From Rhodoluna sp. KAS3 (GTDB taxonomy: Bacteria; Actinomycetota; Actinomycetes; Actinomycetales; Microbacteriaceae): a stretch of 64,000 nucleotides of DNA. The position numbers and the translations under genes were made by a program. The stretch spans positions 1,054,001 to 1,118,000 of the forward strand of contig NZ_AP026910.1 of NCBI RefSeq assembly GCF_026000575.1, in the 5' to 3' direction. The notes under the pieces are model-generated. The model was not told where the DNA came from. It did not search any database and saw nothing but the letters and a program-made list of their open reading frames with translations. Below are positions 1 through 64,000 of this stretch, one piece after another (position 1 is the first letter of the stretch; the number at the start of each line of letters is the position of its first letter).

Positions 1-1118
1 TCACTCAAGACGTTGGTGTGAGTGATTCGGTTGCGACGTGAAATCTGGAAAATCGCGATTGAACCGGCAACCACCAAAACGGTGTCAGCCAAAAGGCCAA
101 CCGGGCCAGACAACACTAGGAGTGCAGAAAGAGCGCCGACACCACCAGCAGCAGGAAGGGTTAGCAACCAACCGGTCACAATGTGACCTGCCTTGGTCCA
201 ACGGATCTGACCACCCTTGCGACCTAGACCAGCACCCATCACACCACCAGAAGCCACCTGAGTGGTTGACAGCGCAAAACCGAGGTTGCTTGAAGCCAAA
301 ATTGTGGCTGCGGTTGAAACCTCTGATGCCAGACCCTGAGCCGGCTTGATCTCTGAAAGACCAGTTCCCATGGTCTTGATGATGCGCCATCCACCAGCGT
401 AGGTACCGGCTGCAATTGCAACGGCAGCACCGATGATTACCCACCACTCAACGTGATCACCGGTGGACTGTAGGCCAGCGGCTACTAGAACCAAAGTGAT
501 AACACCCATGGTCTTCTGCGCATCGTTGGTTCCGTGAGACAGTGCAACAAGTGATGAGGTGAAAACCTGACCAACCTTGAAGTTGGCACGACCGGTTCCA
601 ATGCCTGTGGCCTTGCGGGCCTCTTGCGAACGAGCGGTTAGGAAGTAAGCCACGCGGGTAGCCAAGAAAGCCGCCAAACCGGCAATCACCGGAGCGAATA
701 GCGATGGCAAGACCAGCTTTTCGAGCACGGCTGGGTAGTTGACAGCAGCAAAACCGCCGTAAACCAAAGCTGCACCGATGAGGCCACCGAAGAGAGCGTG
801 TGATGAAGATGAAGGAAGACCTAGCAACCAAGTGGTTAGGTTCCAAAGAATGGCGCCGGTCAGACCAGCGAAAACCATTTCAGGGCCGATGTTTACGCCC
901 TCGCTGATCAACGAAACCGAAATTGCCTTGGCAACAGCGGTTGACAGAAACGCACCGGCAAAGTTCATCAGCGCTGCAATTAGAACGGCAGTGCGAGGCT
1001 TGAGTGCACCAGTCGCAATAGCGGTGGCACTCGAGTTTGCGGTGTCGTGAAAACCGTTGGTGAAGTCAAAGAAAAGCGCAAGGCCAACAACGAGCCCTAC
1101 TACGAGTATTGGATCCAC
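1..1118 (-). CDS. pit: Inorganic phosphate transporter, PiT family (3' end outside window)
   Basis: Low-affinity inner-membrane phosphate (metal-phosphate) permease of the PiT family. The minus-strand frame opens with GTG at 1118 and runs off the left edge without a stop, so about 372 residues are visible. Near the N terminus is the family signature FDFTNGFHDTANS, and near residue 165 its inverted-repeat partner ALSHGTNDAQKTMG; these two motifs identify the family. The rest is a succession of hydrophobic segments rich in Gly/Ala. No good Shine-Dalgarno precedes the GTG, but the PiT N terminus aligns naturally with it. The downstream neighbour on this strand cannot be seen, and no PhoU-like gene is visible on the visible side. 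Confidence 0.93.
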   Translation of the reverse strand, partial: MDPILVVGLVVGLALFFDFTNGFHDTANSSATAIATGALKPRTAVLIAALMNFAGAFLSTAVAKAISVSLISEGVNIGPEMVFAGLTGAILWNLTTWLLGLPSSSSHALFGGLIGAALVYGGFAAVNYPAVLEKLVLPSLFAPVIAGLAAFLATRVAYFLTARSQEARKATGIGTGRANFKVGQVFTSSLVALSHGTNDAQKTMGVITLVLVAAGLQSTGDHVEWWVIIGAAVAIAAGTYAGGWRIIKTMGTGLSEIKPAQGLASEVSTAATILASSNLGFALSTTQVASGGVMGAGLGRKGGQIRWTKAGHIVTGWLLTLPAAGGVGALSALLVLSGPVGLLADTVLVVAGSIAIFQISRRNRITHTNVLS

Positions 1119-1221
1119 GGGATACTTTCTACTTAGTGACCGGGAGATTGACGCTTAGCAAACGGAAGCCAAACATCCTGTTTACCTTAGAAACTGAAGG
1201 TTAACGGAAGGTGAACAACGG

Positions 1222-2151
1222 CTACCTATTGAATACTGTAATACCCCAGCTGGCACCCCAGATTTGACCGGGTAACAGCCAAATCAGATCTTGCCCCGTG
1301 TTGAAAGAATTTGCCGCCGATGTCTGCGGCTCAATGGCAATGGCCTTGATTGTGCCGTCAGCAGCCGGGTAGTTATCTGGGCTAAAAATGCAGGTGTGCT
1401 TTAGCTCACTGGATTGCCAAAGGCCAACCACCGTACCATCGGGGGCTTCGAGGTAGGTGTGAGCCCTGGCGTCTTCATCAAATACCAAATCAGTGAACGA
1501 ATTATCTAGGTGAGTTTTACAGAGCGGGCGCCCTGCGGACAGATCAAAGTCGGTACCGGCTGTGGCGATTTTCTGCACCGGCAGCATGCGTTCATCGGTG
1601 AGCACCACCGATGCGGCTGTTGTTGTCAGAACCAAATCAGCAGTATCAAAGGGGCTAATTTGCAGGTACGGGTGGCTTCCGATAGCAAATGGCGCCTCTG
1701 ATGCCGACTGGTTTAGAGCCTCAAATTCAACGGCTATGCCGTCATCGGTGAGTGTGTAGGTGACCCGGATTTCTAGCTCGAAGGGGTAACCAGAAGCTGC
1801 AGGAAGCTTTCCCATTAGAACAATCGCATCCTCAGCCCTATGCATAACGTCATACTCGTAATCCAAGAGCAGTCCGTGATTAGACAATCGATTAATTGGA
1901 TCTGTGATGGGCAGTTGCTGCGGTCCAGTGCTGGACATCCAGCGCGCCTCATCCAGGCGATTGACCCACGGGGCCATGACCACTCCCTCGAGGAAAGCGG
2001 TGCGGGTGCGATTTGGGCCTGGAACCAAGAACTCACGGTCGTCGATTTGAAGTGAAACCAATGCCGCTGCGACACTCGAAATAACGGCAGAGAGTTCTCC
2101 GTTAGGGCTGGTTTTTTTGAGGCTAAACTGTACCCCAGAGGCAGATGGCAT
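1222..2151 (-). CDS. Aldose 1-epimerase family protein (GalM-like)
   Basis: Predicted cytoplasmic sugar mutarotase of 309 residues that would interconvert alpha and beta anomers of galactose or glucose. Visible family features are SNHGLL near residue 90, the catalytic-histidine segment IGSHPYLQ near 157-164, and a C-terminal IEPQTSAANSF segment holding the likely catalytic glutamate. It is divergent from galT with only 60 bp between the starts, so it probably feeds the Leloir pathway encoded next door. The substrate could be another hexose or a hexose-6-phosphate, because family members with this divergence vary. Confidence 0.85.
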   Translation of the reverse strand: MPSASGVQFSLKKTSPNGELSAVISSVAAALVSLQIDDREFLVPGPNRTRTAFLEGVVMAPWVNRLDEARWMSSTGPQQLPITDPINRLSNHGLLLDYEYDVMHRAEDAIVLMGKLPAASGYPFELEIRVTYTLTDDGIAVEFEALNQSASEAPFAIGSHPYLQISPFDTADLVLTTTAASVVLTDERMLPVQKIATAGTDFDLSAGRPLCKTHLDNSFTDLVFDEDARAHTYLEAPDGTVVGLWQSSELKHTCIFSPDNYPAADGTIKAIAIEPQTSAANSFNTGQDLIWLLPGQIWGASWGITVFNR

Positions 2152-2211
2152 GCCTCTAGCCTAGCCAGCAAGCTGGGTCTATCTGCAGATAAAACTTTAG
2201 GAAAAGGGCGC

Positions 2212-3306
2212 ATGACCAGCTCAAGAAAGCTTTCAACCAAACTGGCTGACGGCCGTGACCTTTTTTACTTCGATGATGCCGGCTCCACGCTGCCTGCTGA
2301 TCGCCGTCCAGACTCTCGTGAACTCGGCGAGCGCCCAGCGGTTGCCCAGATGCGACTGGATTCGCTAACCGGCGAATGGATCTCAGTTGCCGCTGCAAGA
2401 CACAACCGAGCATTCTTGCCACCAGCTAACCAGTGCCCACTGTGCCCAACTACCGAGAGCAATAAATCGGAACTGCCTGACAACTTTGATGTTGCGGTTT
2501 TTGAAAACAAGAGTCCCTCTTTTGGTCCTTCACTACTTGAGGTTGACGACCCAAACTATTCAGTCATCGAAAACCTCGAACTTGGCAGCACCCGCGATTC
2601 AATTGGCCGCTGTGAAGTTGTAGTTTTCAGCCCGGAGCACCTTGGTTCACTTGGCCAGATGCCAGTTTCTAGAGTGCGAACCGTAATTGATGCCTGGACC
2701 GATCGCACCGCCGAACTCAAGTCCCTACCGGGTGTTCGTCAGGTGTTCCCGTTTGAAAACCGCGGCCAAGAAATTGGTGTGACGCTCCACCACCCTCACG
2801 GACAGATTTACTCATACCCTTACGTGACACCGCGCACGCGCAAAGTTCTTGACTCAATCAAGGCCTACGGACCAGATCTGTTTGCCGACACCCTGGCGTT
2901 TGAACAGAATAGCGAGCGAGTGGTGATTGCAGGATCACACTTCACCGCCTACGTGCCTTTCGCAGCACGCTGGCCGATTGAGATTCACCTGCTACCTCAC
3001 CGCCATGTCAATGACTTCACCGGCTTGACCGATGAAGAACGCGACGAACTAGCTGTAATTTATTCACGTTTGCTTCGAGCCCTCGACCGCATCTATGACA
3101 CTCCAACTCCATACATTGCGGCTTGGCACCAGGCTCCATCTGTACCTGGCGGAGAAAACGTCAGACTGCAGCTTCAAATCACCTCACCGCGCCGCGCAGA
3201 AGACAAGCTCAAGTACTTGGCTGGCTCTGAGAGCGCAATGGGCGCATTTATTGCGGACTTCCCGCCAGAAGTATCAGCCGAGCTAATTAGGGGCGCACTT
3301 AAGTGA
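2212..3306 (+). CDS. galT: Galactose-1-phosphate uridylyltransferase
   Basis: Second step of the Leloir pathway: exchanges UMP between UDP-glucose and galactose-1-phosphate in the cytoplasm. The 364-residue protein has the Zn-binding pair CPLC (residues 75 and 78) and the active-site motif HPHGQI (194-199), whose central histidine is the nucleotidylated residue in this HIT-superfamily enzyme. The start ATG follows an AGGAAAAGGGCG Shine-Dalgarno stretch. It overlaps galK by four bases (GTGA), so the two are translationally coupled. No galE is visible in the window; the epimerase must be elsewhere. Confidence 0.96.
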   Translation: MTSSRKLSTKLADGRDLFYFDDAGSTLPADRRPDSRELGERPAVAQMRLDSLTGEWISVAAARHNRAFLPPANQCPLCPTTESNKSELPDNFDVAVFENKSPSFGPSLLEVDDPNYSVIENLELGSTRDSIGRCEVVVFSPEHLGSLGQMPVSRVRTVIDAWTDRTAELKSLPGVRQVFPFENRGQEIGVTLHHPHGQIYSYPYVTPRTRKVLDSIKAYGPDLFADTLAFEQNSERVVIAGSHFTAYVPFAARWPIEIHLLPHRHVNDFTGLTDEERDELAVIYSRLLRALDRIYDTPTPYIAAWHQAPSVPGGENVRLQLQITSPRRAEDKLKYLAGSESAMGAFIADFPPEVSAELIRGALK

Positions 3307-4460
3307 CCAACGAACTTGTTTCAAAAACATCGATGGGCTTTACCGAGCTTTATGGCTACCAGCCGACTGGCGTTTGGTCAGCACCTGGGCGAGTAAACCT
3401 CATCGGTGAGCACACCGATTACAACGAGGGCTTTGTCTTTCCGTTTGCCATCAACCGCCGCACATTTGCGGCAATTGCTCTGCGTGATGACAACCTAGTG
3501 CGCGTCTCATCCAGCTTTTCACCGGTGATTCATGAAACCGACGTAACCAACATCACCAAAACCGATGACAACGATTGGGCCGCCTACCCATTCGGTGTGG
3601 CTTGGTCGATCCAGCAGTTGTCGAAGGTAACTGCCACCGGTTTTGATTGCTACATCGAGTCTGATGTTCCAGTTGGTGCCGGCCTGTCTTCATCAGCTGC
3701 GATTGAATGTGCAGTTTCTTTGGCCCTCAATGACTTGTGGAATGCTGGTTTGGACCGCCGGGCGTTGGCTCGCGCCGGACAGATGGGCGAGAACGAAATT
3801 GTTGGCGCACCTACCGGAATCATGGACCAGTCAGCATCACTTCTCGGTGAAACCGACCACGGAGTGTTTCTGGACTGCCGCAGCCTAGAAGCAAAGCCGA
3901 TTGCCCTTGGATTTGCTGAAGCCGGACTTGAGCTTCTGATTATCGACACCAAGGTGGCTCACCGCTTGGTCGATGGCGGGTACGCGGCTCGACGCGCAGC
4001 CTGCGAGGCTGGCGCTGCAGCCATGGGCGTAAAAAGCCTGCGTGAACTTAGCGCCGATGATCTGGCCAAGGCCAAAGAGCTTCTCGACGACGTGACTTTC
4101 CGCCGAGTACGCCACGTAGTGACCGAGAATCAGCGCGTTCTAGACACAATCGACACTCTTGCCAAGCAGGGGCCACGAGCTGTTGGCGAGCTGTTGCACG
4201 CTTCACACGTTTCGCTGCGCGATGACTTCGAAGTTTCGGTAGACGAGCTAGATACAGCCGTTGAGATTGCCATGCGGCACGGCGCCATCGGTGCTCGAAT
4301 GACCGGCGGCGGTTTCGGCGGTGCAGCAATTGCGCTAACCCCGGTTGAGCTAATCAGCGAGGTAACCCTTTCGGTCATCGCCGAGTTTGAAGCCTTGGGC
4401 TACGCCAAGCCAGACATTTTTGCCGTATCACCGGCACCTGGAGCCATTCGCGAAATTTAG
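3303..4460 (+). CDS. galK: Galactokinase
   Basis: GHMP-family kinase that phosphorylates galactose at C1 with ATP, first step of the Leloir pathway. The 385 residues show the galactokinase signature GEHTDYNEG (35-43), the GHMP ATP-binding loop VPVGAGLSSSAA (122-133) and the C-terminal glycine-rich RMTGGGFGGAAI. The start is GTG, overlapping the galT stop as GTGA. The stop codon overlaps the stop of the convergent gabD by four bases, so galT-galK forms a complete two-gene unit with no room for a terminator between it and gabD. Confidence 0.97.
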   Translation: MTNELVSKTSMGFTELYGYQPTGVWSAPGRVNLIGEHTDYNEGFVFPFAINRRTFAAIALRDDNLVRVSSSFSPVIHETDVTNITKTDDNDWAAYPFGVAWSIQQLSKVTATGFDCYIESDVPVGAGLSSSAAIECAVSLALNDLWNAGLDRRALARAGQMGENEIVGAPTGIMDQSASLLGETDHGVFLDCRSLEAKPIALGFAEAGLELLIIDTKVAHRLVDGGYAARRAACEAGAAAMGVKSLRELSADDLAKAKELLDDVTFRRVRHVVTENQRVLDTIDTLAKQGPRAVGELLHASHVSLRDDFEVSVDELDTAVEIAMRHGAIGARMTGGGFGGAAIALTPVELISEVTLSVIAEFEALGYAKPDIFAVSPAPGAIREI

Positions 4461-5926
4461 AGGAATGGATCTGGAGTCATTACGTACTTAGTCTCTAGGT
4501 ACTCTTGAATTCCCTCAAGACCACCCTCACGGCCGGTTCCTGACTCTTTTACGCCACCGAATGGTGCTGCTGCGTTAGAGACCAAACCGGTGTTGAGACC
4601 AGTCATTCCTGTGTCAAGCGACTCAACCAAACGCAAGCCCCGCTTTAGGTCTTGGGTGAAGGCGTAGCTGATCAAACCGTATTCGGTGTCGTTGGCCAGC
4701 GCTACAGCCTCGTCTTCAGTTTTGAAGCGCACGATTGGTGCCACTGGGCCAAAGATTTCTTCTTTCAAAATCGTCGAGCCAGGCTGAACGTTATCTATAA
4801 CGGTAGGGGTAAAGAAATATCCGTCACCGGCAACCGACTGACCACCGGTAATCACCTGGCCACCCTCACGAACAGTGGCCTCAACTAGGCGCTCCATGTT
4901 TGCCCGCGCCCGCTGATCAATAACCGGACCACAGGTGGTGTCAGCATCGAGACCGCGGCCAAGCTGCAGTTGGCCCATGCGAGCCGCAAACCGGTGAGCA
5001 AATTCTTCTGCAACAGATTCGTGAACAATAAAGCGGTTGGCTGCGGTGCAGGCCTGGCCGATATTGCGCATCTTGGCCAACATTGCGCCGTTGACCGCAG
5101 AATCCAGATCAGCGTCGGCAAAGACCAGAAACGGCGCGTTGCCACCAAGCTCCATGGATGTCCGAAGCACCCGCTCGGCAGACTGTTCCAGCAACTTTCG
5201 ACCCACAGCTGTAGAACCGGTGAAGGTGATTTTGCGCAGTCGGCGGTCGGAGATTATCGGTGCTGAAGTAGCTGCCGAAGTGGAGGTGGTGATTACGTTG
5301 ATGACGCCGGCTGGCACCCCTGCTTCTTCAAAGGTCTTGACCAAAAGCAGTGTGGTCAGCGGGGTTAGTTCGGCCGGCTTAACAACGATGGTGCAACCCG
5401 CGGCCAAAGCCGGACCGATTTTGCGCGTTGCCATTGCCAGCGGAAAGTTCCACGGCGTGATTGCGAATGCCGGGCCAACCGGTCGCTTAGCGACCAGCAT
5501 GCGACCGGTTCCTTCAGGAGAAGAGCCGTATCGGCCAGTAATGCGAACAGCCTCTTCGCTGAACCAGCGCAAAAACTCGTTACCGTAAGTCACCTCGCCG
5601 CGCGCCTCGGCAATAGGCTTTCCCATTTCGAGTGAAATCAGCATGGCAAACTCTTCGGCTCGCTCACGAACCAGATCAAAAGTTCGGCGCAAGATCTCGG
5701 CCCGCTCACGTGGCGCTGTCTTGGCCCACTTAGCCTGAGCTGCGTCGGCGGCGGCAAGCGCCGCGAGTCCGTCTTGAGCATTAGCATTGGCTATTTCAAG
5801 TAGCACTTTGCCGGTAGCAGGGTCTTCAACTTCGATGGCGTTGTCGCCGCGCCCCTCGACCCACTGCCCATCAATGTATAGCCCAGTTGGGACTTTAGCG
5901 AGTAGTTCTGCTTCAGATAGCGTCAT
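4457..5926 (-). CDS. gabD: Succinate-semialdehyde dehydrogenase, NAD(P)-dependent
   Basis: Aldehyde dehydrogenase superfamily enzyme, most like GabD, oxidising succinate semialdehyde to succinate. Visible features are the N-terminal ALDH fold, TPWNFPLAM, the catalytic glutamate in MELGGNAP and the catalytic cysteine in GQACTAAN. I place the start at ATG 5926 (489 residues): it has an AAGGAAAAGC ribosome-binding site and begins 20 bp after the preceding gene's stop, whereas an in-frame upstream ATG at 5974 would overlap that gene. No GABA transaminase is adjacent, so the substrate aldehyde is inferred from family resemblance only. Confidence 0.9.
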   Translation of the reverse strand: MTLSEAELLAKVPTGLYIDGQWVEGRGDNAIEVEDPATGKVLLEIANANAQDGLAALAAADAAQAKWAKTAPRERAEILRRTFDLVRERAEEFAMLISLEMGKPIAEARGEVTYGNEFLRWFSEEAVRITGRYGSSPEGTGRMLVAKRPVGPAFAITPWNFPLAMATRKIGPALAAGCTIVVKPAELTPLTTLLLVKTFEEAGVPAGVINVITTSTSAATSAPIISDRRLRKITFTGSTAVGRKLLEQSAERVLRTSMELGGNAPFLVFADADLDSAVNGAMLAKMRNIGQACTAANRFIVHESVAEEFAHRFAARMGQLQLGRGLDADTTCGPVIDQRARANMERLVEATVREGGQVITGGQSVAGDGYFFTPTVIDNVQPGSTILKEEIFGPVAPIVRFKTEDEAVALANDTEYGLISYAFTQDLKRGLRLVESLDTGMTGLNTGLVSNAAAPFGGVKESGTGREGGLEGIQEYLETKYVMTPDPFL

Positions 5927-5946
5927 TGCTTTTCCTTCTTCTTCAA

Positions 5947-7323
5947 CTACTCGTTCGAGAGTTGATCTCCGCATCGATAAAAACCTGTAACTAAGTCGTC
6001 GATGGCCTTTTTGGCCTCTGAGGTTACGTTACCCAGAGCGTAGACCGCGAAGGTCAGGCTGGTGCCATCTTTGGCATCGATAAATCCTGCGAGCGTGTAG
6101 CCGCGCTTAATCCATCCGGTTTTGGCATGAACCTTGCCGATGGCATCAGAGTTTTCACCCTTGAAGCGGCTCGCGAGTGATCCCGATTCTCCGGACACCG
6201 GTAGCGACTGATTGATTAGCGAGAAAACACCCTCACCCTTTTGGACAAAGAGCATTAGATCAGCGATGTATTTTGGTGAAACAGAGTTTAAGTCGCTAAG
6301 ACCGGATCCGTCTCTAAAAGTCATGCTCGTAGCATCAAGCTCGGTGCCCGCGAGGGCCTTTTTAAAGGCGGTGTTAATTGACGAGAATGAGCCGTCAAAA
6401 CCTAGGTCCAATGACACTAGTCGAGCCAGCGCCTCAGCCTGGGTATTGTCCGAAACCTGCAGCATGTGGGTAATCCACTTACTAATTGGCTGCGATGAAA
6501 CCTTGGCAATTTGCGTGGCACCTGCGGTCATCGCGCCTTCAACAACAGTGGCGCCAGTTGCCGCGCTGCCTAGTGCTTGCTTGAAGTACTTTCCGGCGTT
6601 AGCAACCGGCTTGGCGCTGCGCCAAGAAGTTTCGGCTGCCGGGTTTGAGCGGTCACCGTCTACCTGTAACGCGGTTACCTCAGACATGTAGCCCTCAGTT
6701 TGTTCGCTGCGCTCCCAGCTGGAATCCCACTTGGGACCGGTGAAGAGGGTGGAGTCAAGGATGATTTTGGTGATTGGCACTCCGGCCATTTTTTGCTTCA
6801 CAGCCACAGCCAGTGTCGAAAGCTTTGGCGCATCGCGATAAACAGACTGCGAGCCAGCTGCTGTGCGGGACAAAGTTACATCACCGCCACCCACCAAAAT
6901 AATGGTTCCAGGGTCGGTTGCATCTTGATAAACCCGGGTTTCAACACGATAGTTTGGCCCAAGGGTCAAAAGCGCTGCAGCGGCGGTTACGGTTTTCATC
7001 ACCGATGCTGTTGCCGCCGGAGTGTCTCCGTTGCGGTCAAAAAGAACTTCTTTGGTTTCGGCATTCAAAACTGTTGCCGAGAGCGTTGCTAGCCGAGGAT
7101 CGGCCGCCAACTCAGCCACTGAACAGGCACGAACATCACTTGGCGACGGGCTAGGGCTGGCTGAAGCAGAGGTCGAAACTGTTGGAGTGCTGCTTGCGGT
7201 TGGTTGGGCACCGAAACCAGTAAAGGTAAAGCCGCCGATGATTATTGCCAAAACACCAACTCCGGCGCCAGCACCGATTAGAGCCTGCTTTAGATAAGGG
7301 AAGCCGCCCTTTGAATCTGCCAA
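5947..7323 (-). CDS. dacB: D-alanyl-D-alanine carboxypeptidase/endopeptidase, PBP4 (DacB) type, copy 1
   Basis: Peptidase S13 family penicillin-binding protein that trims or cleaves peptidoglycan peptides outside the membrane. It has an N-terminal membrane anchor (about residues 13-36), a Ser/Thr/Pro-rich linker (42-62), and the three catalytic motifs SVMK (107-110), SDN (291-293) and KTG (401-403). 458 residues is normal for actinobacterial members. It is followed after 20 bp by gabD on the same strand, and its start faces the divergent CopC-like gene at 7359 across 35 bp. A second paralogue lies at 7951-9315. Confidence 0.93.
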   Translation of the reverse strand: MADSKGGFPYLKQALIGAGAGVGVLAIIIGGFTFTGFGAQPTASSTPTVSTSASASPSPSPSDVRACSVAELAADPRLATLSATVLNAETKEVLFDRNGDTPAATASVMKTVTAAAALLTLGPNYRVETRVYQDATDPGTIILVGGGDVTLSRTAAGSQSVYRDAPKLSTLAVAVKQKMAGVPITKIILDSTLFTGPKWDSSWERSEQTEGYMSEVTALQVDGDRSNPAAETSWRSAKPVANAGKYFKQALGSAATGATVVEGAMTAGATQIAKVSSQPISKWITHMLQVSDNTQAEALARLVSLDLGFDGSFSSINTAFKKALAGTELDATSMTFRDGSGLSDLNSVSPKYIADLMLFVQKGEGVFSLINQSLPVSGESGSLASRFKGENSDAIGKVHAKTGWIKRGYTLAGFIDAKDGTSLTFAVYALGNVTSEAKKAIDDLVTGFYRCGDQLSNE

Positions 7324-7358
7324 TTATTCTCCAAAAAATCGTTCAGTACACTTCTAGT

Positions 7359-7946
7359 ATGAACCGTCTTTCGAAGTTTTTTACCGCGCTTGCCCTAACA
7401 GTCGTGACCATTTTTGGCACTCAATTGGTGGCAAATGCACACACCGATGAACTGGTCACCTATCCTGAGGCGGACTCAATTGTCGACGGCGGGTACATCC
7501 CGATTGAAATGACCTTTGCAGAGCCACTCATGATCATGGAAGACGGCTCTGGACACGAGATTGCCGTTACCGACCCAAACGGTGATGTCGTCACGCTTCA
7601 GTGTGCAATTCGCACCGGTGTTGACTCGATGACCACCACCATTGCCAGCAACGTGGAGGGCCAGCACACTGTGGCCTGGCGCTCAGTATCAGAGGACGGC
7701 CACCCGGTTTCTGGCAGCTTTGCTTTTCAAGTACGTGCGGTGCCAGATTTTGAGGTGCCAGCAAACACCAATCTGATGTGTCCAGAGGGTGAACCGACTG
7801 ATGTGGATGACCCATCGGTTATTAGCCAAGCGGATGACGCTGAAGTAGACGGCCTAGCTGGTTTTCTTACCGTATTAGCAATTGCCCTACCGCTGGTGGC
7901 AATCCTGGGCATCATCGTGGTTTTGATTCGCCGCAAGAAGGCCTAG
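7359..7946 (+). CDS. CopC-domain exported protein with C-terminal membrane anchor
   Basis: 195-residue protein with a signal peptide ending near NAHTDE, a CopC/YobA-type beta domain, and a C-terminal membrane helix followed by RRKKA. The domain carries the family hallmark SEDGHPVSGSFAF. CopC proteins bind copper through the mature N-terminal histidine; here the mature protein could begin at the histidine of AHTDEL, though the cleavage site is a guess. The frame is open further upstream to 7245, but ATG 7359 directly precedes a canonical signal peptide and lies outside the divergent gene. No CopD partner is adjacent; it sits between two PBP4 paralogues instead. Confidence 0.85.
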   Translation: MNRLSKFFTALALTVVTIFGTQLVANAHTDELVTYPEADSIVDGGYIPIEMTFAEPLMIMEDGSGHEIAVTDPNGDVVTLQCAIRTGVDSMTTTIASNVEGQHTVAWRSVSEDGHPVSGSFAFQVRAVPDFEVPANTNLMCPEGEPTDVDDPSVISQADDAEVDGLAGFLTVLAIALPLVAILGIIVVLIRRKKA

Positions 7947-7950
7947 TCCG

Positions 7951-9315
7951 CTATTCGGTTAGGTTTGCACCGCAGGTGTAAAACCTGGTTGCCAACGTAT
8001 CTATGGCTCCGCGAGTGGCTCCGTTGACGTACTTGCCGTCTGCGGTTCTGGCAAAAATTGAGTAGGCCAATCGCGAACCATCGGCTGCGTCAATCACACC
8101 AGCCAGACTGTAAAGCCCTGGGATAAATCCGGTTTTACCCTTTACGGCGCCGCGTGCGCTGACGTTCTTGCCGGTGAATCGGTATGCCAAGCCACCCTTT
8201 ACGCCCGCAACCGGAAGGTAACTCTCCAGTGGTGCAAGAGTTGGATTACCCTTGGCAACGCTGACCATCAACTCAGTAATGAGCTTGGGCGTAACTCGGT
8301 TTGCTTGCGCCAAGCCCGAGCCATCTTTCATGATCAACTTCGATGAATCAATGCCGAGGTCGGTAAGCATCTCTTTGACCATCGGCTCGATCGAGGCAAA
8401 CGAGGCCGGGCGCCCAGTAGCTTTTGCAGCGTGACGAGCGATGAATTCGGTTTCGGTGTTGTCTGAAACCACAGTGGCGTGATCCAACCAGGTGGTAATC
8501 GGTTGACTAGCAATCGAAGTCAGGAGCACTGCACCGGCAGGAGTTTTACCTTCAACGAGTTTGGCTTTCTTAGCCAGACCCCCTAGTGCGGTTTTGAACA
8601 GGCTTCCGGTTCGACCAATCGGGTCAGTGCTTCGATATCCGCTGTAATCGGTTTTCGAAAGATCAGGACTAGCGCGGTCGGCATCGGTCTGAAGAGCAGT
8701 AATTTTTGAGATGTATCCGTTGGTGCGGTCCGAGGGTTTCCATGCTGGGTTGTAGCTTGGCCCCGAGAAGAAACTGCTGTCCAAAATTATCTTGCTGATC
8801 GGCACCTCGGCTGTCCAATTGCTATAGACCTTATTTGCCAGCGTGAACATTCGGGTGGCTCGTTCGTAGGTCGTAAACCCATCCTTGGTCACCTGACTCA
8901 AAGTGTGGTCTCCCCCGCCCTTGAGCACAATTGTGCCGGGCTCGCCGGGTACCGTAAACACTTTGGTGGTTGCTTTGTAGTCCGTCGGCAAATAGGTCAG
9001 TGCCGCCGAAACGCTCAGTACTTTTAACACCGATGCCGATGGCGTTTGATAGGTTCCCCGCTCGTTGATCAAGACCTCGCCGGTTTCAACGTTCACAACG
9101 TATGCGTACAGCTTTGCTAGATCTGGGTTAGCCATCGCGGTATTGGCCGAACAGGGCTGAGCCGTTGCCGAAGCCGAAGGAGTTGGCGTTGCGGTTGGCG
9201 AGGCACTTGGGCTTGGCGATGCCTCATCAACGGCCGCAGCCGGCCCCGCCACGGCAGCCAGAACTAGGGCCGCTGAGACAGTGACCCCTGCTATTGCTCT
9301 GCTGAACTTAACCAT
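7951..9315 (-). CDS. D-alanyl-D-alanine carboxypeptidase/endopeptidase, PBP4 (DacB) type, copy 2
   Basis: Second peptidase S13 protein, 454 residues. It begins with a cleavable-looking signal peptide (to about residue 29), then a Ser/Pro/Thr-rich linker (31-52), and keeps all catalytic motifs: SVLK (95-98), SDN (284-286) and KTG (394-396). It shares architecture and many short segments with the copy at 5947-7323 (for example GGGD, KIILDS and RDGSGL/KDGSGL), so the two look like an old tandem duplication now separated by the CopC-like gene. Unlike copy 1, the N terminus looks secreted rather than anchored. It converges on the CopC gene, with 4 bp between the stops. Confidence 0.93.
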   Translation of the reverse strand: MVKFSRAIAGVTVSAALVLAAVAGPAAAVDEASPSPSASPTATPTPSASATAQPCSANTAMANPDLAKLYAYVVNVETGEVLINERGTYQTPSASVLKVLSVSAALTYLPTDYKATTKVFTVPGEPGTIVLKGGGDHTLSQVTKDGFTTYERATRMFTLANKVYSNWTAEVPISKIILDSSFFSGPSYNPAWKPSDRTNGYISKITALQTDADRASPDLSKTDYSGYRSTDPIGRTGSLFKTALGGLAKKAKLVEGKTPAGAVLLTSIASQPITTWLDHATVVSDNTETEFIARHAAKATGRPASFASIEPMVKEMLTDLGIDSSKLIMKDGSGLAQANRVTPKLITELMVSVAKGNPTLAPLESYLPVAGVKGGLAYRFTGKNVSARGAVKGKTGFIPGLYSLAGVIDAADGSRLAYSIFARTADGKYVNGATRGAIDTLATRFYTCGANLTE

Positions 9316-9342
9316 TTGGTTCCAGTTTGCCCAACCACAAGC

Positions 9343-10734
9343 CTAAAGTTCGACTGCCTCGCCGTCTTCGGGCGCATGGCTCTTCCAGCCGAGTTGCGTC
9401 CGGATTCGGTTGCTAAACACGTCAGCCGCGCCAGCCTCACCGTGAACCACCAGAACCTGACCAGGCTCCTCCGAGATGGTCTTGAGCCAATCGACCAGCT
9501 CATCCGCATCTGCGTGCACAGAGAATGAACCCATTTGCTCGATCTGCGCCTTGACCGGAACAAAGACGCCGTGCATTTTGACCTCTTGCTCGCCATCTGC
9601 CAATCGACGGCCTCGAGTACCCATGGCCTGAAAACCAACCAGGATTACCGTGTGAAGTTGGTTTGGAAGCATGTCCCTTAGGTGGTGCACAACGCGCCCA
9701 CCGGTAGCCATACCCGATGCAGAAATGATGATGCAGGGTGACTTTGGGTTGTTGATGGTCTTGGATTGCTCAACTGTCTCAAGCTCGACCAGGGTGCCTG
9801 GGTTGAACGGGTCTTTACCGCGCCACTCGGCAACGATCTCGGGGCGGATCTCGGCAGACCCCTCATCGATGGCTTCGCGGTAAAACCGGAGCGCCTTGAG
9901 GGCCATCGGTGAATCGGCGTAAACCGGAACCCTAGGTATGCGGCCCGCTTCCATCAGTTCGCGAATTTCCACCAGGATTACCTCGGTGCGGTCTACCGCA
10001 AACGCAGGAATCAAGACCGAACCTCCGCGCTGGATTGTCTGAGTGATTGCCTGCTCAAAATTGGTGCTTGGCTGCACGTGCTCACGGTCACCGTAGGTTG
10101 ACTCTGTGATTACCGCATCGTATCGCTGCTGCGGAATGTCTTCAGGTGGAGCAAGCAGAGGGTGGTGTTCGCGACCCATGTCACCGGTGAAAAGCAGTTT
10201 TTTACCAAAGAACTCGACCACTAGAAATGCTGCGCCAAGGATGTGGCCAGCAGGATAAAAAGTCACGTAGGTTTCTTCGGCTACCTTGATGCGTTCGCGA
10301 AACGGGTGAACGGCAAACTGCTCAACAGCCTGCGCAGCGTCTTTCTCTTCGTAGAGCGCCTGTGGTGGGTTGTGCTTTGAGAATCCCTTTTTAGCCGCAT
10401 ACTTGGCGTCTTCAGTTTGAATTCGCGCAGAGTCTCGAAGCACCACTTCGGCCAATTTTCCGGTGTACTTCGATAGGTGAATCTTTCCGCGGAAACCATC
10501 CTTGACCAGCTTTGGAATGTAACCGCAGTGATCGAGGTGTGCGTGGGTCAAAATAACGGCGCTCAACTCGGCCGGGTCAATTGGCAGCGGGGTCCAGTTT
10601 TTGAGCCTCAGCTCCTTTAGCCCCTGAAATAATCCGGCGTCAACCATTACTTTTGTCTGCCCGCAAGAAAGTAAGAATCGGCTACCGGTTACTGTTCCGG
10701 CCGCCCCCAAAAATCGAATCGAAACTTTGCTCAT
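9343..10734 (-). CDS. Metallo-beta-lactamase / beta-CASP family RNA exonuclease (CPSF-like)
   Basis: 463-residue cytoplasmic metallonuclease of the YSH1/CPSF-100-like group. The MBL zinc motif is THAHLDHCG (near residues 62-70), and GDMGREHHP supplies a further metal ligand. STYGDREH marks the start of the beta-CASP domain, followed by MATGGRVVHHL and a C-terminal VHGEAGAADVF segment typical of the RMMBL region. Homologues process or degrade RNA; the substrate is unknown here. It is 45 bp from the divergent P-type ATPase start, so the two share a promoter region. Confidence 0.9.
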   Translation of the reverse strand: MSKVSIRFLGAAGTVTGSRFLLSCGQTKVMVDAGLFQGLKELRLKNWTPLPIDPAELSAVILTHAHLDHCGYIPKLVKDGFRGKIHLSKYTGKLAEVVLRDSARIQTEDAKYAAKKGFSKHNPPQALYEEKDAAQAVEQFAVHPFRERIKVAEETYVTFYPAGHILGAAFLVVEFFGKKLLFTGDMGREHHPLLAPPEDIPQQRYDAVITESTYGDREHVQPSTNFEQAITQTIQRGGSVLIPAFAVDRTEVILVEIRELMEAGRIPRVPVYADSPMALKALRFYREAIDEGSAEIRPEIVAEWRGKDPFNPGTLVELETVEQSKTINNPKSPCIIISASGMATGGRVVHHLRDMLPNQLHTVILVGFQAMGTRGRRLADGEQEVKMHGVFVPVKAQIEQMGSFSVHADADELVDWLKTISEEPGQVLVVHGEAGAADVFSNRIRTQLGWKSHAPEDGEAVEL

Positions 10735-10779
10735 AGCCTGAGTCTAAGTCTGACCACCCTTAAGTGGGACACTTGAATT

Positions 10780-12591
10780 ATGAGCAAGGTTTTTAGAAAC
10801 AATTATTTCTTGGTGGGTGCGACCCTGCTCAGCCTTGCCATCGGACTTACCCTCCAATATGTAGGCAGCGAATTCTCAGGACAAGTTGCATTTGGTGTAG
10901 GCGCTTCGATTGGCCTTTACCTGTCGTCATGGCTGCTTATTAGAGCCATCAAAAATCGCGAGATGGGTAGCGACGTACTGGCGTTGATTTCAATCCTGGC
11001 CACCATGCTCACTGGCGAATGGCTGGCGGCAAGTGTGGTTTCAGTGATGCTGGCATCGGGGCGGGCCCTCGAGACGTGGGCTGAGGGCCGAGCCCAAAAT
11101 CAACTCAAGGCGCTACTTGATCGAGCACCACGGGTAGCCCACGTAATTCGTGCAGATTCAGAAATTGTCGACATCGGCATCAACGATGTCCAAGTTGGCG
11201 ACCGCCTTTTGGTGAGGTCCGGAGAAGTTGTTCCGATTGACGGCAAGCTCGTCAACGCGGGAACCTTCGATGAGTCAGCGCTGACCGGTGAACCCCTGCC
11301 GGTTTACCGGGCCGCTCAAGAGGCAGTTCAATCTGGTGTTCTGAACTCTGACGGGCAGGTCGAGCTAGTCACGACGGCAACCTCGGCCAACTCAACCTAT
11401 TCGAACCTAATTCGGCTGGTTCAAGAAGCTCAGGCAAATACGGCCAATGGAGTGCGGGTGGCAAATCGTTGGGCGGTTGCATTCGTGCCCTTTGCAATTG
11501 GCCTATCTCTCTTGACCTGGGTCATCACCGGTGAACTATCTACGGCGGTTGCGGTAATTGTGGCTGCTACCCCGTGCCCCCTGATCTTGGCCGTGCCAGT
11601 GGCTGTTATTTCTGGCATGTCACGAGCAGCCAGTTTGGGCGCAATCATCAAGGGTGGTGCAGCGCTCGAGCAGTTGGCCCGAGCTAAAACCGTCTTGCTC
11701 GATAAAACGGGAACTCTGACCCAGGGCGGGCCTGAAATCAGCACGATTCGATTTGCCGACGGCACAGACGGTGATCTGGTTCTTAATTTGGCAGCCTCGC
11801 TCGACCAGAGCAGCCCTCACGTGGTAGCCAGGGCGCTGGTAACTGAGGCAAAGCGCCGCGGTCTCAGCCTGAGCCAAGCAACTGAAGTCAGCGAGGTGCA
11901 CGGGCACGGACTCAGTGGCACAGTGCAGGGCCACCAGGTTACGGTCGGTCAGCCGAGCATCGAGCTACCCGAATGGGCCAGCCTCCAAAACGCTCTTCTG
12001 GTTGCGGTGACCGTAGACGGCAAACTATCAGCCATCATTGGCCTCGATGACCCACTTCGAGATGAATCAAAAACTACGGTTCAGAACCTTCGCAAACTTG
12101 GGGTTGACCGTGTGATTTTGGTTTCGGGCGACCGCCAAACGACTGCCACCGATGTTGGCCAGGCGGTTGGCGCTGACGAGGCCTACGGCGCTTGCAGCCC
12201 AGAGCAAAAACTTGTAATTCTGCGGAGCGAAATGTCCAACTCCAAAGGTGCCGTTATTGCTGTCGGTGACGGCATAAATGATGCTCCGGCACTTGCCGCT
12301 GCCCACGTTGGTGTGGCGATGGGTGCTCGCGGCGCCACTGCTGCCAGTGAGGCCGCCGATGTGGTGATTGTTGAGGATTCGATCAGGCACTTGGCCCTAG
12401 CAATTGATGCAGCCCAAGGTGCCAGAAAACGTGCGCTTCAGGCAGCCGGTGTTGGAATGGGCCTAGCCATGGTGGCTATGTTTGCTGCAGCCTTCGGATT
12501 TATAAATGCCACCGGAAGCGCGGTGAGCCAAGAGGCTATTGACGTTGCCGCAATCTTGTGGGCGCTGGTGCCACCCAAAAAACGCGTTTAG
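10780..12591 (+). CDS. Heavy-metal P1B-type ATPase with TPC metal-site motif
   Basis: 603-residue inner-membrane metal exporter or importer. It has no N-terminal metal-binding domain. Visible are four N-terminal membrane helices, the actuator TGEP loop, the membrane metal-site motif TPCPL, the phosphorylation motif DKTGTLT and the hinge GDGINDAPAL. Two features are atypical: TPC rather than the copper/zinc CPC or SPC, and SPH where the nucleotide domain of most P1B pumps has a conserved HP dipeptide. TPC occurs in the loosely defined P1B-5-like group, so I do not assign a metal. The last codons overlap the convergent trkA stop. No clear ribosome-binding site precedes the ATG, so leaderless translation is possible. 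Confidence 0.9.
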   Translation: MSKVFRNNYFLVGATLLSLAIGLTLQYVGSEFSGQVAFGVGASIGLYLSSWLLIRAIKNREMGSDVLALISILATMLTGEWLAASVVSVMLASGRALETWAEGRAQNQLKALLDRAPRVAHVIRADSEIVDIGINDVQVGDRLLVRSGEVVPIDGKLVNAGTFDESALTGEPLPVYRAAQEAVQSGVLNSDGQVELVTTATSANSTYSNLIRLVQEAQANTANGVRVANRWAVAFVPFAIGLSLLTWVITGELSTAVAVIVAATPCPLILAVPVAVISGMSRAASLGAIIKGGAALEQLARAKTVLLDKTGTLTQGGPEISTIRFADGTDGDLVLNLAASLDQSSPHVVARALVTEAKRRGLSLSQATEVSEVHGHGLSGTVQGHQVTVGQPSIELPEWASLQNALLVAVTVDGKLSAIIGLDDPLRDESKTTVQNLRKLGVDRVILVSGDRQTTATDVGQAVGADEAYGACSPEQKLVILRSEMSNSKGAVIAVGDGINDAPALAAAHVGVAMGARGATAASEAADVVIVEDSIRHLALAIDAAQGARKRALQAAGVGMGLAMVAMFAAAFGFINATGSAVSQEAIDVAAILWALVPPKKRV

Positions 12592-13277
12592 TCCAGCTGC
12601 ACGAATTCGTCCAGCGGAGCCTTGCGACCTGCCACAACCAAGAAGTCACCGGTGTTCAAAACGGTGTCTGGGAAAGCCGGCGAATACTCACTGTCACCGT
12701 GGCTGGTTGCCACAACGGTCACGCCGTAGGTGCTGCGAATCTTCAGGTCGGCAAGGGTCTGACCGCTGAATGACTCTGGGCAAACCGCCTTGACCATTAC
12801 AAAGTCTTCATCGATGTGAACATAGTCGAGAGATTCACCCGAGACCATGTGGGCCACGCGGCGACCCATCTCGTACTCTGGGAAAATCACGTGATGCGCA
12901 CCAAGCTGCTGCAGAATCTTGCCGTGAGACTTTGAGTTTGCCTTGGCCCAAACCTGCTTGATACCTAGCTGCAGCAAAAGTGATGTGGTCAAAATGCTGG
13001 ATTCAAGATCAGCACCGATGGCCACCACCGCTGAGTCAACATCTGCAAGACCGAGCTCTTTAAGTGTTTCTTCGTCAGTGGTGTCTGCCGTAACCACGTG
13101 GGTCAGCTGACCAGCGAGCGACTGAACCAAGCGCTCATCGGTGTCAATACCAAGAACCTGGTGACCGCCATTTACCAACTCAATCGCTAGGGCAGAACCA
13201 AATCGACCTAGGCCGATGACGGCAACGTTAGCCGCGTGAAAGCCACGCTTGCGAGTTGGTTTGTTTGACTTAGGCAT
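12588..13277 (-). CDS. trkA: Potassium uptake regulatory subunit, TrkA/KtrA type
   Basis: 229-residue cytoplasmic gating ring subunit of a Trk/Ktr potassium channel. The N-terminal Rossmann RCK domain has the nucleotide-binding motif VIGLGRFGSALA (around 19-30), with an acidic residue at the end of the second strand (GIDTDE). A shorter C-terminal TrkA_C domain follows. It lies directly downstream of the membrane subunit gene at 13314-14690 with a 36-bp gap, so the pair forms one operon. Its stop overlaps the P-type ATPase stop. Confidence 0.93.
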   Translation of the reverse strand: MPKSNKPTRKRGFHAANVAVIGLGRFGSALAIELVNGGHQVLGIDTDERLVQSLAGQLTHVVTADTTDEETLKELGLADVDSAVVAIGADLESSILTTSLLLQLGIKQVWAKANSKSHGKILQQLGAHHVIFPEYEMGRRVAHMVSGESLDYVHIDEDFVMVKAVCPESFSGQTLADLKIRSTYGVTVVATSHGDSEYSPAFPDTVLNTGDFLVVAGRKAPLDEFVQLD

Positions 13278-13313
13278 TAGGCCACCTTCTCTTCAATCAT
13301 TACTGTAGTTGCG

Positions 13314-14690
13314 CTAGCCAATTAGAGGCCTCTCGCGAGGGTATTCGAAGTGTCGTTTTGTCTTGCGGAGGGCCAGCGATGTTGCCACCACAATCGGACC
13401 TAGACGCCCAAATAGCATGAGCAGCGATAGCAAGAATTTTGCGTGATCAGGCAGTTGCATCGTGATTCCGGTTGAGAGACCGGTGGTACCGACTGCCGAT
13501 ACAACTTCGAACAGAATTTGGTCGAGGCTAAAGTCAGTGGTTAGTCGAAGCAAAACCGTGGCACCGATTACCACTGTTGCCGAAAGACCCACGATGGTTA
13601 GGGCCTGGCGTTGCATAGATCGAGGTAGGCGACGGTTACCGATGTTGACAGCAGCTTCACCTCGAATTTCGGTGTAGATGACGTAGAACAGGACCACGGC
13701 GGTACCAAGCTTGATACCGCCGGCAGTTGATGCACTGGCACCACCGATAAACATCAGGATGTCCATGATCAGCCACGAGCTCGGGTAAACCCCAGCCATG
13801 TCCATGGCGTTGAACCCGGCGGTTCTTGGCATAACCGCCGCAAAGATACTGTCGAGAATTTTGTCAAAGGAATTCAACGGCCCCAAGGTCTTTGGGTTAT
13901 TCCATTCCAGCACGGCGATAAATACGGTTCCGACAATCAGTAGGACCAAAGTTGCCCAGAGCACGATTCTTGAGTTGAGCGACCACTGAGCCGGAAGGCC
14001 GTAGGACGATGGCAGGCCTCGGTGGGAGCGCCATTTGTCTTTGGCGCGGTCGCGGATTTCAACAATCACCGGAAAGCCCAGGCTGGCAATAATCACGGTC
14101 ATAAACATCGGAATTAAAATCCAGCCGTCTCGGGCAAAGCCGATCATGCTGTCTGCGTACAGCGCGAAGCCTGCGTTGTTGAAGGCCGAGATAGCGTGAA
14201 AGGCTCCGTGACCTAAGGCTTTATCGAATTCATAGCCGTAGTGGGTGTAAAAACGAATGGCCAAGAACACAAACAACAGGCCTTGGAAGAACAGCATTAA
14301 TTTGGCAATGTTCTTTAGCAATCCCTTTACGTCTGGAGCCACGGCCAGCGATGCTTCTGAGGTGGTGAGCATCTTGTTCGACAGCGAAATACGGCCATCG
14401 AGAAGGTAACCCACCAAGGTTGCAAAGCCGATGATTCCGAAACCACCGATTTGAATCAAAACAGCGATGATCCAGTCGCCGAGCTGATTCCAGTGATTCT
14501 CGACATCTAGGGTGCTAAGGCCAGTTACTGTAACGGCCGAAGTCGCCGTGAACAGGGCATCCAGAAAGGGAGTTGAAACTCCAGACTTGGTGGCTGCCGG
14601 CAGCATCAAAACAAAAGTGCCGAGAAGAATAATTACGGTAAATGCGAGTGCGACTAAGCGACTCGGTTGCAGTCTTTGGCGACTGGACAT
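13314..14690 (-). CDS. Potassium transporter membrane subunit, TrkH/KtrB family
   Basis: 458-residue integral membrane potassium-translocating subunit, partner of the adjacent RCK protein. The sequence is a series of paired hydrophobic helices with pore-loop segments such as SAVTVTGLSTLD, SAFNNAGFAL, MPRTAGFNAMD and SAVGTTGLSTGI. These four repeats each carry the glycine that forms the selectivity filter. Length and the TVTGLS/TTGLS filters fit the KtrB-like branch common in Gram-positive bacteria. Upstream on the same strand lies tRNA-Thr. Confidence 0.93.
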   Translation of the reverse strand: MSSRQRLQPSRLVALAFTVIILLGTFVLMLPAATKSGVSTPFLDALFTATSAVTVTGLSTLDVENHWNQLGDWIIAVLIQIGGFGIIGFATLVGYLLDGRISLSNKMLTTSEASLAVAPDVKGLLKNIAKLMLFFQGLLFVFLAIRFYTHYGYEFDKALGHGAFHAISAFNNAGFALYADSMIGFARDGWILIPMFMTVIIASLGFPVIVEIRDRAKDKWRSHRGLPSSYGLPAQWSLNSRIVLWATLVLLIVGTVFIAVLEWNNPKTLGPLNSFDKILDSIFAAVMPRTAGFNAMDMAGVYPSSWLIMDILMFIGGASASTAGGIKLGTAVVLFYVIYTEIRGEAAVNIGNRRLPRSMQRQALTIVGLSATVVIGATVLLRLTTDFSLDQILFEVVSAVGTTGLSTGITMQLPDHAKFLLSLLMLFGRLGPIVVATSLALRKTKRHFEYPRERPLIG

Positions 14691-14752
14691 TCAGATACCT
14701 CTTCCGGAGACATCCAAAAGCCTACTCCTATGGAGCGCCTAAAGAGCCTCAG

Positions 14753-14825
14753 AGCCACCTTGGGGAATTGAACCCCAGACCTGCTCTTTACGAGGGAGCT
14801 GCTCTACCAACTGAGCTAAGGCGGC
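14753..14825 (-). tRNA. tRNA-Thr (anticodon CGT)
   Basis: A complete cloverleaf of 73 nt can be folded. The acceptor stem GCCGCCT pairs with AGGTGGC with one G-U, and the D arm has AGTTGGTAGA. The anticodon loop CTCGTAA gives CGT, reading ACG. The T arm is TGGGG-TTCAATT-CCCCA. The last anticodon-stem pair (31-39) is a C-A mismatch. No 3' CCA is encoded. Confidence 0.95.
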
Positions 14826-14851
14826 GCGCTGCTAATTGCAACTGAAAAAGT

Positions 14852-15829
14852 TTACTGCTGCGGCAGCGCTCCGATGCGTTTTAGGCGGTCAATTGCGCCA
14901 TCTTCAATTGGGCTCTCCGGGCCAATCGCGACTCGCATGGCACGCAAAACAAAACGGGTTAGCGGCTGAATAATCCACCTTGGCTTGGCTTTCAGACCGA
15001 GTTCGGCTCTAAACTCTGGCCGCATCGAAACTACTGCTGCGTCGAACAGCAGGTTGTAGATGGGCTTGGCCAGACCGGGTAGTGGCGGATTCTTTATAAA
15101 TTTCACAACATCGATGGTGTCTTCGGTCGCTGCCAAAATCCCGGCATCTCGGATTTCATCGATTGCCGCGGTTAGCTCAACCTGGTTCATCGGGGTGCTC
15201 TTCAAACCGAGCGGAGCAACCGAGACACTCCACTGCGAAATGTAGTTATCGGCACCCGAAGCCGCCTCACCCTTTGGAATCGGTCGTGAAGCAAACATTT
15301 CGTGCGCCACCAGAAAAGACTCCATGAAAGCAATGTGCACCCACAGCAACAAGTCTTTATCAGCAGCCCGATAATCACGCACCTCACCCGCACCGGTTTG
15401 ATAACGACCAGTAACGGTTTTGTGCAGGCGGTTTACCCGCCCAGCCTCATTCATTACCGCCGCTTTTGAACCAAAGGTAGTTACCGTGAGCCAACGAATT
15501 GTTCCGGCCAGCCTGCCGAGGGGGTCCTGCTCATAACGCGAGTGATTCTTGACCCCGGTTAGTGAGCCAGGATGCAACGCCTGCATCAACAGAGCACGTA
15601 TTCCACCGACCAGAGTTCCGAAATCTGCATGGACTACCCATGGGGCATCGGTCGGCACAAAGAATCCGGGTTCGTCACCAGCAGCGATTGCCTCAAGCCA
15701 AGGCGGAACACCATCTGGGTCGCCAGAGAGCAGGCGGCGAAACCGTTTGGAAAGGTTTTCTTGTAATGCATTGTTTGACAAGTAGTTGCGCCTAACCTTA
15801 TTTACGACATCTCGAGAAAGAGCAACCAT
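14852..15829 (-). CDS. MpaB / DUF2236 family oxygenase-like protein
   Basis: Roughly 325-residue member of the family that includes MpaB oxygenase and latex-clearing protein, usually b-type haem proteins. The hallmark block is present in full: GDPDGVPPWL, then ALLMQALHPGSL, HSRYEQDP and LAGTIRWLTVTTFGS, with further helices containing WVHIAFMESFLVAHEMF. Substrate and reaction are unknown. The start is uncertain. ATG 15829 overlaps the start codon of the opposite-strand gene at 15828, so a downstream TTG at 15781, still upstream of all family motifs, is an equally good candidate. Confidence 0.85.
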   Translation of the reverse strand: MVALSRDVVNKVRRNYLSNNALQENLSKRFRRLLSGDPDGVPPWLEAIAAGDEPGFFVPTDAPWVVHADFGTLVGGIRALLMQALHPGSLTGVKNHSRYEQDPLGRLAGTIRWLTVTTFGSKAAVMNEAGRVNRLHKTVTGRYQTGAGEVRDYRAADKDLLLWVHIAFMESFLVAHEMFASRPIPKGEAASGADNYISQWSVSVAPLGLKSTPMNQVELTAAIDEIRDAGILAATEDTIDVVKFIKNPPLPGLAKPIYNLLFDAAVVSMRPEFRAELGLKAKPRWIIQPLTRFVLRAMRVAIGPESPIEDGAIDRLKRIGALPQQ

Positions 15830-16211
15830 GAAAGAACTAGATCTAATCCAGCTTTGGGTAAAAGCCCGCAATCACATCATTGTTTCTCAACTGGCGCCAA
15901 CCGCTCTGCTAATTTTTGCCATCGCAATTTTGCCAAGCATGACCATGGCCTCACTCACTCACCAGATGGCGTTCATCTTGGTACTACTCTCGAGTGGTGT
16001 TCTAGGTGCCGCAGCTCAGATTTCTTCGGCAAATGAAGCCACCGCCATTGCACACGACCTGCGCAACCTCGAATCAAAATCTGCTGTTTCAGCACGGATT
16101 GGGGCAACCGCACCGTGGCTTGCAATCGTTAAGTTTGGTACCCCGGCAATTTTCACACTCACCTACATCGCAATTTTGATGCAGCTTTTCTTGGGCTACA
16201 TGCGCTACTAA
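15828..16211 (+). CDS. Small hypothetical membrane protein
   Basis: 127-residue protein not recognised by family. It has three predicted membrane helices (about residues 21-36, 47-63 and 103-122) separated by a polar segment that includes SSANEATAIAHDLRNLES. ATG 15828 is preceded by GAGAAAGAGCAACC, a usable ribosome-binding site. The following hairpin terminator at 16223-16270 shows that this is a single-gene transcript, which supports it being real. It is divergent from the MpaB-like gene and may be its membrane partner, but nothing in the sequence proves that. Confidence 0.7.
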   Translation: MKELDLIQLWVKARNHIIVSQLAPTALLIFAIAILPSMTMASLTHQMAFILVLLSSGVLGAAAQISSANEATAIAHDLRNLESKSAVSARIGATAPWLAIVKFGTPAIFTLTYIAILMQLFLGYMRY

Positions 16212-16222
16212 TCAATACGACA

Positions 16223-16270
16223 GAAACCCCCGACCTCGGTTGAAAAACCAAAAGTCGGGGGTTTCTTTTT
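16223..16270. terminator. Bidirectional intrinsic terminator
   Basis: Perfect 12-bp stem: GAAACCCCCGAC (16223-16234) pairs with GTCGGGGGTTTC (16254-16265), followed by five T. It sits between the convergent stops of the small membrane protein gene and actP and can serve both. Confidence 0.92.
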
Positions 16271-16273
16271 GTC

Positions 16274-17926
16274 TTAGTGCTGGACCGCCTTGCCAATTGC
16301 GGCGCCGGTCATTGAGCGAACCTCAAGTTCGGCGTACTTAGCGGTGTTGTTCTCGTTGGAGGTGATGGTGCCCAACCAACCCATAAAGAAACCGAATGGG
16401 ATTGAAACAATACCCGGGTTATTCAATGGGAAGTAGTTGAACTTCACACAGTCAACAGCGTCCGGCAAACACTTAATAAAGCTGGTCTCGGCACCCGATA
16501 CGTTGCCTGAGAACACCAACAGAACCAGCGCCATGCCAAGGCCGCCGTAAATTGCCCAGACTGCTCCGCGAGTATTGAATCGCTTCCAGAATAGTGAGAA
16601 CAGCACGGCAGGCAGGTTAGCCGATGCCGCGATGGCAAAGGCAATAGCCACCAGGAAGGCAACGTTCAAGCCCTGCGCACCGATTGCCAGAACAATCGAA
16701 ACCGCACCAATCAAAATGGCTGCAATTCGAGCCACGTTGACCTCTTTTTTAGGGTCAACGTTGCCCTTCTTGATCACGTTGGCATAGAAGTCATGCGCAA
16801 ACGATGACGAGCTGGCTAGGGTCAATCCAGCCACCACAGCCAAGATGGTCGCGAAGGCAATTGCACCGATAATCGCGAGCATGGTTGCACCGCCGGTTTC
16901 GCCGGCTATGTTTGTGCCCAGTTCTTTTGCCAGCAGAGGTGCGGCTAGGTTGCCGCCCTTGTCAGCCTCTTTGATTGCCGTGGACCCCACCAAAGCGGCA
17001 GCGCCAAAGCCTAGGGCAATAGTCATCAGATAGAACACACCGATGTTTCCGATTGCCCAGTTAACCGAGGTGCGGGCCGCTTTTGCCGTTGGCACGGTGT
17101 AGAAGCGGATGAGAATATGAGGCAGACCTGCGGTTCCGAGAACCAAAGCCAAACCAAGTGAAATTAGGTCCAGCTTGTTCATCAGGGTCTTGAATGGGTC
17201 ACCCTCAACCTCAACGCCATACTTATTGCCCGGGTTCAACAACTCTGGGTTGCCGCTGAGTTTTTGCGCCTGACCAAGCATCGCGCTGATATCAAAGCCA
17301 AAGCGGGCCAGCACCATGATGGTCAAGACCGTGGCACCAATCATCAGCAGGAATGCCTTGACGATTTGCACGTACGTGGTGCCCTTCATGCCACCCACAG
17401 TTACGTAAACAATCATCAAAATGCCAACCACACCGATAATCAGGTTTTTGGCTGCCGTGTCAGTTGGGTCAATTCCTAGCAGCAGCGCAACCAGGCTTCC
17501 GGCACCGACCATTTGGGCCAGTAGGTAGAAGATTGAGACCACAACGGTTGAGGCCGAAGCTGCTGAGCGCACTGGGCGCTGCTTCATTCGGAAAGCAACT
17601 ACGTCACCCATCGTGAAGCGGCCGGAGTTTCTAAGCGGCTCGGCAACCAGCAGCAGGGCCACCAGCCAGGCAACCAAGAAGCCGATTGAATACAAGAAAC
17701 CGTCGTATCCGGCGAGCGCAATCATTCCAGCAATTCCAAGGAACGAGGCCGCCGACATGTAGTCGCCGGCAATGGCCAGGCCATTTTGGAAACCTGAGAA
17801 CGATGCTCCGCCGTCGTAGAAGTCCGAGGAGTTCTTCTTGTTTGACTTACCCGCCCGAATTACCAGGACCAGCGTGAAGAGTACGAAGACAACAAACAGG
17901 ATTGTGGAGAGAGTTGTCGAGTTCAT
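16274..17926 (-). CDS. actP: Cation/acetate symporter, sodium:solute symporter family
   Basis: 550-residue inner-membrane symporter of the SSS family, ActP type, which would import acetate or other short monocarboxylates with a cation. The N-terminal region has the ActP-specific segment DFYDGGASFSG then NGLAIAGDYMSAASFLG, and about 13 hydrophobic helices follow. It overlaps the upstream DUF485 gene by four bases, the standard yjcH-actP arrangement. Together with acs at 27378 it gives the cell acetate uptake and activation, although the two loci are 10 kb apart. Confidence 0.94.
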   Translation of the reverse strand: MNSTTLSTILFVVFVLFTLVLVIRAGKSNKKNSSDFYDGGASFSGFQNGLAIAGDYMSAASFLGIAGMIALAGYDGFLYSIGFLVAWLVALLLVAEPLRNSGRFTMGDVVAFRMKQRPVRSAASASTVVVSIFYLLAQMVGAGSLVALLLGIDPTDTAAKNLIIGVVGILMIVYVTVGGMKGTTYVQIVKAFLLMIGATVLTIMVLARFGFDISAMLGQAQKLSGNPELLNPGNKYGVEVEGDPFKTLMNKLDLISLGLALVLGTAGLPHILIRFYTVPTAKAARTSVNWAIGNIGVFYLMTIALGFGAAALVGSTAIKEADKGGNLAAPLLAKELGTNIAGETGGATMLAIIGAIAFATILAVVAGLTLASSSSFAHDFYANVIKKGNVDPKKEVNVARIAAILIGAVSIVLAIGAQGLNVAFLVAIAFAIAASANLPAVLFSLFWKRFNTRGAVWAIYGGLGMALVLLVFSGNVSGAETSFIKCLPDAVDCVKFNYFPLNNPGIVSIPFGFFMGWLGTITSNENNTAKYAELEVRSMTGAAIGKAVQH

Positions 17927-18294
17927 GCTTTGTGCCCAATCTGCTCGTTGATCTTGTCTCTCAGCGAGTCAGAAGCAGCATCGAGGTGCTTACTGGAGTG
18001 GCGCTCGTAAAGCCAAGCAATAAAAAAGGTTGATGCAAACTGCAAAACGCCAAGGATGATGGCGATGTTTATGTTGGGTGCCACCTCTGTGCTTACCCAA
18101 TCACGGGCAAACGCTGTGAGGAGGATGTAACCGAAATACCAAACCAGGAAGGCTACTGTGACCGGAAACGCGAAGCCGCGGAACCGACGCTTTAGATCCT
18201 GGAATTCGGGGCTGGCCTGAGTTTCGGCCCAAACCCTTTCATTCTCTGAAGATCCCAATTGAACTCCAATGTCCAAGAAATCACGCCGAGGCAT
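17923..18294 (-). CDS. DUF485 domain membrane protein
   Basis: 123-residue companion of ActP. It has two membrane helices (about residues 46-66 and 79-101) with the DUF485 pattern FRGFAFPVTVAFLVWYFGYILL and a short cytoplasmic tail. The family nearly always precedes actP and is presumed to assist the symporter. Here the ATGA overlap with actP implies coupled translation. The 100 bp upstream hold an AT-rich dyad at 18353-18369, which may be part of the promoter. Confidence 0.92.
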   Translation of the reverse strand: MPRRDFLDIGVQLGSSENERVWAETQASPEFQDLKRRFRGFAFPVTVAFLVWYFGYILLTAFARDWVSTEVAPNINIAIILGVLQFASTFFIAWLYERHSSKHLDAASDSLRDKINEQIGHKA

Positions 18295-18394
18295 CTTTGC
18301 CAGAGCGTAGGGTGCTGGGGCACTCTAGCCTGAGCCTATCCAAAATTGGAAAAGATTTTTACAAAATCTGTTTAGGTAACAATTTCGTTATCGA

Positions 18395-19915
18395 TTAGCA
18401 ATTTGGGTCTTCGGTTGGCACTACATCCTTGATGAAATAGCCATCAACCACCTGCTCAATACAGGTGCTGCCCTGACCGTAAGCGGTGTGACCCTCACCA
18501 TTCCAAGTGATTAGCTGGGCGTTTTCAAGAACCTCGTTGGCAAGTGCAACGGCATCGGTGTACGGGGTTGCCGGGTCACCGGTGGTGCCGATTACCAGGA
18601 TGGTTTTAGAACCTGAAGCAGCGTAGCTGTCTGGGCGGTCGGCAACCGGAATCGGCCAGACCTCGCAGCCCAGCGCGCCGTTTTGCCAGTACCTGCCGAA
18701 CACACTGCTGGCTTCCAGAGCAATAGCGTTTTGAGCGGCCATAGAAGCTGCGTCACTGGCAGATCTAGAATCCAGGCATGAGATGGCAATATTGGCTTCC
18801 ATCTGGTTTGAGCCATACTGGCCGTTCTCGTCGCGTTCGTTGTAGGTGTCAGCCAACAGGATGAACGTTGTGCCGTCACCAGCCTTTAGCTCACTGAACG
18901 CCTGACTCAAATAGGGCCAGTAACCCTGACTGTAAAGCGGCATAATCATGCCGGTGATGGCTCCCCAAATGGTCAGCTCTCTACCGTCTTGAGTTGCAAC
19001 CGGATTCTTCTCAAGCTTTAGCAAGAGTGCCGAAATCTGACTCAGTGCCGAACTCATGCTCCCGGTAAAAGGGCAGTCCGATGTTTCCAGGCAATCGGCG
19101 AGAAAGTTCTTGAGAGCTTGATCAAAACCAATTAGCTGCCCGATGCTCTGTTCTTCGTCCGATTTGGTCGGGTCAATAGCTCCGTCCAAAACCATCCGAC
19201 CAACCCTGGCTGGATACAGTTCGGCATAGGTGGCACCCAAGAAGGTTCCGTAGCTGAAACCCAGGTAGTTGATTTGCTCTTCGCCAAAAACCGCTCGCAA
19301 AATGTCCATGTCACGAGCCGCCGAGACAGTATCGATGTATGCCAGCTCTGGGCCGGTGTTAGCCAAGCAGGCGTCGGCAAAAATCCGGTAGGCCTGACGA
19401 GTTAGCGCAATGTCCTCGGCACTGTTGAGTTCGGCATCATTTTGGCCGTACAAGAGGTCATCGGTGTCTTTGGCATTTAGGCATTTGACCGTGGGCTCGC
19501 TGGCACCAACACCGCGTGGGTCAAAACCCACAAGGTTGAAACTGTTGCGGAGGGTATCGGTGCCCAGCTGCTCTGCCGAATTCATAATCCAGCTGTAGCC
19601 AGAACCACCCGGACCACCTGGGTTGAAGATGATCGAACCGAGAGATTCGGCTTGGTCGGCTTTGCGATAGGCAACTGCCAGAGTTAGTGAACCGGCTGAT
19701 GGGTCTTGCCAGTTGAGCGGAACCTCAACCTCTCCGCAATAGGTTTGCTCGCCACCGCACGCTGACCAACTGACCGATTGGGTATAGAAACTTTTTAGAT
19801 CTGCCGATATCGATGGGTCATCAAGTGGCTCAGGACCCTGAACCGGAGCGGCACAGCCGGTCAGCAACATCACCGAGGCAACTGCAGCGGTAAGCAGCTT
19901 TCGGAACCTTGGCAC
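18395..19915 (-). CDS. Secreted alpha/beta hydrolase, tripeptidyl-aminopeptidase (TAP/CaeA) type lipoprotein
   Basis: 506-residue exported hydrolase of the SlpD/SlpE/CaeA group (peptidase S33-like). The N terminus is a lipoprotein signal with lipobox LLTGC near residue 21. Visible are the oxyanion segment NPGGPGGSGYSW, the nucleophile elbow GFSYGTFLG, and a C-terminal TAP domain with GTTGDPATPY (likely acid) and GEGHTAYG (likely histidine). Homologues act on peptides or esters in the cell envelope. Its start codon touches the holB stop (1-bp overlap), so it may be transcribed from the topA-tmk-holB operon. Confidence 0.9.
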   Translation of the reverse strand: MPRFRKLLTAAVASVMLLTGCAAPVQGPEPLDDPSISADLKSFYTQSVSWSACGGEQTYCGEVEVPLNWQDPSAGSLTLAVAYRKADQAESLGSIIFNPGGPGGSGYSWIMNSAEQLGTDTLRNSFNLVGFDPRGVGASEPTVKCLNAKDTDDLLYGQNDAELNSAEDIALTRQAYRIFADACLANTGPELAYIDTVSAARDMDILRAVFGEEQINYLGFSYGTFLGATYAELYPARVGRMVLDGAIDPTKSDEEQSIGQLIGFDQALKNFLADCLETSDCPFTGSMSSALSQISALLLKLEKNPVATQDGRELTIWGAITGMIMPLYSQGYWPYLSQAFSELKAGDGTTFILLADTYNERDENGQYGSNQMEANIAISCLDSRSASDAASMAAQNAIALEASSVFGRYWQNGALGCEVWPIPVADRPDSYAASGSKTILVIGTTGDPATPYTDAVALANEVLENAQLITWNGEGHTAYGQGSTCIEQVVDGYFIKDVVPTEDPNC

Positions 19916-21078
19916 TAGACACCCTTTCGACGGAGAGCCACGGCCAGTGCCTCTAGGGCCATCAAGTCACGGACATTCGAGTCGATGCGAATTCTCGCGG
20001 TAGCGATTGCTTCGAGTTTTTTAATCGTTTCGGCACTCGTAGTTGAGTTTGCAACCTCGGTCACACCCGGGCGCATCTCTTCATTAACCAGAGGAACGTT
20101 TGCTGAAATCTGCAGTGTCAGAATGTCTCGGTATAGCGACATTAGGTCTACCAAAATACGATCTAGGCCATCGCGCACACTTCGAGTTGCACGACGCTTT
20201 TGGCTTTCTTCCATGGCCTTGAGGTCAGACTTTAGGTTATTCGGAATAGCATCGCCCGGCTGCAACCCGAGCGACTTGAGCATGGCGGCCTTTTCTTCGG
20301 CATCTCGCTCAACCGTTAGGGCCTCGGCATCTTTTTTAGCAATTTCAAGCCAACGTTCGGCCGTGTTCACAGCTGATGTGACACCGGTAATGGTCAGTGC
20401 CGCCATCAGAGTTTCGCGACGCCGACTTCTGGCCTCGCTGCTGGTTGCCAAACGGCGTGCCATACCGATGTGGCTTTGGGCCTCGGCAGCCACCTGATGG
20501 GCCAACTTGGCATCAATTCTATTGCCCTCGATGAGCAGACGTGCAACCTCTTCAATTGCCGGAACCTTGAGCCCAACGCGGCGCACGCGCGAGCGAATGG
20601 TCGGAAGCATATCTGCTTCAGACGGTGCGCAAAGTAGCCAGATGGTTCCAGCAGGCGGCTCTTCGAGTGCCTTCAAAAGCACGTTGGAAGAACGCTCCTG
20701 CATTCGGTCGGCGTCTTCAATCAGCATGATTCGAAGCTTGCCGAGCGAACCACCAAACTGTGAATTAGCAACCAGTTCTCGAACCTCATCAATCGAGATG
20801 ACCACGCGCTCAGTGGCTAGTACAGAAATATCTGGGTGGCTACCCGCAGCGGCCATCACGCAACTTTTACACTGACCGCAACCGTCATCGGGGCACAGCA
20901 GAGCAGCAGCAAAGGCGTGGGCCAGATTTGATCTACCCGAACCTGGCGGGCCCGTCATTAACCAAGCGTGGTGCACGCCCTGGCTCTTGTGCTCAACCGC
21001 TTGCTGAAGTTGACCGACAGCCTCGGGCTGACCCAAGAGATCACGCCAGACCGGCTTAAAGTCTTGAGTTTGAGTCAT
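19915..21078 (-). CDS. holB: DNA polymerase III delta' subunit
   Basis: 387-residue AAA+ clamp-loader subunit that helps load the beta clamp. The Walker A-like loop GPPGSGRSN has arginine in place of the usual lysine, consistent with delta' not hydrolysing ATP. A Zn-binding module follows (CPDDGCGQCKSC). Sensor 1 and the arginine-finger region appear in LKALEEPP and TIRSRVRR. It starts immediately after the tmk stop, in the conserved topA-tmk-holB order of actinobacteria. Confidence 0.94.
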   Translation of the reverse strand: MTQTQDFKPVWRDLLGQPEAVGQLQQAVEHKSQGVHHAWLMTGPPGSGRSNLAHAFAAALLCPDDGCGQCKSCVMAAAGSHPDISVLATERVVISIDEVRELVANSQFGGSLGKLRIMLIEDADRMQERSSNVLLKALEEPPAGTIWLLCAPSEADMLPTIRSRVRRVGLKVPAIEEVARLLIEGNRIDAKLAHQVAAEAQSHIGMARRLATSSEARSRRRETLMAALTITGVTSAVNTAERWLEIAKKDAEALTVERDAEEKAAMLKSLGLQPGDAIPNNLKSDLKAMEESQKRRATRSVRDGLDRILVDLMSLYRDILTLQISANVPLVNEEMRPGVTEVANSTTSAETIKKLEAIATARIRIDSNVRDLMALEALAVALRRKGV

Positions 21079-21702
21079 CTACTGAGCCAAAAGTTGGTCT
21101 ACGCGGGCACGGATACTGGTTTGCATTTGCTCAACGGTTTGGCTGGCATCAACCACAAAGAATCGTTCCGGCTCAGCCGCAGCTAGGTCTAGAAACGACT
21201 GGCGGACAGCTTCAAAGAACTCGATTTTTTCGCGCTCGAGTCGGTCCGGCTCCTGGCCGGTTTGGTTGCGGCGTAGGCCAGCAGCGCTGGCATCAAGATC
21301 TAGCAAAATAGTCAGGTTTGGCAAGAGGCCATCTGTGGCAAAAAGTGAAAGATCGCGAACCTGCTGAGCTTTGAGATCGCGGCCGGCACCCTGATAGGCA
21401 ACCGATGAGTCTAGATACCGATCGGTGATGACTACCTGCCCGGCTTCTAGTGCAGGGCGAACTTTGGTTGCGACATGGTGGGCGCGGTCTGCGGCGTAAA
21501 GCAGGGCCTCAGCGCGTGGAGCAACATCACCCTTGCGGTGCAGCAGAAGGTGACGAATTTCTTGACCCAGCTCTGTGCCACCGGGTTCAAAAGTGCGAAC
21601 AATTTCATGACCGAGGTCACGCAAGTGTTGTTCAAGCAAGTCGGCCTGAGTGGACTTGCCGACCCCGTCAATGCCCTCGAAAGAAATAAACCAACCCGGC
21701 AT
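21079..21702 (-). CDS. tmk: Thymidylate kinase
   Basis: 207-residue cytoplasmic kinase making dTDP from dTMP. It has the P-loop FEGIDGVGKSTQ (8-19), the DRY-type TMP-binding motif TDRYLDSSVAYQGAGR and the LID arginines near LRRNQTGQEPDRLE. It overlaps the topA stop by one base and abuts holB. Confidence 0.97.
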   Translation of the reverse strand: MPGWFISFEGIDGVGKSTQADLLEQHLRDLGHEIVRTFEPGGTELGQEIRHLLLHRKGDVAPRAEALLYAADRAHHVATKVRPALEAGQVVITDRYLDSSVAYQGAGRDLKAQQVRDLSLFATDGLLPNLTILLDLDASAAGLRRNQTGQEPDRLEREKIEFFEAVRQSFLDLAAAEPERFFVVDASQTVEQMQTSIRARVDQLLAQ

Positions 21703-24392
21703 TACTTCTTCTTTCGCGTTCCGGCCTTTACAACCTTGGTTGTGCTCGCGATCTTTTTCTTTGGCTTGCCAGCTTTGGCTGGTGCCTCACCCGGCTCGAG
21801 GCCAAGCTTTTCTCGACGAATCGCCAACAGCTCAAACGCAGTATCGGCAGACATCTCTTCAAGATTTTCATCCTTCGGAACAGTTGCGTTCACAGCGCCA
21901 TCGGTTACGTAGAGACCGAATTGGCCAGTCTTGGCGAATACCGGCAAGCCCGACGCTGGGTCTTCGCCAAACTCCTTGAGCGGTGTTGCCGCGGTACGAC
22001 GGCCTCCGTACTTAGGCTGGGCAAAAATCTCGAGCGCTCCGGCTAGGTCGAGAGAAAATAGCTGATCCTCAGAGGCCAGCGAACGCGAGTCCTTGCCCTT
22101 CATTAGATACGGGCCAAATTTTCCGTTTTGAGCCGTGATTTCGGTTCCAGATTCTGGGTCCACCCCGATGGTGCGAGGCAGCGATAGCAGCGCAATTGCA
22201 TCTTCAAGCGTCAAGGTCTCTGGACTCATGGTCTTGAACAGCGATGCGGTTTTTGGCTTCGCAGCGTGCTCGTCATCCAGGGTTACGTATGGGCCGTAGC
22301 GGCCATCCTTGAACAAAATGTTGAAACCGGTAGAAGGGTCAACGCCCATAACGCGGTCGGTAATCACCGGTGCATCGATGAGCTGCTGGGCCTTTGCCGG
22401 GGTTAGCTCATCGGGTGCTAGACCCTCTGGGATGTTCACGATACGACGGCCGTTTTCGTCGGCGCCTTCAGCTTCTGGTGACCCCATTACCTCGATGTAA
22501 GGACCGTACTTGCCGGTACGAAGCGTGATGTCTGGGCCGATTGAGATTGAGTTGATGGCTCTAGGGTCGCTATCGCCAAGGTTCTCAACCGTTGGGCGCA
22601 AGCCTTCAGTTGATCCGCCACCGAAGTAGAACTGCTTGAGCCAGTCACTTCGATCAAGTTCACCCGACGCAATGCGGTCTAGGTCCTCCTCCATCTGGGC
22701 GGTGAAGGCATAGTCAACTAGGTTGCCAAAGTTTTCTTCGAGGAATCGAGTAACTGTGAACGCAATCCACTCGGGAACCAACGCCTGACCGCGCTTTGAA
22801 ACGTATCCCTTGTTGATGATGGTCGAAAGGATCGCGGCATAAGTTGACGGTCTGCCGATTCCGTCTTCTTCAAGCGCCTTAACCAAAGATGCTTCAGTGA
22901 AGCGAGGTGGAGGTGAAGTCTGGTGGTCTTTAGCCACAACATCGATGGCCTTCAAAGCCTGACCGACAGTTAGGTTCGGCAGCTTCGACTCTTTTTCATC
23001 GCCGTCGCCATCTCGAGATTCATCCTGGCTTTCCTCATAGGCGGCCATGAATCCGCGGAAAATTACAACTGTTCCCGAGGCGGTAAATTCAGCCGCTGTG
23101 CCACCCGAAATCGGTGTGACGCCAATTTTTGCGGTGGTGGTCGAGACCTTGGCGTCTTGCATCTGTGATGCAACAGTGCGCTTCCAGATCAGGTCGTAAA
23201 GATCAAAAGCACGGCCACTCAAGACGCTGGCTAGCTCAGATGGGTGCTTGAAAACCTCACCGGCAGGACGAATAGCCTCGTGGGCCTCTTGAGCATTTTT
23301 AGATTTACCCTGGTAGACGCGCGGCTTGTCTGGAACGTACTCAGCACCAAACATTTTTGAGGCCTGGCTGCGAGCTGCATTGATGGCCTGGGTCGAAAGC
23401 GTTGGAGAGTCGGTACGCATGTAGGTGATGTGACCGTCTTGATACAGCGACTGCGCGGTATCCATGGTCTGCTTTGCCGACATACGGAGTTTGCGGGACG
23501 CTTCTTGCTGAAGGGTCGAGGTGGTGAACGGTGCTGCCGGACGACGAGTGCTGGCCTTTGATTCAACCGACGAAACCGAGATTTTGGCGGTACCGGCCTT
23601 GACCGATTCGGCGAGCGCCTGAGCCTGGTCAGCACCCAAGAGAAGTACATCTGCCGTTAGCTGACCGGCATCGTTAAAGCTCTGACCGGTAGCAATGCGC
23701 TTTCCATCGATGCTCTGAAGCTTGGCAACGAATTGAGGTTCTCCGGCTACCTGCGAGTCAAAGGTTGCCTCAACGTCGTTATACGAAGCCGAAACAAAGG
23801 CCATGCGCTCTCGCTCACGCTCAACCACCAGGCGCATTGCTGGCGACTGAACTCGACCCGCACTTAGGCCACGGTTGATCTTGCGCCAAAGAATCGGTGA
23901 AATCTCATAACCGTATAGGCGGTCGACTACACGACGGGTTTCTTGGGCCTGAACCAGGTTGTCATCTACCGCGCGGGTGTGCTCAAGTGCAGATTGAATA
24001 GCCTCTTTGGTGATTTCGTGAAACACCATGCGCTTGACAGGAACTTTTGGTTTCAAAATTTGAAGCAAATGCCACGCGATGGCCTCACCCTCGCGGTCTT
24101 CATCGGTAGCGAGATAGAGCTCCTCAGCGCCAACCAGAGCCTTTTTTAGGTCTGAGACAGTTTTGCTTTTGCCTGGTGAAATTGCGTAGTACGGCTCAAA
24201 GTCGTTTTCGATGTCAATCGAAAACTTGGCTAGGGAGCCCTTCTTTTTGTCTGCTGGCAAGTCCTTAGGGTCGACAAGATCACGGATGTGGCCGATTGAA
24301 GCCAAGACCGTGTAGTCGTTGCCTAGATACTTTGAAATCGTTTTGGCCTTAGCCGGCGACTCAACGATTACCAATTTGTGGCTAGCAGCCAA
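21702..24392 (-). CDS. topA: DNA topoisomerase I (type IA)
   Basis: 896-residue type IA topoisomerase that relaxes negative supercoils. The Toprim domain opens at VIVESPAKAKTI (8-19) and has the acidic triad in ATDEDREGE (95-103). The catalytic tyrosine is Y324 in HITYMRTDSP. As in other actinobacteria, the zinc-finger domains are replaced by several TOPRIM_C_Rpt repeats (recurring GKFGPY/GRYGPYV motifs, residues ~610-850) and a basic KKK-rich tail. It heads the topA-tmk-holB-hydrolase run. Confidence 0.97.
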   Translation of the reverse strand: MAASHKLVIVESPAKAKTISKYLGNDYTVLASIGHIRDLVDPKDLPADKKKGSLAKFSIDIENDFEPYYAISPGKSKTVSDLKKALVGAEELYLATDEDREGEAIAWHLLQILKPKVPVKRMVFHEITKEAIQSALEHTRAVDDNLVQAQETRRVVDRLYGYEISPILWRKINRGLSAGRVQSPAMRLVVERERERMAFVSASYNDVEATFDSQVAGEPQFVAKLQSIDGKRIATGQSFNDAGQLTADVLLLGADQAQALAESVKAGTAKISVSSVESKASTRRPAAPFTTSTLQQEASRKLRMSAKQTMDTAQSLYQDGHITYMRTDSPTLSTQAINAARSQASKMFGAEYVPDKPRVYQGKSKNAQEAHEAIRPAGEVFKHPSELASVLSGRAFDLYDLIWKRTVASQMQDAKVSTTTAKIGVTPISGGTAAEFTASGTVVIFRGFMAAYEESQDESRDGDGDEKESKLPNLTVGQALKAIDVVAKDHQTSPPPRFTEASLVKALEEDGIGRPSTYAAILSTIINKGYVSKRGQALVPEWIAFTVTRFLEENFGNLVDYAFTAQMEEDLDRIASGELDRSDWLKQFYFGGGSTEGLRPTVENLGDSDPRAINSISIGPDITLRTGKYGPYIEVMGSPEAEGADENGRRIVNIPEGLAPDELTPAKAQQLIDAPVITDRVMGVDPSTGFNILFKDGRYGPYVTLDDEHAAKPKTASLFKTMSPETLTLEDAIALLSLPRTIGVDPESGTEITAQNGKFGPYLMKGKDSRSLASEDQLFSLDLAGALEIFAQPKYGGRRTAATPLKEFGEDPASGLPVFAKTGQFGLYVTDGAVNATVPKDENLEEMSADTAFELLAIRREKLGLEPGEAPAKAGKPKKKIASTTKVVKAGTRKKK

Positions 24393-24422
24393 ATGATGCT
24401 CCTCTTTATATGCAGTTCAGGT

Positions 24423-24755
24423 TCAATAACTTGGACCCGCCCTTGCCTTTGCGGTTAGAACTATACCTAACCCATCAAGGTGGGCAGAAATCATTACCTC
24501 GAGTCCGACAATACGACACTCATCAACAATCGCCATATTCTTTAGTGCAATCTCATTTGCTTCAACGCAAGGAAAACCGGTGGTTAAACCCCTGAGGGCA
24601 TCGGTTGCCGCAATCGCCATCGCCTCAGTTGCCGCCTGCAATCGGTTCTGATTTAGCACGTTGTGGGCAACAATTTGCATTCCGCCAAACAGAGCGGTCG
24701 AAGCAACCACGGCAGCCAACGCCAGAATAGTTCCTGACCCGCGATCGGTTTTCAC
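24423..24755 (-). CDS. TadE-like / Rv3654c-family pilus locus protein
   Basis: About 110 residues. It opens with RGSGTILALAAVV, the characteristic N-terminal hydrophobic segment of the Rv3654c family found last in actinobacterial Tad loci. I chose GTG 24755 because it overlaps the upstream stop as GTGA and has AAGGA about 8 nt upstream; an ATG at 24776 would overlap by 25 bp. Probably an envelope pseudopilin-like component; function unproven. A 30-bp gap separates it from topA, so the Tad operon may read into topA. Confidence 0.75.
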   Translation of the reverse strand: MKTDRGSGTILALAAVVASTALFGGMQIVAHNVLNQNRLQAATEAMAIAATDALRGLTTGFPCVEANEIALKNMAIVDECRIVGLEVMISAHLDGLGIVLTAKARAGPSY

Positions 24756-25093
24756 AATCCATTCCTTCGGGCACACTGCGTTTCAGAAAGGCTGAACATA
24801 GATTCGGGAACATTCATCAACTGGACCTCTTTATAGGCGGTCACACAGAGCAGCTCCCCCGCCTCGCTCGGCTCGATGCGGACACCGCTTTGATCAAAGG
24901 CTTCGATGAGCTGCGCTGGATCTTCTCCGCGCGCCAAGGCCCTGGATGCCGTGGCGGCCAGTGAAACCAAATTTATGCGCTCCATTTGAAGCCCTAGGCC
25001 ACCGATGGTGACCGACATCACCAGCGCAAGTGCCGGCAACGCCAGTGCAAACTCAGCGGTAACCGAACCTCGATCATTCGGCTGACTGACCAT
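24752..25093 (-). CDS. TadE-family pseudopilin-like protein
   Basis: About 113 residues with the TadE signature RGSVTAEFALALPALALV, a single N-terminal membrane helix. The rest is a short extracytoplasmic domain with two separated cysteines (LLCVTAY and TQCARR). ATG 25093 is chosen, since it is the nearest start upstream of the TadE motif; it overlaps the upstream gene by 20 bp, and a longer frame opens at 25132. Minor pilin of the Tad system by family. Confidence 0.82.
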   Translation of the reverse strand: MVSQPNDRGSVTAEFALALPALALVMSVTIGGLGLQMERINLVSLAATASRALARGEDPAQLIEAFDQSGVRIEPSEAGELLCVTAYKEVQLMNVPESMFSLSETQCARRNGL

Positions 25094-25271
25094 TTGGATT
25101 GGTGAAGGTAAGGGCACTTCTGACCAAATCAAAAAGGATGGTTTTCACCTCTTCGCTTCGCATGATTACCACCAGCATTCCCGCAAAGCCAACCGCCGCC
25201 ATCGTAGCGATTGCGTACTCAGCGGTTGCGGCTCCGGTTTCGTCCTTGAGTACCCGAATTAGTGCTTTCAT
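25074..25271 (-). CDS. DUF4244 Flp-like pilin subunit
   Basis: 65-residue protein with the DUF4244 pattern GAATAEYAIATMAAVGFAG. TAEYAI resembles the prepilin processing region of Flp pilins and would leave a short N-terminal leader followed by a hydrophobic helix, so this is the probable major pilin. A strong AAAGGAGAAGAG ribosome-binding site lies directly upstream of the ATG, the best in the locus, which suits a highly expressed structural subunit. Confidence 0.88.
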   Translation of the reverse strand: MKALIRVLKDETGAATAEYAIATMAAVGFAGMLVVIMRSEEVKTILFDLVRSALTFTNPNGQSAE

Positions 25272-25285
25272 CTCTTCTCCTTTAT

Positions 25286-26143
25286 TTATGTGTGGGTGAG
25301 CATGCCGATTGCCATTGGAGCAACGGCCAGTAAGACAAATGCCGGCAGCGTCAGCAAACCAAGGGGCAACATCAGGCGAATTTGTAATTTGCTAATGGCT
25401 TGCGCCTGATGGTTTCGGTGAGCTGCCCGAATTGCTTGCGCTGCATCAAGCAGCAGGCCTCTAATTGAACTTCCGGTCTGATGGGAAAGCGCCCGGCATT
25501 CCTCGAGTGAAGCCTCGGCCTCTGGGTCGGGGGCTCCGATTCCCTTTAGTGACCGAGCTTCGGATTCAGCTCTTTCTGGGCTAAGACCGGCGCTCAGCCC
25601 GATGGCAACGGCATCGAGAAAAGCCCCCGCATCACTGTATTGAGGGCGAGCCTTTTCGAGAAGGTTTTGCACCCACATTTGCCCAACTATCAAAAGGGCG
25701 ATTCCGACCAGAAACGACAGAAACCCAAGAATTGATCCGGTGATGGAGCCAATTGGATTCAGCCCGATCAGCTGGCCGATTACCAAAGCCGCAAAAGGCA
25801 AACCCATGATCAGCTTGGCGGTTGCTCTGGGCGCCGCATAGGCCAATTGAATGCTAGTCGCCTGCGACTGTTGAGACTCAATCACCTCGGCCAGCCGCAG
25901 CAGGGTTGGCGTGGGTGACCCTCCGAGGCGATTGGCCAACTCCCAGGTAAGTTCAAAACGCTCGGCCACATCGGGGTGGAATTTGGCGATGTCTTGCTCG
26001 AGATGCCCACGCGCTTGACGCGCCGGAACACCCGCCGCCAACAGGCTGGCCAACTTTCGAATGACCTCAGTTGTGCGATCAGGCTGGTGCTCGAGAGCCC
26101 CAGCTGCCGGCGGGATTGGCTTTCCCAAGAGTTTAGAAATCAC
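25286..26143 (-). CDS. tadB: Tad pilus inner-membrane platform protein, type II secretion F family (TadB/TadC-like)
   Basis: About 285-residue membrane protein of the T2SSF family forming the assembly platform. It has a cytoplasmic N-terminal helical bundle, two central membrane helices (around GLPFAALVIGQLIG and GFLSFLVGIALLIVGQMW), a second cytoplasmic domain with ECRALSHQTGSSIRGLL, and a C-terminal helix. It looks like one gene in place of the usual tadB plus tadC. Start: GTG 26143 has AGGTGG 8 nt upstream and overlaps tadA by 11 bp; the longer ATG reading (26203) would overlap by 71 bp. Confidence 0.85.
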   Translation of the reverse strand: MISKLLGKPIPPAAGALEHQPDRTTEVIRKLASLLAAGVPARQARGHLEQDIAKFHPDVAERFELTWELANRLGGSPTPTLLRLAEVIESQQSQATSIQLAYAAPRATAKLIMGLPFAALVIGQLIGLNPIGSITGSILGFLSFLVGIALLIVGQMWVQNLLEKARPQYSDAGAFLDAVAIGLSAGLSPERAESEARSLKGIGAPDPEAEASLEECRALSHQTGSSIRGLLLDAAQAIRAAHRNHQAQAISKLQIRLMLPLGLLTLPAFVLLAVAPMAIGMLTHT

Positions 26144-27074
26144 GAGGTACCACCTGGAGGGACCGGCCAGCATCGATGGAAAAAGCGCCAATGGACGACA
26201 CAACCCTGGAATTGACCTGAATTACCCACGAAAATGCCGATTGCACCGACTGAACAAAGCCTTCGCGGTCAAGCGTGCTTGCAGCACCGCCCGCCAAACC
26301 ACCAGCCGAAACAATGGACTGCAGGCGAGAAGGTACATCTGCGATTGAATTTGCGTGGATGGTAGCGCCGGCGCCACTGTGGCCAGTGTTCATGGCCTGA
26401 AGCAGAGTCAGCAGTTCAATGCCACGCACCTCACCAATGGCCAGCCGATCTGGGCGCATGCGCAGCGCTTCACGAACTAATCGATCTAGGTTGACCTCAC
26501 CCTTGCCCTCAATATTGGCCTGCCGAGTTTGAAGCGAGACAAAGTTTGGGGTGGGCAGGCCAATCTCGGCGACGTCTTCGAGCGCAATCACGCGCTCGGC
26601 GACGCATTCGGCCAAAAGGGCACGCAGCAGGGTGGTTTTGCCGCTACCGGTTGGCCCGGCGATCAGAAAATTTTGCCTGGCCGCCAGCATTTGCCGAAAA
26701 AATCCGAGTTCACGTAAGCCGAACATGCCAAAGTCGGCTAGCTGATCGAGACCAAACAAGCGCTCGCGATGAATACGAATTGATAGGTGCGTTTTGGGAT
26801 TGCAAACCGATCCGATTGCAGCGTGCACGCGAATGCCGTCTATCACGACGTCGGCAAAGGGGTTGGCTTGGTCTACGTGGCGCCCGCCGAGACCAATAAT
26901 TTGCTGGGCTAGCGCCGCGAGCTGGCCTTCAGATTGAAAGGGGCTGACCACTGATTCAAGAGCCCGCGATGACCTCTGAACCCAGACCTGTTGATAACCG
27001 TTGACCAAAATGTCGGTGACCCCCGGCATAGTCAGTAGCGAATCAAGTTGGGGCCCAAGGCTTTGAAAGGTCAT
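26133..27074 (-). CDS. tadA: Tad pilus/secretion ATPase (TadA/CpaF)
   Basis: About 313-residue secretion ATPase that powers pilus assembly. It has Walker A GPTGSGKTT (140-148), an acidic Asp-box IALEDVAEIGL, Walker B-like LAIGEVRGIE and the His-box region NTGHSGAGATIHAN. It lacks the long N-terminal extension of CpaF, as is common in actinobacteria. ATG 27074 is preferred, and a TTG at 27095 is possible. No CpaE-like gene is present upstream; the 6C RNA occupies that position. Confidence 0.92.
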   Translation of the reverse strand: MTFQSLGPQLDSLLTMPGVTDILVNGYQQVWVQRSSRALESVVSPFQSEGQLAALAQQIIGLGGRHVDQANPFADVVIDGIRVHAAIGSVCNPKTHLSIRIHRERLFGLDQLADFGMFGLRELGFFRQMLAARQNFLIAGPTGSGKTTLLRALLAECVAERVIALEDVAEIGLPTPNFVSLQTRQANIEGKGEVNLDRLVREALRMRPDRLAIGEVRGIELLTLLQAMNTGHSGAGATIHANSIADVPSRLQSIVSAGGLAGGAASTLDREGFVQSVQSAFSWVIQVNSRVVSSIGAFSIDAGRSLQVVPRDF

Positions 27075-27095
27075 GGCACCAGCCTGATTTGCCAA

Positions 27096-27188
27096 CCTAC
27101 TTTATTGGGTGGTGGCGGCAAATCTGTGCATAACCATGGCACAGCTCAAAAGAAACACGGGGGCTGCCGAATGACCGTTAAATTAGGG
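27096..27188. other. Non-coding stretch between 6C RNA and tadA
   Basis: No supported gene. It lies downstream of the 6C core on the minus strand and upstream of tadA, and may carry the 3' tail of the RNA and the Tad promoter. A C-rich patch near 27157-27163 (GGGGGC on the plus strand) may be part of the RNA. Confidence 0.5.
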
Positions 27189-27253
27189 GGCCCCAGGATC
27201 TTGGGGGAAGTTCCTGGGGCCAGGCGATACCTGATTGGGGGAATCGGTATCGC
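27189..27253 (-). ncRNA. 6C small RNA
   Basis: Read on the minus strand, two successive stem-loops each present a C5 terminal loop. Hairpin 1 (27253 to 27224) has an 8-bp stem GCGATACC/GGTATCGC plus an inner GATT/AATC stem after a one-base bulge. Hairpin 2 (27221 to 27189) has a perfect 10-bp stem GGCCCCAGGA/TCCTGGGGCC, a T-T mismatch and an inner CTT/AAG stem. Paired stem-loops with C-rich loops define the actinobacterial 6C RNA. The mycobacterial copy also lies just upstream of the Tad locus, so context agrees. Core structure only is given; the true ends are unknown. Confidence 0.85.
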
Positions 27254-27255
27254 AG

Positions 27256-27274
27256 GTTAGGTTCTAGACCTAAC
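27256..27274. promoter_or_regulatory. 19-bp inverted repeat between 6C RNA and acs
   Basis: GTTAGGT (27256-27262) and ACCTAAC (27268-27274) are perfect arms around TCTAG. It lies 2 bp upstream of the 6C core and about 100 bp upstream of acs. It could be an operator for either divergent transcript. What binds it is unknown. Confidence 0.5.
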
Positions 27275-27377
27275 GGATAAATAATAATCGGTTTCCCTCT
27301 TGTTTCATTCCCATCGAAACAGAAAATTTTATTTTTATGGCAGGATAACGACAAGGTATTCAAAATAAAGGACAAAG

Positions 27378-29345
27378 ATGTCTCAAGAAATCGACAACCT
27401 ACTCAGCGAAACTCGCCATTTTACGCCAACCCCTGAGTTTCAGAAGCAGGCCAACGCCCAGCCCGAACTGTATGAACAAGCCAAGGCCGACCGCCTAGGT
27501 TTCTGGGCCGAGCAAGCCAACAACCTCCACTGGCACGAACCATTTACGCAGGTTTTGGACTGGTCAAACCCTCCATTTGCGCGCTGGTTTCACGACGGCA
27601 AGATAAACATCTCTTATAACTGCCTTGATCGCCACGTTCTAGCCGGAAACGGCGACCGCGTTGCCCTCTACTTTGAAGGCGAACCAGGCGACACCAAGGA
27701 ATTCACCTACGCCCAGCTAACTGAAGAGGTCAAGAGGGCCGCAAACGTCCTTATCGGTTTGGGCATCAAACCGGGCGACCGCGTTGCTATCTATATGCCG
27801 ATGATCCCTGAGGCAATCATCGCAATGCAGGCCGTTGCCCGTATCGGTGCCGTTCACTCAGTAATTTTCGGCGGTTTCTCTGCAGAATCTCTTCACACGC
27901 GCATCGAAGACGCCCAGGCCAAACTTGTTATCACCGCGGACGGTGGGTACCGCAAGGGCCGCGCCAGCGCGCTGAAGCCGGCGGTTGACGAGGCTCTCGG
28001 CGGGGGCAAGTGCCCATCGGTGAAAAATGTTTTGGTGGTCAAGCGCACCGGCCAAGAAGTTGGCTGGGTAGAAGGCCGCGACCTCGACTGGGCTGAGTCA
28101 CTTGGCAAGGCCGAGCCAGAGCATGAAGCTCAGGGGTTTGAGGCCGAGCACCCGCTCTTTATTCTTTACACCTCTGGCACCACCGGCAAGCCAAAAGGTA
28201 TTTTGCACACCACCGGTGGCTACCTAACTCAAGCCGCGTACACCCACAAGAACGTCTTTGACCTGCATGCTGACACCGATGTCTACTGGTGCACGGCAGA
28301 CATCGGCTGGATTACTGGCCACAGCTATGTGACCTACGGCCCGCTGGCCAACGGCGCAACCCAGGTAATTTACGAAGGCACCCCTGAGAGCCCAGATTGG
28401 GGCCGCTGGTGGAGCATCGTAGAAAAATACAGGGTCTCAATTCTCTACACCGCCCCGACCGCAATCCGCAGCTTCATGAAGTTGGGTAGCCAAATTCCGA
28501 AGCAGTATGACCTCAGCACCATCAGGGTTCTGGGCTCGGTTGGTGAACCAATCAACCCTGAGGCATGGATGTGGTACCGCAACGTGATCGGTGGCGGCAG
28601 CGCCCCGATTGTTGACACCTGGTGGCAGACCGAAACAGGTGCGATCATGATCTCACCGCTACCGGGTATCACAACACTAAAACCGGGTTCAGCCCAGCGC
28701 GCTCTGCCGGGCGTGAGCATTGCGATTTTGGATGACGACGGCAACGAACTCGGAAACGGTCACGCCGGCCTGCTAACCATCACCGAACCGTGGCCATCAA
28801 TGCTGCGCGGAATTTGGGGCGACCCTGACCACTACAAAGAAACCTATTGGTCAAAGTTCAAGAACATCTACTTTGCCGGAGACGGCGCGAAGTTTGATGA
28901 CGAGGGTGACCTCTGGTTGCTTGGCCGAGTCGACGACGTGATGAACGTCTCTGGCCACCGCCTGTCGACTGCCGAAATTGAATCAGCCTTGGTCTCGCAC
29001 CCGTTTGTGGCTGAGGCAGCTGTGGTTGGCGCTAAGGATGAGACAACTGGCCAGGCCGTTGTTGCCTTTGTGATTTTGCGCCAAAACCAATTGGCCAACG
29101 CAGGCACAGATGCCGATGTGAGCAAAATCTTGCGCGACCACGTGACCCACGAAATTGGCCCAATCGCCCGCCCTCGAACCATCATGGTGGTGGCCGAACT
29201 GCCAAAGACGAGGTCCGGAAAGATCATGCGCAGATTGCTTCGCGATGTGGCTGAAGACCGCCCAATCGGTGACGTTACTACGCTGGCAGACACAAGCGTG
29301 ATGGACATCATCAGCGGTAAAATCGCCGGAGGCGCGAACGACTAG
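27378..29345 (+). CDS. acs: Acetyl-CoA synthetase
   Basis: 655-residue AMP-forming acetate-CoA ligase in the cytoplasm. The AMP-binding core has YTSGTTGKPKG, the acyl-binding region has DTWWQTETG, and the C-terminal domain has the catalytic lysine in KTRSGKIMRR, which is the usual acetylation-control site. AAAGGACAAAG precedes the ATG. A terminator follows at 29367. With actP it completes acetate scavenging. The 280 bp upstream hold the 6C RNA on the other strand, a dyad, and an AT-rich leader. Confidence 0.97.
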   Translation: MSQEIDNLLSETRHFTPTPEFQKQANAQPELYEQAKADRLGFWAEQANNLHWHEPFTQVLDWSNPPFARWFHDGKINISYNCLDRHVLAGNGDRVALYFEGEPGDTKEFTYAQLTEEVKRAANVLIGLGIKPGDRVAIYMPMIPEAIIAMQAVARIGAVHSVIFGGFSAESLHTRIEDAQAKLVITADGGYRKGRASALKPAVDEALGGGKCPSVKNVLVVKRTGQEVGWVEGRDLDWAESLGKAEPEHEAQGFEAEHPLFILYTSGTTGKPKGILHTTGGYLTQAAYTHKNVFDLHADTDVYWCTADIGWITGHSYVTYGPLANGATQVIYEGTPESPDWGRWWSIVEKYRVSILYTAPTAIRSFMKLGSQIPKQYDLSTIRVLGSVGEPINPEAWMWYRNVIGGGSAPIVDTWWQTETGAIMISPLPGITTLKPGSAQRALPGVSIAILDDDGNELGNGHAGLLTITEPWPSMLRGIWGDPDHYKETYWSKFKNIYFAGDGAKFDDEGDLWLLGRVDDVMNVSGHRLSTAEIESALVSHPFVAEAAVVGAKDETTGQAVVAFVILRQNQLANAGTDADVSKILRDHVTHEIGPIARPRTIMVVAELPKTRSGKIMRRLLRDVAEDRPIGDVTTLADTSVMDIISGKIAGGAND

Positions 29346-29366
29346 CAAGTCGCTACAATAAATGTC

Positions 29367-29406
29367 GAAGCCCCCAGCTCACTCTCTCTGTGCTGGGGGC
29401 TTCTCA
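29367..29406 (+). terminator. Intrinsic terminator of acs
   Basis: GAAGCCCCCAGC (29367-29378) pairs perfectly with GCTGGGGGCTTC (29392-29403) around a CT-rich loop. The T-run is short, but the position 20 bp after the acs stop and the GC-rich stem support it. Confidence 0.88.
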
Positions 29407-29469
29407 AGTAATAAGAATCTAAACCAAGTTCAGAAATCTCGCCGACCGATCAGGCACTATGCTTTTGTG

Positions 29470-30606
29470 ATGATTGCCAAATCAAGCCTATCTTTAGCAT
29501 TAATTCTGCTCTTTTCATCGCTCTGTTCTCCTGCCACCGCATCCGACTTATCCATCATTGATGCGGAAATTCTTAGTGAGTCAGTTCCGCAAGATTTAGA
29601 CTACCTATCCCATTCCGAAGGTTTTCCTGCAGCCACGGGCGTTGAGAATGTCAAATTGGGTAAATCTGGTGCCGGTCAAGTCGCGGCAACTATCACGATG
29701 CGTGACACTGAAGGTCATGAGACTGAATTTTCAATGGCTCCTGTGGGTCTTGGTAAAAGTTTTGCTGAAGGACAAGGCATTGCAACGAGCACAGACCTTG
29801 GCGGTGGTGTGACGCATGTAGCTGAAAGCGAAGGTTCAACATTTAGATTTCTGGCAGAGAGCGACTCGATTGCCTCGGCCCGAAGCATTAATTACGAAAT
29901 CACCTTGCCGAAAAACACATATTTACTCGAGCTGGTTACAGGTGAGTATCAAATTCTCGACCCATTAGGTGAATACTTCGGGACACTATCCAAACCCTGG
30001 GCAATAGATGCAAACGGGGTTCGTTATGAGTCAAGATTTGACATGAAAAATGGCACACTAACTCAGATAAATCAAATACCTCAGTCTGCCGAAGCGCCAA
30101 TTTTAACTGACCCGTCTTGGTCCTACCAGATGGATTTTTCCCAGCACATCGAATCAGATGGTTCGACGGGAATTCCCCCTACGATTTATTACTCCAAGCG
30201 AAGCCCTCTCTACGTGACTTCCCTATTGAAGAAATGTCTTAACTGCTATTTTCCCGTCTCGGGCGCCCCTTCAACCTACCCTTACGTAGGTCAGGTAATG
30301 CCTCTGTACGTGCTAAATCCAGTGTTATTTGGCTTAGTAACTTACAACATGAAGGTTAAAGTAACTCGAACATTCAATTACGGTTGGGAGTTTGCCGCAA
30401 TGTCGGGCCACGTAGATGGCATTGGATCGACAATTAAGTTTTTGTGGTACCCAGATGCCTACGAAAGGTTACACCTCAAGGTATCGGCCTACATCGTGGA
30501 GGAAAACCCGATTGATATGCCGTTCACAAGCCTTGAATTTGACCAGAACCTCTACAGAAATGAGGCTCGTGCAACTTGGCAAAGCTTTTTCAACGCGGTG
30601 ACTTAG
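29470..30606 (+). CDS. Hypothetical secreted protein
   Basis: 378 residues, no family recognised. ATG 29470 opens a textbook signal peptide (hydrophobic LSLALILLFSSLCSPATASD, likely cleaved after ATA or TAS). The mature part is acidic and Thr/Ser-rich and includes LTDPSWSYQMDF, a cysteine pair KKCLNC and a C-terminal region around RTFNYGWEFAAMSGHVDG. Codon use is visibly more AT-rich than in acs or the PBP nearby, suggesting recent acquisition or low expression. The next gene begins 9 bp later, so they likely form a two-gene unit. The ribosome-binding site is weak. Confidence 0.72.
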   Translation: MIAKSSLSLALILLFSSLCSPATASDLSIIDAEILSESVPQDLDYLSHSEGFPAATGVENVKLGKSGAGQVAATITMRDTEGHETEFSMAPVGLGKSFAEGQGIATSTDLGGGVTHVAESEGSTFRFLAESDSIASARSINYEITLPKNTYLLELVTGEYQILDPLGEYFGTLSKPWAIDANGVRYESRFDMKNGTLTQINQIPQSAEAPILTDPSWSYQMDFSQHIESDGSTGIPPTIYYSKRSPLYVTSLLKKCLNCYFPVSGAPSTYPYVGQVMPLYVLNPVLFGLVTYNMKVKVTRTFNYGWEFAAMSGHVDGIGSTIKFLWYPDAYERLHLKVSAYIVEENPIDMPFTSLEFDQNLYRNEARATWQSFFNAVT

Positions 30607-30615
30607 GGGGCCTTC

Positions 30616-31050
30616 TTGAAATCATTCGTGCAGTTAATCCTTGCGCAATTTGTAAGCTACGGTTTCACGATATCTTTGTTCGGTAAGGGCAAACCATGGG
30701 GTATTGAACTAGGCACCAACTTAATGTTTTGGGCGTTATTTTCACCCGCAATACTTGTTTACTTAACGTTGGCGAGCCTCATCGTTACCCGCGTTTCTGA
30801 ATCAACGATAAGCAATTCGAAACCAGTATTACTTCTTCAGATCTGCGCTTATGGGCTGTTCGGCGCCTTGGGTGTTTATGCTCTCGGCTTCACGATTTTC
30901 TCGTGGCTTTTTGACGAGTCCTACTCAAACTTCACTATCGCTGATTTGTGCTTTGTGATGCTCATACCTGGGTCCAGTTTCTTGATAACTAAGCGATTCT
31001 CGAGACACCTCTTACCCACCAAAGCGAGACAAAACGATTTCAGTGAATAG
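30616..31050 (+). CDS. Hypothetical membrane protein
   Basis: 144 residues with four probable membrane helices (about 4-20, 33-58, 71-93 and 105-121) and a basic C-terminal tail ending near NDFSE. The start is a TTG preceded by AGGGGGCC, a fair ribosome-binding site. The family is unknown. It sits 9 bp after the secreted protein and shares its AT-rich codon use, so the two may work together at the membrane. It converges with ridA. Confidence 0.65.
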   Translation: MKSFVQLILAQFVSYGFTISLFGKGKPWGIELGTNLMFWALFSPAILVYLTLASLIVTRVSESTISNSKPVLLLQICAYGLFGALGVYALGFTIFSWLFDESYSNFTIADLCFVMLIPGSSFLITKRFSRHLLPTKARQNDFSE

Positions 31051-31070
31051 ATTTAGCAACTTGCTTAGGG

Positions 31071-31541
31071 TCACTTAAATTCAGCGATGAGTTCTACTTC
31101 AACAGCTGAATCAAGCGGCAATACCGGCACACCAACGGCTGATCGAGCGTGCACTCCAGCGTCGCCGAAGACCTCGCCCAAAAACTCGCTGGCGCCATTA
31201 ATTACGCCAGGCTGTCCGGTGAATTCAGGCACCGATGCCACAAAGCCAACAACCTTAACGATTCGAGTTACACGGTCAAGGTCACCGATAGCCAACTTGA
31301 GGGCAGCAAGCGCGTTAAGGGCGCACAAACGCGCAAGGTCCTTAGCCGCAGCTGGATCAACCAACCCCTCGGTTTCGCCAACCTTTCCGGCGGCAGGCAA
31401 TTTGCCGTCAACAAAAGGCAATTGACCTGAGGTGAAGCATAGATTTCCGGTAACAACCGAAGGCACATAGGCTGCCACCGGCAGCGCAACGGCAGGTAGC
31501 GGGTAGCCAAGTTCAATTAGTCGGGCTTCAATACGTGACAT
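31071..31541 (-). CDS. RidA family protein (YjgF/YER057c)
   Basis: 156 residues of the Rid superfamily, trimeric enzymes that hydrolyse reactive enamine/imine intermediates. Visible family blocks are NLCFTSGQLPF and a C-terminal SAVGVPVLPLDSAVEVEL. The usual substrate-binding arginine region is present as HARSAVGV, which resembles the Rv3678c-type actinobacterial subgroup rather than classic RidA, so deaminase activity should not be assumed. Its ATG overlaps the stop of the DUF4177 gene (TAATG). Confidence 0.88.
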   Translation of the reverse strand: MSRIEARLIELGYPLPAVALPVAAYVPSVVTGNLCFTSGQLPFVDGKLPAAGKVGETEGLVDPAAAKDLARLCALNALAALKLAIGDLDRVTRIVKVVGFVASVPEFTGQPGVINGASEFLGEVFGDAGVHARSAVGVPVLPLDSAVEVELIAEFK

Positions 31542-31705
31542 TACTTAGACTCCTCGGCGATTGGGCGCTTGAAAAACGCGATGTTGCCGCCCATGTTGTT
31601 GGCAACAATCTGAACCAACTCCCAGCCTTCAGAACCCCAGGTGTTCAAAATCGCAGTTTCTTTGTGTAGCAACAAAGGGGTGGTTATGTACTCCCACTTC
31701 AACAT
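31541..31705 (-). CDS. DUF4177-like microprotein
   Basis: 54-residue protein encoded on the minus strand, ATG 31705 to TAA 31541. The sequence begins MLKWEYITTPLLLH and contains NTWGSEGWELVQIV, the DUF4177 signature, ending FFKRPIAEESK. It overlaps ridA by one base as TAATG, indicating translational coupling. In mycobacteria an equivalent small gene also precedes the RidA-like gene and lies beside the PonA2-type PBP, so gene order supports it being real. Confidence 0.85.
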   Translation of the reverse strand: MLKWEYITTPLLLHKETAILNTWGSEGWELVQIVANNMGGNIAFFKRPIAEESK

Positions 31706-31746
31706 TTACAGAGTCCTCTCAGGTGATGTCCGGTAACCTAGAGTTT

Positions 31747-34263
31747 ATGTCTGGTTCACAGAACAAGTCCGAATCTAAAACGAGCGGCATCCTAAAATTT
31801 ACCGGTTTGTCAGCCCTAGTTGGCGTACTTGGAGTCCTTCTTTTGGCTCCAATTGGCCTAGTTGGTGGCTCAGCTGCCACAACTGGCCTCAACCTCTTTG
31901 AGAACCTGCCAACCTACCTAAAGCCAGTCACTGGCTCGCAGGCGTCTACCCTTTATGCCAACGACGGCGATGAAAAAGTCGTGGTGGCAAATTTCTACCA
32001 CGAGAACCGAATCTCGATCTCTTACAACGAAATGTCAACCAACATCCGCAATGCGGTTGTAGCCACCGAAGACCCTCGATTCTTCGAGCACGGTGGCGTT
32101 GACTGGCTTTCCCTAGCGCGCGCTACAGCAACCAACGCAATCTCTGCCGGAAACGGCCCTGGTGGTTCGACCATCACCATGCAGTACGTCAAGAACTCGC
32201 TTGTCGAGGCAGCCAACTTGGCTGGTGACAAAGAGGCCATCGCGGCGGCAACCACCGCCAGCGGCATCGAAGGTATTGCCCGAAAGTTCAAAGAAATCCG
32301 GATGGCGATTGCGCTAGAGGGTGTTTCGACCAAGCAGGACATCCTGGCTGGTTATTTGAATCTGTCATTCTTTGGCAACCAGATCAACGGTATTGAAGCC
32401 GCGTCAAACTATTACTTTGGCGTCAAGGCCAGCGAACTAAACATTCCTCAGGCAGCACTTCTGGCGGGTATGTTGAAGTCACCGAACGACTACAAGCCTG
32501 ACGAAGAAGGCAACCTCGAGCGCGCCAAGGGCCGCCGCGACTACGTTATCGACAACATGGCCGCCGAGGGTTACATCACCGGTGCCGAGGCTGACGCAGC
32601 AAAGGCCACCCCGATTGAGGTCAACCTGACCCACACCCCTAGCGGTTGTGAGGCCAACCAGACCACCGCGTTTTTCTGTGACTTCACCGTCTGGACCATT
32701 CGAAACAATGTCGAATTTGGCGCCACCCCAGAGGACCGCGAGAACCTGCTTCGCCGCGGTGGCCTTCAGATTTTCAGCACCCTAGACCTCGATGCCCAAA
32801 CTGCCGCACATGAGGCAACTATGACATGGGCGCCTTACGACGACCCGAGCCAGATTGGTTCGGCAACGGTTTCGGTTCAGGCCGGTACCGGTCGAATTTT
32901 GGCAATGGCCGAAAACCGAGTTTTTGACCAGACCCAAAGCGATGAGCTTGGCCACACCTCGGTCAACTACGCGACCGACCGCGAATACGGCGGTTCATCG
33001 GGCTTCCAAACCGGATCTACCTACAAGGTGTTCACCCTGGCACAATGGCTTACCGCCGGGTTCCACCTCAACGACCACGTTGACGGCCGAGTCAAAGAAT
33101 GGGGTCCGGGAGACTTCTCAGCACGCTGTGGTGGCGTGGGCGGAACCTGGAAGCCCAACAACATCGTCAAGGAACCTGAAGACCTAACCGTTGTCCAGGC
33201 CACCACCATGTCGGTTAACACCGCATACGTTGACATGGCCAGCCAGCTTGACCTGTGTGATATTCGCGACACCGCGGCACGCTTTGGTGTGCACCGAGCC
33301 GATGGCGCCGAGCTTAGCTACGTGCCTTCATCAGTGATTGGTGTAAACGAAATTGCGCCGCTGACTATGGCAGCCGCCATGGCCGGTATTGCTAACAAGG
33401 GCGTTTACTGCTCGCCGGTTGCGATTGACCGAATTGTGATTCGCGAGACTCAGGCCGAACTTAAGGTACCAACCAGCGATTGTTCAGCAGCGGTAACCCC
33501 TGAGGTAGCTGCCGGAATGACCTACGCCATGCAGCGCGTAATCTCTGGCGGTACCGGTGGCGCTTCATCAACCGGAGACGGCACTCCCCTAGCCGGTAAG
33601 ACCGGTACCACTGACTCTGGTGTTCACACCTGGATGACCGGATTCTCTTCTGCAGTCGGAACCGCTACCTGGGTTGGAAACGTGGTCGGAAACAAGTCTT
33701 TGGGCGCGTATCGACTAAACAACAAAGCGGCCAACACCGTGCGTCACGACATTTGGCGAACCACCATGAAGGCAATCAACAAGTTGTACCCTGGGTCGGC
33801 ATTCGACGCCCCACCGGCCTCAATGGTTGCTGCAACCATGATTACTGTTCCGGCAACCGGTGGGCAAGACCCTGCTGCGGCCGAGGAGCTAATCAATGCT
33901 TCTGACCTGAATGCCAAGATTCAGACCCGCACAATAGTGTCGAACCAGCCTGAGGGCACTGTTGCTCGAACTGTGCCGGGTGCAGGCCGCAGCGTGCCAC
34001 GCGGCAGCCAGATCTTGATCTACATCAGCAAGGGTGGCACCCTCAAGGTGCCGGATGTTGCAGGAATGTCAGTTGTCGACGCCAAGTCAACCCTGTTGGC
34101 AGCCGGATTTGCCGCGGTGAGTGAGCCTCAGCCTTCCCAAACTCAGTTCTTTGTTCCGTCAGAGACTATCCCCGCCGGATTTGTGGTTGGGACCAGCCCA
34201 GCGGCTGGAACGAGCGCTACGGCAACCGGGGCCATTCTGCTGATACTGAGTACGGGTCCGTAG
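31747..34263 (+). CDS. Class A penicillin-binding protein with PASTA domains (PonA2-like)
   Basis: About 838-residue bifunctional peptidoglycan synthase. One membrane anchor follows the N-terminal tail. A glycosyltransferase-51 domain has TEDPRFFEHGGVDW and GGSTITMQY, and a transpeptidase domain has the active site STYK, SVN and KTGTT motifs. Two C-terminal PASTA-like repeats span the last ~120 residues, with KVPDVAGMSVVDAKSTL typical of them. The start is uncertain: ATG 31747 leaves room for a divergent promoter and could be leaderless; GTG 31723 or ATG 31726 are alternatives. The neighbouring metallophosphoesterase starts directly at the stop. Confidence 0.93.
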   Translation: MSGSQNKSESKTSGILKFTGLSALVGVLGVLLLAPIGLVGGSAATTGLNLFENLPTYLKPVTGSQASTLYANDGDEKVVVANFYHENRISISYNEMSTNIRNAVVATEDPRFFEHGGVDWLSLARATATNAISAGNGPGGSTITMQYVKNSLVEAANLAGDKEAIAAATTASGIEGIARKFKEIRMAIALEGVSTKQDILAGYLNLSFFGNQINGIEAASNYYFGVKASELNIPQAALLAGMLKSPNDYKPDEEGNLERAKGRRDYVIDNMAAEGYITGAEADAAKATPIEVNLTHTPSGCEANQTTAFFCDFTVWTIRNNVEFGATPEDRENLLRRGGLQIFSTLDLDAQTAAHEATMTWAPYDDPSQIGSATVSVQAGTGRILAMAENRVFDQTQSDELGHTSVNYATDREYGGSSGFQTGSTYKVFTLAQWLTAGFHLNDHVDGRVKEWGPGDFSARCGGVGGTWKPNNIVKEPEDLTVVQATTMSVNTAYVDMASQLDLCDIRDTAARFGVHRADGAELSYVPSSVIGVNEIAPLTMAAAMAGIANKGVYCSPVAIDRIVIRETQAELKVPTSDCSAAVTPEVAAGMTYAMQRVISGGTGGASSTGDGTPLAGKTGTTDSGVHTWMTGFSSAVGTATWVGNVVGNKSLGAYRLNNKAANTVRHDIWRTTMKAINKLYPGSAFDAPPASMVAATMITVPATGGQDPAAAEELINASDLNAKIQTRTIVSNQPEGTVARTVPGAGRSVPRGSQILIYISKGGTLKVPDVAGMSVVDAKSTLLAAGFAAVSEPQPSQTQFFVPSETIPAGFVVGTSPAAGTSATATGAILLILSTGP

Positions 34264-35154
34264 TTGGAATATTTGGCAGCCCTGGTCGGCCTTGGCGTAG
34301 TCGCGGCCATCTGGGGCATTGCTGTTGAGCGGCACCTTTTTGTAATTCGGCGCGAGACCGTGGCAGTTTTGCCTGCTGGTGCACCGGCAATTACCGTGCT
34401 GCACATTGGTGACATCCACCTAGCCCCATGGCAAAAGCGCAAGGCGCGCTGGGTTCATTCGCTTGGCCAGCTAAAGCCAGATTTGGTAATCAACACCGGC
34501 GATAACCTTGGCCACCCCCAAGCAATTGGCCCAGTTTTGACGGCACTGGCTCCGCTAACCGAACGACCTGGCGTATTTGTAAATGGATCAAACGACTATT
34601 ACGCACCGGTTTTACGCAACCCGCTTGGCTACCTGGCAAAGCCATCCGAGCGAAGCAGCGGGCAAAAATTGGACACTGCCCGACTCCTCAACGGATTCCA
34701 GTCTGCAGGTTGGCTAAACCTTAATAATCGTGGTGGCCAACTTTCGATTCGCGGGGTGCAGCTGGGGTTTATCGGTGTTGATGATGCCCACGATGATCTT
34801 GACGACATTGCCAGCCTGGCCGGCCAGGCAAACGCATTGAAGAACTGCGATGTGATTTTGGGCGTGAGCCACGCGCCATACATGCGTGTTTTGGAATCGA
34901 TGTCCAACGCGGGTGCTGACATGCTGTTTGCCGGGCACACCCACGGCGGTCAGGTTTGTGTGCCGAGCTTCGGTGCACTGGTTACCAACTGCGATTTGCC
35001 AGCAAAAAATGCCAAGGGTTTGAGTGCTTGGAAGTTTGGTGATCGGGATCTGATTCTGAATGTTGTTGCCGGTTTAGGCCATTCAATATTCGCGCCAGTG
35101 CGTTTTGCCTGCCGACCAGAGGTTCGACTAATTACCCTCGTGGCAAAAGGTTAG
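34264..35154 (+). CDS. Metallophosphoesterase, Rv3683-like
   Basis: 296-residue calcineurin-like phosphoesterase. It has an N-terminal membrane anchor (about residues 3-20) followed by the dinuclear metal motifs GDIHLAPWQ, TGDNLGH, GSNDYY (in place of GNHD) and GHTHGGQ. The start is a TTG immediately after the PBP stop, so expression depends on the PBP transcript. The same PBP-phosphoesterase pair occurs in mycobacteria. The substrate is unknown; a role in cell-envelope phosphate metabolism is a guess. Confidence 0.88.
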   Translation: MEYLAALVGLGVVAAIWGIAVERHLFVIRRETVAVLPAGAPAITVLHIGDIHLAPWQKRKARWVHSLGQLKPDLVINTGDNLGHPQAIGPVLTALAPLTERPGVFVNGSNDYYAPVLRNPLGYLAKPSERSSGQKLDTARLLNGFQSAGWLNLNNRGGQLSIRGVQLGFIGVDDAHDDLDDIASLAGQANALKNCDVILGVSHAPYMRVLESMSNAGADMLFAGHTHGGQVCVPSFGALVTNCDLPAKNAKGLSAWKFGDRDLILNVVAGLGHSIFAPVRFACRPEVRLITLVAKG

Positions 35155-35723
35155 TTGTTTAGCGACCAAACCTGAGGACCAAGGGCAATCCACTGACCTG
35201 AGCTGTTGTCACAGCGAGCCGTGACGTTCTCGACAAAACAAGTAAAGCCAGCAGCGGTAACACTCTGACCGGTTAGCAGGGTCTTGGCCTGGCTGGCATC
35301 TGAGTAAAAACCGCCGGAGCAAGCAAATTCTGCGGTCTCGCCGGACTCAGGCTTGGCTGACCAGAGGCGAACCTGGTAGCCGTAACTGTAAACACAAGAA
35401 TCTGGAGCAGGAATTGGCGCGTAAACCGCGGCAGCTTCATTTTGCTCGCAAAGCGTGAACTGACTTACCGGGCTGATGGTGCACCAGGTTGGCCCTTCGC
35501 CGACCTTGAAGACGTACTCATCAAAACCGTTGTTGAACTCTTCTGGGTCAATTGCCACCACTGCCGAAGGCATCTCGGTAGGAACAAGTGCCTGGTCAGG
35601 GGTAGGTGTTGGGCGTGACTGTGTGGTGCCACCGTTGGTTGGGTCATCAACCGGAGTAGCAGCACACGCGCCGAGGGTGAGTGACAACCCCAGCAATACA
35701 GAAACGGCCAAAACGCGCGACAT
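35151..35723 (-). CDS. Hypothetical lipoprotein
   Basis: 190 residues with a lipoprotein signal (lipobox LGAC near residue 20), a Thr/Pro linker, and a small extracytoplasmic domain with at least six cysteines (WCTIS, TLCEQ, DSCVYSY, FACSGG, FTCFVE, ARCDN), probably disulfide-bonded. The family is unknown, though similar Cys-rich lipoproteins occur in Microbacteriaceae. Its stop overlaps the convergent phosphoesterase by four bases. Confidence 0.78.
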   Translation of the reverse strand: MSRVLAVSVLLGLSLTLGACAATPVDDPTNGGTTQSRPTPTPDQALVPTEMPSAVVAIDPEEFNNGFDEYVFKVGEGPTWCTISPVSQFTLCEQNEAAAVYAPIPAPDSCVYSYGYQVRLWSAKPESGETAEFACSGGFYSDASQAKTLLTGQSVTAAGFTCFVENVTARCDNSSGQWIALGPQVWSLNN

Positions 35724-35786
35724 AATCACAGGCTACTCTGCGGCTTGCCAGAAACGGTGGAACTCAACAATGCAGATTTACAGTGA

Positions 35787-36851
35787 CTAGAACTCGCGAG
35801 CAACAAGCTCGGCGATTTCGTAGGTGTTAAGCGCGGCGCCCTTGCGAAGGTTGTCGCCAACGACGAACAACTCGATTGAGTTCGGGAAGTCTAGCGACTG
35901 ACGAATGCGGCCAACAAAAGTTGGGTCCTGACCAACGACCATTGCTGGGGTTGGGTACAGGTGGTTTTCTGGTTCGTCAACAACACGGATGGTTGGCTGC
36001 TGGGCCAAGACTTCGCGAACTTCATCGGCGGTAAGTGGGTTGGCGAATGTTGCGTGAACGGTTAGTGAGTGAGCAACCTGAACCGGAACACGCACGCAGC
36101 TTGCGGCAACCTTGAGGTCAGAAATTCCTAGGATCTTGCGAGACTCATCGCGAACCTTCAGCTCTTCTGAGGTGTGGCCGCCAGCCTTTAGTGAACCAGC
36201 AAAAGGAATCACGTTTAGAGCGATTGGGTGAGCCCATGGTGAGTTGCTTAGGTCGTTACCAGCGGCAGCAAGTGCAGCGCGAACGTCTTCAGTTGCGGTG
36301 CCCAGTGAGGCATCCTTGCCAACAACGGCAAGCTCTGATGCAAGCTCATCGATACCGGCAGCGCCGGCACCAGATACTGCCTGGTAGCTAGAAACTACTA
36401 GCTCGGTCAGCTTCCACTTGTCGTGGAGTGCACCCATTGCAGCCATCATGGTCAGGGTGGTGCAGTTTGGGTTAGAGATTATTCCGCGAGGGCGGTTCTT
36501 GGCCTGCTCTGGGTTTACCTCAGGAACAACCAGTGGAACATCGGCATCCATGCGGAAGGCACCTGAGTTGTCGACCGCAACGGCACCGCGCTCGGCGGCA
36601 ATCGGAGCCCAAACTTCTGAAACCTCGTCAGGCACGTCAAACATTGCGATGTCGATGCCGTCGAAAGCCTCAGGTGAAAGCGCAACCACGGTTAGCTCTT
36701 CACCATGCACAGTGATCTTTTTGCCTGCCGAACGTGGGCTGGCGATTAGGCGAATCTCGCCCCAGATGTTTGGACGGCTGTTGATGATGCCGATCATTAC
36801 GGTACCTACAGCACCGGTTGCACCGACAAGAGCTAGTGATGGCTTTGACAT
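35787..36851 (-). CDS. asd: Aspartate-semialdehyde dehydrogenase
   Basis: 354-residue NADPH-dependent enzyme making aspartate semialdehyde for lysine, threonine, methionine and diaminopimelate. It has the dinucleotide loop GATGAVGT (10-17) and the catalytic cysteine C130 in SNPNCTTL. It lies 37 bp downstream of lysC on the same strand, the usual ask-asd order. Confidence 0.96.
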
Positions 36852-36888
36852 GATTTCCCCTGGTTTCTAGAGATTGAAAATTGAAAAG

Positions 36889-38169
36889 TTAGCGACCGGT
36901 ACCGGCGTAAACAACAGCTTCGATGTCGCTGTCTAGGCCGAATGCGGTGTGAACAGCGCGAGCGGCGGCATCCACCTGGTCATCGCTGGTGATAACTGAG
37001 ATGCGGATCTCTGAGGTTGAGATCATCTCAATGTTGATGCCCGCCTCGGCAAGAGCGCGGAACATGGTTGCAGAAACACCTGAGTGGGTGCGCATACCGG
37101 CACCGACTACAGAAAGCTTGCCAATTTCATCGTCAATTTCAACGGTGCGGAAACCAAGAGTTGCCTTGGCTGCCTCTAGAGCTGCAGCGACCTTCTTTGA
37201 CTCGGCCTTTGGGCAGGTGAAGCCGATGTCGCTAACGGCATCGGTTACGTCAGAACCGGTTGGAGTGTTCTGAACAATCATGTCGATGTTGGCGCCTGCG
37301 TCAGCAACCAAGGTGAAAAGCTCAGCAGCCTTGCCAGGAACATCTGGAATACCGATGACCATAATCTTGGTCTGGCCCTTGTCGATTGCTACACCAGATA
37401 CGACTGACTCTTCCATGCCTGCTCCTGCTTTTCCTGAATAAACGATGGTTCCTGGGTCGGTGCTAAAAGTTGAACGAACGCGTAGGTCTACGTTGTGGCG
37501 GCGAGCAAACTCAACGGCGCGAATGTGCAGAATCTTTGCGCCGGCTGCTGCAAGCTCAAGCATTGATTCAACATCGATGGACTCAAGCTTCTTGGCGCCC
37601 TTGATAACTCGTGGGTCTGAGGTGTAGACACCGTCAACATCTGAGTAGATCTCACAAAGATCAGCCTTTAGGCCGGCCGCTAGTGCAACTGCAGTGGTGT
37701 CAGAACCACCGCGACCAAGGGTTGTGATGTCACGAGTCTCTCGGTTGAAGCCCTGGAAACCGGCCACGATTGCAATGTTGCCAGCGTCAACTGACTCGCG
37801 GATGCGCTCTGGGGTGACCTCGGCAATACGGGCATTTCCGTGGACGCTGTCGGTGACGATACCGGCCTGTGAACCGGTGAAAGACTGTGACTTGCCACCC
37901 TGGGCATTGATAGCGATGGCCAGCAATGACATCGAGATGCGCTCACCCGAGGTAAGCAGCATGTCTAGCTCACGCGGGCTGTCGTTTGGATCGTCGGCTA
38001 CCGAATTGGCAAGGTCCAGAAGTTCATCGGTGGTGTCACCCATGGCTGAGACAACGACAACAACCTGGTTGCCGGCTTTTTGGGTTTCGATTACGCGACG
38101 AGCAACGTGCTTAATCTTGTCGGCATCGCCAACGGATGAACCGCCAAACTTCTGCACGATAAGGGCCAA
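36889..38169 (-). CDS. lysC: Aspartokinase
   Basis: 426-residue aspartate kinase, the first enzyme of the aspartate pathway. It begins [14 protein letters not shown] after a TTG start at 38169, which has GAGGAG about 8 nt upstream and matches the conserved N terminus; a longer open frame to 38223 adds 18 residues with no family resemblance. Two C-terminal ACT domains (for example [18 protein letters not shown]) give feedback control, and an internal start for a beta subunit is common in this type. It is co-directional with asd. Confidence 0.95.
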
Positions 38170-38280
38170 GGTAGGTCTCCTCAGATTTCGGGGTGATTGC
38201 AGGCGGATAACGCCAGAACTCACAATTCTAGCGGACTCCAGGACCGGTCAAAAGGCCTAAACCTGGATTACTGCGATGAA

Positions 38281-38877
38281 TTAACTGACTGTTCGGCGAC
38301 CTTCAAAAGCGCGACCAAGAGTAACTTCATCGGCGTACTCGAGGTCTCCACCCACCGGAAGACCCGATGCCAATCGAGAGACTGTGATGCCCAGCGGGCT
38401 GAGCATTCTGGTCAGGTAAGTTGCCGTTGCCTCACCCTCAAGGTTTGGGTCCGTTGCAATGATGACCTCTTGAATTTCTGGGTCGCTTAGTCGGCTCATT
38501 AGCTCTTTGATTCTGAGCTGGTCTGGGCCAACGCCTTCGATCGGGCTGATGGCGCCACCGAGTACGTGATACAGGCCGTGGAACTCGCGGGTGCGCTCGA
38601 TTGCCTGAACGTCTTTAGATTCTTCGACCACACAAATTGCTGTGCGGTTGCGTCGAGCATCGCGGCAAATGTTGCAACGAGTCTCTTCAGTTACGTTGCC
38701 GCAAATCTCGCAAAATCGGACCCGCTCTTTTACCTCTGTAAGCACGCGGGCAAGGGTTTGAGCCTGCTCGTCTTCGGCCTGAAGCAGATAGAAGGCAATT
38801 CGCTGAGCCGACTTTGGCCCAACACCAGGCAGCCTGCCCAGCTCGTCAATGAGTTCTTGAACTACGCCCTCGTACAT
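38281..38877 (-). CDS. recR: Recombination mediator RecR
   Basis: 198 residues acting with RecFO in gap repair. It has an N-terminal helix-hairpin-helix ([12 protein letters not shown]), a C4 zinc finger (CEIC and CNIC) and a Toprim domain ([22 protein letters not shown]). Its start overlaps the dnaX stop by one base, in the conserved dnaX-recR order. Confidence 0.96.
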
Positions 38878-40721
38878 TACTTGCCACCGTTTTTATCGAT
38901 GATCGGCTCTGCGCCCAGCATTTCGCGGAGGAGCGATTCGCCGTATCGTGCGGACTCGTCGACCATGCTTGAGTTGCGAGATTTCATCGGTGCAGCGTCA
39001 AACTGCTCCTCTGGTTCAGGCTCATCCAGCGGAGGTGGAACTTCTTCAGAGGTTGGTGCAGCGGCAGGAGCCGGCGCCTGAGCCGGTGCTGCCTGGGCCG
39101 GTGCTGCCGCGGCCGGTGCCTCTTGAACTGCCGGCTTACTTGCCTCATCGATCTGGGCCCGGAATTTGACCTGTACACCTAGAACATCGAGAATCGCGGT
39201 TCGCAGAATGTCACTTGCGCCGTTTGAATTCTTGAATGACTCGAGATCTTTTTGGCTCAAGAACTTCAAAGTCAAAACCTCGTCGCTGAAATCAACAACG
39301 CTCAGTGAGAAGGCGACCATCCAGGCTGCTTTAGAAGCCTTATTAACCTTGGTGAGGATGTTTGGCCAAGAGTCGCGGAATTGTTGAGTGCTGATAGCGC
39401 CAAGGACCGGTGCAGCCGCAGCAACTGGTGGCGAAGCAACTGGTGCTGCAAGTGACGCTGCAACCGGAGCCGCTGCAATCGGTGCAGAAGGTGCTGCCGT
39501 TGCATCTGGAGCAGCAGCCGCTGGTGCCGGCGTTGATGCCCCACCAACACCGATTCGGCGCTCAAGGCGTTCGATTCGGGCCAGTGAGCCAATCTCAGTT
39601 TGGTCACTTGATGGCACCAAAACCTTGGCGCACATAAGTTCGAGGTGCAGCTTCGGCGAGGTTGCGCCGGACATCTCGGTTAGGGCGTGGTTCACGGTTT
39701 CAGCTGCGTGCGTTAGTTCAGCCAGACCAAAGCGCGCTGCTTGAGTCCCCATTTTGTCTAGTTCGTCGTCTGCGATTCCGCGCAAAACTGCCTTTGCGCC
39801 GTCTCCAACTGACAACACAACAATTAGGTCGCGAAGGTGCTCTAGCAAGTCTTCAACAAAGCGGCGAGGGTCCTGACCTGTCTGAATTACTTTGTCAACG
39901 CTGGCAAACACCGATGCTGAATCGTGGGCCGCAAATGCGTCAACCACTTCATCAAGCAACGCTGCGTGGGTGAAACCGAGAAGTGCTGCGGCACGCTCGT
40001 ATTCAACCTTCGGCGCCGCACCATCTACTCCTTCAGAACCGGCAATGAGTTGGTCGAGGAGAGAGAGTGAGTCACGGACAGAACCGCCACCGGAGCGAAC
40101 TACCAGTGAAAGAACACCAGGCGCAACGTCGACACCCTCGCTGGCGCAAAGTTGCTCAAGGTACTCAAGCATTTGAGCCGGCGGCACCAAACGGAATGGA
40201 TAGTGGTGAGTGCGCGAACGGATTGTGCCGATGACTTTGTCTGGCTCGGTGGTGGCAAAAATGAACTTGACGTGGGCAGGTGGTTCTTCAACGATTTTGA
40301 GCAGTGCGTTGAAGCCCTGAGGCGTAACCATGTGGGCCTCATCGAGGATGAAGATCTTGAAACGGTCTCTGGCAGGGGCAAAGATTGCGCGTTCACGGAG
40401 GTCTCGGGCGTCGTCAACACCGTTGTGTGAGGCGGCGTCAATCTCTACGACATCGAGCGAGCCGCCACCGTCGCGAGACAGTTCAATACAGCTTGGGCAA
40501 ACTCCACATGGGGTGTCGGTCGGCCCTTCGGCACAGTTGAGGCAGCGGGCCAAGATGCGAGCCGAGGTGGTCTTGCCACAGCCACGTGGGCCTGAGAAAA
40601 GATACGCGTGGTTTACGCGGTCGGTGCGCAACGCGGTCATCAACGGCGCAGTCACCTGCGACTGGCCGATTAATTCGGCAAAAGATTCAGGACGATAGCG
40701 TCGGTAGAGAGCTGTAACCAC
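38877..40721 (-). CDS. dnaX: DNA polymerase III gamma/tau subunit
   Basis: 614-residue clamp-loader ATPase. It has Walker [15 protein letters not shown] (about 44-57), a zinc site (C...CPSC), DEAH Walker B and the SRC-like IRSRTHH segment. The C-terminal half is an Ala/Pro-rich linker, then a tau-like polymerase-binding region. No obvious frameshift slippery stretch was noticed. The SRP RNA lies just upstream on the same strand. Confidence 0.96.
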
Positions 40722-40766
40722 GTTTAGAGCCTAGCCTCCCCAGCTGACAAAATGACCAAATAAAAA

Positions 40767-40855
40767 GACTCCCCGCACACCCGCCAGAGCCCAGTTACCC
40801 TTGCTATCTTTCGATCCTGGGGGAGTTGGCCGAGGTGACGCCGCACGGGGAGTCC
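40767..40855 (-). ncRNA. ffs: Signal recognition particle RNA, small bacterial type (4.5S)
   Basis: On the minus strand the segment folds into one long hairpin. The outer stem GGACTCCCCG/CGGGGAGTC closes at 40855 and 40767, and the apical part reads CCAGGATCGAAAGATAGCA followed by AGGGTAACTGGG, matching the SRP domain IV core (CCGGAAGG/AGCAAGG region) of actinobacteria. The tetraloop is GAAA instead of the common GGAA. A T-rich stretch (TTTTTATTT) follows the 3' arm as a terminator. The place upstream of dnaX is the expected one. Ends are approximate. Confidence 0.88.
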
Positions 40856-40945
40856 TTGAATAGTTTACCCGCTCCAGTCGCGACAGTAAATTGGCGCAAT
40901 CTGGGTTCGCACCAATCGGGTGAATGGGTTTGTTAGCCTGAGTAA

Positions 40946-42124
40946 ATGACTAATCAAAAGCGCTTGGGACTATGGTTCGCCGGCACATCTGCAATCTTCT
41001 TTACCCGCGCACTTTTGTTCTCAACTTTTGTTAGCCGAGGCCCTGAGGTTAAGGCCGCACTCAATCTGAACACAGCCGAAATGGGCCTTTTGAGCATGGT
41101 CTTCCCGGCCGGTGGAATTACCGGAATCTTGTTTGCTGGGTTGCTGGTGAATCGGTTTGGAACCCGGAAGGTAAACGCCGCCACCTACATAATTGCCGGC
41201 TTGAGTTTTGTTGCCCTGGGCCCAGCCGTTGTATCGGGCAACCTGTTCTTGGCCTCAGCAGCGCTGTTCTTTGTCGGCTTGCCGATGGCCATCAGCGACT
41301 TTGTCGGCAACATTGAAGGTACGGCTGTCGACAAAGCTTCAAAGCGCTCACTATTTCCGGCCATTCACGGATTATTTGGCGTCGGTATGCTCACCGGTGC
41401 AACTTTGGCCAGCTGGTTGATTGCGTCCAATGTTGGCCTCGATGTTTCGTTTATCGCAGTGGGTATTTTTGCCGGCGCGGTTTCTGTGGTTGCCGGCCTA
41501 ACCTTTGACACCCGACCGAAAAAGCAAATTACCTCTTCAGGTAATCAAAGCGATAAAAAGCATGCTCTGCGGGTATGGACCGAAAAGCGCAGCTTGCTGA
41601 TTGCGGTTATCGGATTCTCATTCATCCTGGCCGAGGGCGCCGCGGGTGTTTGGGTACCGATCGCACTAACCCAAACTGGATTCAGTGGCTCTGAGGCCGC
41701 CTTTGCATTTGGTGTTTTCTGGATTGTAATCACCATCGGTCGCCTAATCGGCGGAAGCATCGTTGACCTGATCGGTCGACGAATGGTTGTTCTTCTCTCG
41801 GCGTTAATTACCTCTTCAGGTATTTTGGTTTTCATGGCGGTTGACTTCATAGCACTGCCTTATATGGGCCTTGTTTTGTGGGGCTTGGGCATGGCAATTG
41901 GATTCCCAATGGCTATCGCATCGATGAGCGACGAACCAACAATGGCGCCAGCACGAATCAACATGATCATCAGCGTTGTGTACATTTCTGGAATCACAGT
42001 TGGCCCGGCTTTGGGCGCTGTAGGTCAAGTTGCCGGGCTCTACGTAGCCTTTGGAATTCCGCTGGTGATGATGTTGCTATCCGCTGCACTTAGCGGTGTC
42101 ACTCGCCCACTAGCCAAGAACTAG
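40946..42124 (+). CDS. Major facilitator superfamily transporter
   Basis: 392-residue, 12-helix MFS permease. The cytoplasmic loop between helices 2 and 3 has NRFGTRKV, and the equivalent loop in the second half has DLIGRRMVVL. It resembles sugar or small-molecule permeases with SDFVGNIEGTAVDK at helix 4-5, typical of Fgs/YbjJ-like MFS. The substrate is unknown. It runs in the same direction as the DUF1905 gene 16 bp downstream. Confidence 0.88.
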   Translation: MTNQKRLGLWFAGTSAIFFTRALLFSTFVSRGPEVKAALNLNTAEMGLLSMVFPAGGITGILFAGLLVNRFGTRKVNAATYIIAGLSFVALGPAVVSGNLFLASAALFFVGLPMAISDFVGNIEGTAVDKASKRSLFPAIHGLFGVGMLTGATLASWLIASNVGLDVSFIAVGIFAGAVSVVAGLTFDTRPKKQITSSGNQSDKKHALRVWTEKRSLLIAVIGFSFILAEGAAGVWVPIALTQTGFSGSEAAFAFGVFWIVITIGRLIGGSIVDLIGRRMVVLLSALITSSGILVFMAVDFIALPYMGLVLWGLGMAIGFPMAIASMSDEPTMAPARINMIISVVYISGITVGPALGAVGQVAGLYVAFGIPLVMMLLSAALSGVTRPLAKN

Positions 42125-42140
42125 ATTCTTTGGTGCGCCG

Positions 42141-42437
42141 ATGGACATTGAATTTGAAGGCACGGTTCATCGGTGGCGAAATAACGAGGGCATATTTCTA
42201 GTCAGTTTGCCCAAAGATTTGTCAGATGACATCAAAGAAATTTCAGAGGGCATGACCAACGGTTGGGGCTCACTGAAAGTAGAGGCCAAGCTGGGTTCAG
42301 TGGTTTGGCGCACATCGATATTTCCTGATCCCAAGACCGGCTGTTTTGACCTGCCTCTCAAAGCTGAGGTGAGAAAAAAGAACAACATCGATGAAGGCTC
42401 AGAGGTCAAAGTTCAATTGGATGTTCTTGGTTTCTAA
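42141..42437 (+). CDS. DUF1905 domain protein
   Basis: 98 residues of the small beta-barrel DUF1905 family, seen from FEGTVHRWRNNEGIFLVSLP and a C-terminal GSEVKVQLDVL. Members are often fused to or near YdeI/Omp-like proteins; biochemical function is unknown. It lies close after the MFS gene and is followed within 33 bp by tRNA-Ser. Confidence 0.85.
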   Translation: MDIEFEGTVHRWRNNEGIFLVSLPKDLSDDIKEISEGMTNGWGSLKVEAKLGSVVWRTSIFPDPKTGCFDLPLKAEVRKKNNIDEGSEVKVQLDVLGF

Positions 42438-42469
42438 GCAACCGGTAAACTGACCTAAGTAACAATCCA

Positions 42470-42554
42470 GGAGAATTCGCCTAGTGGCCTATGGCGCCAG
42501 CTTGGAAAGTTGGTTGGGTGCAAGCCCTCATGGGTTCGAATCCCATATTCTCCG
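42470..42554 (+). tRNA. tRNA-Ser (anticodon GGA)
   Basis: 85-nt class II tRNA. The acceptor stem GGAGAAT pairs with ATTCTCC, the anticodon loop TTGGAAA gives GGA, a long variable arm (GTTGGGTGCAAGCCCTC region) is present and the T loop is TTCGAAT. The discriminator base is G; no CCA is encoded. Its 3' end is the attachment site of the integrated element that follows. Confidence 0.97.
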
Positions 42555-42555
42555 C
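42547..42555 (+). repeat. Probable left attachment core (attL) in tRNA-Ser
   Basis: ATTCTCCGC, acceptor-stem 3' strand, discriminator base and following C of tRNA-Ser. It matches 48560-48568 exactly; extending leftwards, 12 of 14 bases agree. Confidence 0.65.
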
Positions 42556-42562
42556 TCCAATT

Positions 42563-42657
42563 ATTCGGGGGGTCTAAAAGCCCCTCGAATACTGGGTTAA
42601 GACCTTGTAATTACAGGGAAACAAGTCCCAGGGAGTTCTCCCCAGATGCTCCCTGGG
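42563..42657. repeat. Cluster of inverted repeats between tRNA-Ser and integrase
   Basis: Three dyads follow in order: ATTCGGGGGG/CCCCTCGAAT (42563-42590, one G-T), a TGTAATTACA perfect palindrome (42606-42615), and a 9-bp stem CCCAGGGAG/CTCCCTGGG around a 13-base loop (42627-42657). No T-run follows, so they are not ordinary terminators. They could serve as integrase or excisionase sites, or as a strand origin of rolling-circle replication; this is inference. Confidence 0.55.
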
Positions 42658-42662
42658 CACTT

Positions 42663-42688
42663 ATTACTTATTACTTTCCTTATTATTT
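42663..42688 (+). repeat. AT-rich arm-type repeat, left copy
   Basis: 26-bp sequence with core TTTCCTTATTA (42675-42685). It matches 48468-48493 in the same orientation at 24 of 26 positions. It overlaps the region upstream of the integrase -10 (CATACT, 42704-42709), so integrase binding here could also repress its own gene. Confidence 0.6.
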
Positions 42689-42715
42689 CGGCAAAAATTG
42701 CGTCATACTGTACGC

Positions 42716-44119
42716 ATGGTCAGAAGAACATCAGAGGAACTTTGGCAGGCTCGCAGTAAGCCACGCAAGAGGGGCGAAGGCTCTGTCTTTGAGATAACCG
42801 TCAATGGTCAGAGAAAGTTCAGAGCAACACGAACTCTCTACATGAACTCCGATGGAACGGCAGTCCAAGTTTCAGGCACTGGCGACAGCGAACAAGAGGC
42901 AATCCGCAGGCGTGATGAGAACTGGAAAAAGCGATTAGTCCAGATGGGAGAACTTCCCCTCTCCGCATTAGGTGCAAAGCCTAAGGAACTCAAGATGACC
43001 ACCGAGGAGATGTTCTGGGCGTGGCTTGAGTGGAAATCCAGACAGACCGCAAGCGAACGCCGCATCACCCCCATCGTGGTATCTCAGTATGAGGGCGTTA
43101 TCAGACTTCACATCGCTCCGGCCTTTGGCAAAGTTCCTGTCCGCCTGGTTAGCAAAAAGATTGTTGAGGAGTTCCTTTTTGAAACACTCCCTAACAAGCG
43201 AAAGACCATCAAGGATTCAGAGGGTCGCCTTGTAGAGACCGATGAGGAACTAATCGGATTATCAAAGAGACGAGCAACTCAGGGCGTTATCAACATGGCC
43301 TTCAGGTGGGCGTATGAAGAAAAACTAATCAGCGAGAACCCTACTATTGGCGTTCCCAAGATAGACAAGCCAATTAGCCCTGCCAAAGATGAGCACCTGG
43401 AAAAGAAGCTTTGGTATCCCAGTTATCTCGCTGAGAAACTTGAGGGTCAGCAGGACGAGGCTCGTTGGATGCTGATGATTACATGCGGTCTGAGAGCAAG
43501 TGAAAAACTTGGGGCTGAGTGGAGTTGCTTCAGTCGCTTGACTGGTGGAGGACTGGCAACTTTTGAGGTCAGGCAACAGTTAGCGATTGACCCAAAGACA
43601 AAGCGTATCTACATCAAGCCAGACACAAAGACCACCGCAGGCAATCGAATCATTCCTCTTGATAAGCGGATGGTCAAAATCATGAAGAACTACAAAGCCA
43701 TTCAAGACGAGTGGAAGAAACTCCCATCCTGGAACCCACCCAAAGGGCTTGAAGATTTGGTATTCACCACGCCTGAGGGTAAGCCGATACGCCACCAGAC
43801 TGATACGAAACAATGGCGTTCTCTCCTGGCAAGTTTGAAGATGCCGTTTGTGAGACAACACGCAATGCGACACATCGCCATCAGTAGCATGGTCAAACTT
43901 GGGATGCCGATTGAAATCATTAGGTCTATCGCAGGGCATCAAAGCGAGGCCATCACAAGGGCGACCTACACGCACCTCTCACCTTCCGCAAAGATTGAGA
44001 CCATCACCAATTACACAGACCAAGTTTTCAAAACCAGAGACAAGAAGAACGCAGAAAAAGGCGAGTTAGCGAAGCCTAAAAGTAAAGCGTCGGAGCGAAA
44101 GAATACGATTGAAAAATGA
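42716..44119 (+). CDS. int: Tyrosine recombinase (site-specific integrase)
   Basis: 467-residue phage-type integrase for insertion at tRNA-Ser. It has an N-terminal basic arm-binding region (KPRKRGEGSVFE), a SAM-like core-binding domain (about residues 90-190), and a catalytic domain with the Arg in TCGLRASEKLGAEW, HAMRHIAISSM, a GH in RSIAGHQS and the nucleophile in TRATYTHLSP. The expected R-K-H-R-H-Y set is therefore present. ATG 42716 has no ribosome-binding site, but a -10-like CATACT ends 7 bp upstream, suggesting a leaderless transcript. The stop overlaps the methyltransferase start (ATGA), so the two are co-translated. Confidence 0.95.
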   Translation: MVRRTSEELWQARSKPRKRGEGSVFEITVNGQRKFRATRTLYMNSDGTAVQVSGTGDSEQEAIRRRDENWKKRLVQMGELPLSALGAKPKELKMTTEEMFWAWLEWKSRQTASERRITPIVVSQYEGVIRLHIAPAFGKVPVRLVSKKIVEEFLFETLPNKRKTIKDSEGRLVETDEELIGLSKRRATQGVINMAFRWAYEEKLISENPTIGVPKIDKPISPAKDEHLEKKLWYPSYLAEKLEGQQDEARWMLMITCGLRASEKLGAEWSCFSRLTGGGLATFEVRQQLAIDPKTKRIYIKPDTKTTAGNRIIPLDKRMVKIMKNYKAIQDEWKKLPSWNPPKGLEDLVFTTPEGKPIRHQTDTKQWRSLLASLKMPFVRQHAMRHIAISSMVKLGMPIEIIRSIAGHQSEAITRATYTHLSPSAKIETITNYTDQVFKTRDKKNAEKGELAKPKSKASERKNTIEK

Positions 44120-45252
44120 TTGACCAGGAACTCACTCCATCGCCTATTTTTGGCAGCAAACTCTCCCCTTTCGTCAAGTGGCCGGGAGGGAAATCGGGCG
44201 AACTGAAGAAGATTGCCTTAGCAGCTCCTAAAACCGCCAATAGATTCATTGAGCCGTTTCTTGGTGGTGGCTCAGTCCTTCTCTCAATTGACCCAAGCAT
44301 CAAAGCCCTGGGAAACGACATCGTTCCTGAGTTGGTCGCCCTATACAGAGGCAGTTCCACGAACGACAAAGGGCTCTACACAGAACTTTTGCGTTTGGTC
44401 GTTGCCTGGAACAGTTTTAGCAAACATGAGACCCTTTGGTCTGATTTAGCCGTTGCCTTCATCCAGGGAAAAAGCGACATCAGCAAAGCGTTGAAAGCCA
44501 TCCTTGAAATCACAAAGAGCGACCTAAAAGATTTTGACGAACCATTCAAAACAGAGTTTGCGAGACGACTGACCGCAGACCTGCCAAAGAAGATGAACCG
44601 CATCGGCGTTCTTCAGGAAAAGCATGGACGAGACCTTCCTCAGGATGAACTCATGGAGAACATAGAGGGGTTAGTCCGAGCATCGTTCTACATGGCAATT
44701 CGCTCAAGGTATAACAAAGCCAGGAGTGGCGAAATCTTCAACGATGTAAGAACAGCGGATTTCTTCTTCATCCGAGAGTATTGCTACGCCTCTATGTTCC
44801 GTTTCAATGCCTCAGACGAGTTCAATGTTCCTTATGGTGGCGTTTCATACAACCGCAAGGATTTCGCCGTCAAAGTGGAAACACTTTATTCAGAGGCCAT
44901 GCGAGCCAGGCTTTCAAATGCTGAGTTCCACTTGTCTGACTTCACTGAGTTTGTGAAGAAGATTAGTCCTACAAAGGGCGACTTCATGTTCTTAGACCCT
45001 CCATACGACAGCGACTTCACTGACTACGACAACAGGTCTTTTGATAACACTGACCAGGGCCGACTTGCGAAAACGCTGAGCGAACTGGATGCCAACATCA
45101 TGATTGTGATTGGCGATACTCCACTAATTCGCAGCCTCTACCCTGAGACACACTGGAACATCCAAACCGATGCCATGTTCTACAAATGGACAGTCAAGTC
45201 AAGAAACAATCGTGAGGCGAGCCACCTGACGATTACGAACTATGACTTATAG
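44116..45252 (+). CDS. DNA adenine N6-methyltransferase, D12 class
   Basis: 378-residue alpha-class adenine methyltransferase. Motif X FVKWPGGK (19-26), motif I FIEPFLGGGSV (44-54), the D12-typical FRFNASDEFNVPYGG (about 228-242) and motif IV DPPY (294-297) appear in the expected order. It is about 100 residues longer than Dam, most of it in a predicted target-recognition insert at residues 75-215, so GATC specificity should not be assumed. It starts inside the integrase stop (ATGA), and its stop overlaps that of the convergent putative endonuclease. This pairing suggests a type II restriction-modification system. Confidence 0.93.
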   Translation: MIDQELTPSPIFGSKLSPFVKWPGGKSGELKKIALAAPKTANRFIEPFLGGGSVLLSIDPSIKALGNDIVPELVALYRGSSTNDKGLYTELLRLVVAWNSFSKHETLWSDLAVAFIQGKSDISKALKAILEITKSDLKDFDEPFKTEFARRLTADLPKKMNRIGVLQEKHGRDLPQDELMENIEGLVRASFYMAIRSRYNKARSGEIFNDVRTADFFFIREYCYASMFRFNASDEFNVPYGGVSYNRKDFAVKVETLYSEAMRARLSNAEFHLSDFTEFVKKISPTKGDFMFLDPPYDSDFTDYDNRSFDNTDQGRLAKTLSELDANIMIVIGDTPLIRSLYPETHWNIQTDAMFYKWTVKSRNNREASHLTITNYDL

Positions 45253-46041
45253 GTAAGTTTTCTTAACCCTGTTGATGCTGTCGCTGATTAGGTGGGCGTT
45301 CTTGCGATACTCGTCAAGGACGATTTCATAGCCCTTGGGACTGTCTGCAACGAAGTTCCAAAAATCGCTACTGATTAGCAGCTCGTCTTTGGCAAAAAAC
45401 TGAAGAACACGACCCTGTTTCCAAGGATTGCCCTCGCCATAGCGGTTATAGCCAGTTGCGAAATAGATGCGGATGTTTTCGTCAGAGCCAAGTTGATTAG
45501 CCAAGATGCAGTATTGCTCAAGCAGGGCTTCTTTTTCAGAACGGGCTTTCTTGTTGTCCAAGTCGCCACCGAGTTTCAACTCAATAAGTGAGTAATCGCC
45601 CCTGGTCTTGTGCTTGAGGATGTAGTCGCTGTCGTGGCGTTTGCTGTGCTTTTGACCTTCACCCTTCATCGGGAAATCTTGGTAGTGCTCAATGGCCGGC
45701 TTGTGGCTATCAGCGGAGTTCTTATAGCGTTCAAGCAAGGCTCCGATTTTTGCTGTCTGCTCTGCGTAGAGAACACCTTCAACCTGCTGGCTGACTTCAA
45801 AATTGACTTTCGCAATACTGATAGCAATGCTCTCAATGAGATTTCCAAGACTGCTATCAAGCGAACGAGACAAGGCACTAAAAAAGCGGATTTCATCGCC
45901 AAGAGCAGCGACAAAGATGTTATGAACCTTGGAGTTGATTACGCCGTCAGGGTTGTCGTATTCGTCAATGTGTCGCTGTTCAAAACCAGCAGCCCAAGCT
46001 GAGACGGCTGAACTAACAATCAGCCTGATTTTTTCTTCCAT
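45247..46041 (-). CDS. Putative type II restriction endonuclease (PD-(D/E)XK-like)
   Basis: 264 residues; I do not recognise a named family. Counting from an upstream ATG at 46098 (283 residues), D158 in HDSDYIL followed by E173 and K175 in LIELKLGGDLDNKK fits a PD-(D/E)XK nuclease core, with a helical N-terminal half and basic residues near KHSKRH. It converges tail to tail with the D12 methyltransferase, the classic arrangement of restriction-modification genes. ATG 46041 is chosen because AGGGGA lies 6 nt upstream; the ATG at 46098 would overlap the rep stop as ATGA but has a poor site and reads through a dyad. It could be another nuclease-fold defence or DNA-processing protein. Confidence 0.7.
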   Translation of the reverse strand: MEEKIRLIVSSAVSAWAAGFEQRHIDEYDNPDGVINSKVHNIFVAALGDEIRFFSALSRSLDSSLGNLIESIAISIAKVNFEVSQQVEGVLYAEQTAKIGALLERYKNSADSHKPAIEHYQDFPMKGEGQKHSKRHDSDYILKHKTRGDYSLIELKLGGDLDNKKARSEKEALLEQYCILANQLGSDENIRIYFATGYNRYGEGNPWKQGRVLQFFAKDELLISSDFWNFVADSPKGYEIVLDEYRKNAHLISDSINRVKKTYL

Positions 46042-46052
46042 GATTCCCCTAA

Positions 46053-46079
46053 CAACTCCGTTAAAACCTAACGGTGTTG
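46053..46079. promoter_or_regulatory. Imperfect 27-bp dyad upstream of the putative endonuclease gene
   Basis: CAAC-T-CCGTTA (46053-46063) mirrors TAACGG-T-GTTG (46069-46079) around AAACC with one T-T mismatch. It ends 11 bp upstream of the preferred endonuclease start and directly after rep. It lacks a T-run, so an operator or a regulatory RNA stem is likelier than a terminator. Confidence 0.5.
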
Positions 46080-46094
46080 CCTGGGAAATGCGAT

Positions 46095-47480
46095 TCATTC
46101 AGTTTTGTCTCTACGAACCTTGAACGAGAAAATCCGCATGAGAGGAGCGAAAAATCTCTTAACGGTGGCCTTGAACCTGGCACCTAATGAAACTCGTTTT
46201 TCAGGGGTTGCTTGGATTTCCTCAACTTGAGTATCACTTGATGGCTCAGAGTTGCTCTTGTTAGGCATTTGAGGCTCCCTGGAGACAGTTTCACTTGCGT
46301 TCTCAACTGGTGTTCCCTTGTGAGCCTTCAATGCGGCTAAGAGCGTTTCAGCCATTCCATCAGGAACAGAAATGAAACCACCTTGATGCGAAAGTCTTAG
46401 AACTCGGCGGGATGCCATGCGGTAATAAATCACGCCGTCAATCTTTTTAGAGCGTTGAACACGAACCTTTTTGAACTCACGCTTTGCCTTGTGCCATCGC
46501 CTAAGCGTCCTCTGCATGAAAAGAGCATCTTCTTTGCTAACAAGTGCCGTTGCAGTCGCAGGAACTAACCCCCAATAACCCCAGAACCGACCAATGCTCC
46601 CGGCCTCAATCCACAAATCAGGAGCACGATTTTGGTATTCCTTCACCCCACCCTTATTCGCTGATGAGTGCTTGCCAAAGTAATGCGAAATACTATGAGG
46701 CGTTTCTTTGTAGTAATCGGGCCATGCCTTCACTTGAGTTCCTGCCCTTAGATGTTTTTCTCTTTCATTCTCGTCAGGGTGAGCGACTATTTCCGCCCAA
46801 GTTTTTGAAAGCCAAAGTTGGAAATGCCCCAAGTCCATCGTGATGCTGGAAAGGATGTGAGTATGTGGAGCACCTCGTCGTTGAAACTCCAACTTCCAAA
46901 CGCCTATAAGTGGCTTTTTGAACTTTGATTCATAGCGTTTTTTGAGGAGGGCGATGTGCCTCTTGGCTGCTTTGCCGTCAGTGGCAACAGTTTGCCAATC
47001 GCCTGGGTAAGTGAGCGTAATCATTACAGGGATTTGTTTCTCGCTCCCAAATAGTGGCGTGTAATCCAAAGACAGCAATCGCTTGAGCATGTTGGCACGA
47101 GACTTATACGACCACTGAGTTATCACTTGGCGTTCTACATAGTTTGAACGCTTAGCTAAAGGGAAGAGTTTCCTTGAAAAACGAATTGAGGCCGGCGTGA
47201 GCTCAATGTAGTAATCCGTAAGAGTGTCTTGATTACTCCGTTTTTCAACCTGGGGAATTGTGTCGCCTATTTCAGAAAGTCTTTTTTGTGTCGGACTGAT
47301 TACAGGAGGCTTCTTTTTCTTCTTTTTTCTTGGCTTAGCCTTTGCCCTGGGCTTTTTAACCGCAGGCTCTTTTTCCTTCTCCTTTTCTTTTTTGTCCTCT
47401 TTTTGGATGTTTTCACTGCGGACAGTTATGGAAGATATAACAAGCCCTGAGACTTCATCTGTTTGCGGTAATTCACTCAT
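46095..47480 (-). CDS. rep: Rolling-circle replication initiator (HUH superfamily Rep)
   Basis: 461-residue replication protein. After a Lys/Glu-rich low-complexity N terminus (residues 26-60) come motif I VMITLTYPG (152-160), the HUH-type metal motif GAPHTHIL (203-210) with histidines 206 and 208, and motif III SISHYFGKHSSANKG (263-277) with Y267 and K270 as the probable nicking tyrosine and partner lysine. Such Reps nick a double-strand origin and stay covalently bound. The C-terminal third ends in a basic segment. It is the only replication gene here, suggesting that the element replicates as a circle after excision. Confidence 0.88.
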   Translation of the reverse strand: MSELPQTDEVSGLVISSITVRSENIQKEDKKEKEKEKEPAVKKPRAKAKPRKKKKKKPPVISPTQKRLSEIGDTIPQVEKRSNQDTLTDYYIELTPASIRFSRKLFPLAKRSNYVERQVITQWSYKSRANMLKRLLSLDYTPLFGSEKQIPVMITLTYPGDWQTVATDGKAAKRHIALLKKRYESKFKKPLIGVWKLEFQRRGAPHTHILSSITMDLGHFQLWLSKTWAEIVAHPDENEREKHLRAGTQVKAWPDYYKETPHSISHYFGKHSSANKGGVKEYQNRAPDLWIEAGSIGRFWGYWGLVPATATALVSKEDALFMQRTLRRWHKAKREFKKVRVQRSKKIDGVIYYRMASRRVLRLSHQGGFISVPDGMAETLLAALKAHKGTPVENASETVSREPQMPNKSNSEPSSDTQVEEIQATPEKRVSLGARFKATVKRFFAPLMRIFSFKVRRDKTE

Positions 47481-47496
47481 GCCGATACCTATCGGC
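47481..47496 (-). promoter_or_regulatory. Hairpin at the rep translation start
   Basis: On the minus strand GCCGATA-GG-TATCGGC directly precedes the rep ATG. The only purine-rich ribosome-binding stretch (TAGG) lies within the hairpin, so folding would hide it and limit Rep synthesis. It could equally be the Rep nick site, because rolling-circle origins are often hairpins beside rep. Confidence 0.55.
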
Positions 47497-47624
47497 TGAG
47501 GGCAGAAAGACCCCTAAAAGACTGAGGAGATGGCTAACACTTGGTCGCTATCGGCTCGCCTCAAGGACATTCACTTCCGCTACGCAGGTCTCCGCTCCAG
47601 TTCCGCCCTTTTGCTCACCTCTGC

Positions 47625-48053
47625 TCAAGCGTTGTCGCCAGGCTCCACCGCTCCAGGAGGTGTTCTTTTGTCAGACCGCAAAGGTGTCATCCTGGTATCT
47701 CCCGAACCATCAAAATCCAAGACTTCTTCACTCGCAAAAATCCTTCTGTCTATACCAAAGAACCCTTGTCGAATCTCCGCAGAAAATACAGACCATGTTC
47801 CATACCAGCGATGAGGCTTTAGCCACCATTTGCCCTGTTTGAAGAACTTCAAATCGGGAGTTGCCTTGACGGCCTGAATAAAGCCGTCAAGGTCTTGCTC
47901 CGAAACGGCAGAGACAAAGATGTAGTCCTCGCCCCCACCCATCTTGAAATAACTGAGTGGTGGCACTGGGTCTGTTATTGGTGTCCAGTAATCAGCCCAG
48001 ATGTTCCAGACTGTGCCTGCAACATAGAACTCCTTTGCCTCTGCCTTTCTCAT
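47625..48053 (-). CDS. Hypothetical element protein
   Basis: 142 residues, no family recognised. It is rich in aromatic residues (VWNIWADYW, KWWLKPHRWYGTW), acidic in the C-terminal half, with no signal peptide or membrane helix. It overlaps the upstream gene by one base and lies upstream of rep on the same strand, so the three may form one transcript. The 145-bp gap before rep contains only the rep hairpin and no other gene that I can support. Confidence 0.72.
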   Translation of the reverse strand: MRKAEAKEFYVAGTVWNIWADYWTPITDPVPPLSYFKMGGGEDYIFVSAVSEQDLDGFIQAVKATPDLKFFKQGKWWLKPHRWYGTWSVFSAEIRQGFFGIDRRIFASEEVLDFDGSGDTRMTPLRSDKRTPPGAVEPGDNA

Positions 48054-48412
48054 TACTGCTGAGCCTTCAAGACTTCAACGCCAGAGATTTGAAAAGACCA
48101 AGAGGTCTTATCGGTCTGAAGCGGAGACCACTTTCCACCAGCGAGACCAATCAAGCGGATTGCGGTTAGTTCCTCAATCTGCTTTATCTTGTTGGCGATT
48201 TCTGCAGGAGTTGTGAGAGTGAAACTTTCCATTTCCTGCACTCCGCCAGGAACTTTCACCAATGCTGAGACTGTCCATACTGGAACGCCGTTTTTGTCCG
48301 TCTTGTGTTTTTCATCAACACCAAAACCTTCTGTCTTTGGACTGATTGCGATAAATCGCACAGTCTCAAAAGTGTTTGGGTGCAGCTGCAAGTAATAGCC
48401 GTAATTTGCCAT
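48053..48412 (-). CDS. Hypothetical element protein, possibly single-strand DNA binding
   Basis: 119 residues. Alternating hydrophobic strands (VWTVSALVKVP, MESFTLTTP, TAIRLIGLAGG, SWSFQISGVEVL) suggest a small all-beta protein, and genes of this size and place beside rolling-circle rep genes often encode ssDNA-binding proteins. That assignment is an inference from size, strand pattern and position only. The start ATG 48412 has TAAGGAAACAAC upstream, the best ribosome-binding site in the element, so it is probably well expressed. Confidence 0.75.
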   Translation of the reverse strand: MANYGYYLQLHPNTFETVRFIAISPKTEGFGVDEKHKTDKNGVPVWTVSALVKVPGGVQEMESFTLTTPAEIANKIKQIEELTAIRLIGLAGGKWSPLQTDKTSWSFQISGVEVLKAQQ

Positions 48413-48567
48413 GTTGTTTCCTTATTATTGAGGAGAGCCGGGTGCCCTCAACAGTAGTTATCGGCAGATTACTTATTATTTTCCTTATTACTTAATGCAG
48501 ACGGCTACCCTTAAAAGCAAGTAAATAAAGGGCAAAAGGGTTAATGGGTGGAGACCCCCATTCTCCG
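48413..48567. other. Non-coding right end of the element
   Basis: No gene is seen. It holds a TTTCCTTATTA copy (48417-48427, which also carries the ribosome-binding site of the gene to its left), the 26-bp arm-type repeat at 48468-48493, a short GC-rich inverted repeat near TGAGG...CCTCA (48429-48450), and the right attachment core. Confidence 0.7.
48468..48493 (+). repeat. AT-rich arm-type repeat, right copy
   Basis: Matches 42663-42688 at 24 of 26 bases, direct orientation, 67 bp inside the right attachment core. Placement near both ends fits integrase arm-binding sites. Confidence 0.6.
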
Positions 48568-48568
48568 C
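48560..48568 (+). repeat. Probable right attachment core (attR)
   Basis: ATTCTCCGC, identical to the 3' end of tRNA-Ser. It is preceded by GGAGACCCCC, which can mimic the acceptor stem, and is followed 7 bp later by the terminator at 48576. Confidence 0.6.
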
Positions 48569-48575
48569 AGTGAAA

Positions 48576-48605
48576 AAGCCTCCAGAGTAATCTGGGGGCT
48601 TTTGT
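48576..48605. terminator. Intrinsic terminator, probably the displaced terminator of tRNA-Ser
   Basis: AAGCCTCCAGA (48576-48586) pairs with TCTGGGGGCTT (48591-48601) with one T-G, followed by T-rich sequence. It begins 7 bp after the right attachment core, where the tRNA terminator would stand if the element were removed. Confidence 0.85.
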
Positions 48606-48642
48606 CATTCGGCAATAGTTCGAAATCTATAGGCTTGGTTGA

Positions 48643-49308
48643 ATGGAACAACTGACTAGATTTCTACTTATTCTTCATGTGGCTGCAGGGTCACTTGCAT
48701 TACTTGCCACGATCTTCGCCATTTCATTTCGCAAAGGTGCGAGGAAGCATAACTTTGCTGGCAAAACTTACTTTTGGTCGATGATGGCCGTTGCCGCAAC
48801 AGCCATACCTGTATCGATTCTTCGCCCAAATATCATGTTGTTCTTTGTTGCCCTATTTTCTTCATACATGGCCTACGCCGGGTGGCGGTTCGGGCGCAAA
48901 TCGCACTACATCTTGAAGCGCAAGCCTTACGTCGAATGGGGAATGCTCCTCGTTGGATTAGCGATGATTATCAGCGGGCTCCTAGAAGTATTCGCTGGAG
49001 GATCGATGGGTTGGGTTCTAGTTGCGTTTGGGGCTATAGGGCTTCAGTTCGCGGTCCAGGATTTACGAGGATGGGGAAAAGCGGAAGACTTCGGAACCAG
49101 AATCTCCAATCACCTCGCCCACATGCTCGGGGGAACAATCGCAACGGTCACGGCCGTGCTGGTTCAACAAGTTGTTCCGAGGCTTGATCCTTCCAGCGCA
49201 TTCAAGGTTATTGTCTGGTTAGCCCCAACTGTCATCATCACACCGCTGATCATCATCTGGGCAAGGAAAGTAAAGGCAACTCAAAAGGTTCGTTTGTTCC
49301 AAAAGTGA
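48643..49308 (+). CDS. DUF2306-family membrane protein
   Basis: 221 residues, about six membrane helices. The first helices carry LHVAAGSLALL and KGARKHNFAGKTYFWSMM, typical of the DUF2306 family; a conserved histidine NHLAHMLGG lies in the second half. Function unknown. It lies just outside the element's right end and ends upstream of a stretch with a short tandem repeat. Confidence 0.8.
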   Translation: MEQLTRFLLILHVAAGSLALLATIFAISFRKGARKHNFAGKTYFWSMMAVAATAIPVSILRPNIMLFFVALFSSYMAYAGWRFGRKSHYILKRKPYVEWGMLLVGLAMIISGLLEVFAGGSMGWVLVAFGAIGLQFAVQDLRGWGKAEDFGTRISNHLAHMLGGTIATVTAVLVQQVVPRLDPSSAFKVIVWLAPTVIITPLIIIWARKVKATQKVRLFQK

Positions 49309-49431
49309 ATGCCGCGTTAGTCAACTTGGCGTAGAAAGATGGCGTAGAAAGCGATTTGGTACACCCTAGCCCCAGGATTTACGCGGGCAAGAGGGCGTTA
49401 GTGCGTATCAAGCATTCTCCGCGCAAATGAG
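49309..49431. other. Non-coding stretch with short tandem repeat and a third attachment-like core
   Basis: No gene. It contains two tandem copies of GGCGTAGAAAG (49328-49338 and 49341-49351), and CATTCTCCGC at 49413-49422, identical to the 10 bases ending at the right attachment core (48559-48568). These may be remnants of an older insertion. Confidence 0.55.
49330..49353 (+). repeat. Degenerate direct repeat, left copy
   Basis: The 24 bases here resemble 49794-49816 (CGCAGAAAGACGGCGTTGAAGCG) at about 20 positions with one gap. The two copies flank the 63-residue membrane protein gene. Confidence 0.45.
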
Positions 49432-49461
49432 AAATGCCCCTGACTTTCATCAGGGGCATTT
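49432..49461. terminator. Intrinsic terminator
   Basis: Perfect 12-bp stem AAATGCCCCTGA/TCAGGGGCATTT around CTTTCA, with T/A-rich ends on both strands. It terminates the small minus-strand gene at 49473-49664 and possibly the DUF2306 transcript from the other side. Confidence 0.92.
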
Positions 49462-49472
49462 TGGCTAACGAA

Positions 49473-49664
49473 CTAAGTTCGTCCAACCAGACTCAAAAGG
49501 AAAAGTCCTGCACAAAGCAGAACAAATCCCAGACCAAGACCTGTCGGAGATCTCCAACCGTGCCAGCGCTCTTGAAAATCAAAACGCTTTCGGGTCCAAG
49601 AATCTCTCAACTCAACCCAGTCGGACATCTCCTGGATTTTCTTGTCTTTCTTTTCCTCGTTCAT
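49473..49664 (-). CDS. Small membrane protein
   Basis: 63 residues. A charged N terminus (EEKKDKKIQE, then DSWTRKRFDFQERW) is followed by one C-terminal membrane helix, GLGFVLLCAGLFLLSLV. Family unknown. The terminator 12 bp after the stop and a purine-rich GAAGAAAGTGAAGAA before the ATG support a real gene. A second in-frame ATG at 49628 has AGGAG directly against it and is less likely. Confidence 0.65.
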   Translation of the reverse strand: MNEEKKDKKIQEMSDWVELRDSWTRKRFDFQERWHGWRSPTGLGLGFVLLCAGLFLLSLVGRT

Positions 49665-49793
49665 TTCTTCACTTTCTTCTATTCGAATTTGAGTGAAGCA
49701 AAATAATCAAAATAACAAGGCTTCTGGCTTATTTTACCAATCGAGATACATCAGTCTTGCGAATCATCAATCGCGCCTCAAACGTTGAGATGT

Positions 49794-49816
49794 CGCAGAA
49801 AGACGGCGTTGAAGCG
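49794..49816 (+). repeat. Degenerate direct repeat, right copy
   Basis: Partner of 49330-49353. It lies just downstream of the DUF1801 gene stop at 49822. No known att family is recognised. Confidence 0.45.
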
Positions 49817-49821
49817 CTTTT

Positions 49822-50220
49822 TTAAAACTGGGTCAGTTTTTCAAGTTTCTTGAGCTTTGGGAGGCTTTTGTAATCCCACTGGATGGCTGAAACCTGACCG
49901 AGCCACTTGGTGAGTTCTGGCGCTTGCACACTGGCCAAGTCGGCGACATCCCAGCTGGCCGCCTTGAACTTACCTAATGGAACAAGCCCTGGGCCCTCGA
50001 GAGACTGGCCGCTCCAGAACAAAACTTGAACACCACTCTTTTTGATGCTGTAACCAACAACCGGGTTTTGATCCAAAAACCAAACTGGATGCCCATGCCA
50101 CACTTTGCCCTCAGCTGCGGGAACAACTTTTACAAACAGCTCGGCCAGCGCCTCACAGATCAGAGCCTGATCGGCGGTTTGGGCTTGGTTGTAGGCAAGG
50201 ACATCAGCTGGAATGGTCAT
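49822..50220 (-). CDS. DUF1801 domain protein (a)
   Basis: 132-residue member of the DUF1801/YdhG-like fold, recognised from VWHGHPVWFLDQNPVVGYS. Family function is unknown; related proteins are small and cytoplasmic, and some are proposed iron chaperone-like (Fra/YdhG). Its ATGA start overlaps the upstream DUF1801 gene by four bases. Confidence 0.82.
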   Translation of the reverse strand: MTIPADVLAYNQAQTADQALICEALAELFVKVVPAAEGKVWHGHPVWFLDQNPVVGYSIKKSGVQVLFWSGQSLEGPGLVPLGKFKAASWDVADLASVQAPELTKWLGQVSAIQWDYKSLPKLKKLEKLTQF

Positions 50221-50666
50221 GGCTTCATAGTACGCGCGGCATTACAGGCGTCAACGAATTCAACCGGATTCATTAGCCCAGCTGCCCAACCCACTGAGGC
50301 AAGGTCGGCGTTCTCGATTTTTGTAAATCGCACACAGGCTTTGCCGATGTCCAGTTTCAAACCGGCTGCCTCCCAGCGCGATCGGAACTCGGTCTCGACA
50401 TCGGTGTCTAAATAAACCGGCATGAGGTAAACCGAGAAGTGATTTTTTTGCGAAGCGAGACCGATGTAGTTGAGCGGCTGCCCGTTGTAGGTTGGGCCAG
50501 AAACATCTAGCGGCACCTCAAAACTGATCATGCCCCAACGCATGGTTTCTATAAAACCTGGCTGGATGTTTTGTCTCACAGCGGCCAGTAAGGCTTCAAG
50601 CCCTGCCCTACGCTCGGTCGACTGCTCTGCCAAATAGTCAGAAATAGTGGCGGCCGAAGACTGCAT
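50217..50666 (-). CDS. DUF1801 domain protein (b)
   Basis: 149-residue second DUF1801 protein, recognised from FIETMRWGMISFEVPL and YIGLASQKNHFSVYLM. This is the more typical form, with an N-terminal YLAEQSTERRAGLEALL helix. It lies 6 bp after the HNH-like gene and overlaps (a), so the three are probably one operon. Confidence 0.85.
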   Translation of the reverse strand: MQSSAATISDYLAEQSTERRAGLEALLAAVRQNIQPGFIETMRWGMISFEVPLDVSGPTYNGQPLNYIGLASQKNHFSVYLMPVYLDTDVETEFRSRWEAAGLKLDIGKACVRFTKIENADLASVGWAAGLMNPVEFVDACNAARTMKP

Positions 50667-50672
50667 TTTTGC

Positions 50673-51116
50673 CTACTCGCTGCGCAAGGCAAGCATGTAC
50701 TGCCCGCCACCCGGGGTTACCTGGGTACTGAATTTTTGCCCCGGAGCAAAACGTGAGAGGCGATCTAGCAACCATTCGGCAGCCTGATTGGCATCACGCT
50801 CATCAGGGCACCGAGCCACGATTTCACGGCCGCCTTTACGAGCCAAACGTTCAACGGTTTCAAAAATCGGGGCTGGGTCAACCACAAAAAGATCTGGTGA
50901 CCAAGGGACAACTGGGGCAATTTTGCCCTTCATGGTGTTGCAAGCGCGGTGAGCTAGGCGCTCAATTACAGCTGAACCCTTTTTTGCCTTGGCGGCAGCG
51001 TAGCTATCAACGCTTGGACCTAGATCTGAATTAGTCGATGCCTCTGGATCAACCTCGGAGTCACACAACCAGCATCGCCAACCATCGCGTTGCCCAACTT
51101 CATTCAAATCACTCAT
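50673..51116 (-). CDS. HNH-like zinc-binding protein, hypothetical
   Basis: 147 residues. RDGWRCWLCDSEVDP supplies a CxxC, and IERLAHRACNTMKG supplies a histidine and cysteine spaced like the second half of an HNH/zinc finger. This looks like an HNH-endonuclease-like domain lacking a classical catalytic HNH triad. The C terminus adds AAEWLLDRLSRFAPGQ. No function is assigned; conserved only as a family in actinobacteria by my recollection. Confidence 0.65.
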   Translation of the reverse strand: MSDLNEVGQRDGWRCWLCDSEVDPEASTNSDLGPSVDSYAAAKAKKGSAVIERLAHRACNTMKGKIAPVVPWSPDLFVVDPAPIFETVERLARKGGREIVARCPDERDANQAAEWLLDRLSRFAPGQKFSTQVTPGGGQYMLALRSE

Positions 51117-51164
51117 GAGTTGAGATTACGCTATTTGAAAGTTGAGACCCAAAGGAGACTGCGC

Positions 51165-51581
51165 ATGGCAATGACCGCCGAAGAAAAACAGGCTATGAAA
51201 GAGACCATGGCCGAACGGTCAAAGGCTCGCAAGAAAATGACGCCTGAGCAGCTCGAAGCCGAGGTCCTAGAAAAGGTAGCGGTCATGGCTCCGGCCGACC
51301 GCGCGATTGCCGAGAAAATTCACGAACTGGTTAAGACTCACGCCCCATCGCTGCAGCCCAAGACCTGGTACGGAATGCAGGCATACTGCAATGCTGAGGG
51401 CAAGACCGTGGTGTTCTTTCAAGACAGCGGAAAATTCAAGACGCGCTATTGCACACTTGGTTTTCAGGATGCAGCCCAGCTTGACGAAGGCTCAATGTGG
51501 CCAACCTCTTATGCGGTGAACGAAATTACCCCGGCCATTGAAAAGCAGATTACCGAGCTGATTAAGCGCGCAGTTAGTTAG
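51165..51581 (+). CDS. DUF1801 domain protein (c)
   Basis: 138-residue third DUF1801 protein, with a charged N-terminal helix (SKARKKMTPEQLEAEV) and the family core QPKTWYGMQAYCNAEGKTVVFFQ. ATG 51165 has AAAGGAGACTGCGC upstream; the frame is open back to 51090. It is divergent from the HNH-like gene, and its stop overlaps the Bcr-like MFS gene by four bases. Confidence 0.85.
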   Translation: MAMTAEEKQAMKETMAERSKARKKMTPEQLEAEVLEKVAVMAPADRAIAEKIHELVKTHAPSLQPKTWYGMQAYCNAEGKTVVFFQDSGKFKTRYCTLGFQDAAQLDEGSMWPTSYAVNEITPAIEKQITELIKRAVS

Positions 51582-52786
51582 TGACGAACCGGCACTTCAT
51601 TGCGCAAACCGATGAAGCCCAGCACAGCTGCTGCAACTAACAGGATTGCCATAAAAGTACCAACGCCGGCGATGTCAGCCCCAAAGACCATGCTGGTCAG
51701 AGGCGCTGCGATTGCTCCTGACAATGAGGTGGCAAAGCCAATCAATCCGGCCGCTACACCAGCGCGCTCGGCGTGGTCTTTCATGGCCATTCCCATGATG
51801 TTGGCCATGGTGAAACCCATCACCGATACAGCTAGGGCATAGCCCACAATCGTCAACAAAAGATCGTGAATTTCAAAGACGTTAATTGTGACCATTACGG
51901 CCGCAGCCAAGAGCCCCTGAGATAGCCCGTAGCGCATCAAACTGATGCTCGAAACATGCTTGAGCAAGTAACGGTTGAGTGAGTTTGCGCCAAACATAAC
52001 CACGGTCACGGCCGCAAAGGCATAGGTGTATTCGGTAGGTGTAAGCCCAAAGCCCTGCTGCAGTGCAAATGGAGCACCCGCAATAAAGCTGGCGACCGAA
52101 CCAAACAACACACCACCGAGCACGATCAAAACCACAAAGCGAGAATCGCGCAGCACGTGCGCCCAAGCTGAAAAGGTTGCACCAAAACTTAGCTCGCTTC
52201 GAGCGCTCTGCGGGAGACTCTCAGGGAGGTAAGCGGCCACAAATCCCATAACGGCGGCACCCATAAATGCCAAGAAGATAAACACGATGTGCCAGTCGCC
52301 CAACAACAAAAGCTGACCGCCAACCAGCGGGGCCAGCACTGGAGCCAAACTTGAAATTGCAGCCTGAGTTGAGTAGAGCTTGGCCGCATTGTCACCCGTG
52401 GCCATGTCACGGATAAACGCATTGACGATTACAAAACCGGCTGCAGCAGAAAAGCCCAGAATAAATCGGGCAATGATCATCCAGGTGACATCTGGCGCCG
52501 CCAGACAGGCTATCGATGCCACGATGAATACGCTCAGGGCAATCATTAGCGGCCGCCTGCGACCAAGTGCGTCAGTGATTGGCCCAACAAAAACCTGACC
52601 CATGGCCATGCCCAGAAGACTGGCTGTGATGGTTAGTTGAACGAGGGTCTCGGTAGTCCTGAAGTACAAAATCAGCGCTGGTAGTGCCGGTAGATACATA
52701 TCAAACTGGAACGGACCGAGGGCTGAAATTAGGCCCATGGTCGCAGATTGGCGCTTTTTAATGGCAGGCATTCGGTTCAAAACCAA
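51578..52786 (-). CDS. Bcr/CflA-family multidrug MFS exporter
   Basis: 402-residue, 12-helix drug:H+ antiporter type permease. The motif between helices 2 and 3 is GPITDALGRRRPLM, and the family hallmark FDMYLPALPAL lies in the first helix. The substrate is unknown. The start may be ATG 52771 or 52786. It is 19 bp downstream of hrpA, so it may share that transcript. Confidence 0.9.
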   Translation of the reverse strand: MVLNRMPAIKKRQSATMGLISALGPFQFDMYLPALPALILYFRTTETLVQLTITASLLGMAMGQVFVGPITDALGRRRPLMIALSVFIVASIACLAAPDVTWMIIARFILGFSAAAGFVIVNAFIRDMATGDNAAKLYSTQAAISSLAPVLAPLVGGQLLLLGDWHIVFIFLAFMGAAVMGFVAAYLPESLPQSARSELSFGATFSAWAHVLRDSRFVVLIVLGGVLFGSVASFIAGAPFALQQGFGLTPTEYTYAFAAVTVVMFGANSLNRYLLKHVSSISLMRYGLSQGLLAAAVMVTINVFEIHDLLLTIVGYALAVSVMGFTMANIMGMAMKDHAERAGVAAGLIGFATSLSGAIAAPLTSMVFGADIAGVGTFMAILLVAAAVLGFIGLRNEVPVRH

Positions 52787-52807
52787 TCAGATGACAGTTT
52801 TATTCCG

Positions 52808-55800
52808 TTAGGACAAAACTTTTTTGATGCGCTGAACCGATGCGGTTTCAGCGGTGCCCAGAGATTGAGCAAAGAGGCTAATTCTAAACTCTTCGATGAG
52901 CCAACGCGCTGCCACCAATTTTTCTGAGGCACCAGCCTTTAGCGGAAAGGTTCCGCCGGCAAAAATGTAAAGGCCAATAGCTTGGTCTAGTTCGGCCGTG
53001 GCTTGACGGTCGCGAACCGAATTCTCGATCAATTTGTCCATGCGCTGTTTGATTGCCTGCAGGTAGACCACCAGGCGCGGCAGCCGATCAAGGCCAACTG
53101 CGCTGACAAACTTTGGCTGAATTAGTTCGGCCACGTGGGTCTTTTCAGCGGTAAGCACCGACAAGAAATCGAATGACTTGACCTCACCGATGGCCTTATT
53201 TGCCTCGCGAGCTGCAACAGCAATCTTGGTAACCAGCGCAGAGACCTCGAAAGCCTGCTCAACAATAATTGCCGAAACCGAATCTCTGATCTGCTCAAAT
53301 TCTCGTTTGGTGAAAATTCGCCCGGTTGGCTCAACCCGCCGAATTTCGCGCTCAGCAACGGCAGCAATCACGTCATCGATGAATGCGTTGAAGTTTGGGT
53401 ACGGCAACCCAGCAATTGCCAGCTTCTCGTTTTGCGCCAGGTGAGATTCAACGTATTTTGCCGGGCTCGCAATCGCGCCTGCAACCAATGCAACAACGCC
53501 ACGGATGTGGTGCAACGTCTGCTCTGATTCGGTAGAGAACAGCCTGATGTTCACGCCATCGTGTGCAGCGACCAGCGCCGGAAAAGCACGAACGACATTA
53601 TTGCCGTGCTTTGACTCGATGCTTTTCTCGAGAAAGTCGAAATCCCATGCTTTGAGGCCATCGCGCTCGATTGGAGAGTGCACTTTCTCGACTACCTGGG
53701 CAACCGCTCCTCGACCACTCTCTGCGTGTTTTTCTTGGAGCGCCGAAAGGTCGGTGCCCAGCCCAAGTGTGCGGCCCCCGGCATCAACCACTCGGTAGGT
53801 CATCTTTAGGGAGGTCGGCAGTTTAGAAACATCAAAGTCAGTCGCATCGATTTTTGTACCGCTCAACTGCTGCAGAGTTTTTGCAAGCGTAGTCAGCAGG
53901 CTTCCGGCAGGCTCGGCCGGCAAGACAGCCAAGGCTTTTGCCGCCCAGTCAGCAGCCGGCACAACGTTTCGGCGAATCGCTTTGGGCAAGCTGCGCAGAA
54001 GTTCGGTTACCAATTCGGCGCGCATTCCCGGCACCAGCCAGTCAAACTCTTCAGGCCTCAAACTGGCCAAAAGCGGCAATGGAACATCCACCGTCACGCC
54101 GTCATCGGTGGCGCCCGGCTCGAACCGGTAGCGCAACTTGAGTTGCTGCCCGTTGTGCAACCACTCGCGCGGGTGTTCGTGTTCGTCCGGCTTGGCAACT
54201 TCCTCACCCAGCAACAGCTCGCGGGTCATATTTAGCTGCGATGGGTCCTCGTGCTTGGCCTTGCGCCACCAACCTTCGAAAGTGCGGGTTGAGACCACCT
54301 CGGCCGGAACGCGGGCAAGGTAAAAACGATAGATGTCATCTTCATCAGGTGCCAGCTGCGGTTTTCTGGCGCGATCAGCGTTGGCTTCAAGCTGTTTGAT
54401 TAGAGTCCGGTTAGCGCGGTCAAAGGCCTGTTTTGAATCCCACTCCCCCAAAACCAATGCGTGACGAATAAACAGCTCGCGACAAAGTTCGGCATCGATT
54501 CGCGAGTACTGCATGCGACGCGAGACCACGATTGGCACACCAAATAGCATGACGCGTTCGTAGGCAACAACCGAGCCCTGGGATTTTTCCCAGTGCGGTT
54601 CGCTAAAACTTCGCTTCACCAAATTTCCGGCCAACGGCTCGGCCCAAGCGGGGTCAATCGCTGCGTTCATCCGGGCAAAAAGACGGCTGGTTTCAACCAA
54701 TTCGGCGCTCATGATTGCAGCCGGTGCCTTTTTGGCAACCGTTGACCCCGGAAAGATGACGAACTTTTTACCGTTTGAGCCCAGGTACTCGCCCGGACCC
54801 TTATTGGTTTTAGCGGCCGAGCCACCCTTAACCAAATCTGCACCCTTTTTCTCGGTGAGCTGGCGCAAACCAATCTGACTCAACAGGCCGGCTAGCAAAC
54901 TCTTGTGAATGCCGTCTGGGTCCACTTTTGGAATACCGACAACCAGGTCTAGCGGCTTGGCAATTGACTTGAGCTGCCGAATGAGGTCTTGCCATTCACG
55001 CACGCGCAGGTAATTGAGGTACTCGTTCTTACACAAACGCCTAAACGCCGAGGATGAAAGTTTTTGCTGCTGCTCCTCTAGGTAGTTCCAGAGGTTTAGC
55101 AAACTCAAAAAGTCGCTGGTCGGGTCGGCAAATCTGGCGTGAGCCAAATCAGCTTGCGGGCGCTTAGCCAGCGGTCGCTCGCGCGGGTCCTGAATGGTCA
55201 GGCCGGCCACGATGATCATGACCTCGCGCACCAGCCCAAAGTTCTTTGACTCCAAGAGCATGCGGGCAAACCTTGGCTCCATCGGCAGCCGGGCTAGGCT
55301 GCGACCAACCGGTGTAAGCCGAATGGACTTGCCCTTGGCATCATCGACAGCACCCAGCTCTGCCAAGAGGCCTAGACCGTCTTTTACACCTCTCGGATCA
55401 GGCGGTTGTAAAAACGGAAATTGGGTTATGTCACCAAGACCCAAGTTGGCCGCTTGAAGAATTACCGAAGCCAAATTAGTGCGCAGAATTTCTGGATCGG
55501 TGAATGCCGGCCGCGACTCAAAATCATCTTCGGCATACAGACGAATCACAATTCCGGGGCTGGTTCGGCCTGCGCGCCCGGCACGCTGATTGGCACTTGC
55601 CTGAGAGATAGCCTCGATGGGCAGGCGCTGAACCTTTGCCTTTGGGCTGTAACGAGAAATTCGGGCTGTTCCGGCATCGATGACGTATTTGATGTTCGGG
55701 ATCGTCAAACTGGTTTCAGCCACGTTGGTGGCCAGAATTACCCGCCGACGAAGCCCAACCAACTTGCTCTTCTCAAAAACCCGGTGCTGTTCAGCCGCGC

Positions 55801-56617
55801 TGAGTCGACCATAAAGCGGCAGAACCTCGGTGCCTTTGACCAGTGCACCGCTGGTGATACTGCCCTCAATGGCATCCTGTGCGTCACGAATTTCAGACTC
55901 GCCAGACAAGAACACCAGGGTGTCACCCTCGGCCTCAGATTGCAGTTCTTTCAGAGCACGGATGATGCCATCGATGTAATCAGAAGCCGTGGTTTCTTCA
56001 TCGGGATCGGTGTCGTCATGGGCCTCGCGAGCGGTTGGCCGGTAACGCACCTCAATCGGGTAGGTTCGCCCAGAAACTTCGATAATCGGTGCACCACCAA
56101 AGTGATTGCTAAAAGACTCTGGGTCGATGGTGGCTGAGGTGATGATGACTTTGAGGTCAGGCCGCTTCGGCAGCAACTGTTTGATGTATCCCAGCAAGAA
56201 GTCGATATTGAGGCTGCGCTCGTGTGCTTCGTCGATGATGATGGTGTCGTATTGCTCAAGTTTTCGGTGCCGCTGCATTGAGTTGAGCAAAATTCCATCG
56301 GTCATGACTTTGACCTTGGTGTCGGCACTGACCTTATCGGTGAACCTAACCTGGTAACCAACCAGGCCGCCCAAATCAACCTTTAGCTCTTCAGCAATGC
56401 GCTCAGCCACAGCACGCGCAGCAATTCTGCGGGGTTGGGTGTGAGCAATGCTGGTTCGACCCAGCTCAAGGCACATCTTTGGAATCTGGGTGGTCTTACC
56501 CGAACCCGTGGCACCGGCAATAACCACCACTTGATGATCACGGATAGCCTCGAGAATCTCATCTCTTCGCTGACTAACCGGTAGGTCGGCCGGATAGCTG
56601 ATTTGCAGGTCAGGCAT
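52808..56617 (-). CDS. hrpA: ATP-dependent RNA helicase HrpA
   Basis: 1269-residue DEAH-box helicase, full-length for HrpA. It has Walker A GATGSGKTTQIPK (35-47), IIDEAHERS, SATI, a helicase C domain with NVAETSLTIPNI and QRAGRAGRTSPG, then HA2 and OB domains and the long HrpA-specific C-terminal DUF3418 region. It acts on RNA or ribosomes. It begins one base before the DUF3817 stop, so the two are coupled. Confidence 0.95.
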   Translation of the reverse strand: MPDLQISYPADLPVSQRRDEILEAIRDHQVVVIAGATGSGKTTQIPKMCLELGRTSIAHTQPRRIAARAVAERIAEELKVDLGGLVGYQVRFTDKVSADTKVKVMTDGILLNSMQRHRKLEQYDTIIIDEAHERSLNIDFLLGYIKQLLPKRPDLKVIITSATIDPESFSNHFGGAPIIEVSGRTYPIEVRYRPTAREAHDDTDPDEETTASDYIDGIIRALKELQSEAEGDTLVFLSGESEIRDAQDAIEGSITSGALVKGTEVLPLYGRLSAAEQHRVFEKSKLVGLRRRVILATNVAETSLTIPNIKYVIDAGTARISRYSPKAKVQRLPIEAISQASANQRAGRAGRTSPGIVIRLYAEDDFESRPAFTDPEILRTNLASVILQAANLGLGDITQFPFLQPPDPRGVKDGLGLLAELGAVDDAKGKSIRLTPVGRSLARLPMEPRFARMLLESKNFGLVREVMIIVAGLTIQDPRERPLAKRPQADLAHARFADPTSDFLSLLNLWNYLEEQQQKLSSSAFRRLCKNEYLNYLRVREWQDLIRQLKSIAKPLDLVVGIPKVDPDGIHKSLLAGLLSQIGLRQLTEKKGADLVKGGSAAKTNKGPGEYLGSNGKKFVIFPGSTVAKKAPAAIMSAELVETSRLFARMNAAIDPAWAEPLAGNLVKRSFSEPHWEKSQGSVVAYERVMLFGVPIVVSRRMQYSRIDAELCRELFIRHALVLGEWDSKQAFDRANRTLIKQLEANADRARKPQLAPDEDDIYRFYLARVPAEVVSTRTFEGWWRKAKHEDPSQLNMTRELLLGEEVAKPDEHEHPREWLHNGQQLKLRYRFEPGATDDGVTVDVPLPLLASLRPEEFDWLVPGMRAELVTELLRSLPKAIRRNVVPAADWAAKALAVLPAEPAGSLLTTLAKTLQQLSGTKIDATDFDVSKLPTSLKMTYRVVDAGGRTLGLGTDLSALQEKHAESGRGAVAQVVEKVHSPIERDGLKAWDFDFLEKSIESKHGNNVVRAFPALVAAHDGVNIRLFSTESEQTLHHIRGVVALVAGAIASPAKYVESHLAQNEKLAIAGLPYPNFNAFIDDVIAAVAEREIRRVEPTGRIFTKREFEQIRDSVSAIIVEQAFEVSALVTKIAVAAREANKAIGEVKSFDFLSVLTAEKTHVAELIQPKFVSAVGLDRLPRLVVYLQAIKQRMDKLIENSVRDRQATAELDQAIGLYIFAGGTFPLKAGASEKLVAARWLIEEFRISLFAQSLGTAETASVQRIKKVLS

Positions 56618-57090
56618 TAGTCAGTAGCAGGCCAGCCACCCGGCGGGCCAACAAAAAGCAGCAGCGCAAAAATACCAACAACCAACAAAAGTAGTGCCAC
56701 CGTTAGTAGCAATGGGCGCACAATGAACCAGCGGTAAAGGCGGTCAAACCAGTGGTCATCGCGGGCATCTCCCGAATGCTCGCGGCGCCATTCACCGACC
56801 AATAGACCCTTACGCTCAACCTGCTTTTCAAACGGGATGGTGGCATACGGAATCACAGCAAGGACCACGGCCAGAACCGTGCGACCAAGACCCCAACGCT
56901 GGTTTACACCGACGAGTGCCGAAATTACGGCGTACCCAAGAAATACGGCGCCGTGCAGACCTCCGACAACCGTGACTACCCCAGACGGGAGTTCGGTGAG
57001 AGCGTTCGCGAGCAAACCTGCCAAAAGGAGCGTCCAGGTGACACCCTCGCTGAGGGCGAACACTCGAAACAAAGACCGTGGAGTCAACAT
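56617..57090 (-). CDS. DUF3817 membrane protein
   Basis: 157 residues with the DUF3817 pattern FRVFALSEGVTWTLLL, GGLHGAVFLGYAV and IPYATIPFEKQV over three helices, then a fourth C-terminal helix. Actinobacterial family of unknown function. It overlaps hrpA by one base. Confidence 0.88.
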   Translation of the reverse strand: MLTPRSLFRVFALSEGVTWTLLLAGLLANALTELPSGVVTVVGGLHGAVFLGYAVISALVGVNQRWGLGRTVLAVVLAVIPYATIPFEKQVERKGLLVGEWRREHSGDARDDHWFDRLYRWFIVRPLLLTVALLLLVVGIFALLLFVGPPGGWPATD

Positions 57091-57108
57091 TTCTTCAGTC
57101 TAATTCGA

Positions 57109-59577
57109 CTAGTGAACGTGACTGCGTTCTAGCTTGGCGCCCTCAACGTCAACGTCTGGCAAAACTCGGTCTAACCACTTCGGAATCCACCAGGCTTTGT
57201 CGCCCAGCAAAGACATCACGGCAGGCACCAGAATCAAGCGGACCAAGAATGCATCAATCAGAACACCGATGGCTAGACCAAAACCGATAGGCCTTACCGA
57301 GGTGACGTGCGAGAACGCAAAGCCACCGAACACGGTGATCATGATGATTGCCGCTGCAACCACCACGGCACGACCCAAGTGAATTCCCTGATCAATTGCC
57401 TCACGAGCAGACTTGCCGTGCACGTAGGCTTCGCGCATTCCCGACACCAAGAACAACTGATAGTCCATGGCTAGACCAAACAGGATTCCAATCAACATCG
57501 TCGGCAAGAAGCTCAGGATTGGTCCAGGGTTGTGAATGTCAAAGAGGAACCCGAGCCAGCCCCACTGGTGAACTGCAACAACAGCGCCAAGGGTTGCAAA
57601 CACAGTTAGCAAGAAGCCAACGCTTGCGATGATTGGCACCGCGATTGACCGGAACACGAGAGTCATCAACAAAATCGAAAGCAACAGAACGGTACCGAGG
57701 TAAATCGGCAGGGCGTCGTTGAGCTTTTGAGAAATATCGATGTTTGTCGCGGTAATTCCGGTGACACCGAGGGTGGCATCGTAAGCCTCGGCAAACTCAG
57801 ATTCCAGTGCACGGATGTCACGAACCAGGTTCTCAGTTTCTTCGGTTGACGGACCTTCTGATGGAACGACCGAGAAAATCATGGTTTTCCCGTCGTCAGA
57901 AACTCCGCCCGGCACAACGGCTGAAATATTGTCGAGGGCCATTAGGTCGCCGACAATAGCTGCCTGCAACTCAAGTTCTGCGGTCTCGTCGAGGGCAGAC
58001 TCAATGGCCACCACTGAAATAATTTGCCCGTTTGCGCCCTCACCAAAAGCATCGGTGGTGAGTGTGTAAGCACGGTAGGCCGTGCTGTCTTCTGGCTCAG
58101 AACCACCATCTGGCAAACCAAGACGCATGCTTGAAGACGGCAAAGCTACGGTTGCCAAAATCACACCGGCAAACAACAGTGCCAGCCACGGATGCTTGGC
58201 AGCCCAAACCGACTTGGTTGAGGCTTTGGCCTCGACTGCATCGTGCAACTCTTCAGCCGAGTGCACCGGCTTGGTTGCTGCCACAGCTGCGCGCTCTTTT
58301 TCACTAAGAATTCGCATGCCGACCAGGCTCAATAGAGCCGGCGTAAAGGTAAGTGCTGCCGCAACAGAAATCAGAATCGCGATGGCACCCATTGAGCCCA
58401 TCATGCCCAAGAATCCAACGCCGGTCAGGTTCAAAGCAACCAGCGCAATCACAACAGTCAAACCCGCAAACAGCACAGCGTTGCCCGAGGTTCCATTGGC
58501 CAGCGCAATTGATTCGCGAAGATCCATGCCGGTCTTCAACTGGCGGCGGTGGCGGTTGAGCACAAACAGTGAGTAGTCAATTCCAACAGCCAGCCCCAGC
58601 ATGACGCCAAGAATCGGGGTAGTTGATGTCATTTCAATGACAGAGGCCAACGACAGAGTGATGGCTGCCGAAATACCCACACCCAAAATGGCTGATAGAA
58701 CCGGCAAACCCGCACCGATAAATGTGCCGAGCATGACAAACAAAACGACAGCGGCAATCATCAGACCGATGGCCTCACCGATTCCGAGGATGCCACCGAG
58801 TGACTGGCTTAGGTCCTGCGAAACTTCTACCTCAACCGAGCCCAAATCTGCGTTGGCAATTAGGTCGGTGGCGGCAGTGATTTCTGGCTTCTCAATTTGT
58901 GAGAGTGGGCCATCAAAATAGATTGCCGCGAGTGCAGTTTGGCCGTCATCAGAAACGGTTCCAAAATTCTCGGCAGCGGCCAAAAGCTGTTCACCAAGCT
59001 CAAGCTTTGGCAGGTTTTCAGCAATCTCAGCCAAACCTTCATCAATCTTTGCTTGCCCATCAGCTAGTTCGGCTCGCATGTATTCAAGCTGCGCAGCGGG
59101 CATAAGCCCCTGGGCCTGCTCGAGTCCGGCCAGGCCTTCATCGATTGCTGCCTGCGCCTGAGCTAGCTGCTCTTTGGCAACTTCGATTTCGGCATAGCCG
59201 TCGGCAATTTCTTGACGGCTGGCATCTAGTGACTCCTGAGTCTCAAACGGATTCAGCGTGTCTGCAACGCTCGGCAGCTTATTTACCTCAGCCAAGACAG
59301 CGCTGATTGCGTCCTTCTCAGCCTGGGTAAAGGCCACACCATCGGTGGCATGAAAAACCACCTGGCCTGAACCGCGACTGGCATCAGGGAAAGACTTCTT
59401 AAGCTGATCAATCACCAACTGAGATTCAATGCCAGCGATAGAAAGACTGGTCGAGAGCTTTGCGTTGGCGGCAATCGCTAAACCGCCCATCGACGCCAAA
59501 ATCAAAACCCAAGAAACGACAATTAGCCAAGCCCGTTTTGCGGAGAACTGACCAAGTCGATACAGCAATTCAGCCAT
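57109..59577 (-). CDS. MMPL/RND-family exporter
   Basis: 822-residue inner-membrane RND transporter of the MMPL type. It has two repeats of one plus five helices with large extracytoplasmic loops; the first loop contains a helical stretch (AEIEVAKEQLAQAQ...) likely to form a coiled coil. The proton-relay Asp motifs appear as VGIDYSLFVLNRHRR and LAMDYQLFLVSGMREAY. The cargo may be a lipid or drug. It is divergent from the TetR gene, with operator sites between, so its expression is probably derepressed by a ligand. Confidence 0.93.
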   Translation of the reverse strand: MAELLYRLGQFSAKRAWLIVVSWVLILASMGGLAIAANAKLSTSLSIAGIESQLVIDQLKKSFPDASRGSGQVVFHATDGVAFTQAEKDAISAVLAEVNKLPSVADTLNPFETQESLDASRQEIADGYAEIEVAKEQLAQAQAAIDEGLAGLEQAQGLMPAAQLEYMRAELADGQAKIDEGLAEIAENLPKLELGEQLLAAAENFGTVSDDGQTALAAIYFDGPLSQIEKPEITAATDLIANADLGSVEVEVSQDLSQSLGGILGIGEAIGLMIAAVVLFVMLGTFIGAGLPVLSAILGVGISAAITLSLASVIEMTSTTPILGVMLGLAVGIDYSLFVLNRHRRQLKTGMDLRESIALANGTSGNAVLFAGLTVVIALVALNLTGVGFLGMMGSMGAIAILISVAAALTFTPALLSLVGMRILSEKERAAVAATKPVHSAEELHDAVEAKASTKSVWAAKHPWLALLFAGVILATVALPSSSMRLGLPDGGSEPEDSTAYRAYTLTTDAFGEGANGQIISVVAIESALDETAELELQAAIVGDLMALDNISAVVPGGVSDDGKTMIFSVVPSEGPSTEETENLVRDIRALESEFAEAYDATLGVTGITATNIDISQKLNDALPIYLGTVLLLSILLMTLVFRSIAVPIIASVGFLLTVFATLGAVVAVHQWGWLGFLFDIHNPGPILSFLPTMLIGILFGLAMDYQLFLVSGMREAYVHGKSAREAIDQGIHLGRAVVVAAAIIMITVFGGFAFSHVTSVRPIGFGLAIGVLIDAFLVRLILVPAVMSLLGDKAWWIPKWLDRVLPDVDVEGAKLERSHVH

Positions 59578-59614
59578 TGTGTGACCATCTTTCTAAGCAT
59601 CGATGAACTAGTTG

Positions 59615-59650
59615 TTGCACTAGTGCAATAACATTCTTGCATCGGTGCAA
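59615..59650. promoter_or_regulatory. Paired TetR operator
   Basis: TTGCACTAGTGCAA (59615-59628) is a perfect 14-bp palindrome. TTGCATCGGTGCAA (59637-59650) is the same with a central variation. Their starts are 22 bp apart, two helical turns. They lie between the divergent MMPL and TetR starts, so they are probably bound by the adjacent regulator. Confidence 0.85.
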
Positions 59651-59683
59651 ATTTAAGTCAACTTTGGCACTAAAGTTGTCCCC

Positions 59684-60289
59684 ATGACAGACTTCGAGCC
59701 AGATTCAGGCAGCACGCACGCCGGCCGCCCGCTCAAATCAAGCCAGAACGAAATCATCCTGAAGGCCTGGCGATTGTTTGAAGAGGTGGGCTTTGAAAAC
59801 ACCACCATGAGTCAAATTGCTGATCATGTTGGAATTTCTAGGCGCAGTCTGTTCAATTACTTTGCGAACAAAAATGCCCTGCTTTTTCCTGCTATCGATG
59901 AGTTTATGGATGCTTTCAGGGCCCACCTGCTTGAGCGCCCGGCAGATGAAAAGCTATTTGATTCATTGCAGGCGACTCTAGAACTGACCGCGACTCACAC
60001 AGATGATGTGCTCAAAATTTTTTCTCCCGGCCCCGAAGTATCACGGGCCCGGTTGACCGATGACGTTGTTGCTTTTTACCGCGATGTCTGGTCTCGGGAG
60101 ATGCAGGAGGCGGCCTTGGACCGACTCGGGAACGACCAGAACGCGAGGATCCAGGCTGGTTTGGTTGGCGCAATCGCAGCTCAGGTGTGGACGGAAATTA
60201 TCCGACTTCAGCGCGAATCAGATACTCCAATGGGTGAGTCCGAAGCTGTTGCCATAATCATGGTTCAGCTCCGGAACCTCTTCAACTAA
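59684..60289 (+). CDS. TetR-family repressor
   Basis: 201-residue transcriptional regulator. The N-terminal DNA-binding domain carries NTTMSQIADHVGISRRSLFNYFANKNALL (split: turn at GISRRS), typical of TetR. The C-terminal ligand domain is diverse. It probably represses the divergent MMPL exporter and itself through the paired palindrome at 59615-59650. It ends 8 bp before the katG stop on the other strand. Confidence 0.93.
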   Translation: MTDFEPDSGSTHAGRPLKSSQNEIILKAWRLFEEVGFENTTMSQIADHVGISRRSLFNYFANKNALLFPAIDEFMDAFRAHLLERPADEKLFDSLQATLELTATHTDDVLKIFSPGPEVSRARLTDDVVAFYRDVWSREMQEAALDRLGNDQNARIQAGLVGAIAAQVWTEIIRLQRESDTPMGESEAVAIIMVQLRNLFN

Positions 60290-60297
60290 TTTCTGCT

Positions 60298-62493
<2,196 letters not shown>

Positions 62494-62517
62494 TTACAAC
62501 CTCACCTATTTGATTCT

Positions 62518-62557
62518 CGGGCTTACAAGGGTTGGCCAACCGCTCTGATTAAGCCCG
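62518..62557. promoter_or_regulatory. Nested dyad upstream of katG
   Basis: CGGGCTTA (62518-62525) and TAAGCCCG (62550-62557) are perfect outer arms, enclosing a perfect 12-bp palindrome GGTTGGCCAACC (62530-62541). It lies 25 bp upstream of katG and 46 bp from the divergent Imm5-like gene. The double symmetry suggests an oligomeric regulator or a strong hairpin; which regulator is unknown. Confidence 0.6.
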
Positions 62558-62603
62558 TATTCCCAACCAACACCCAGATTCACGTTGATTTAGACTGCAG
62601 TTA

Positions 62604-62942
62604 ATGAACCTTCCAGACACCGATCACCTCATCGCGGCCGAGGAGTCTTTGGCCGAGGCTGAATCGGTGTTAAAAATTTTTGAACGAGCCGAACCACACG
62701 ACTTGCGACCGCGTGAAGCACTGGCTGCGCTGCGGCTTTGGCTGCGTGGCGAATTGGCAGTTGGGCCAGTGCGCGATGCGGCGTTTGCTGCTCACGCCGC
62801 GGCCAGAGAAACCACAAACGAGGCCGCCCGATTTGCCGCCCGAACCTGCGGTCAGGCAGCCTCAGTCGCCCACGTTGCTACCCACAGTTGGCACGTCAAG
62901 CGATACGCCGATAAAGCACGCGAATCTGCTGCCATTCTTTGA
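62604..62942 (+). CDS. Imm5-like putative immunity-family protein
   Basis: 112 residues, helical and Ala-rich, with the repeated AAHAAARETTNEAARFAARTCGQAASVAHVATHSW pattern (described in parts: AAHAAARE, then AARTCG, then VAHVATH). This resembles the putative-immunity (Imm5-like) family found in actinobacteria. No toxin gene is visible beside it. It starts 46 bp from the katG dyad and runs into gnd 34 bp later, so it could also be read as part of the gnd transcript. Confidence 0.72.
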   Translation: MNLPDTDHLIAAEESLAEAESVLKIFERAEPHDLRPREALAALRLWLRGELAVGPVRDAAFAAHAAARETTNEAARFAARTCGQAASVAHVATHSWHVKRYADKARESAAIL

Positions 62943-62976
62943 TATTGTTGAAGCAAACAACCATCTAAAGGAAAAC

Positions 62977-64000
62977 ATGACCGCACAGGCAAACATCGGA
63001 GTCGTTGGACTCGCAGTAATGGGTTCAAACTTGGCTCGCAACCTTGCAAGCCGCGAGGGCAACACCGTTGCCGTTTACAACCGCTCATTCGAGCGCACTG
63101 AGCTGCTCATCAACGAGCACCCAGAAGCAGGCTTCATTGCATCAGAGACCATCGATGAGTTTGTTGCCTCATTGGCCAAGCCTCGCACCGCGATCATCAT
63201 GGTTCAGGCCGGTAAGGGTACCGACGCCGTTATTTCACAGCTAACCGAGCGTTTCGAGCCAGGCGACATCATTGTTGACGGTGGTAACGCACTATTCACC
63301 GACACCATCCGTCGTGAAAAAGAAGTTTCAGCCAAGGGCATCAACTTTGTCGGCGCCGGTATCTCAGGTGGTGAAGAGGGCGCCCTAAAGGGTCCTTCAA
63401 TCATGCCTGGTGGTTCAGCAGAGGCCTACAAGACCCTCGGCCCAATCCTTGCTTCAATCGCAGCAATTGCTGAGGGTGAGCCATGTGTTACCCACGTTGG
63501 CACCGATGGCGCTGGCCACTTTGTCAAGATGATCCACAACGGTATTGAGTACGCTGACATGCAGCTAATTGCTGAGGCCTACGACATCCTTCGTCAGGCC
63601 GGCGCCTACAGCCCAGCCGAGATTGCAGAGATTTTCACCGAGTGGAACAAGGGTGACCTCGAGTCATTCCTAATCGAGATCACCGCTGAGGTTCTAAAGC
63701 AGGTTGACGCCAAGACCGGCAAGCCATTGGTTGATGTAATTCTTGACCAGGCCGGCTCAAAGGGCACCGGTGTTTGGACCGTTCAGACCGCTCTAAACCT
63801 AGGCACCCCAGTTTCAGGTATCGCCGAGGCAGTATTTGCTCGCTCACTTTCATCTCAGGCCGCACAGCGCGCCGCAGTTGATGGCTTGCCGGCAGATGCA
63901 ACCGAGTGGACCGTGGCCGACAAGGCAGCGTTTGTTGAAGACGTTCGTCGCGCACTTTACGCATCAAAGTTGGTTGCCTACGCACAGGGCTTTGACGCAA
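62977..64000 (+). CDS. gnd: 6-phosphogluconate dehydrogenase, decarboxylating (3' end outside window)
   Basis: Pentose-phosphate enzyme producing ribulose-5-phosphate. The first ~341 residues are visible: the Rossmann motif GVVGLAVMGSNLA (8-20), VDGGNALFTDT, GISGGEEGALKGPSIMPGG and the catalytic KMIHNGIEYADMQ. AAAGGAAAAC precedes ATG 62977. The frame remains open at the right edge. Confidence 0.96.
   Translation, partial: MTAQANIGVVGLAVMGSNLARNLASREGNTVAVYNRSFERTELLINEHPEAGFIASETIDEFVASLAKPRTAIIMVQAGKGTDAVISQLTERFEPGDIIVDGGNALFTDTIRREKEVSAKGINFVGAGISGGEEGALKGPSIMPGGSAEAYKTLGPILASIAAIAEGEPCVTHVGTDGAGHFVKMIHNGIEYADMQLIAEAYDILRQAGAYSPAEIAEIFTEWNKGDLESFLIEITAEVLKQVDAKTGKPLVDVILDQAGSKGTGVWTVQTALNLGTPVSGIAEAVFARSLSSQAAQRAAVDGLPADATEWTVADKAAFVEDVRRALYASKLVAYAQGFDA

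What the first reader, a model, noticed from the sequence alone, without database searches (positions are those of the whole stretch)
42547..48568. Compact integrating rolling-circle element carrying a probable type II restriction-modification pair
Seen: in about 6 kb, a tyrosine integrase next to tRNA-Ser, an HUH Rep with recognisable motifs I-III, a D12 adenine methyltransferase, a convergent putative PD-(D/E)XK protein, and two unknown small proteins; repeats at both ends. Established: HUH Reps and tyrosine integrases coexist in some actinobacterial integrative plasmids, but those usually bring transfer functions. Inference: this is a minimal element with no transfer genes, maintained by restriction-modification addiction. 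The particular combination may be undescribed.
Basis: partly seen in the sequence, partly recalled or inferred. Interest (0 to 1): 0.78.

Follow-up and report, generated by a model that had tools for sequence, protein, structure and literature searches.

The report
Restriction-carrying, restriction-dodging mini integrative element
A 6-kb mobile DNA element sits in a tRNA gene of a small-genome actinobacterium, carries its own DNA-cutting defence system, and has lost about 70% of the short palindromes that such systems cut; relatives in three other genomes carry other cutting systems in the same part of the element.

Summary
Window 42547-48568 is a 6.0-kb integrated element: tRNA-Ser(GGA), tyrosine integrase, Dam-family D12 methylase, convergent TdeIII-family REase, HUH Rep, two small proteins, no recognised transfer gene. 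G028 has the identical tRNA-Ser without the element. Its Rep groups with three others (99/98); each of the four elements has integrase, 119-aa and 142-aa-like genes, Rep, end repeats of 9-20 nt, and an MTase with a recognised or putative REase of a different kind (TdeIII+D12; REase_II+N6/N4-MTase; NotI-like+C5; HNH+C5+Vsr). Not noticed before: the element is purged of 4-bp palindromes (79 against 258 in codon-preserving shuffles, z -14; 15.6/kb against 57/kb in the host), and so is its same-genus sister (97 against 248); the other two are weakly or selectively depleted. Host blocks, related plasmids and Zot-bearing loci are near 1 (0.83-1.11); five T7 genes 0.76. The purge covers every gene, R-M genes included. 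Best reading: a transfer-less integrative rolling-circle plasmid carrying R-M as swappable cargo, whose DNA repeatedly meets foreign type II enzymes. How it moves, whether Rep and R-M are active, and whether R-M acts as addiction are untested.

The parts
42470..42555 (+). tRNA-Ser(GGA), insertion site; its 3' end supplies the left copy of the repeat
   Evidence: ARAGORN; identical tRNA in a site without the element in G028
42547..42555 (+). left att core ATTCTCCGC
42659..42685 (+). arm-type repeats ACTTATTA / TTTCCTTATTA, left side
   Evidence: function inferred
42698..44119 (+). tyrosine integrase (in-frame ATG at 42716)
   Evidence: PF00589 1.4e-14; 35-37% identical to the integrases of the three sister elements
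44116..45252 (+). D12/Dam-family adenine methyltransferase; start overlaps the integrase stop (ATGA)
   Evidence: PF02086 1.6e-33; TIGR00571 above cutoff; DPPY motif seen in the sequence; closest solved relative DpnII methylase 2dpm, 2.6e-24
45247..46098 (-). type II REase of the TdeIII family, convergent with the MTase; start overlaps the Rep stop (ATGA)
   Evidence: PF09520 2.9e-32; 53% identical to a plasmid-borne TdeIII-family REase
46095..47480 (-). HUH replication initiator
   Evidence: PF23343 5e-8; LTYP, HxH and YFxKH invariant in 4 of 4 element Reps (motif labels recalled); group support 99/98
47625..48053 (-). 142-aa protein, unknown; conserved neighbour of Rep
   Evidence: 22-47% identical to its counterparts in 3 sister elements; low-confidence model, no convincing fold match
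48053..48412 (-). 119-aa protein, probable OB fold, distant SCO3933/Pra resemblance
   Evidence: 55-71% identical in 3 sister elements; model pLDDT 74; best PDB matches are SSBs, E 3e-3, none under 0.001; SCO3933_fam E 0.005, below cutoff
48417..48490 (+). arm-type repeats TTTCCTTATTA (48417, 48480), right side
   Evidence: function inferred
48560..48568 (+). right att core ATTCTCCGC; chromosomal homology to G006 resumes here

Best explanation
A small integrative plasmid-like element without transfer genes. The integrase recombines attP with the 3' end of tRNA-Ser(GGA), keeping the tRNA whole (site, arm-type repeats and a site without the element shown; recombination inferred). The excised circle is copied by the HUH Rep by rolling circle, with the 119-aa OB-fold-like protein handling ssDNA or regulating rep and int, as Pra does in pSAM2 (inferred). 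Type II R-M is swappable cargo: the MTase start overlaps the int stop and the REase start the rep stop (shown), so methylation may begin with integrase expression while the REase comes last in the rep operon (inferred). The R-M defends the cell against phages and rival elements and may punish loss of the element (inferred). The element reaches new cells with outside help, and on the way its unmodified DNA meets many foreign type II enzymes, which has removed most 4-bp palindromes (depletion shown; cause inferred).
For: Gene families; att and arm repeats; G028 without the element. Same core with different R-M and end repeats in 3 more genomes: G016 tmRNA (by eye) 17 nt, G582 tRNA-Ala 20 nt, G706 tRNA-Ser 14 nt; one Rep group, 99/98. 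The pair recurs on plasmid pA3H9. Palindromes: 79 against 257.8, z -13.9, and G016 97 against 247.9, z -11.8; 6-bp 10 against 60.7 and 20 against 59.0; 11 of the 16 most depleted 4-mers are palindromes in both; every gene depleted. Below all 200 shuffles when codon-boundary context is also kept. Controls near 1.
Against: No test of excision, replication or restriction. The window's exact att repeat is only 9 nt. The purge is strong in 2 of 4 elements only: G706 373/432 with GGCC 0/33; G582 299/328. With the stricter shuffle the expectation falls to 117 and z to -6.2. A fifth carrier of the 119-aa gene, G1167, lacks both HUH Rep and R-M. IMG/VR contigs with a 47% Rep, an integrase and a weak 119-aa hit nearby show no recognised R-M and no purge (ratio 1.02). 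One of 8 host blocks is itself depleted (z -4.6, ratio 0.83). The REase of G706 is only putative (HNH; PADLOC REase_II 3.3e-4). MTase and REase are not in one operon, unlike many R-M sets (recalled).
Confidence: 0.8

Rival explanations
1. Phage satellite or other phage-carried element: the 6-kb circle or a concatemer is packed by a helper phage and injected as dsDNA, like the Vibrio PICMIs.
For: PICMI115 is 6110 bp; PICMIs encode excision and replication functions, lack capsid-remodelling genes, and some carry type I or II R-M (PMC10803314, passages). Palindrome purge is a phage-like signature. No transfer genes in the element; in its own genome the tyrosine-recombinase matches are this integrase and two frames of 305 and 338 aa.
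Against: No primase of the PICMI kind recognised among the six genes; no packaging signal or helper identified. Rep has no match in the phage collection, nor has the G582 119-aa protein, and the 119-aa alignment none in viral contigs. The integrase matches 654 phage and satellite records, all under 60% identity, 22-27% in the 40 rows listed, which is uninformative. Of two phages tested, one (Seahorse) shows no purge (0.95) and T7 0.76, far milder than here.
Confidence: 0.3
2. Conjugative hitchhiker: a cut-down relative of actinobacterial AICEs and small plasmids, mobilised by a TraB/FtsK or relaxase system in another element.
For: Among the nearest Reps outside the group are those of small actinobacterial plasmids (pCAZ1 46%; an IMG/VR contig has 47%); 5 of the 10 plasmids read have an annotated FtsK-type gene. 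The 119-aa protein weakly resembles SCO3933, a Pra homologue of an AICE remnant (PMC8584621, passages). The own genome has, besides an 885-aa FtsK frame, a second FtsK_SpoIIIE match above cutoff in a 338-aa frame (2.0e-13), not examined.
Against: The related plasmids show no 4-bp purge (8 tested, ratio 0.90-1.11). SCO3933 match is below cutoff; profile comparison with a plasmid protein annotated as a replication, integration and excision activator failed.
Confidence: 0.3
3. Satellite of a filamentous (inovirus-like) phage, packaged as ssDNA by a helper.
For: Relatives of the Rep lie beside Zot-like genes, recognised by eye, in several loci; ssDNA-binding-like 119-aa protein.
Against: Zot (PF05707): 1 of 67 genus genomes, marginal (7.2e-4), none in the own genome. 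Three Zot-bearing loci show little purge (0.88-1.05), and ssDNA virions would not explain it. The Rep tree groups the Zot-bearing loci apart (90/81), though its backbone is weak.
Confidence: 0.07
4. Fixed, decaying remnant: the element was once mobile and is now an immobile R-M locus.
For: Only 9-nt exact att repeat; single copy of Rep and of this integrase in the genome.
Against: All six frames are open; palindrome depletion is still present in every gene, although it would erode without selection.
Confidence: 0.15

Closest known systems
Actinomycete integrative and conjugative elements (pSAM2, SLP1, SCO3937 remnant; partly recalled, PMC8584621 passages)
   Same: integrase, usually at tRNA genes, Rep, possible Pra-like regulator
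   Different: no Tra/FtsK, no KorSA, no Xis recognised; carries type II R-M; palindrome purge
PICMIs (Vibrio phage-inducible chromosomal minimalist islands; PMC10803314, passages)
   Same: about 6 kb, integration + replication + defence cargo, R-M in some, no capsid genes
   Different: different genes, host phylum and replication protein; helper phage unknown here
Integrative mobilizable elements with RCR-type relaxases (PMC5704250, passages)
   Same: integrase + RCR-initiator-like protein, sometimes type II R-M, no mating machinery
   Different: Rep family and hosts differ; relaxase activity unknown; an R-M set in 4 of 4 members
Cryptic integrated elements of Thaumarchaeota (PMC6563490, passages)
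   Same: integrase-bearing elements with diverse replication proteins and R-M genes
   Different: archaeal, other genes; as far as the passages show, no clade with an R-M set in a fixed slot
Psychrobacter plasmid pA3H9 (NZ_MN657089.1)
   Same: homologous TdeIII REase + adenine methylase pair, adjacent
   Different: plasmid with MobA/MobL and RepM, tandem gene order, no palindrome purge (0.96)

Membership tests
Type II restriction-modification system | REase and MTase of recognised families encoded together | tested here: met
   PF09520 112.7 bits (cutoff 27.2) and PF02086 116.9 bits (cutoff 22); pair recurs on pA3H9
Type II restriction-modification system | both enzymes act on the same site | not testable with these tools
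   specificity unknown; GGNCC for TdeIII is recalled and could not be protected by an adenine methylase
tRNA-targeted integrative element | integrase beside a tRNA, flanking direct repeat, relative with the site unoccupied | tested here: met
   the repeat is short (9 nt)
AICE | TraB/FtsK-type transfer gene | tested here: not met
   no such family among the six ORFs
AICE | Pra-type activator | tested here: inconclusive
   SCO3933_fam matches 2 of 4 members, best 4e-4, below cutoff; hhalign to a plasmid protein annotated as such an activator negative
Rolling-circle (HUH) replicon | HUH initiator with catalytic Tyr | tested here: met
   PF23343 above cutoff; HxH and YFxKH invariant in 4 of 4 (catalytic roles recalled)
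Rolling-circle (HUH) replicon | double-strand origin and circular form | not tested
   no origin assigned; no reads available
IME | relaxase or oriT used by a helper conjugation system | not testable with these tools
   only the Rep could serve; needs mating tests
PICMI / phage satellite | hallmark genes and packaging by a helper phage | tested here: inconclusive
   no hallmark gene recognised among six ORFs; packaging not testable

The most novel reading that the evidence does not exclude
These are members of a family of minimal 'restriction-war' elements: hitchhikers that travel as unmodified dsDNA (in borrowed phage particles or by uptake), each armed with a different R-M set that excludes rival elements and phages, and each purged of the sites cut by its rivals. 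In the streamlined genus of the window even an unrelated 10-kb island with a type I R-M set (G007) shows the purge, so mobile elements, not host genomes, would be both the main source and the main target of restriction there.
Probability: 0.3. Interest if true: 0.85.

Novelty: new variant of a known kind. Interest (0 to 1): 0.72.

Why it matters
Complete R-M sets are reported to be relatively few in plasmids and prophages and practically absent from phages (PMC4176335, passages), and 4-bp palindromes to be no more avoided in plasmid genes than in core genes (PMC10359461, passages). Here a group of 5.7-6.8-kb elements carries an R-M set in 4 of 4 members, and two of them avoid 4-bp palindromes far more than the five T7 genes tested. 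This gives small, tractable elements to ask whether R-M is carried for defence, for exclusion of rivals or for addiction. It also offers a sequence-only signature (palindrome density with sharp edges) for finding and delimiting hidden mobile elements.

Tried and rejected
Searches that led nowhere: Rep in genome contigs with single-sequence patterns (none) and in viral contigs (none; the four-row alignment found 9 loci); Rep and the G582 119-aa protein in phages (none); the 119-aa proteins of window and G582 in plasmids (none); solved structures for the Rep profile, the window REase and the G016 REase (none); profile comparison of the 119- and 142-aa proteins with plasmid proteins (nothing significant); fold of the 142-aa protein (no convincing match). 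TdeIII family: 1 of 396 order genomes, the window's own.

Considered and rejected: that the short att repeat is chance (arm repeats, homology edge in G006, unoccupied site in G028 and palindrome edge agree). That depletion reflects base or codon composition: codon-preserving shuffles and non-palindromic 4-mers (mean z +0.17 against -3.43 for palindromes in the window element) argue against it. That rolling-circle life alone causes it: 8 related plasmids are not depleted. Own recognition site from the palindrome table: not resolved; the window element lacks GATC (0/24.5), GCGC, CGCG, CTAG, GTAC and ACGT and keeps CATG (20/13.7), which fits either self-avoidance or rivals' sites.

Rows dropped before counts: of the 8 of 398 family genomes that match the Rep profile, G505, G469, G506 and G577 were not counted as members because no int or 119-aa homologue appeared in the fetched stretch (G469 has one 38-residue hit to the 142-aa protein, E 0.005). 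The five further order genomes (G192, G253, G418, G449, G459) gave Rep hits only, plus one 33-residue hit in G449, E 0.005 (G418 only in a 3.6-kb stretch). One search also lists three marginal 119-aa matches (G861, G909, G1105; 2e-4 to 7e-4), not examined. IMG/VR loci L060-L062 (near-copies of one region) have a 47% Rep, an integrase and weak 119-aa and 129-aa hits within 18 kb, but no recognised R-M and no purge; not counted as members. Palindrome controls used 8 of the 11 plasmids found; annotation was read for 10 of 11. Palindrome sets use annotated or chosen ORFs; for G706 the MTase was counted from residue 173 on, where its methylase domain begins, and the overlapping 129-aa frame is in the set but not in that.

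Full report
Observation. The window lies in a single-contig genome of 1.34 Mb (G000). Between tRNA-Ser(GGA) at 42470-42555 and 48568 lie six genes: integrase (+), D12 methylase (+), TdeIII-family REase (-), HUH Rep (-), 142 aa (-), 119 aa (-). The methylase start overlaps the integrase stop and the REase start overlaps the Rep stop, both as ATGA; methylase and REase meet tail to tail. No transfer gene, relaxase, capsid or Zot family was recognised among the six (for five of them).

Limits. The exact att repeat is only 9 nt, and a further copy lies at 49414, so it is weak by itself. Four other lines fix the limits: the motif TTTCCTTATTA occurs only at 42675, 48417 and 48480 in 64 kb; homology to G006 on the right resumes at 48560; G028 carries the identical tRNA-Ser 138 bp before the right-hand DUF2306-like gene, with no element; palindrome density changes at the same edges.

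Relatives. The Rep is found in 2 of 67 genomes of the genus, 8 of 398 of the family and 6 of 396 of the order, the window's genome being counted in each. Four Reps (window, G016, G582, G706) form one group with support 99/98 among 21 Reps. These four genomes also share the 119-aa gene (55-71% identical to the window's), the 142-aa-like gene (22-47%) and the integrase (32-37% pairwise). A scan of 84,980 species genomes with the 119-aa alignment returned the same three relatives, all MAGs; its patterns are strict and it missed G1167. Sites and repeats: G016 tmRNA, 17 nt, 5.67 kb; G582 tRNA-Ala, 20 nt, 5.68 kb; G706 tRNA-Ser(GGA), 14 nt, 6.78 kb. The tmRNA in G016 is cut by the contig end and was recognised by eye; ARAGORN found nothing there. 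In G016 the motif TTTTAAGCAAC lies twice at each end.

R-M cargo. Window: TdeIII REase + D12 MTase. G016: REase_II (PADLOC 3.2e-18; no Pfam match) + N6_N4 MTase (9.7e-38). G582: NotI-family REase (7.7e-10) + C5 MTase (1.9e-63). G706: HNH protein (1.8e-9; PADLOC REase_II only 3.3e-4, so a putative REase) + C5 MTase (6.3e-62) + Vsr (5.9e-20). All-against-all BLASTP relates only the two C5 MTases (39%), apart from one 13-residue hit at E about 0.05. So 4 of 4 members carry an R-M set beside rep, of four kinds. A fifth 119-aa carrier, G1167 (another family, tRNA-Ser(GCT)), has 119-aa and 101-aa genes, a 226-aa protein that looks like an HTH replication protein by eye, and an integrase, but no HUH Rep and no R-M; in its family only G1167 itself, 1 of 101, has the gene. 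IMG/VR loci L060-L062 carry a 47% Rep, an integrase and a weak 119-aa hit within 18 kb, without recognised R-M. Of 11 plasmids with related Reps, 10 were read: none has an annotated R-M or integrase gene, though that gene table is incomplete. The window's pair recurs side by side on Psychrobacter plasmid pA3H9.

Palindrome purge. In shuffles that keep protein and codon usage of each gene (500, 300), the window element has 79 4-bp palindromes where 258 are expected (z about -14) and 10 6-bp palindromes against 60.7; G016 97 against 248 and 20 against 59. Six palindromes are absent from the window's coding set (ACGT, CGCG, CTAG, GATC, GCGC, GTAC; about 80 expected). All six genes of each element are depleted, R-M genes included (z -2.1 to -7.8), which suggests that the R-M genes have shared the element's life for long. 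With a stricter shuffle that also keeps codon-boundary neighbours, expectation drops to 117 and 126, and the observed values still lie below all 200 shuffles (z -6.2, -5.1). Weaker cases: G706 373/432 with GGCC 0/33, TGCA 0/8.6, CTAG 0/6.6 and 6-bp 39/103.5; G582 299/328; G1167 101/130. Controls: 8 host blocks of the window 0.83-1.01 (one with z -4.6); 8 related plasmids 0.90-1.11; pA3H9 0.96; 3 Zot-bearing loci 0.88-1.05; flanking genes of the four other genomes 0.93-1.04; L060 1.02; Arthrobacter phage Seahorse 0.95; five T7 genes 0.76. By a Markov measure, on which the window element scores 0.31 and G016 0.40, nine of ten further integrase-bearing stretches of the genus range from 0.73 to 1.12; the tenth (G007, L111) has a block at 0.55-0.72. 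That block is a 10-kb island at tRNA-Arg with integrase, type I R-M (HsdR, S, M), an Mrr-type nuclease and one unknown protein: 288 against 485 palindromes, z -11.1, five palindromes absent.

Reading. The purge is specific to palindromes, stops at the element's edges and is absent from related plasmids. Restriction by many type II enzymes met as unmodified double-stranded DNA is the explanation I know for such a pattern (avoidance in phages is established, PMC10359461 passages; inference here). That speaks for an element under horizontal selection, and somewhat more for a phage-carried or uptake route than for the conjugative plasmids its Rep resembles; the route is not shown. The 119-aa protein has an OB-like predicted fold (pLDDT 74) with SSBs as best matches (best E 3.3e-3, TM 0.30-0.46) and a sub-threshold match to SCO3933, a Pra homologue (PMC8584621, passages). 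I take it as an ssDNA-binding or regulatory partner of Rep (inference).

Literature. Six searches of the open PMC library listed no paper whose title or abstract start describes this family; three of these lists were cut (15 of 18, 10 of 252, 8 of 397) and held no paper. IMEs, CIEs and PICMIs with R-M are known (passages). Most subscription papers are not in that library.

Verdict. The elements are of a known general kind (small integrative hitchhikers with defence cargo) but a new variant: one group, four R-M kinds, and in two members an extreme 4-bp palindrome purge.

Noticed in passing
L111 1-10300 (G007:C2:42000-52300): 10-kb island at tRNA-Arg in the same genus with integrase, type I R-M, Mrr-type nuclease and strong palindrome purge (288 against 485).
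   Followed up: partly
window 48546-49430: The DUF2306-like gene right of the element is followed by another ATTCTCCGC copy (49414) and a tandem TGGCGTAGAAAGATGGCGTAGAAAG; similar copies lie beside the same gene in G006 and G028, like scars of older insertions at this tRNA.
   Followed up: partly
L049 (G006:C1:289300-292500): A 23-nt tRNA-Ser 3'-end fragment stands alone beside the same gene; ARAGORN found no tRNA in the adjoining 15 kb (L086), suggesting another, larger insertion.
   Followed up: no
L081 7913-11725 (G1167:C21): A 3.7-kb element with only the 119-aa and 142-like genes, an HTH-type protein and an integrase at tRNA-Ser(GCT).
   Followed up: partly
L052 5867-6310 (G706): A Vsr mismatch endonuclease sits between integrase and the 119-aa gene, apart from the C5 MTase it presumably serves.
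   Followed up: no
L067, L068, L083, L084: Relatives of this Rep lie beside Zot-like (by eye) and large secreted-looking proteins, probable filamentous phages of actinobacteria.
   Followed up: no
L060 8362-17813 (IMG/VR): Rep 47% identical to the window's, an integrase and weak 119-aa and 129-aa hits within 10 kb, with a 312-aa protein weakly like a PD-(D/E)XK domain (PADLOC 2.2e-5): a looser relative without recognised R-M.
   Followed up: partly
G000:C1:384532-384891: A second FtsK_SpoIIIE match above cutoff (2.0e-13, 338-aa frame) besides the 885-aa FtsK frame.
   Followed up: no
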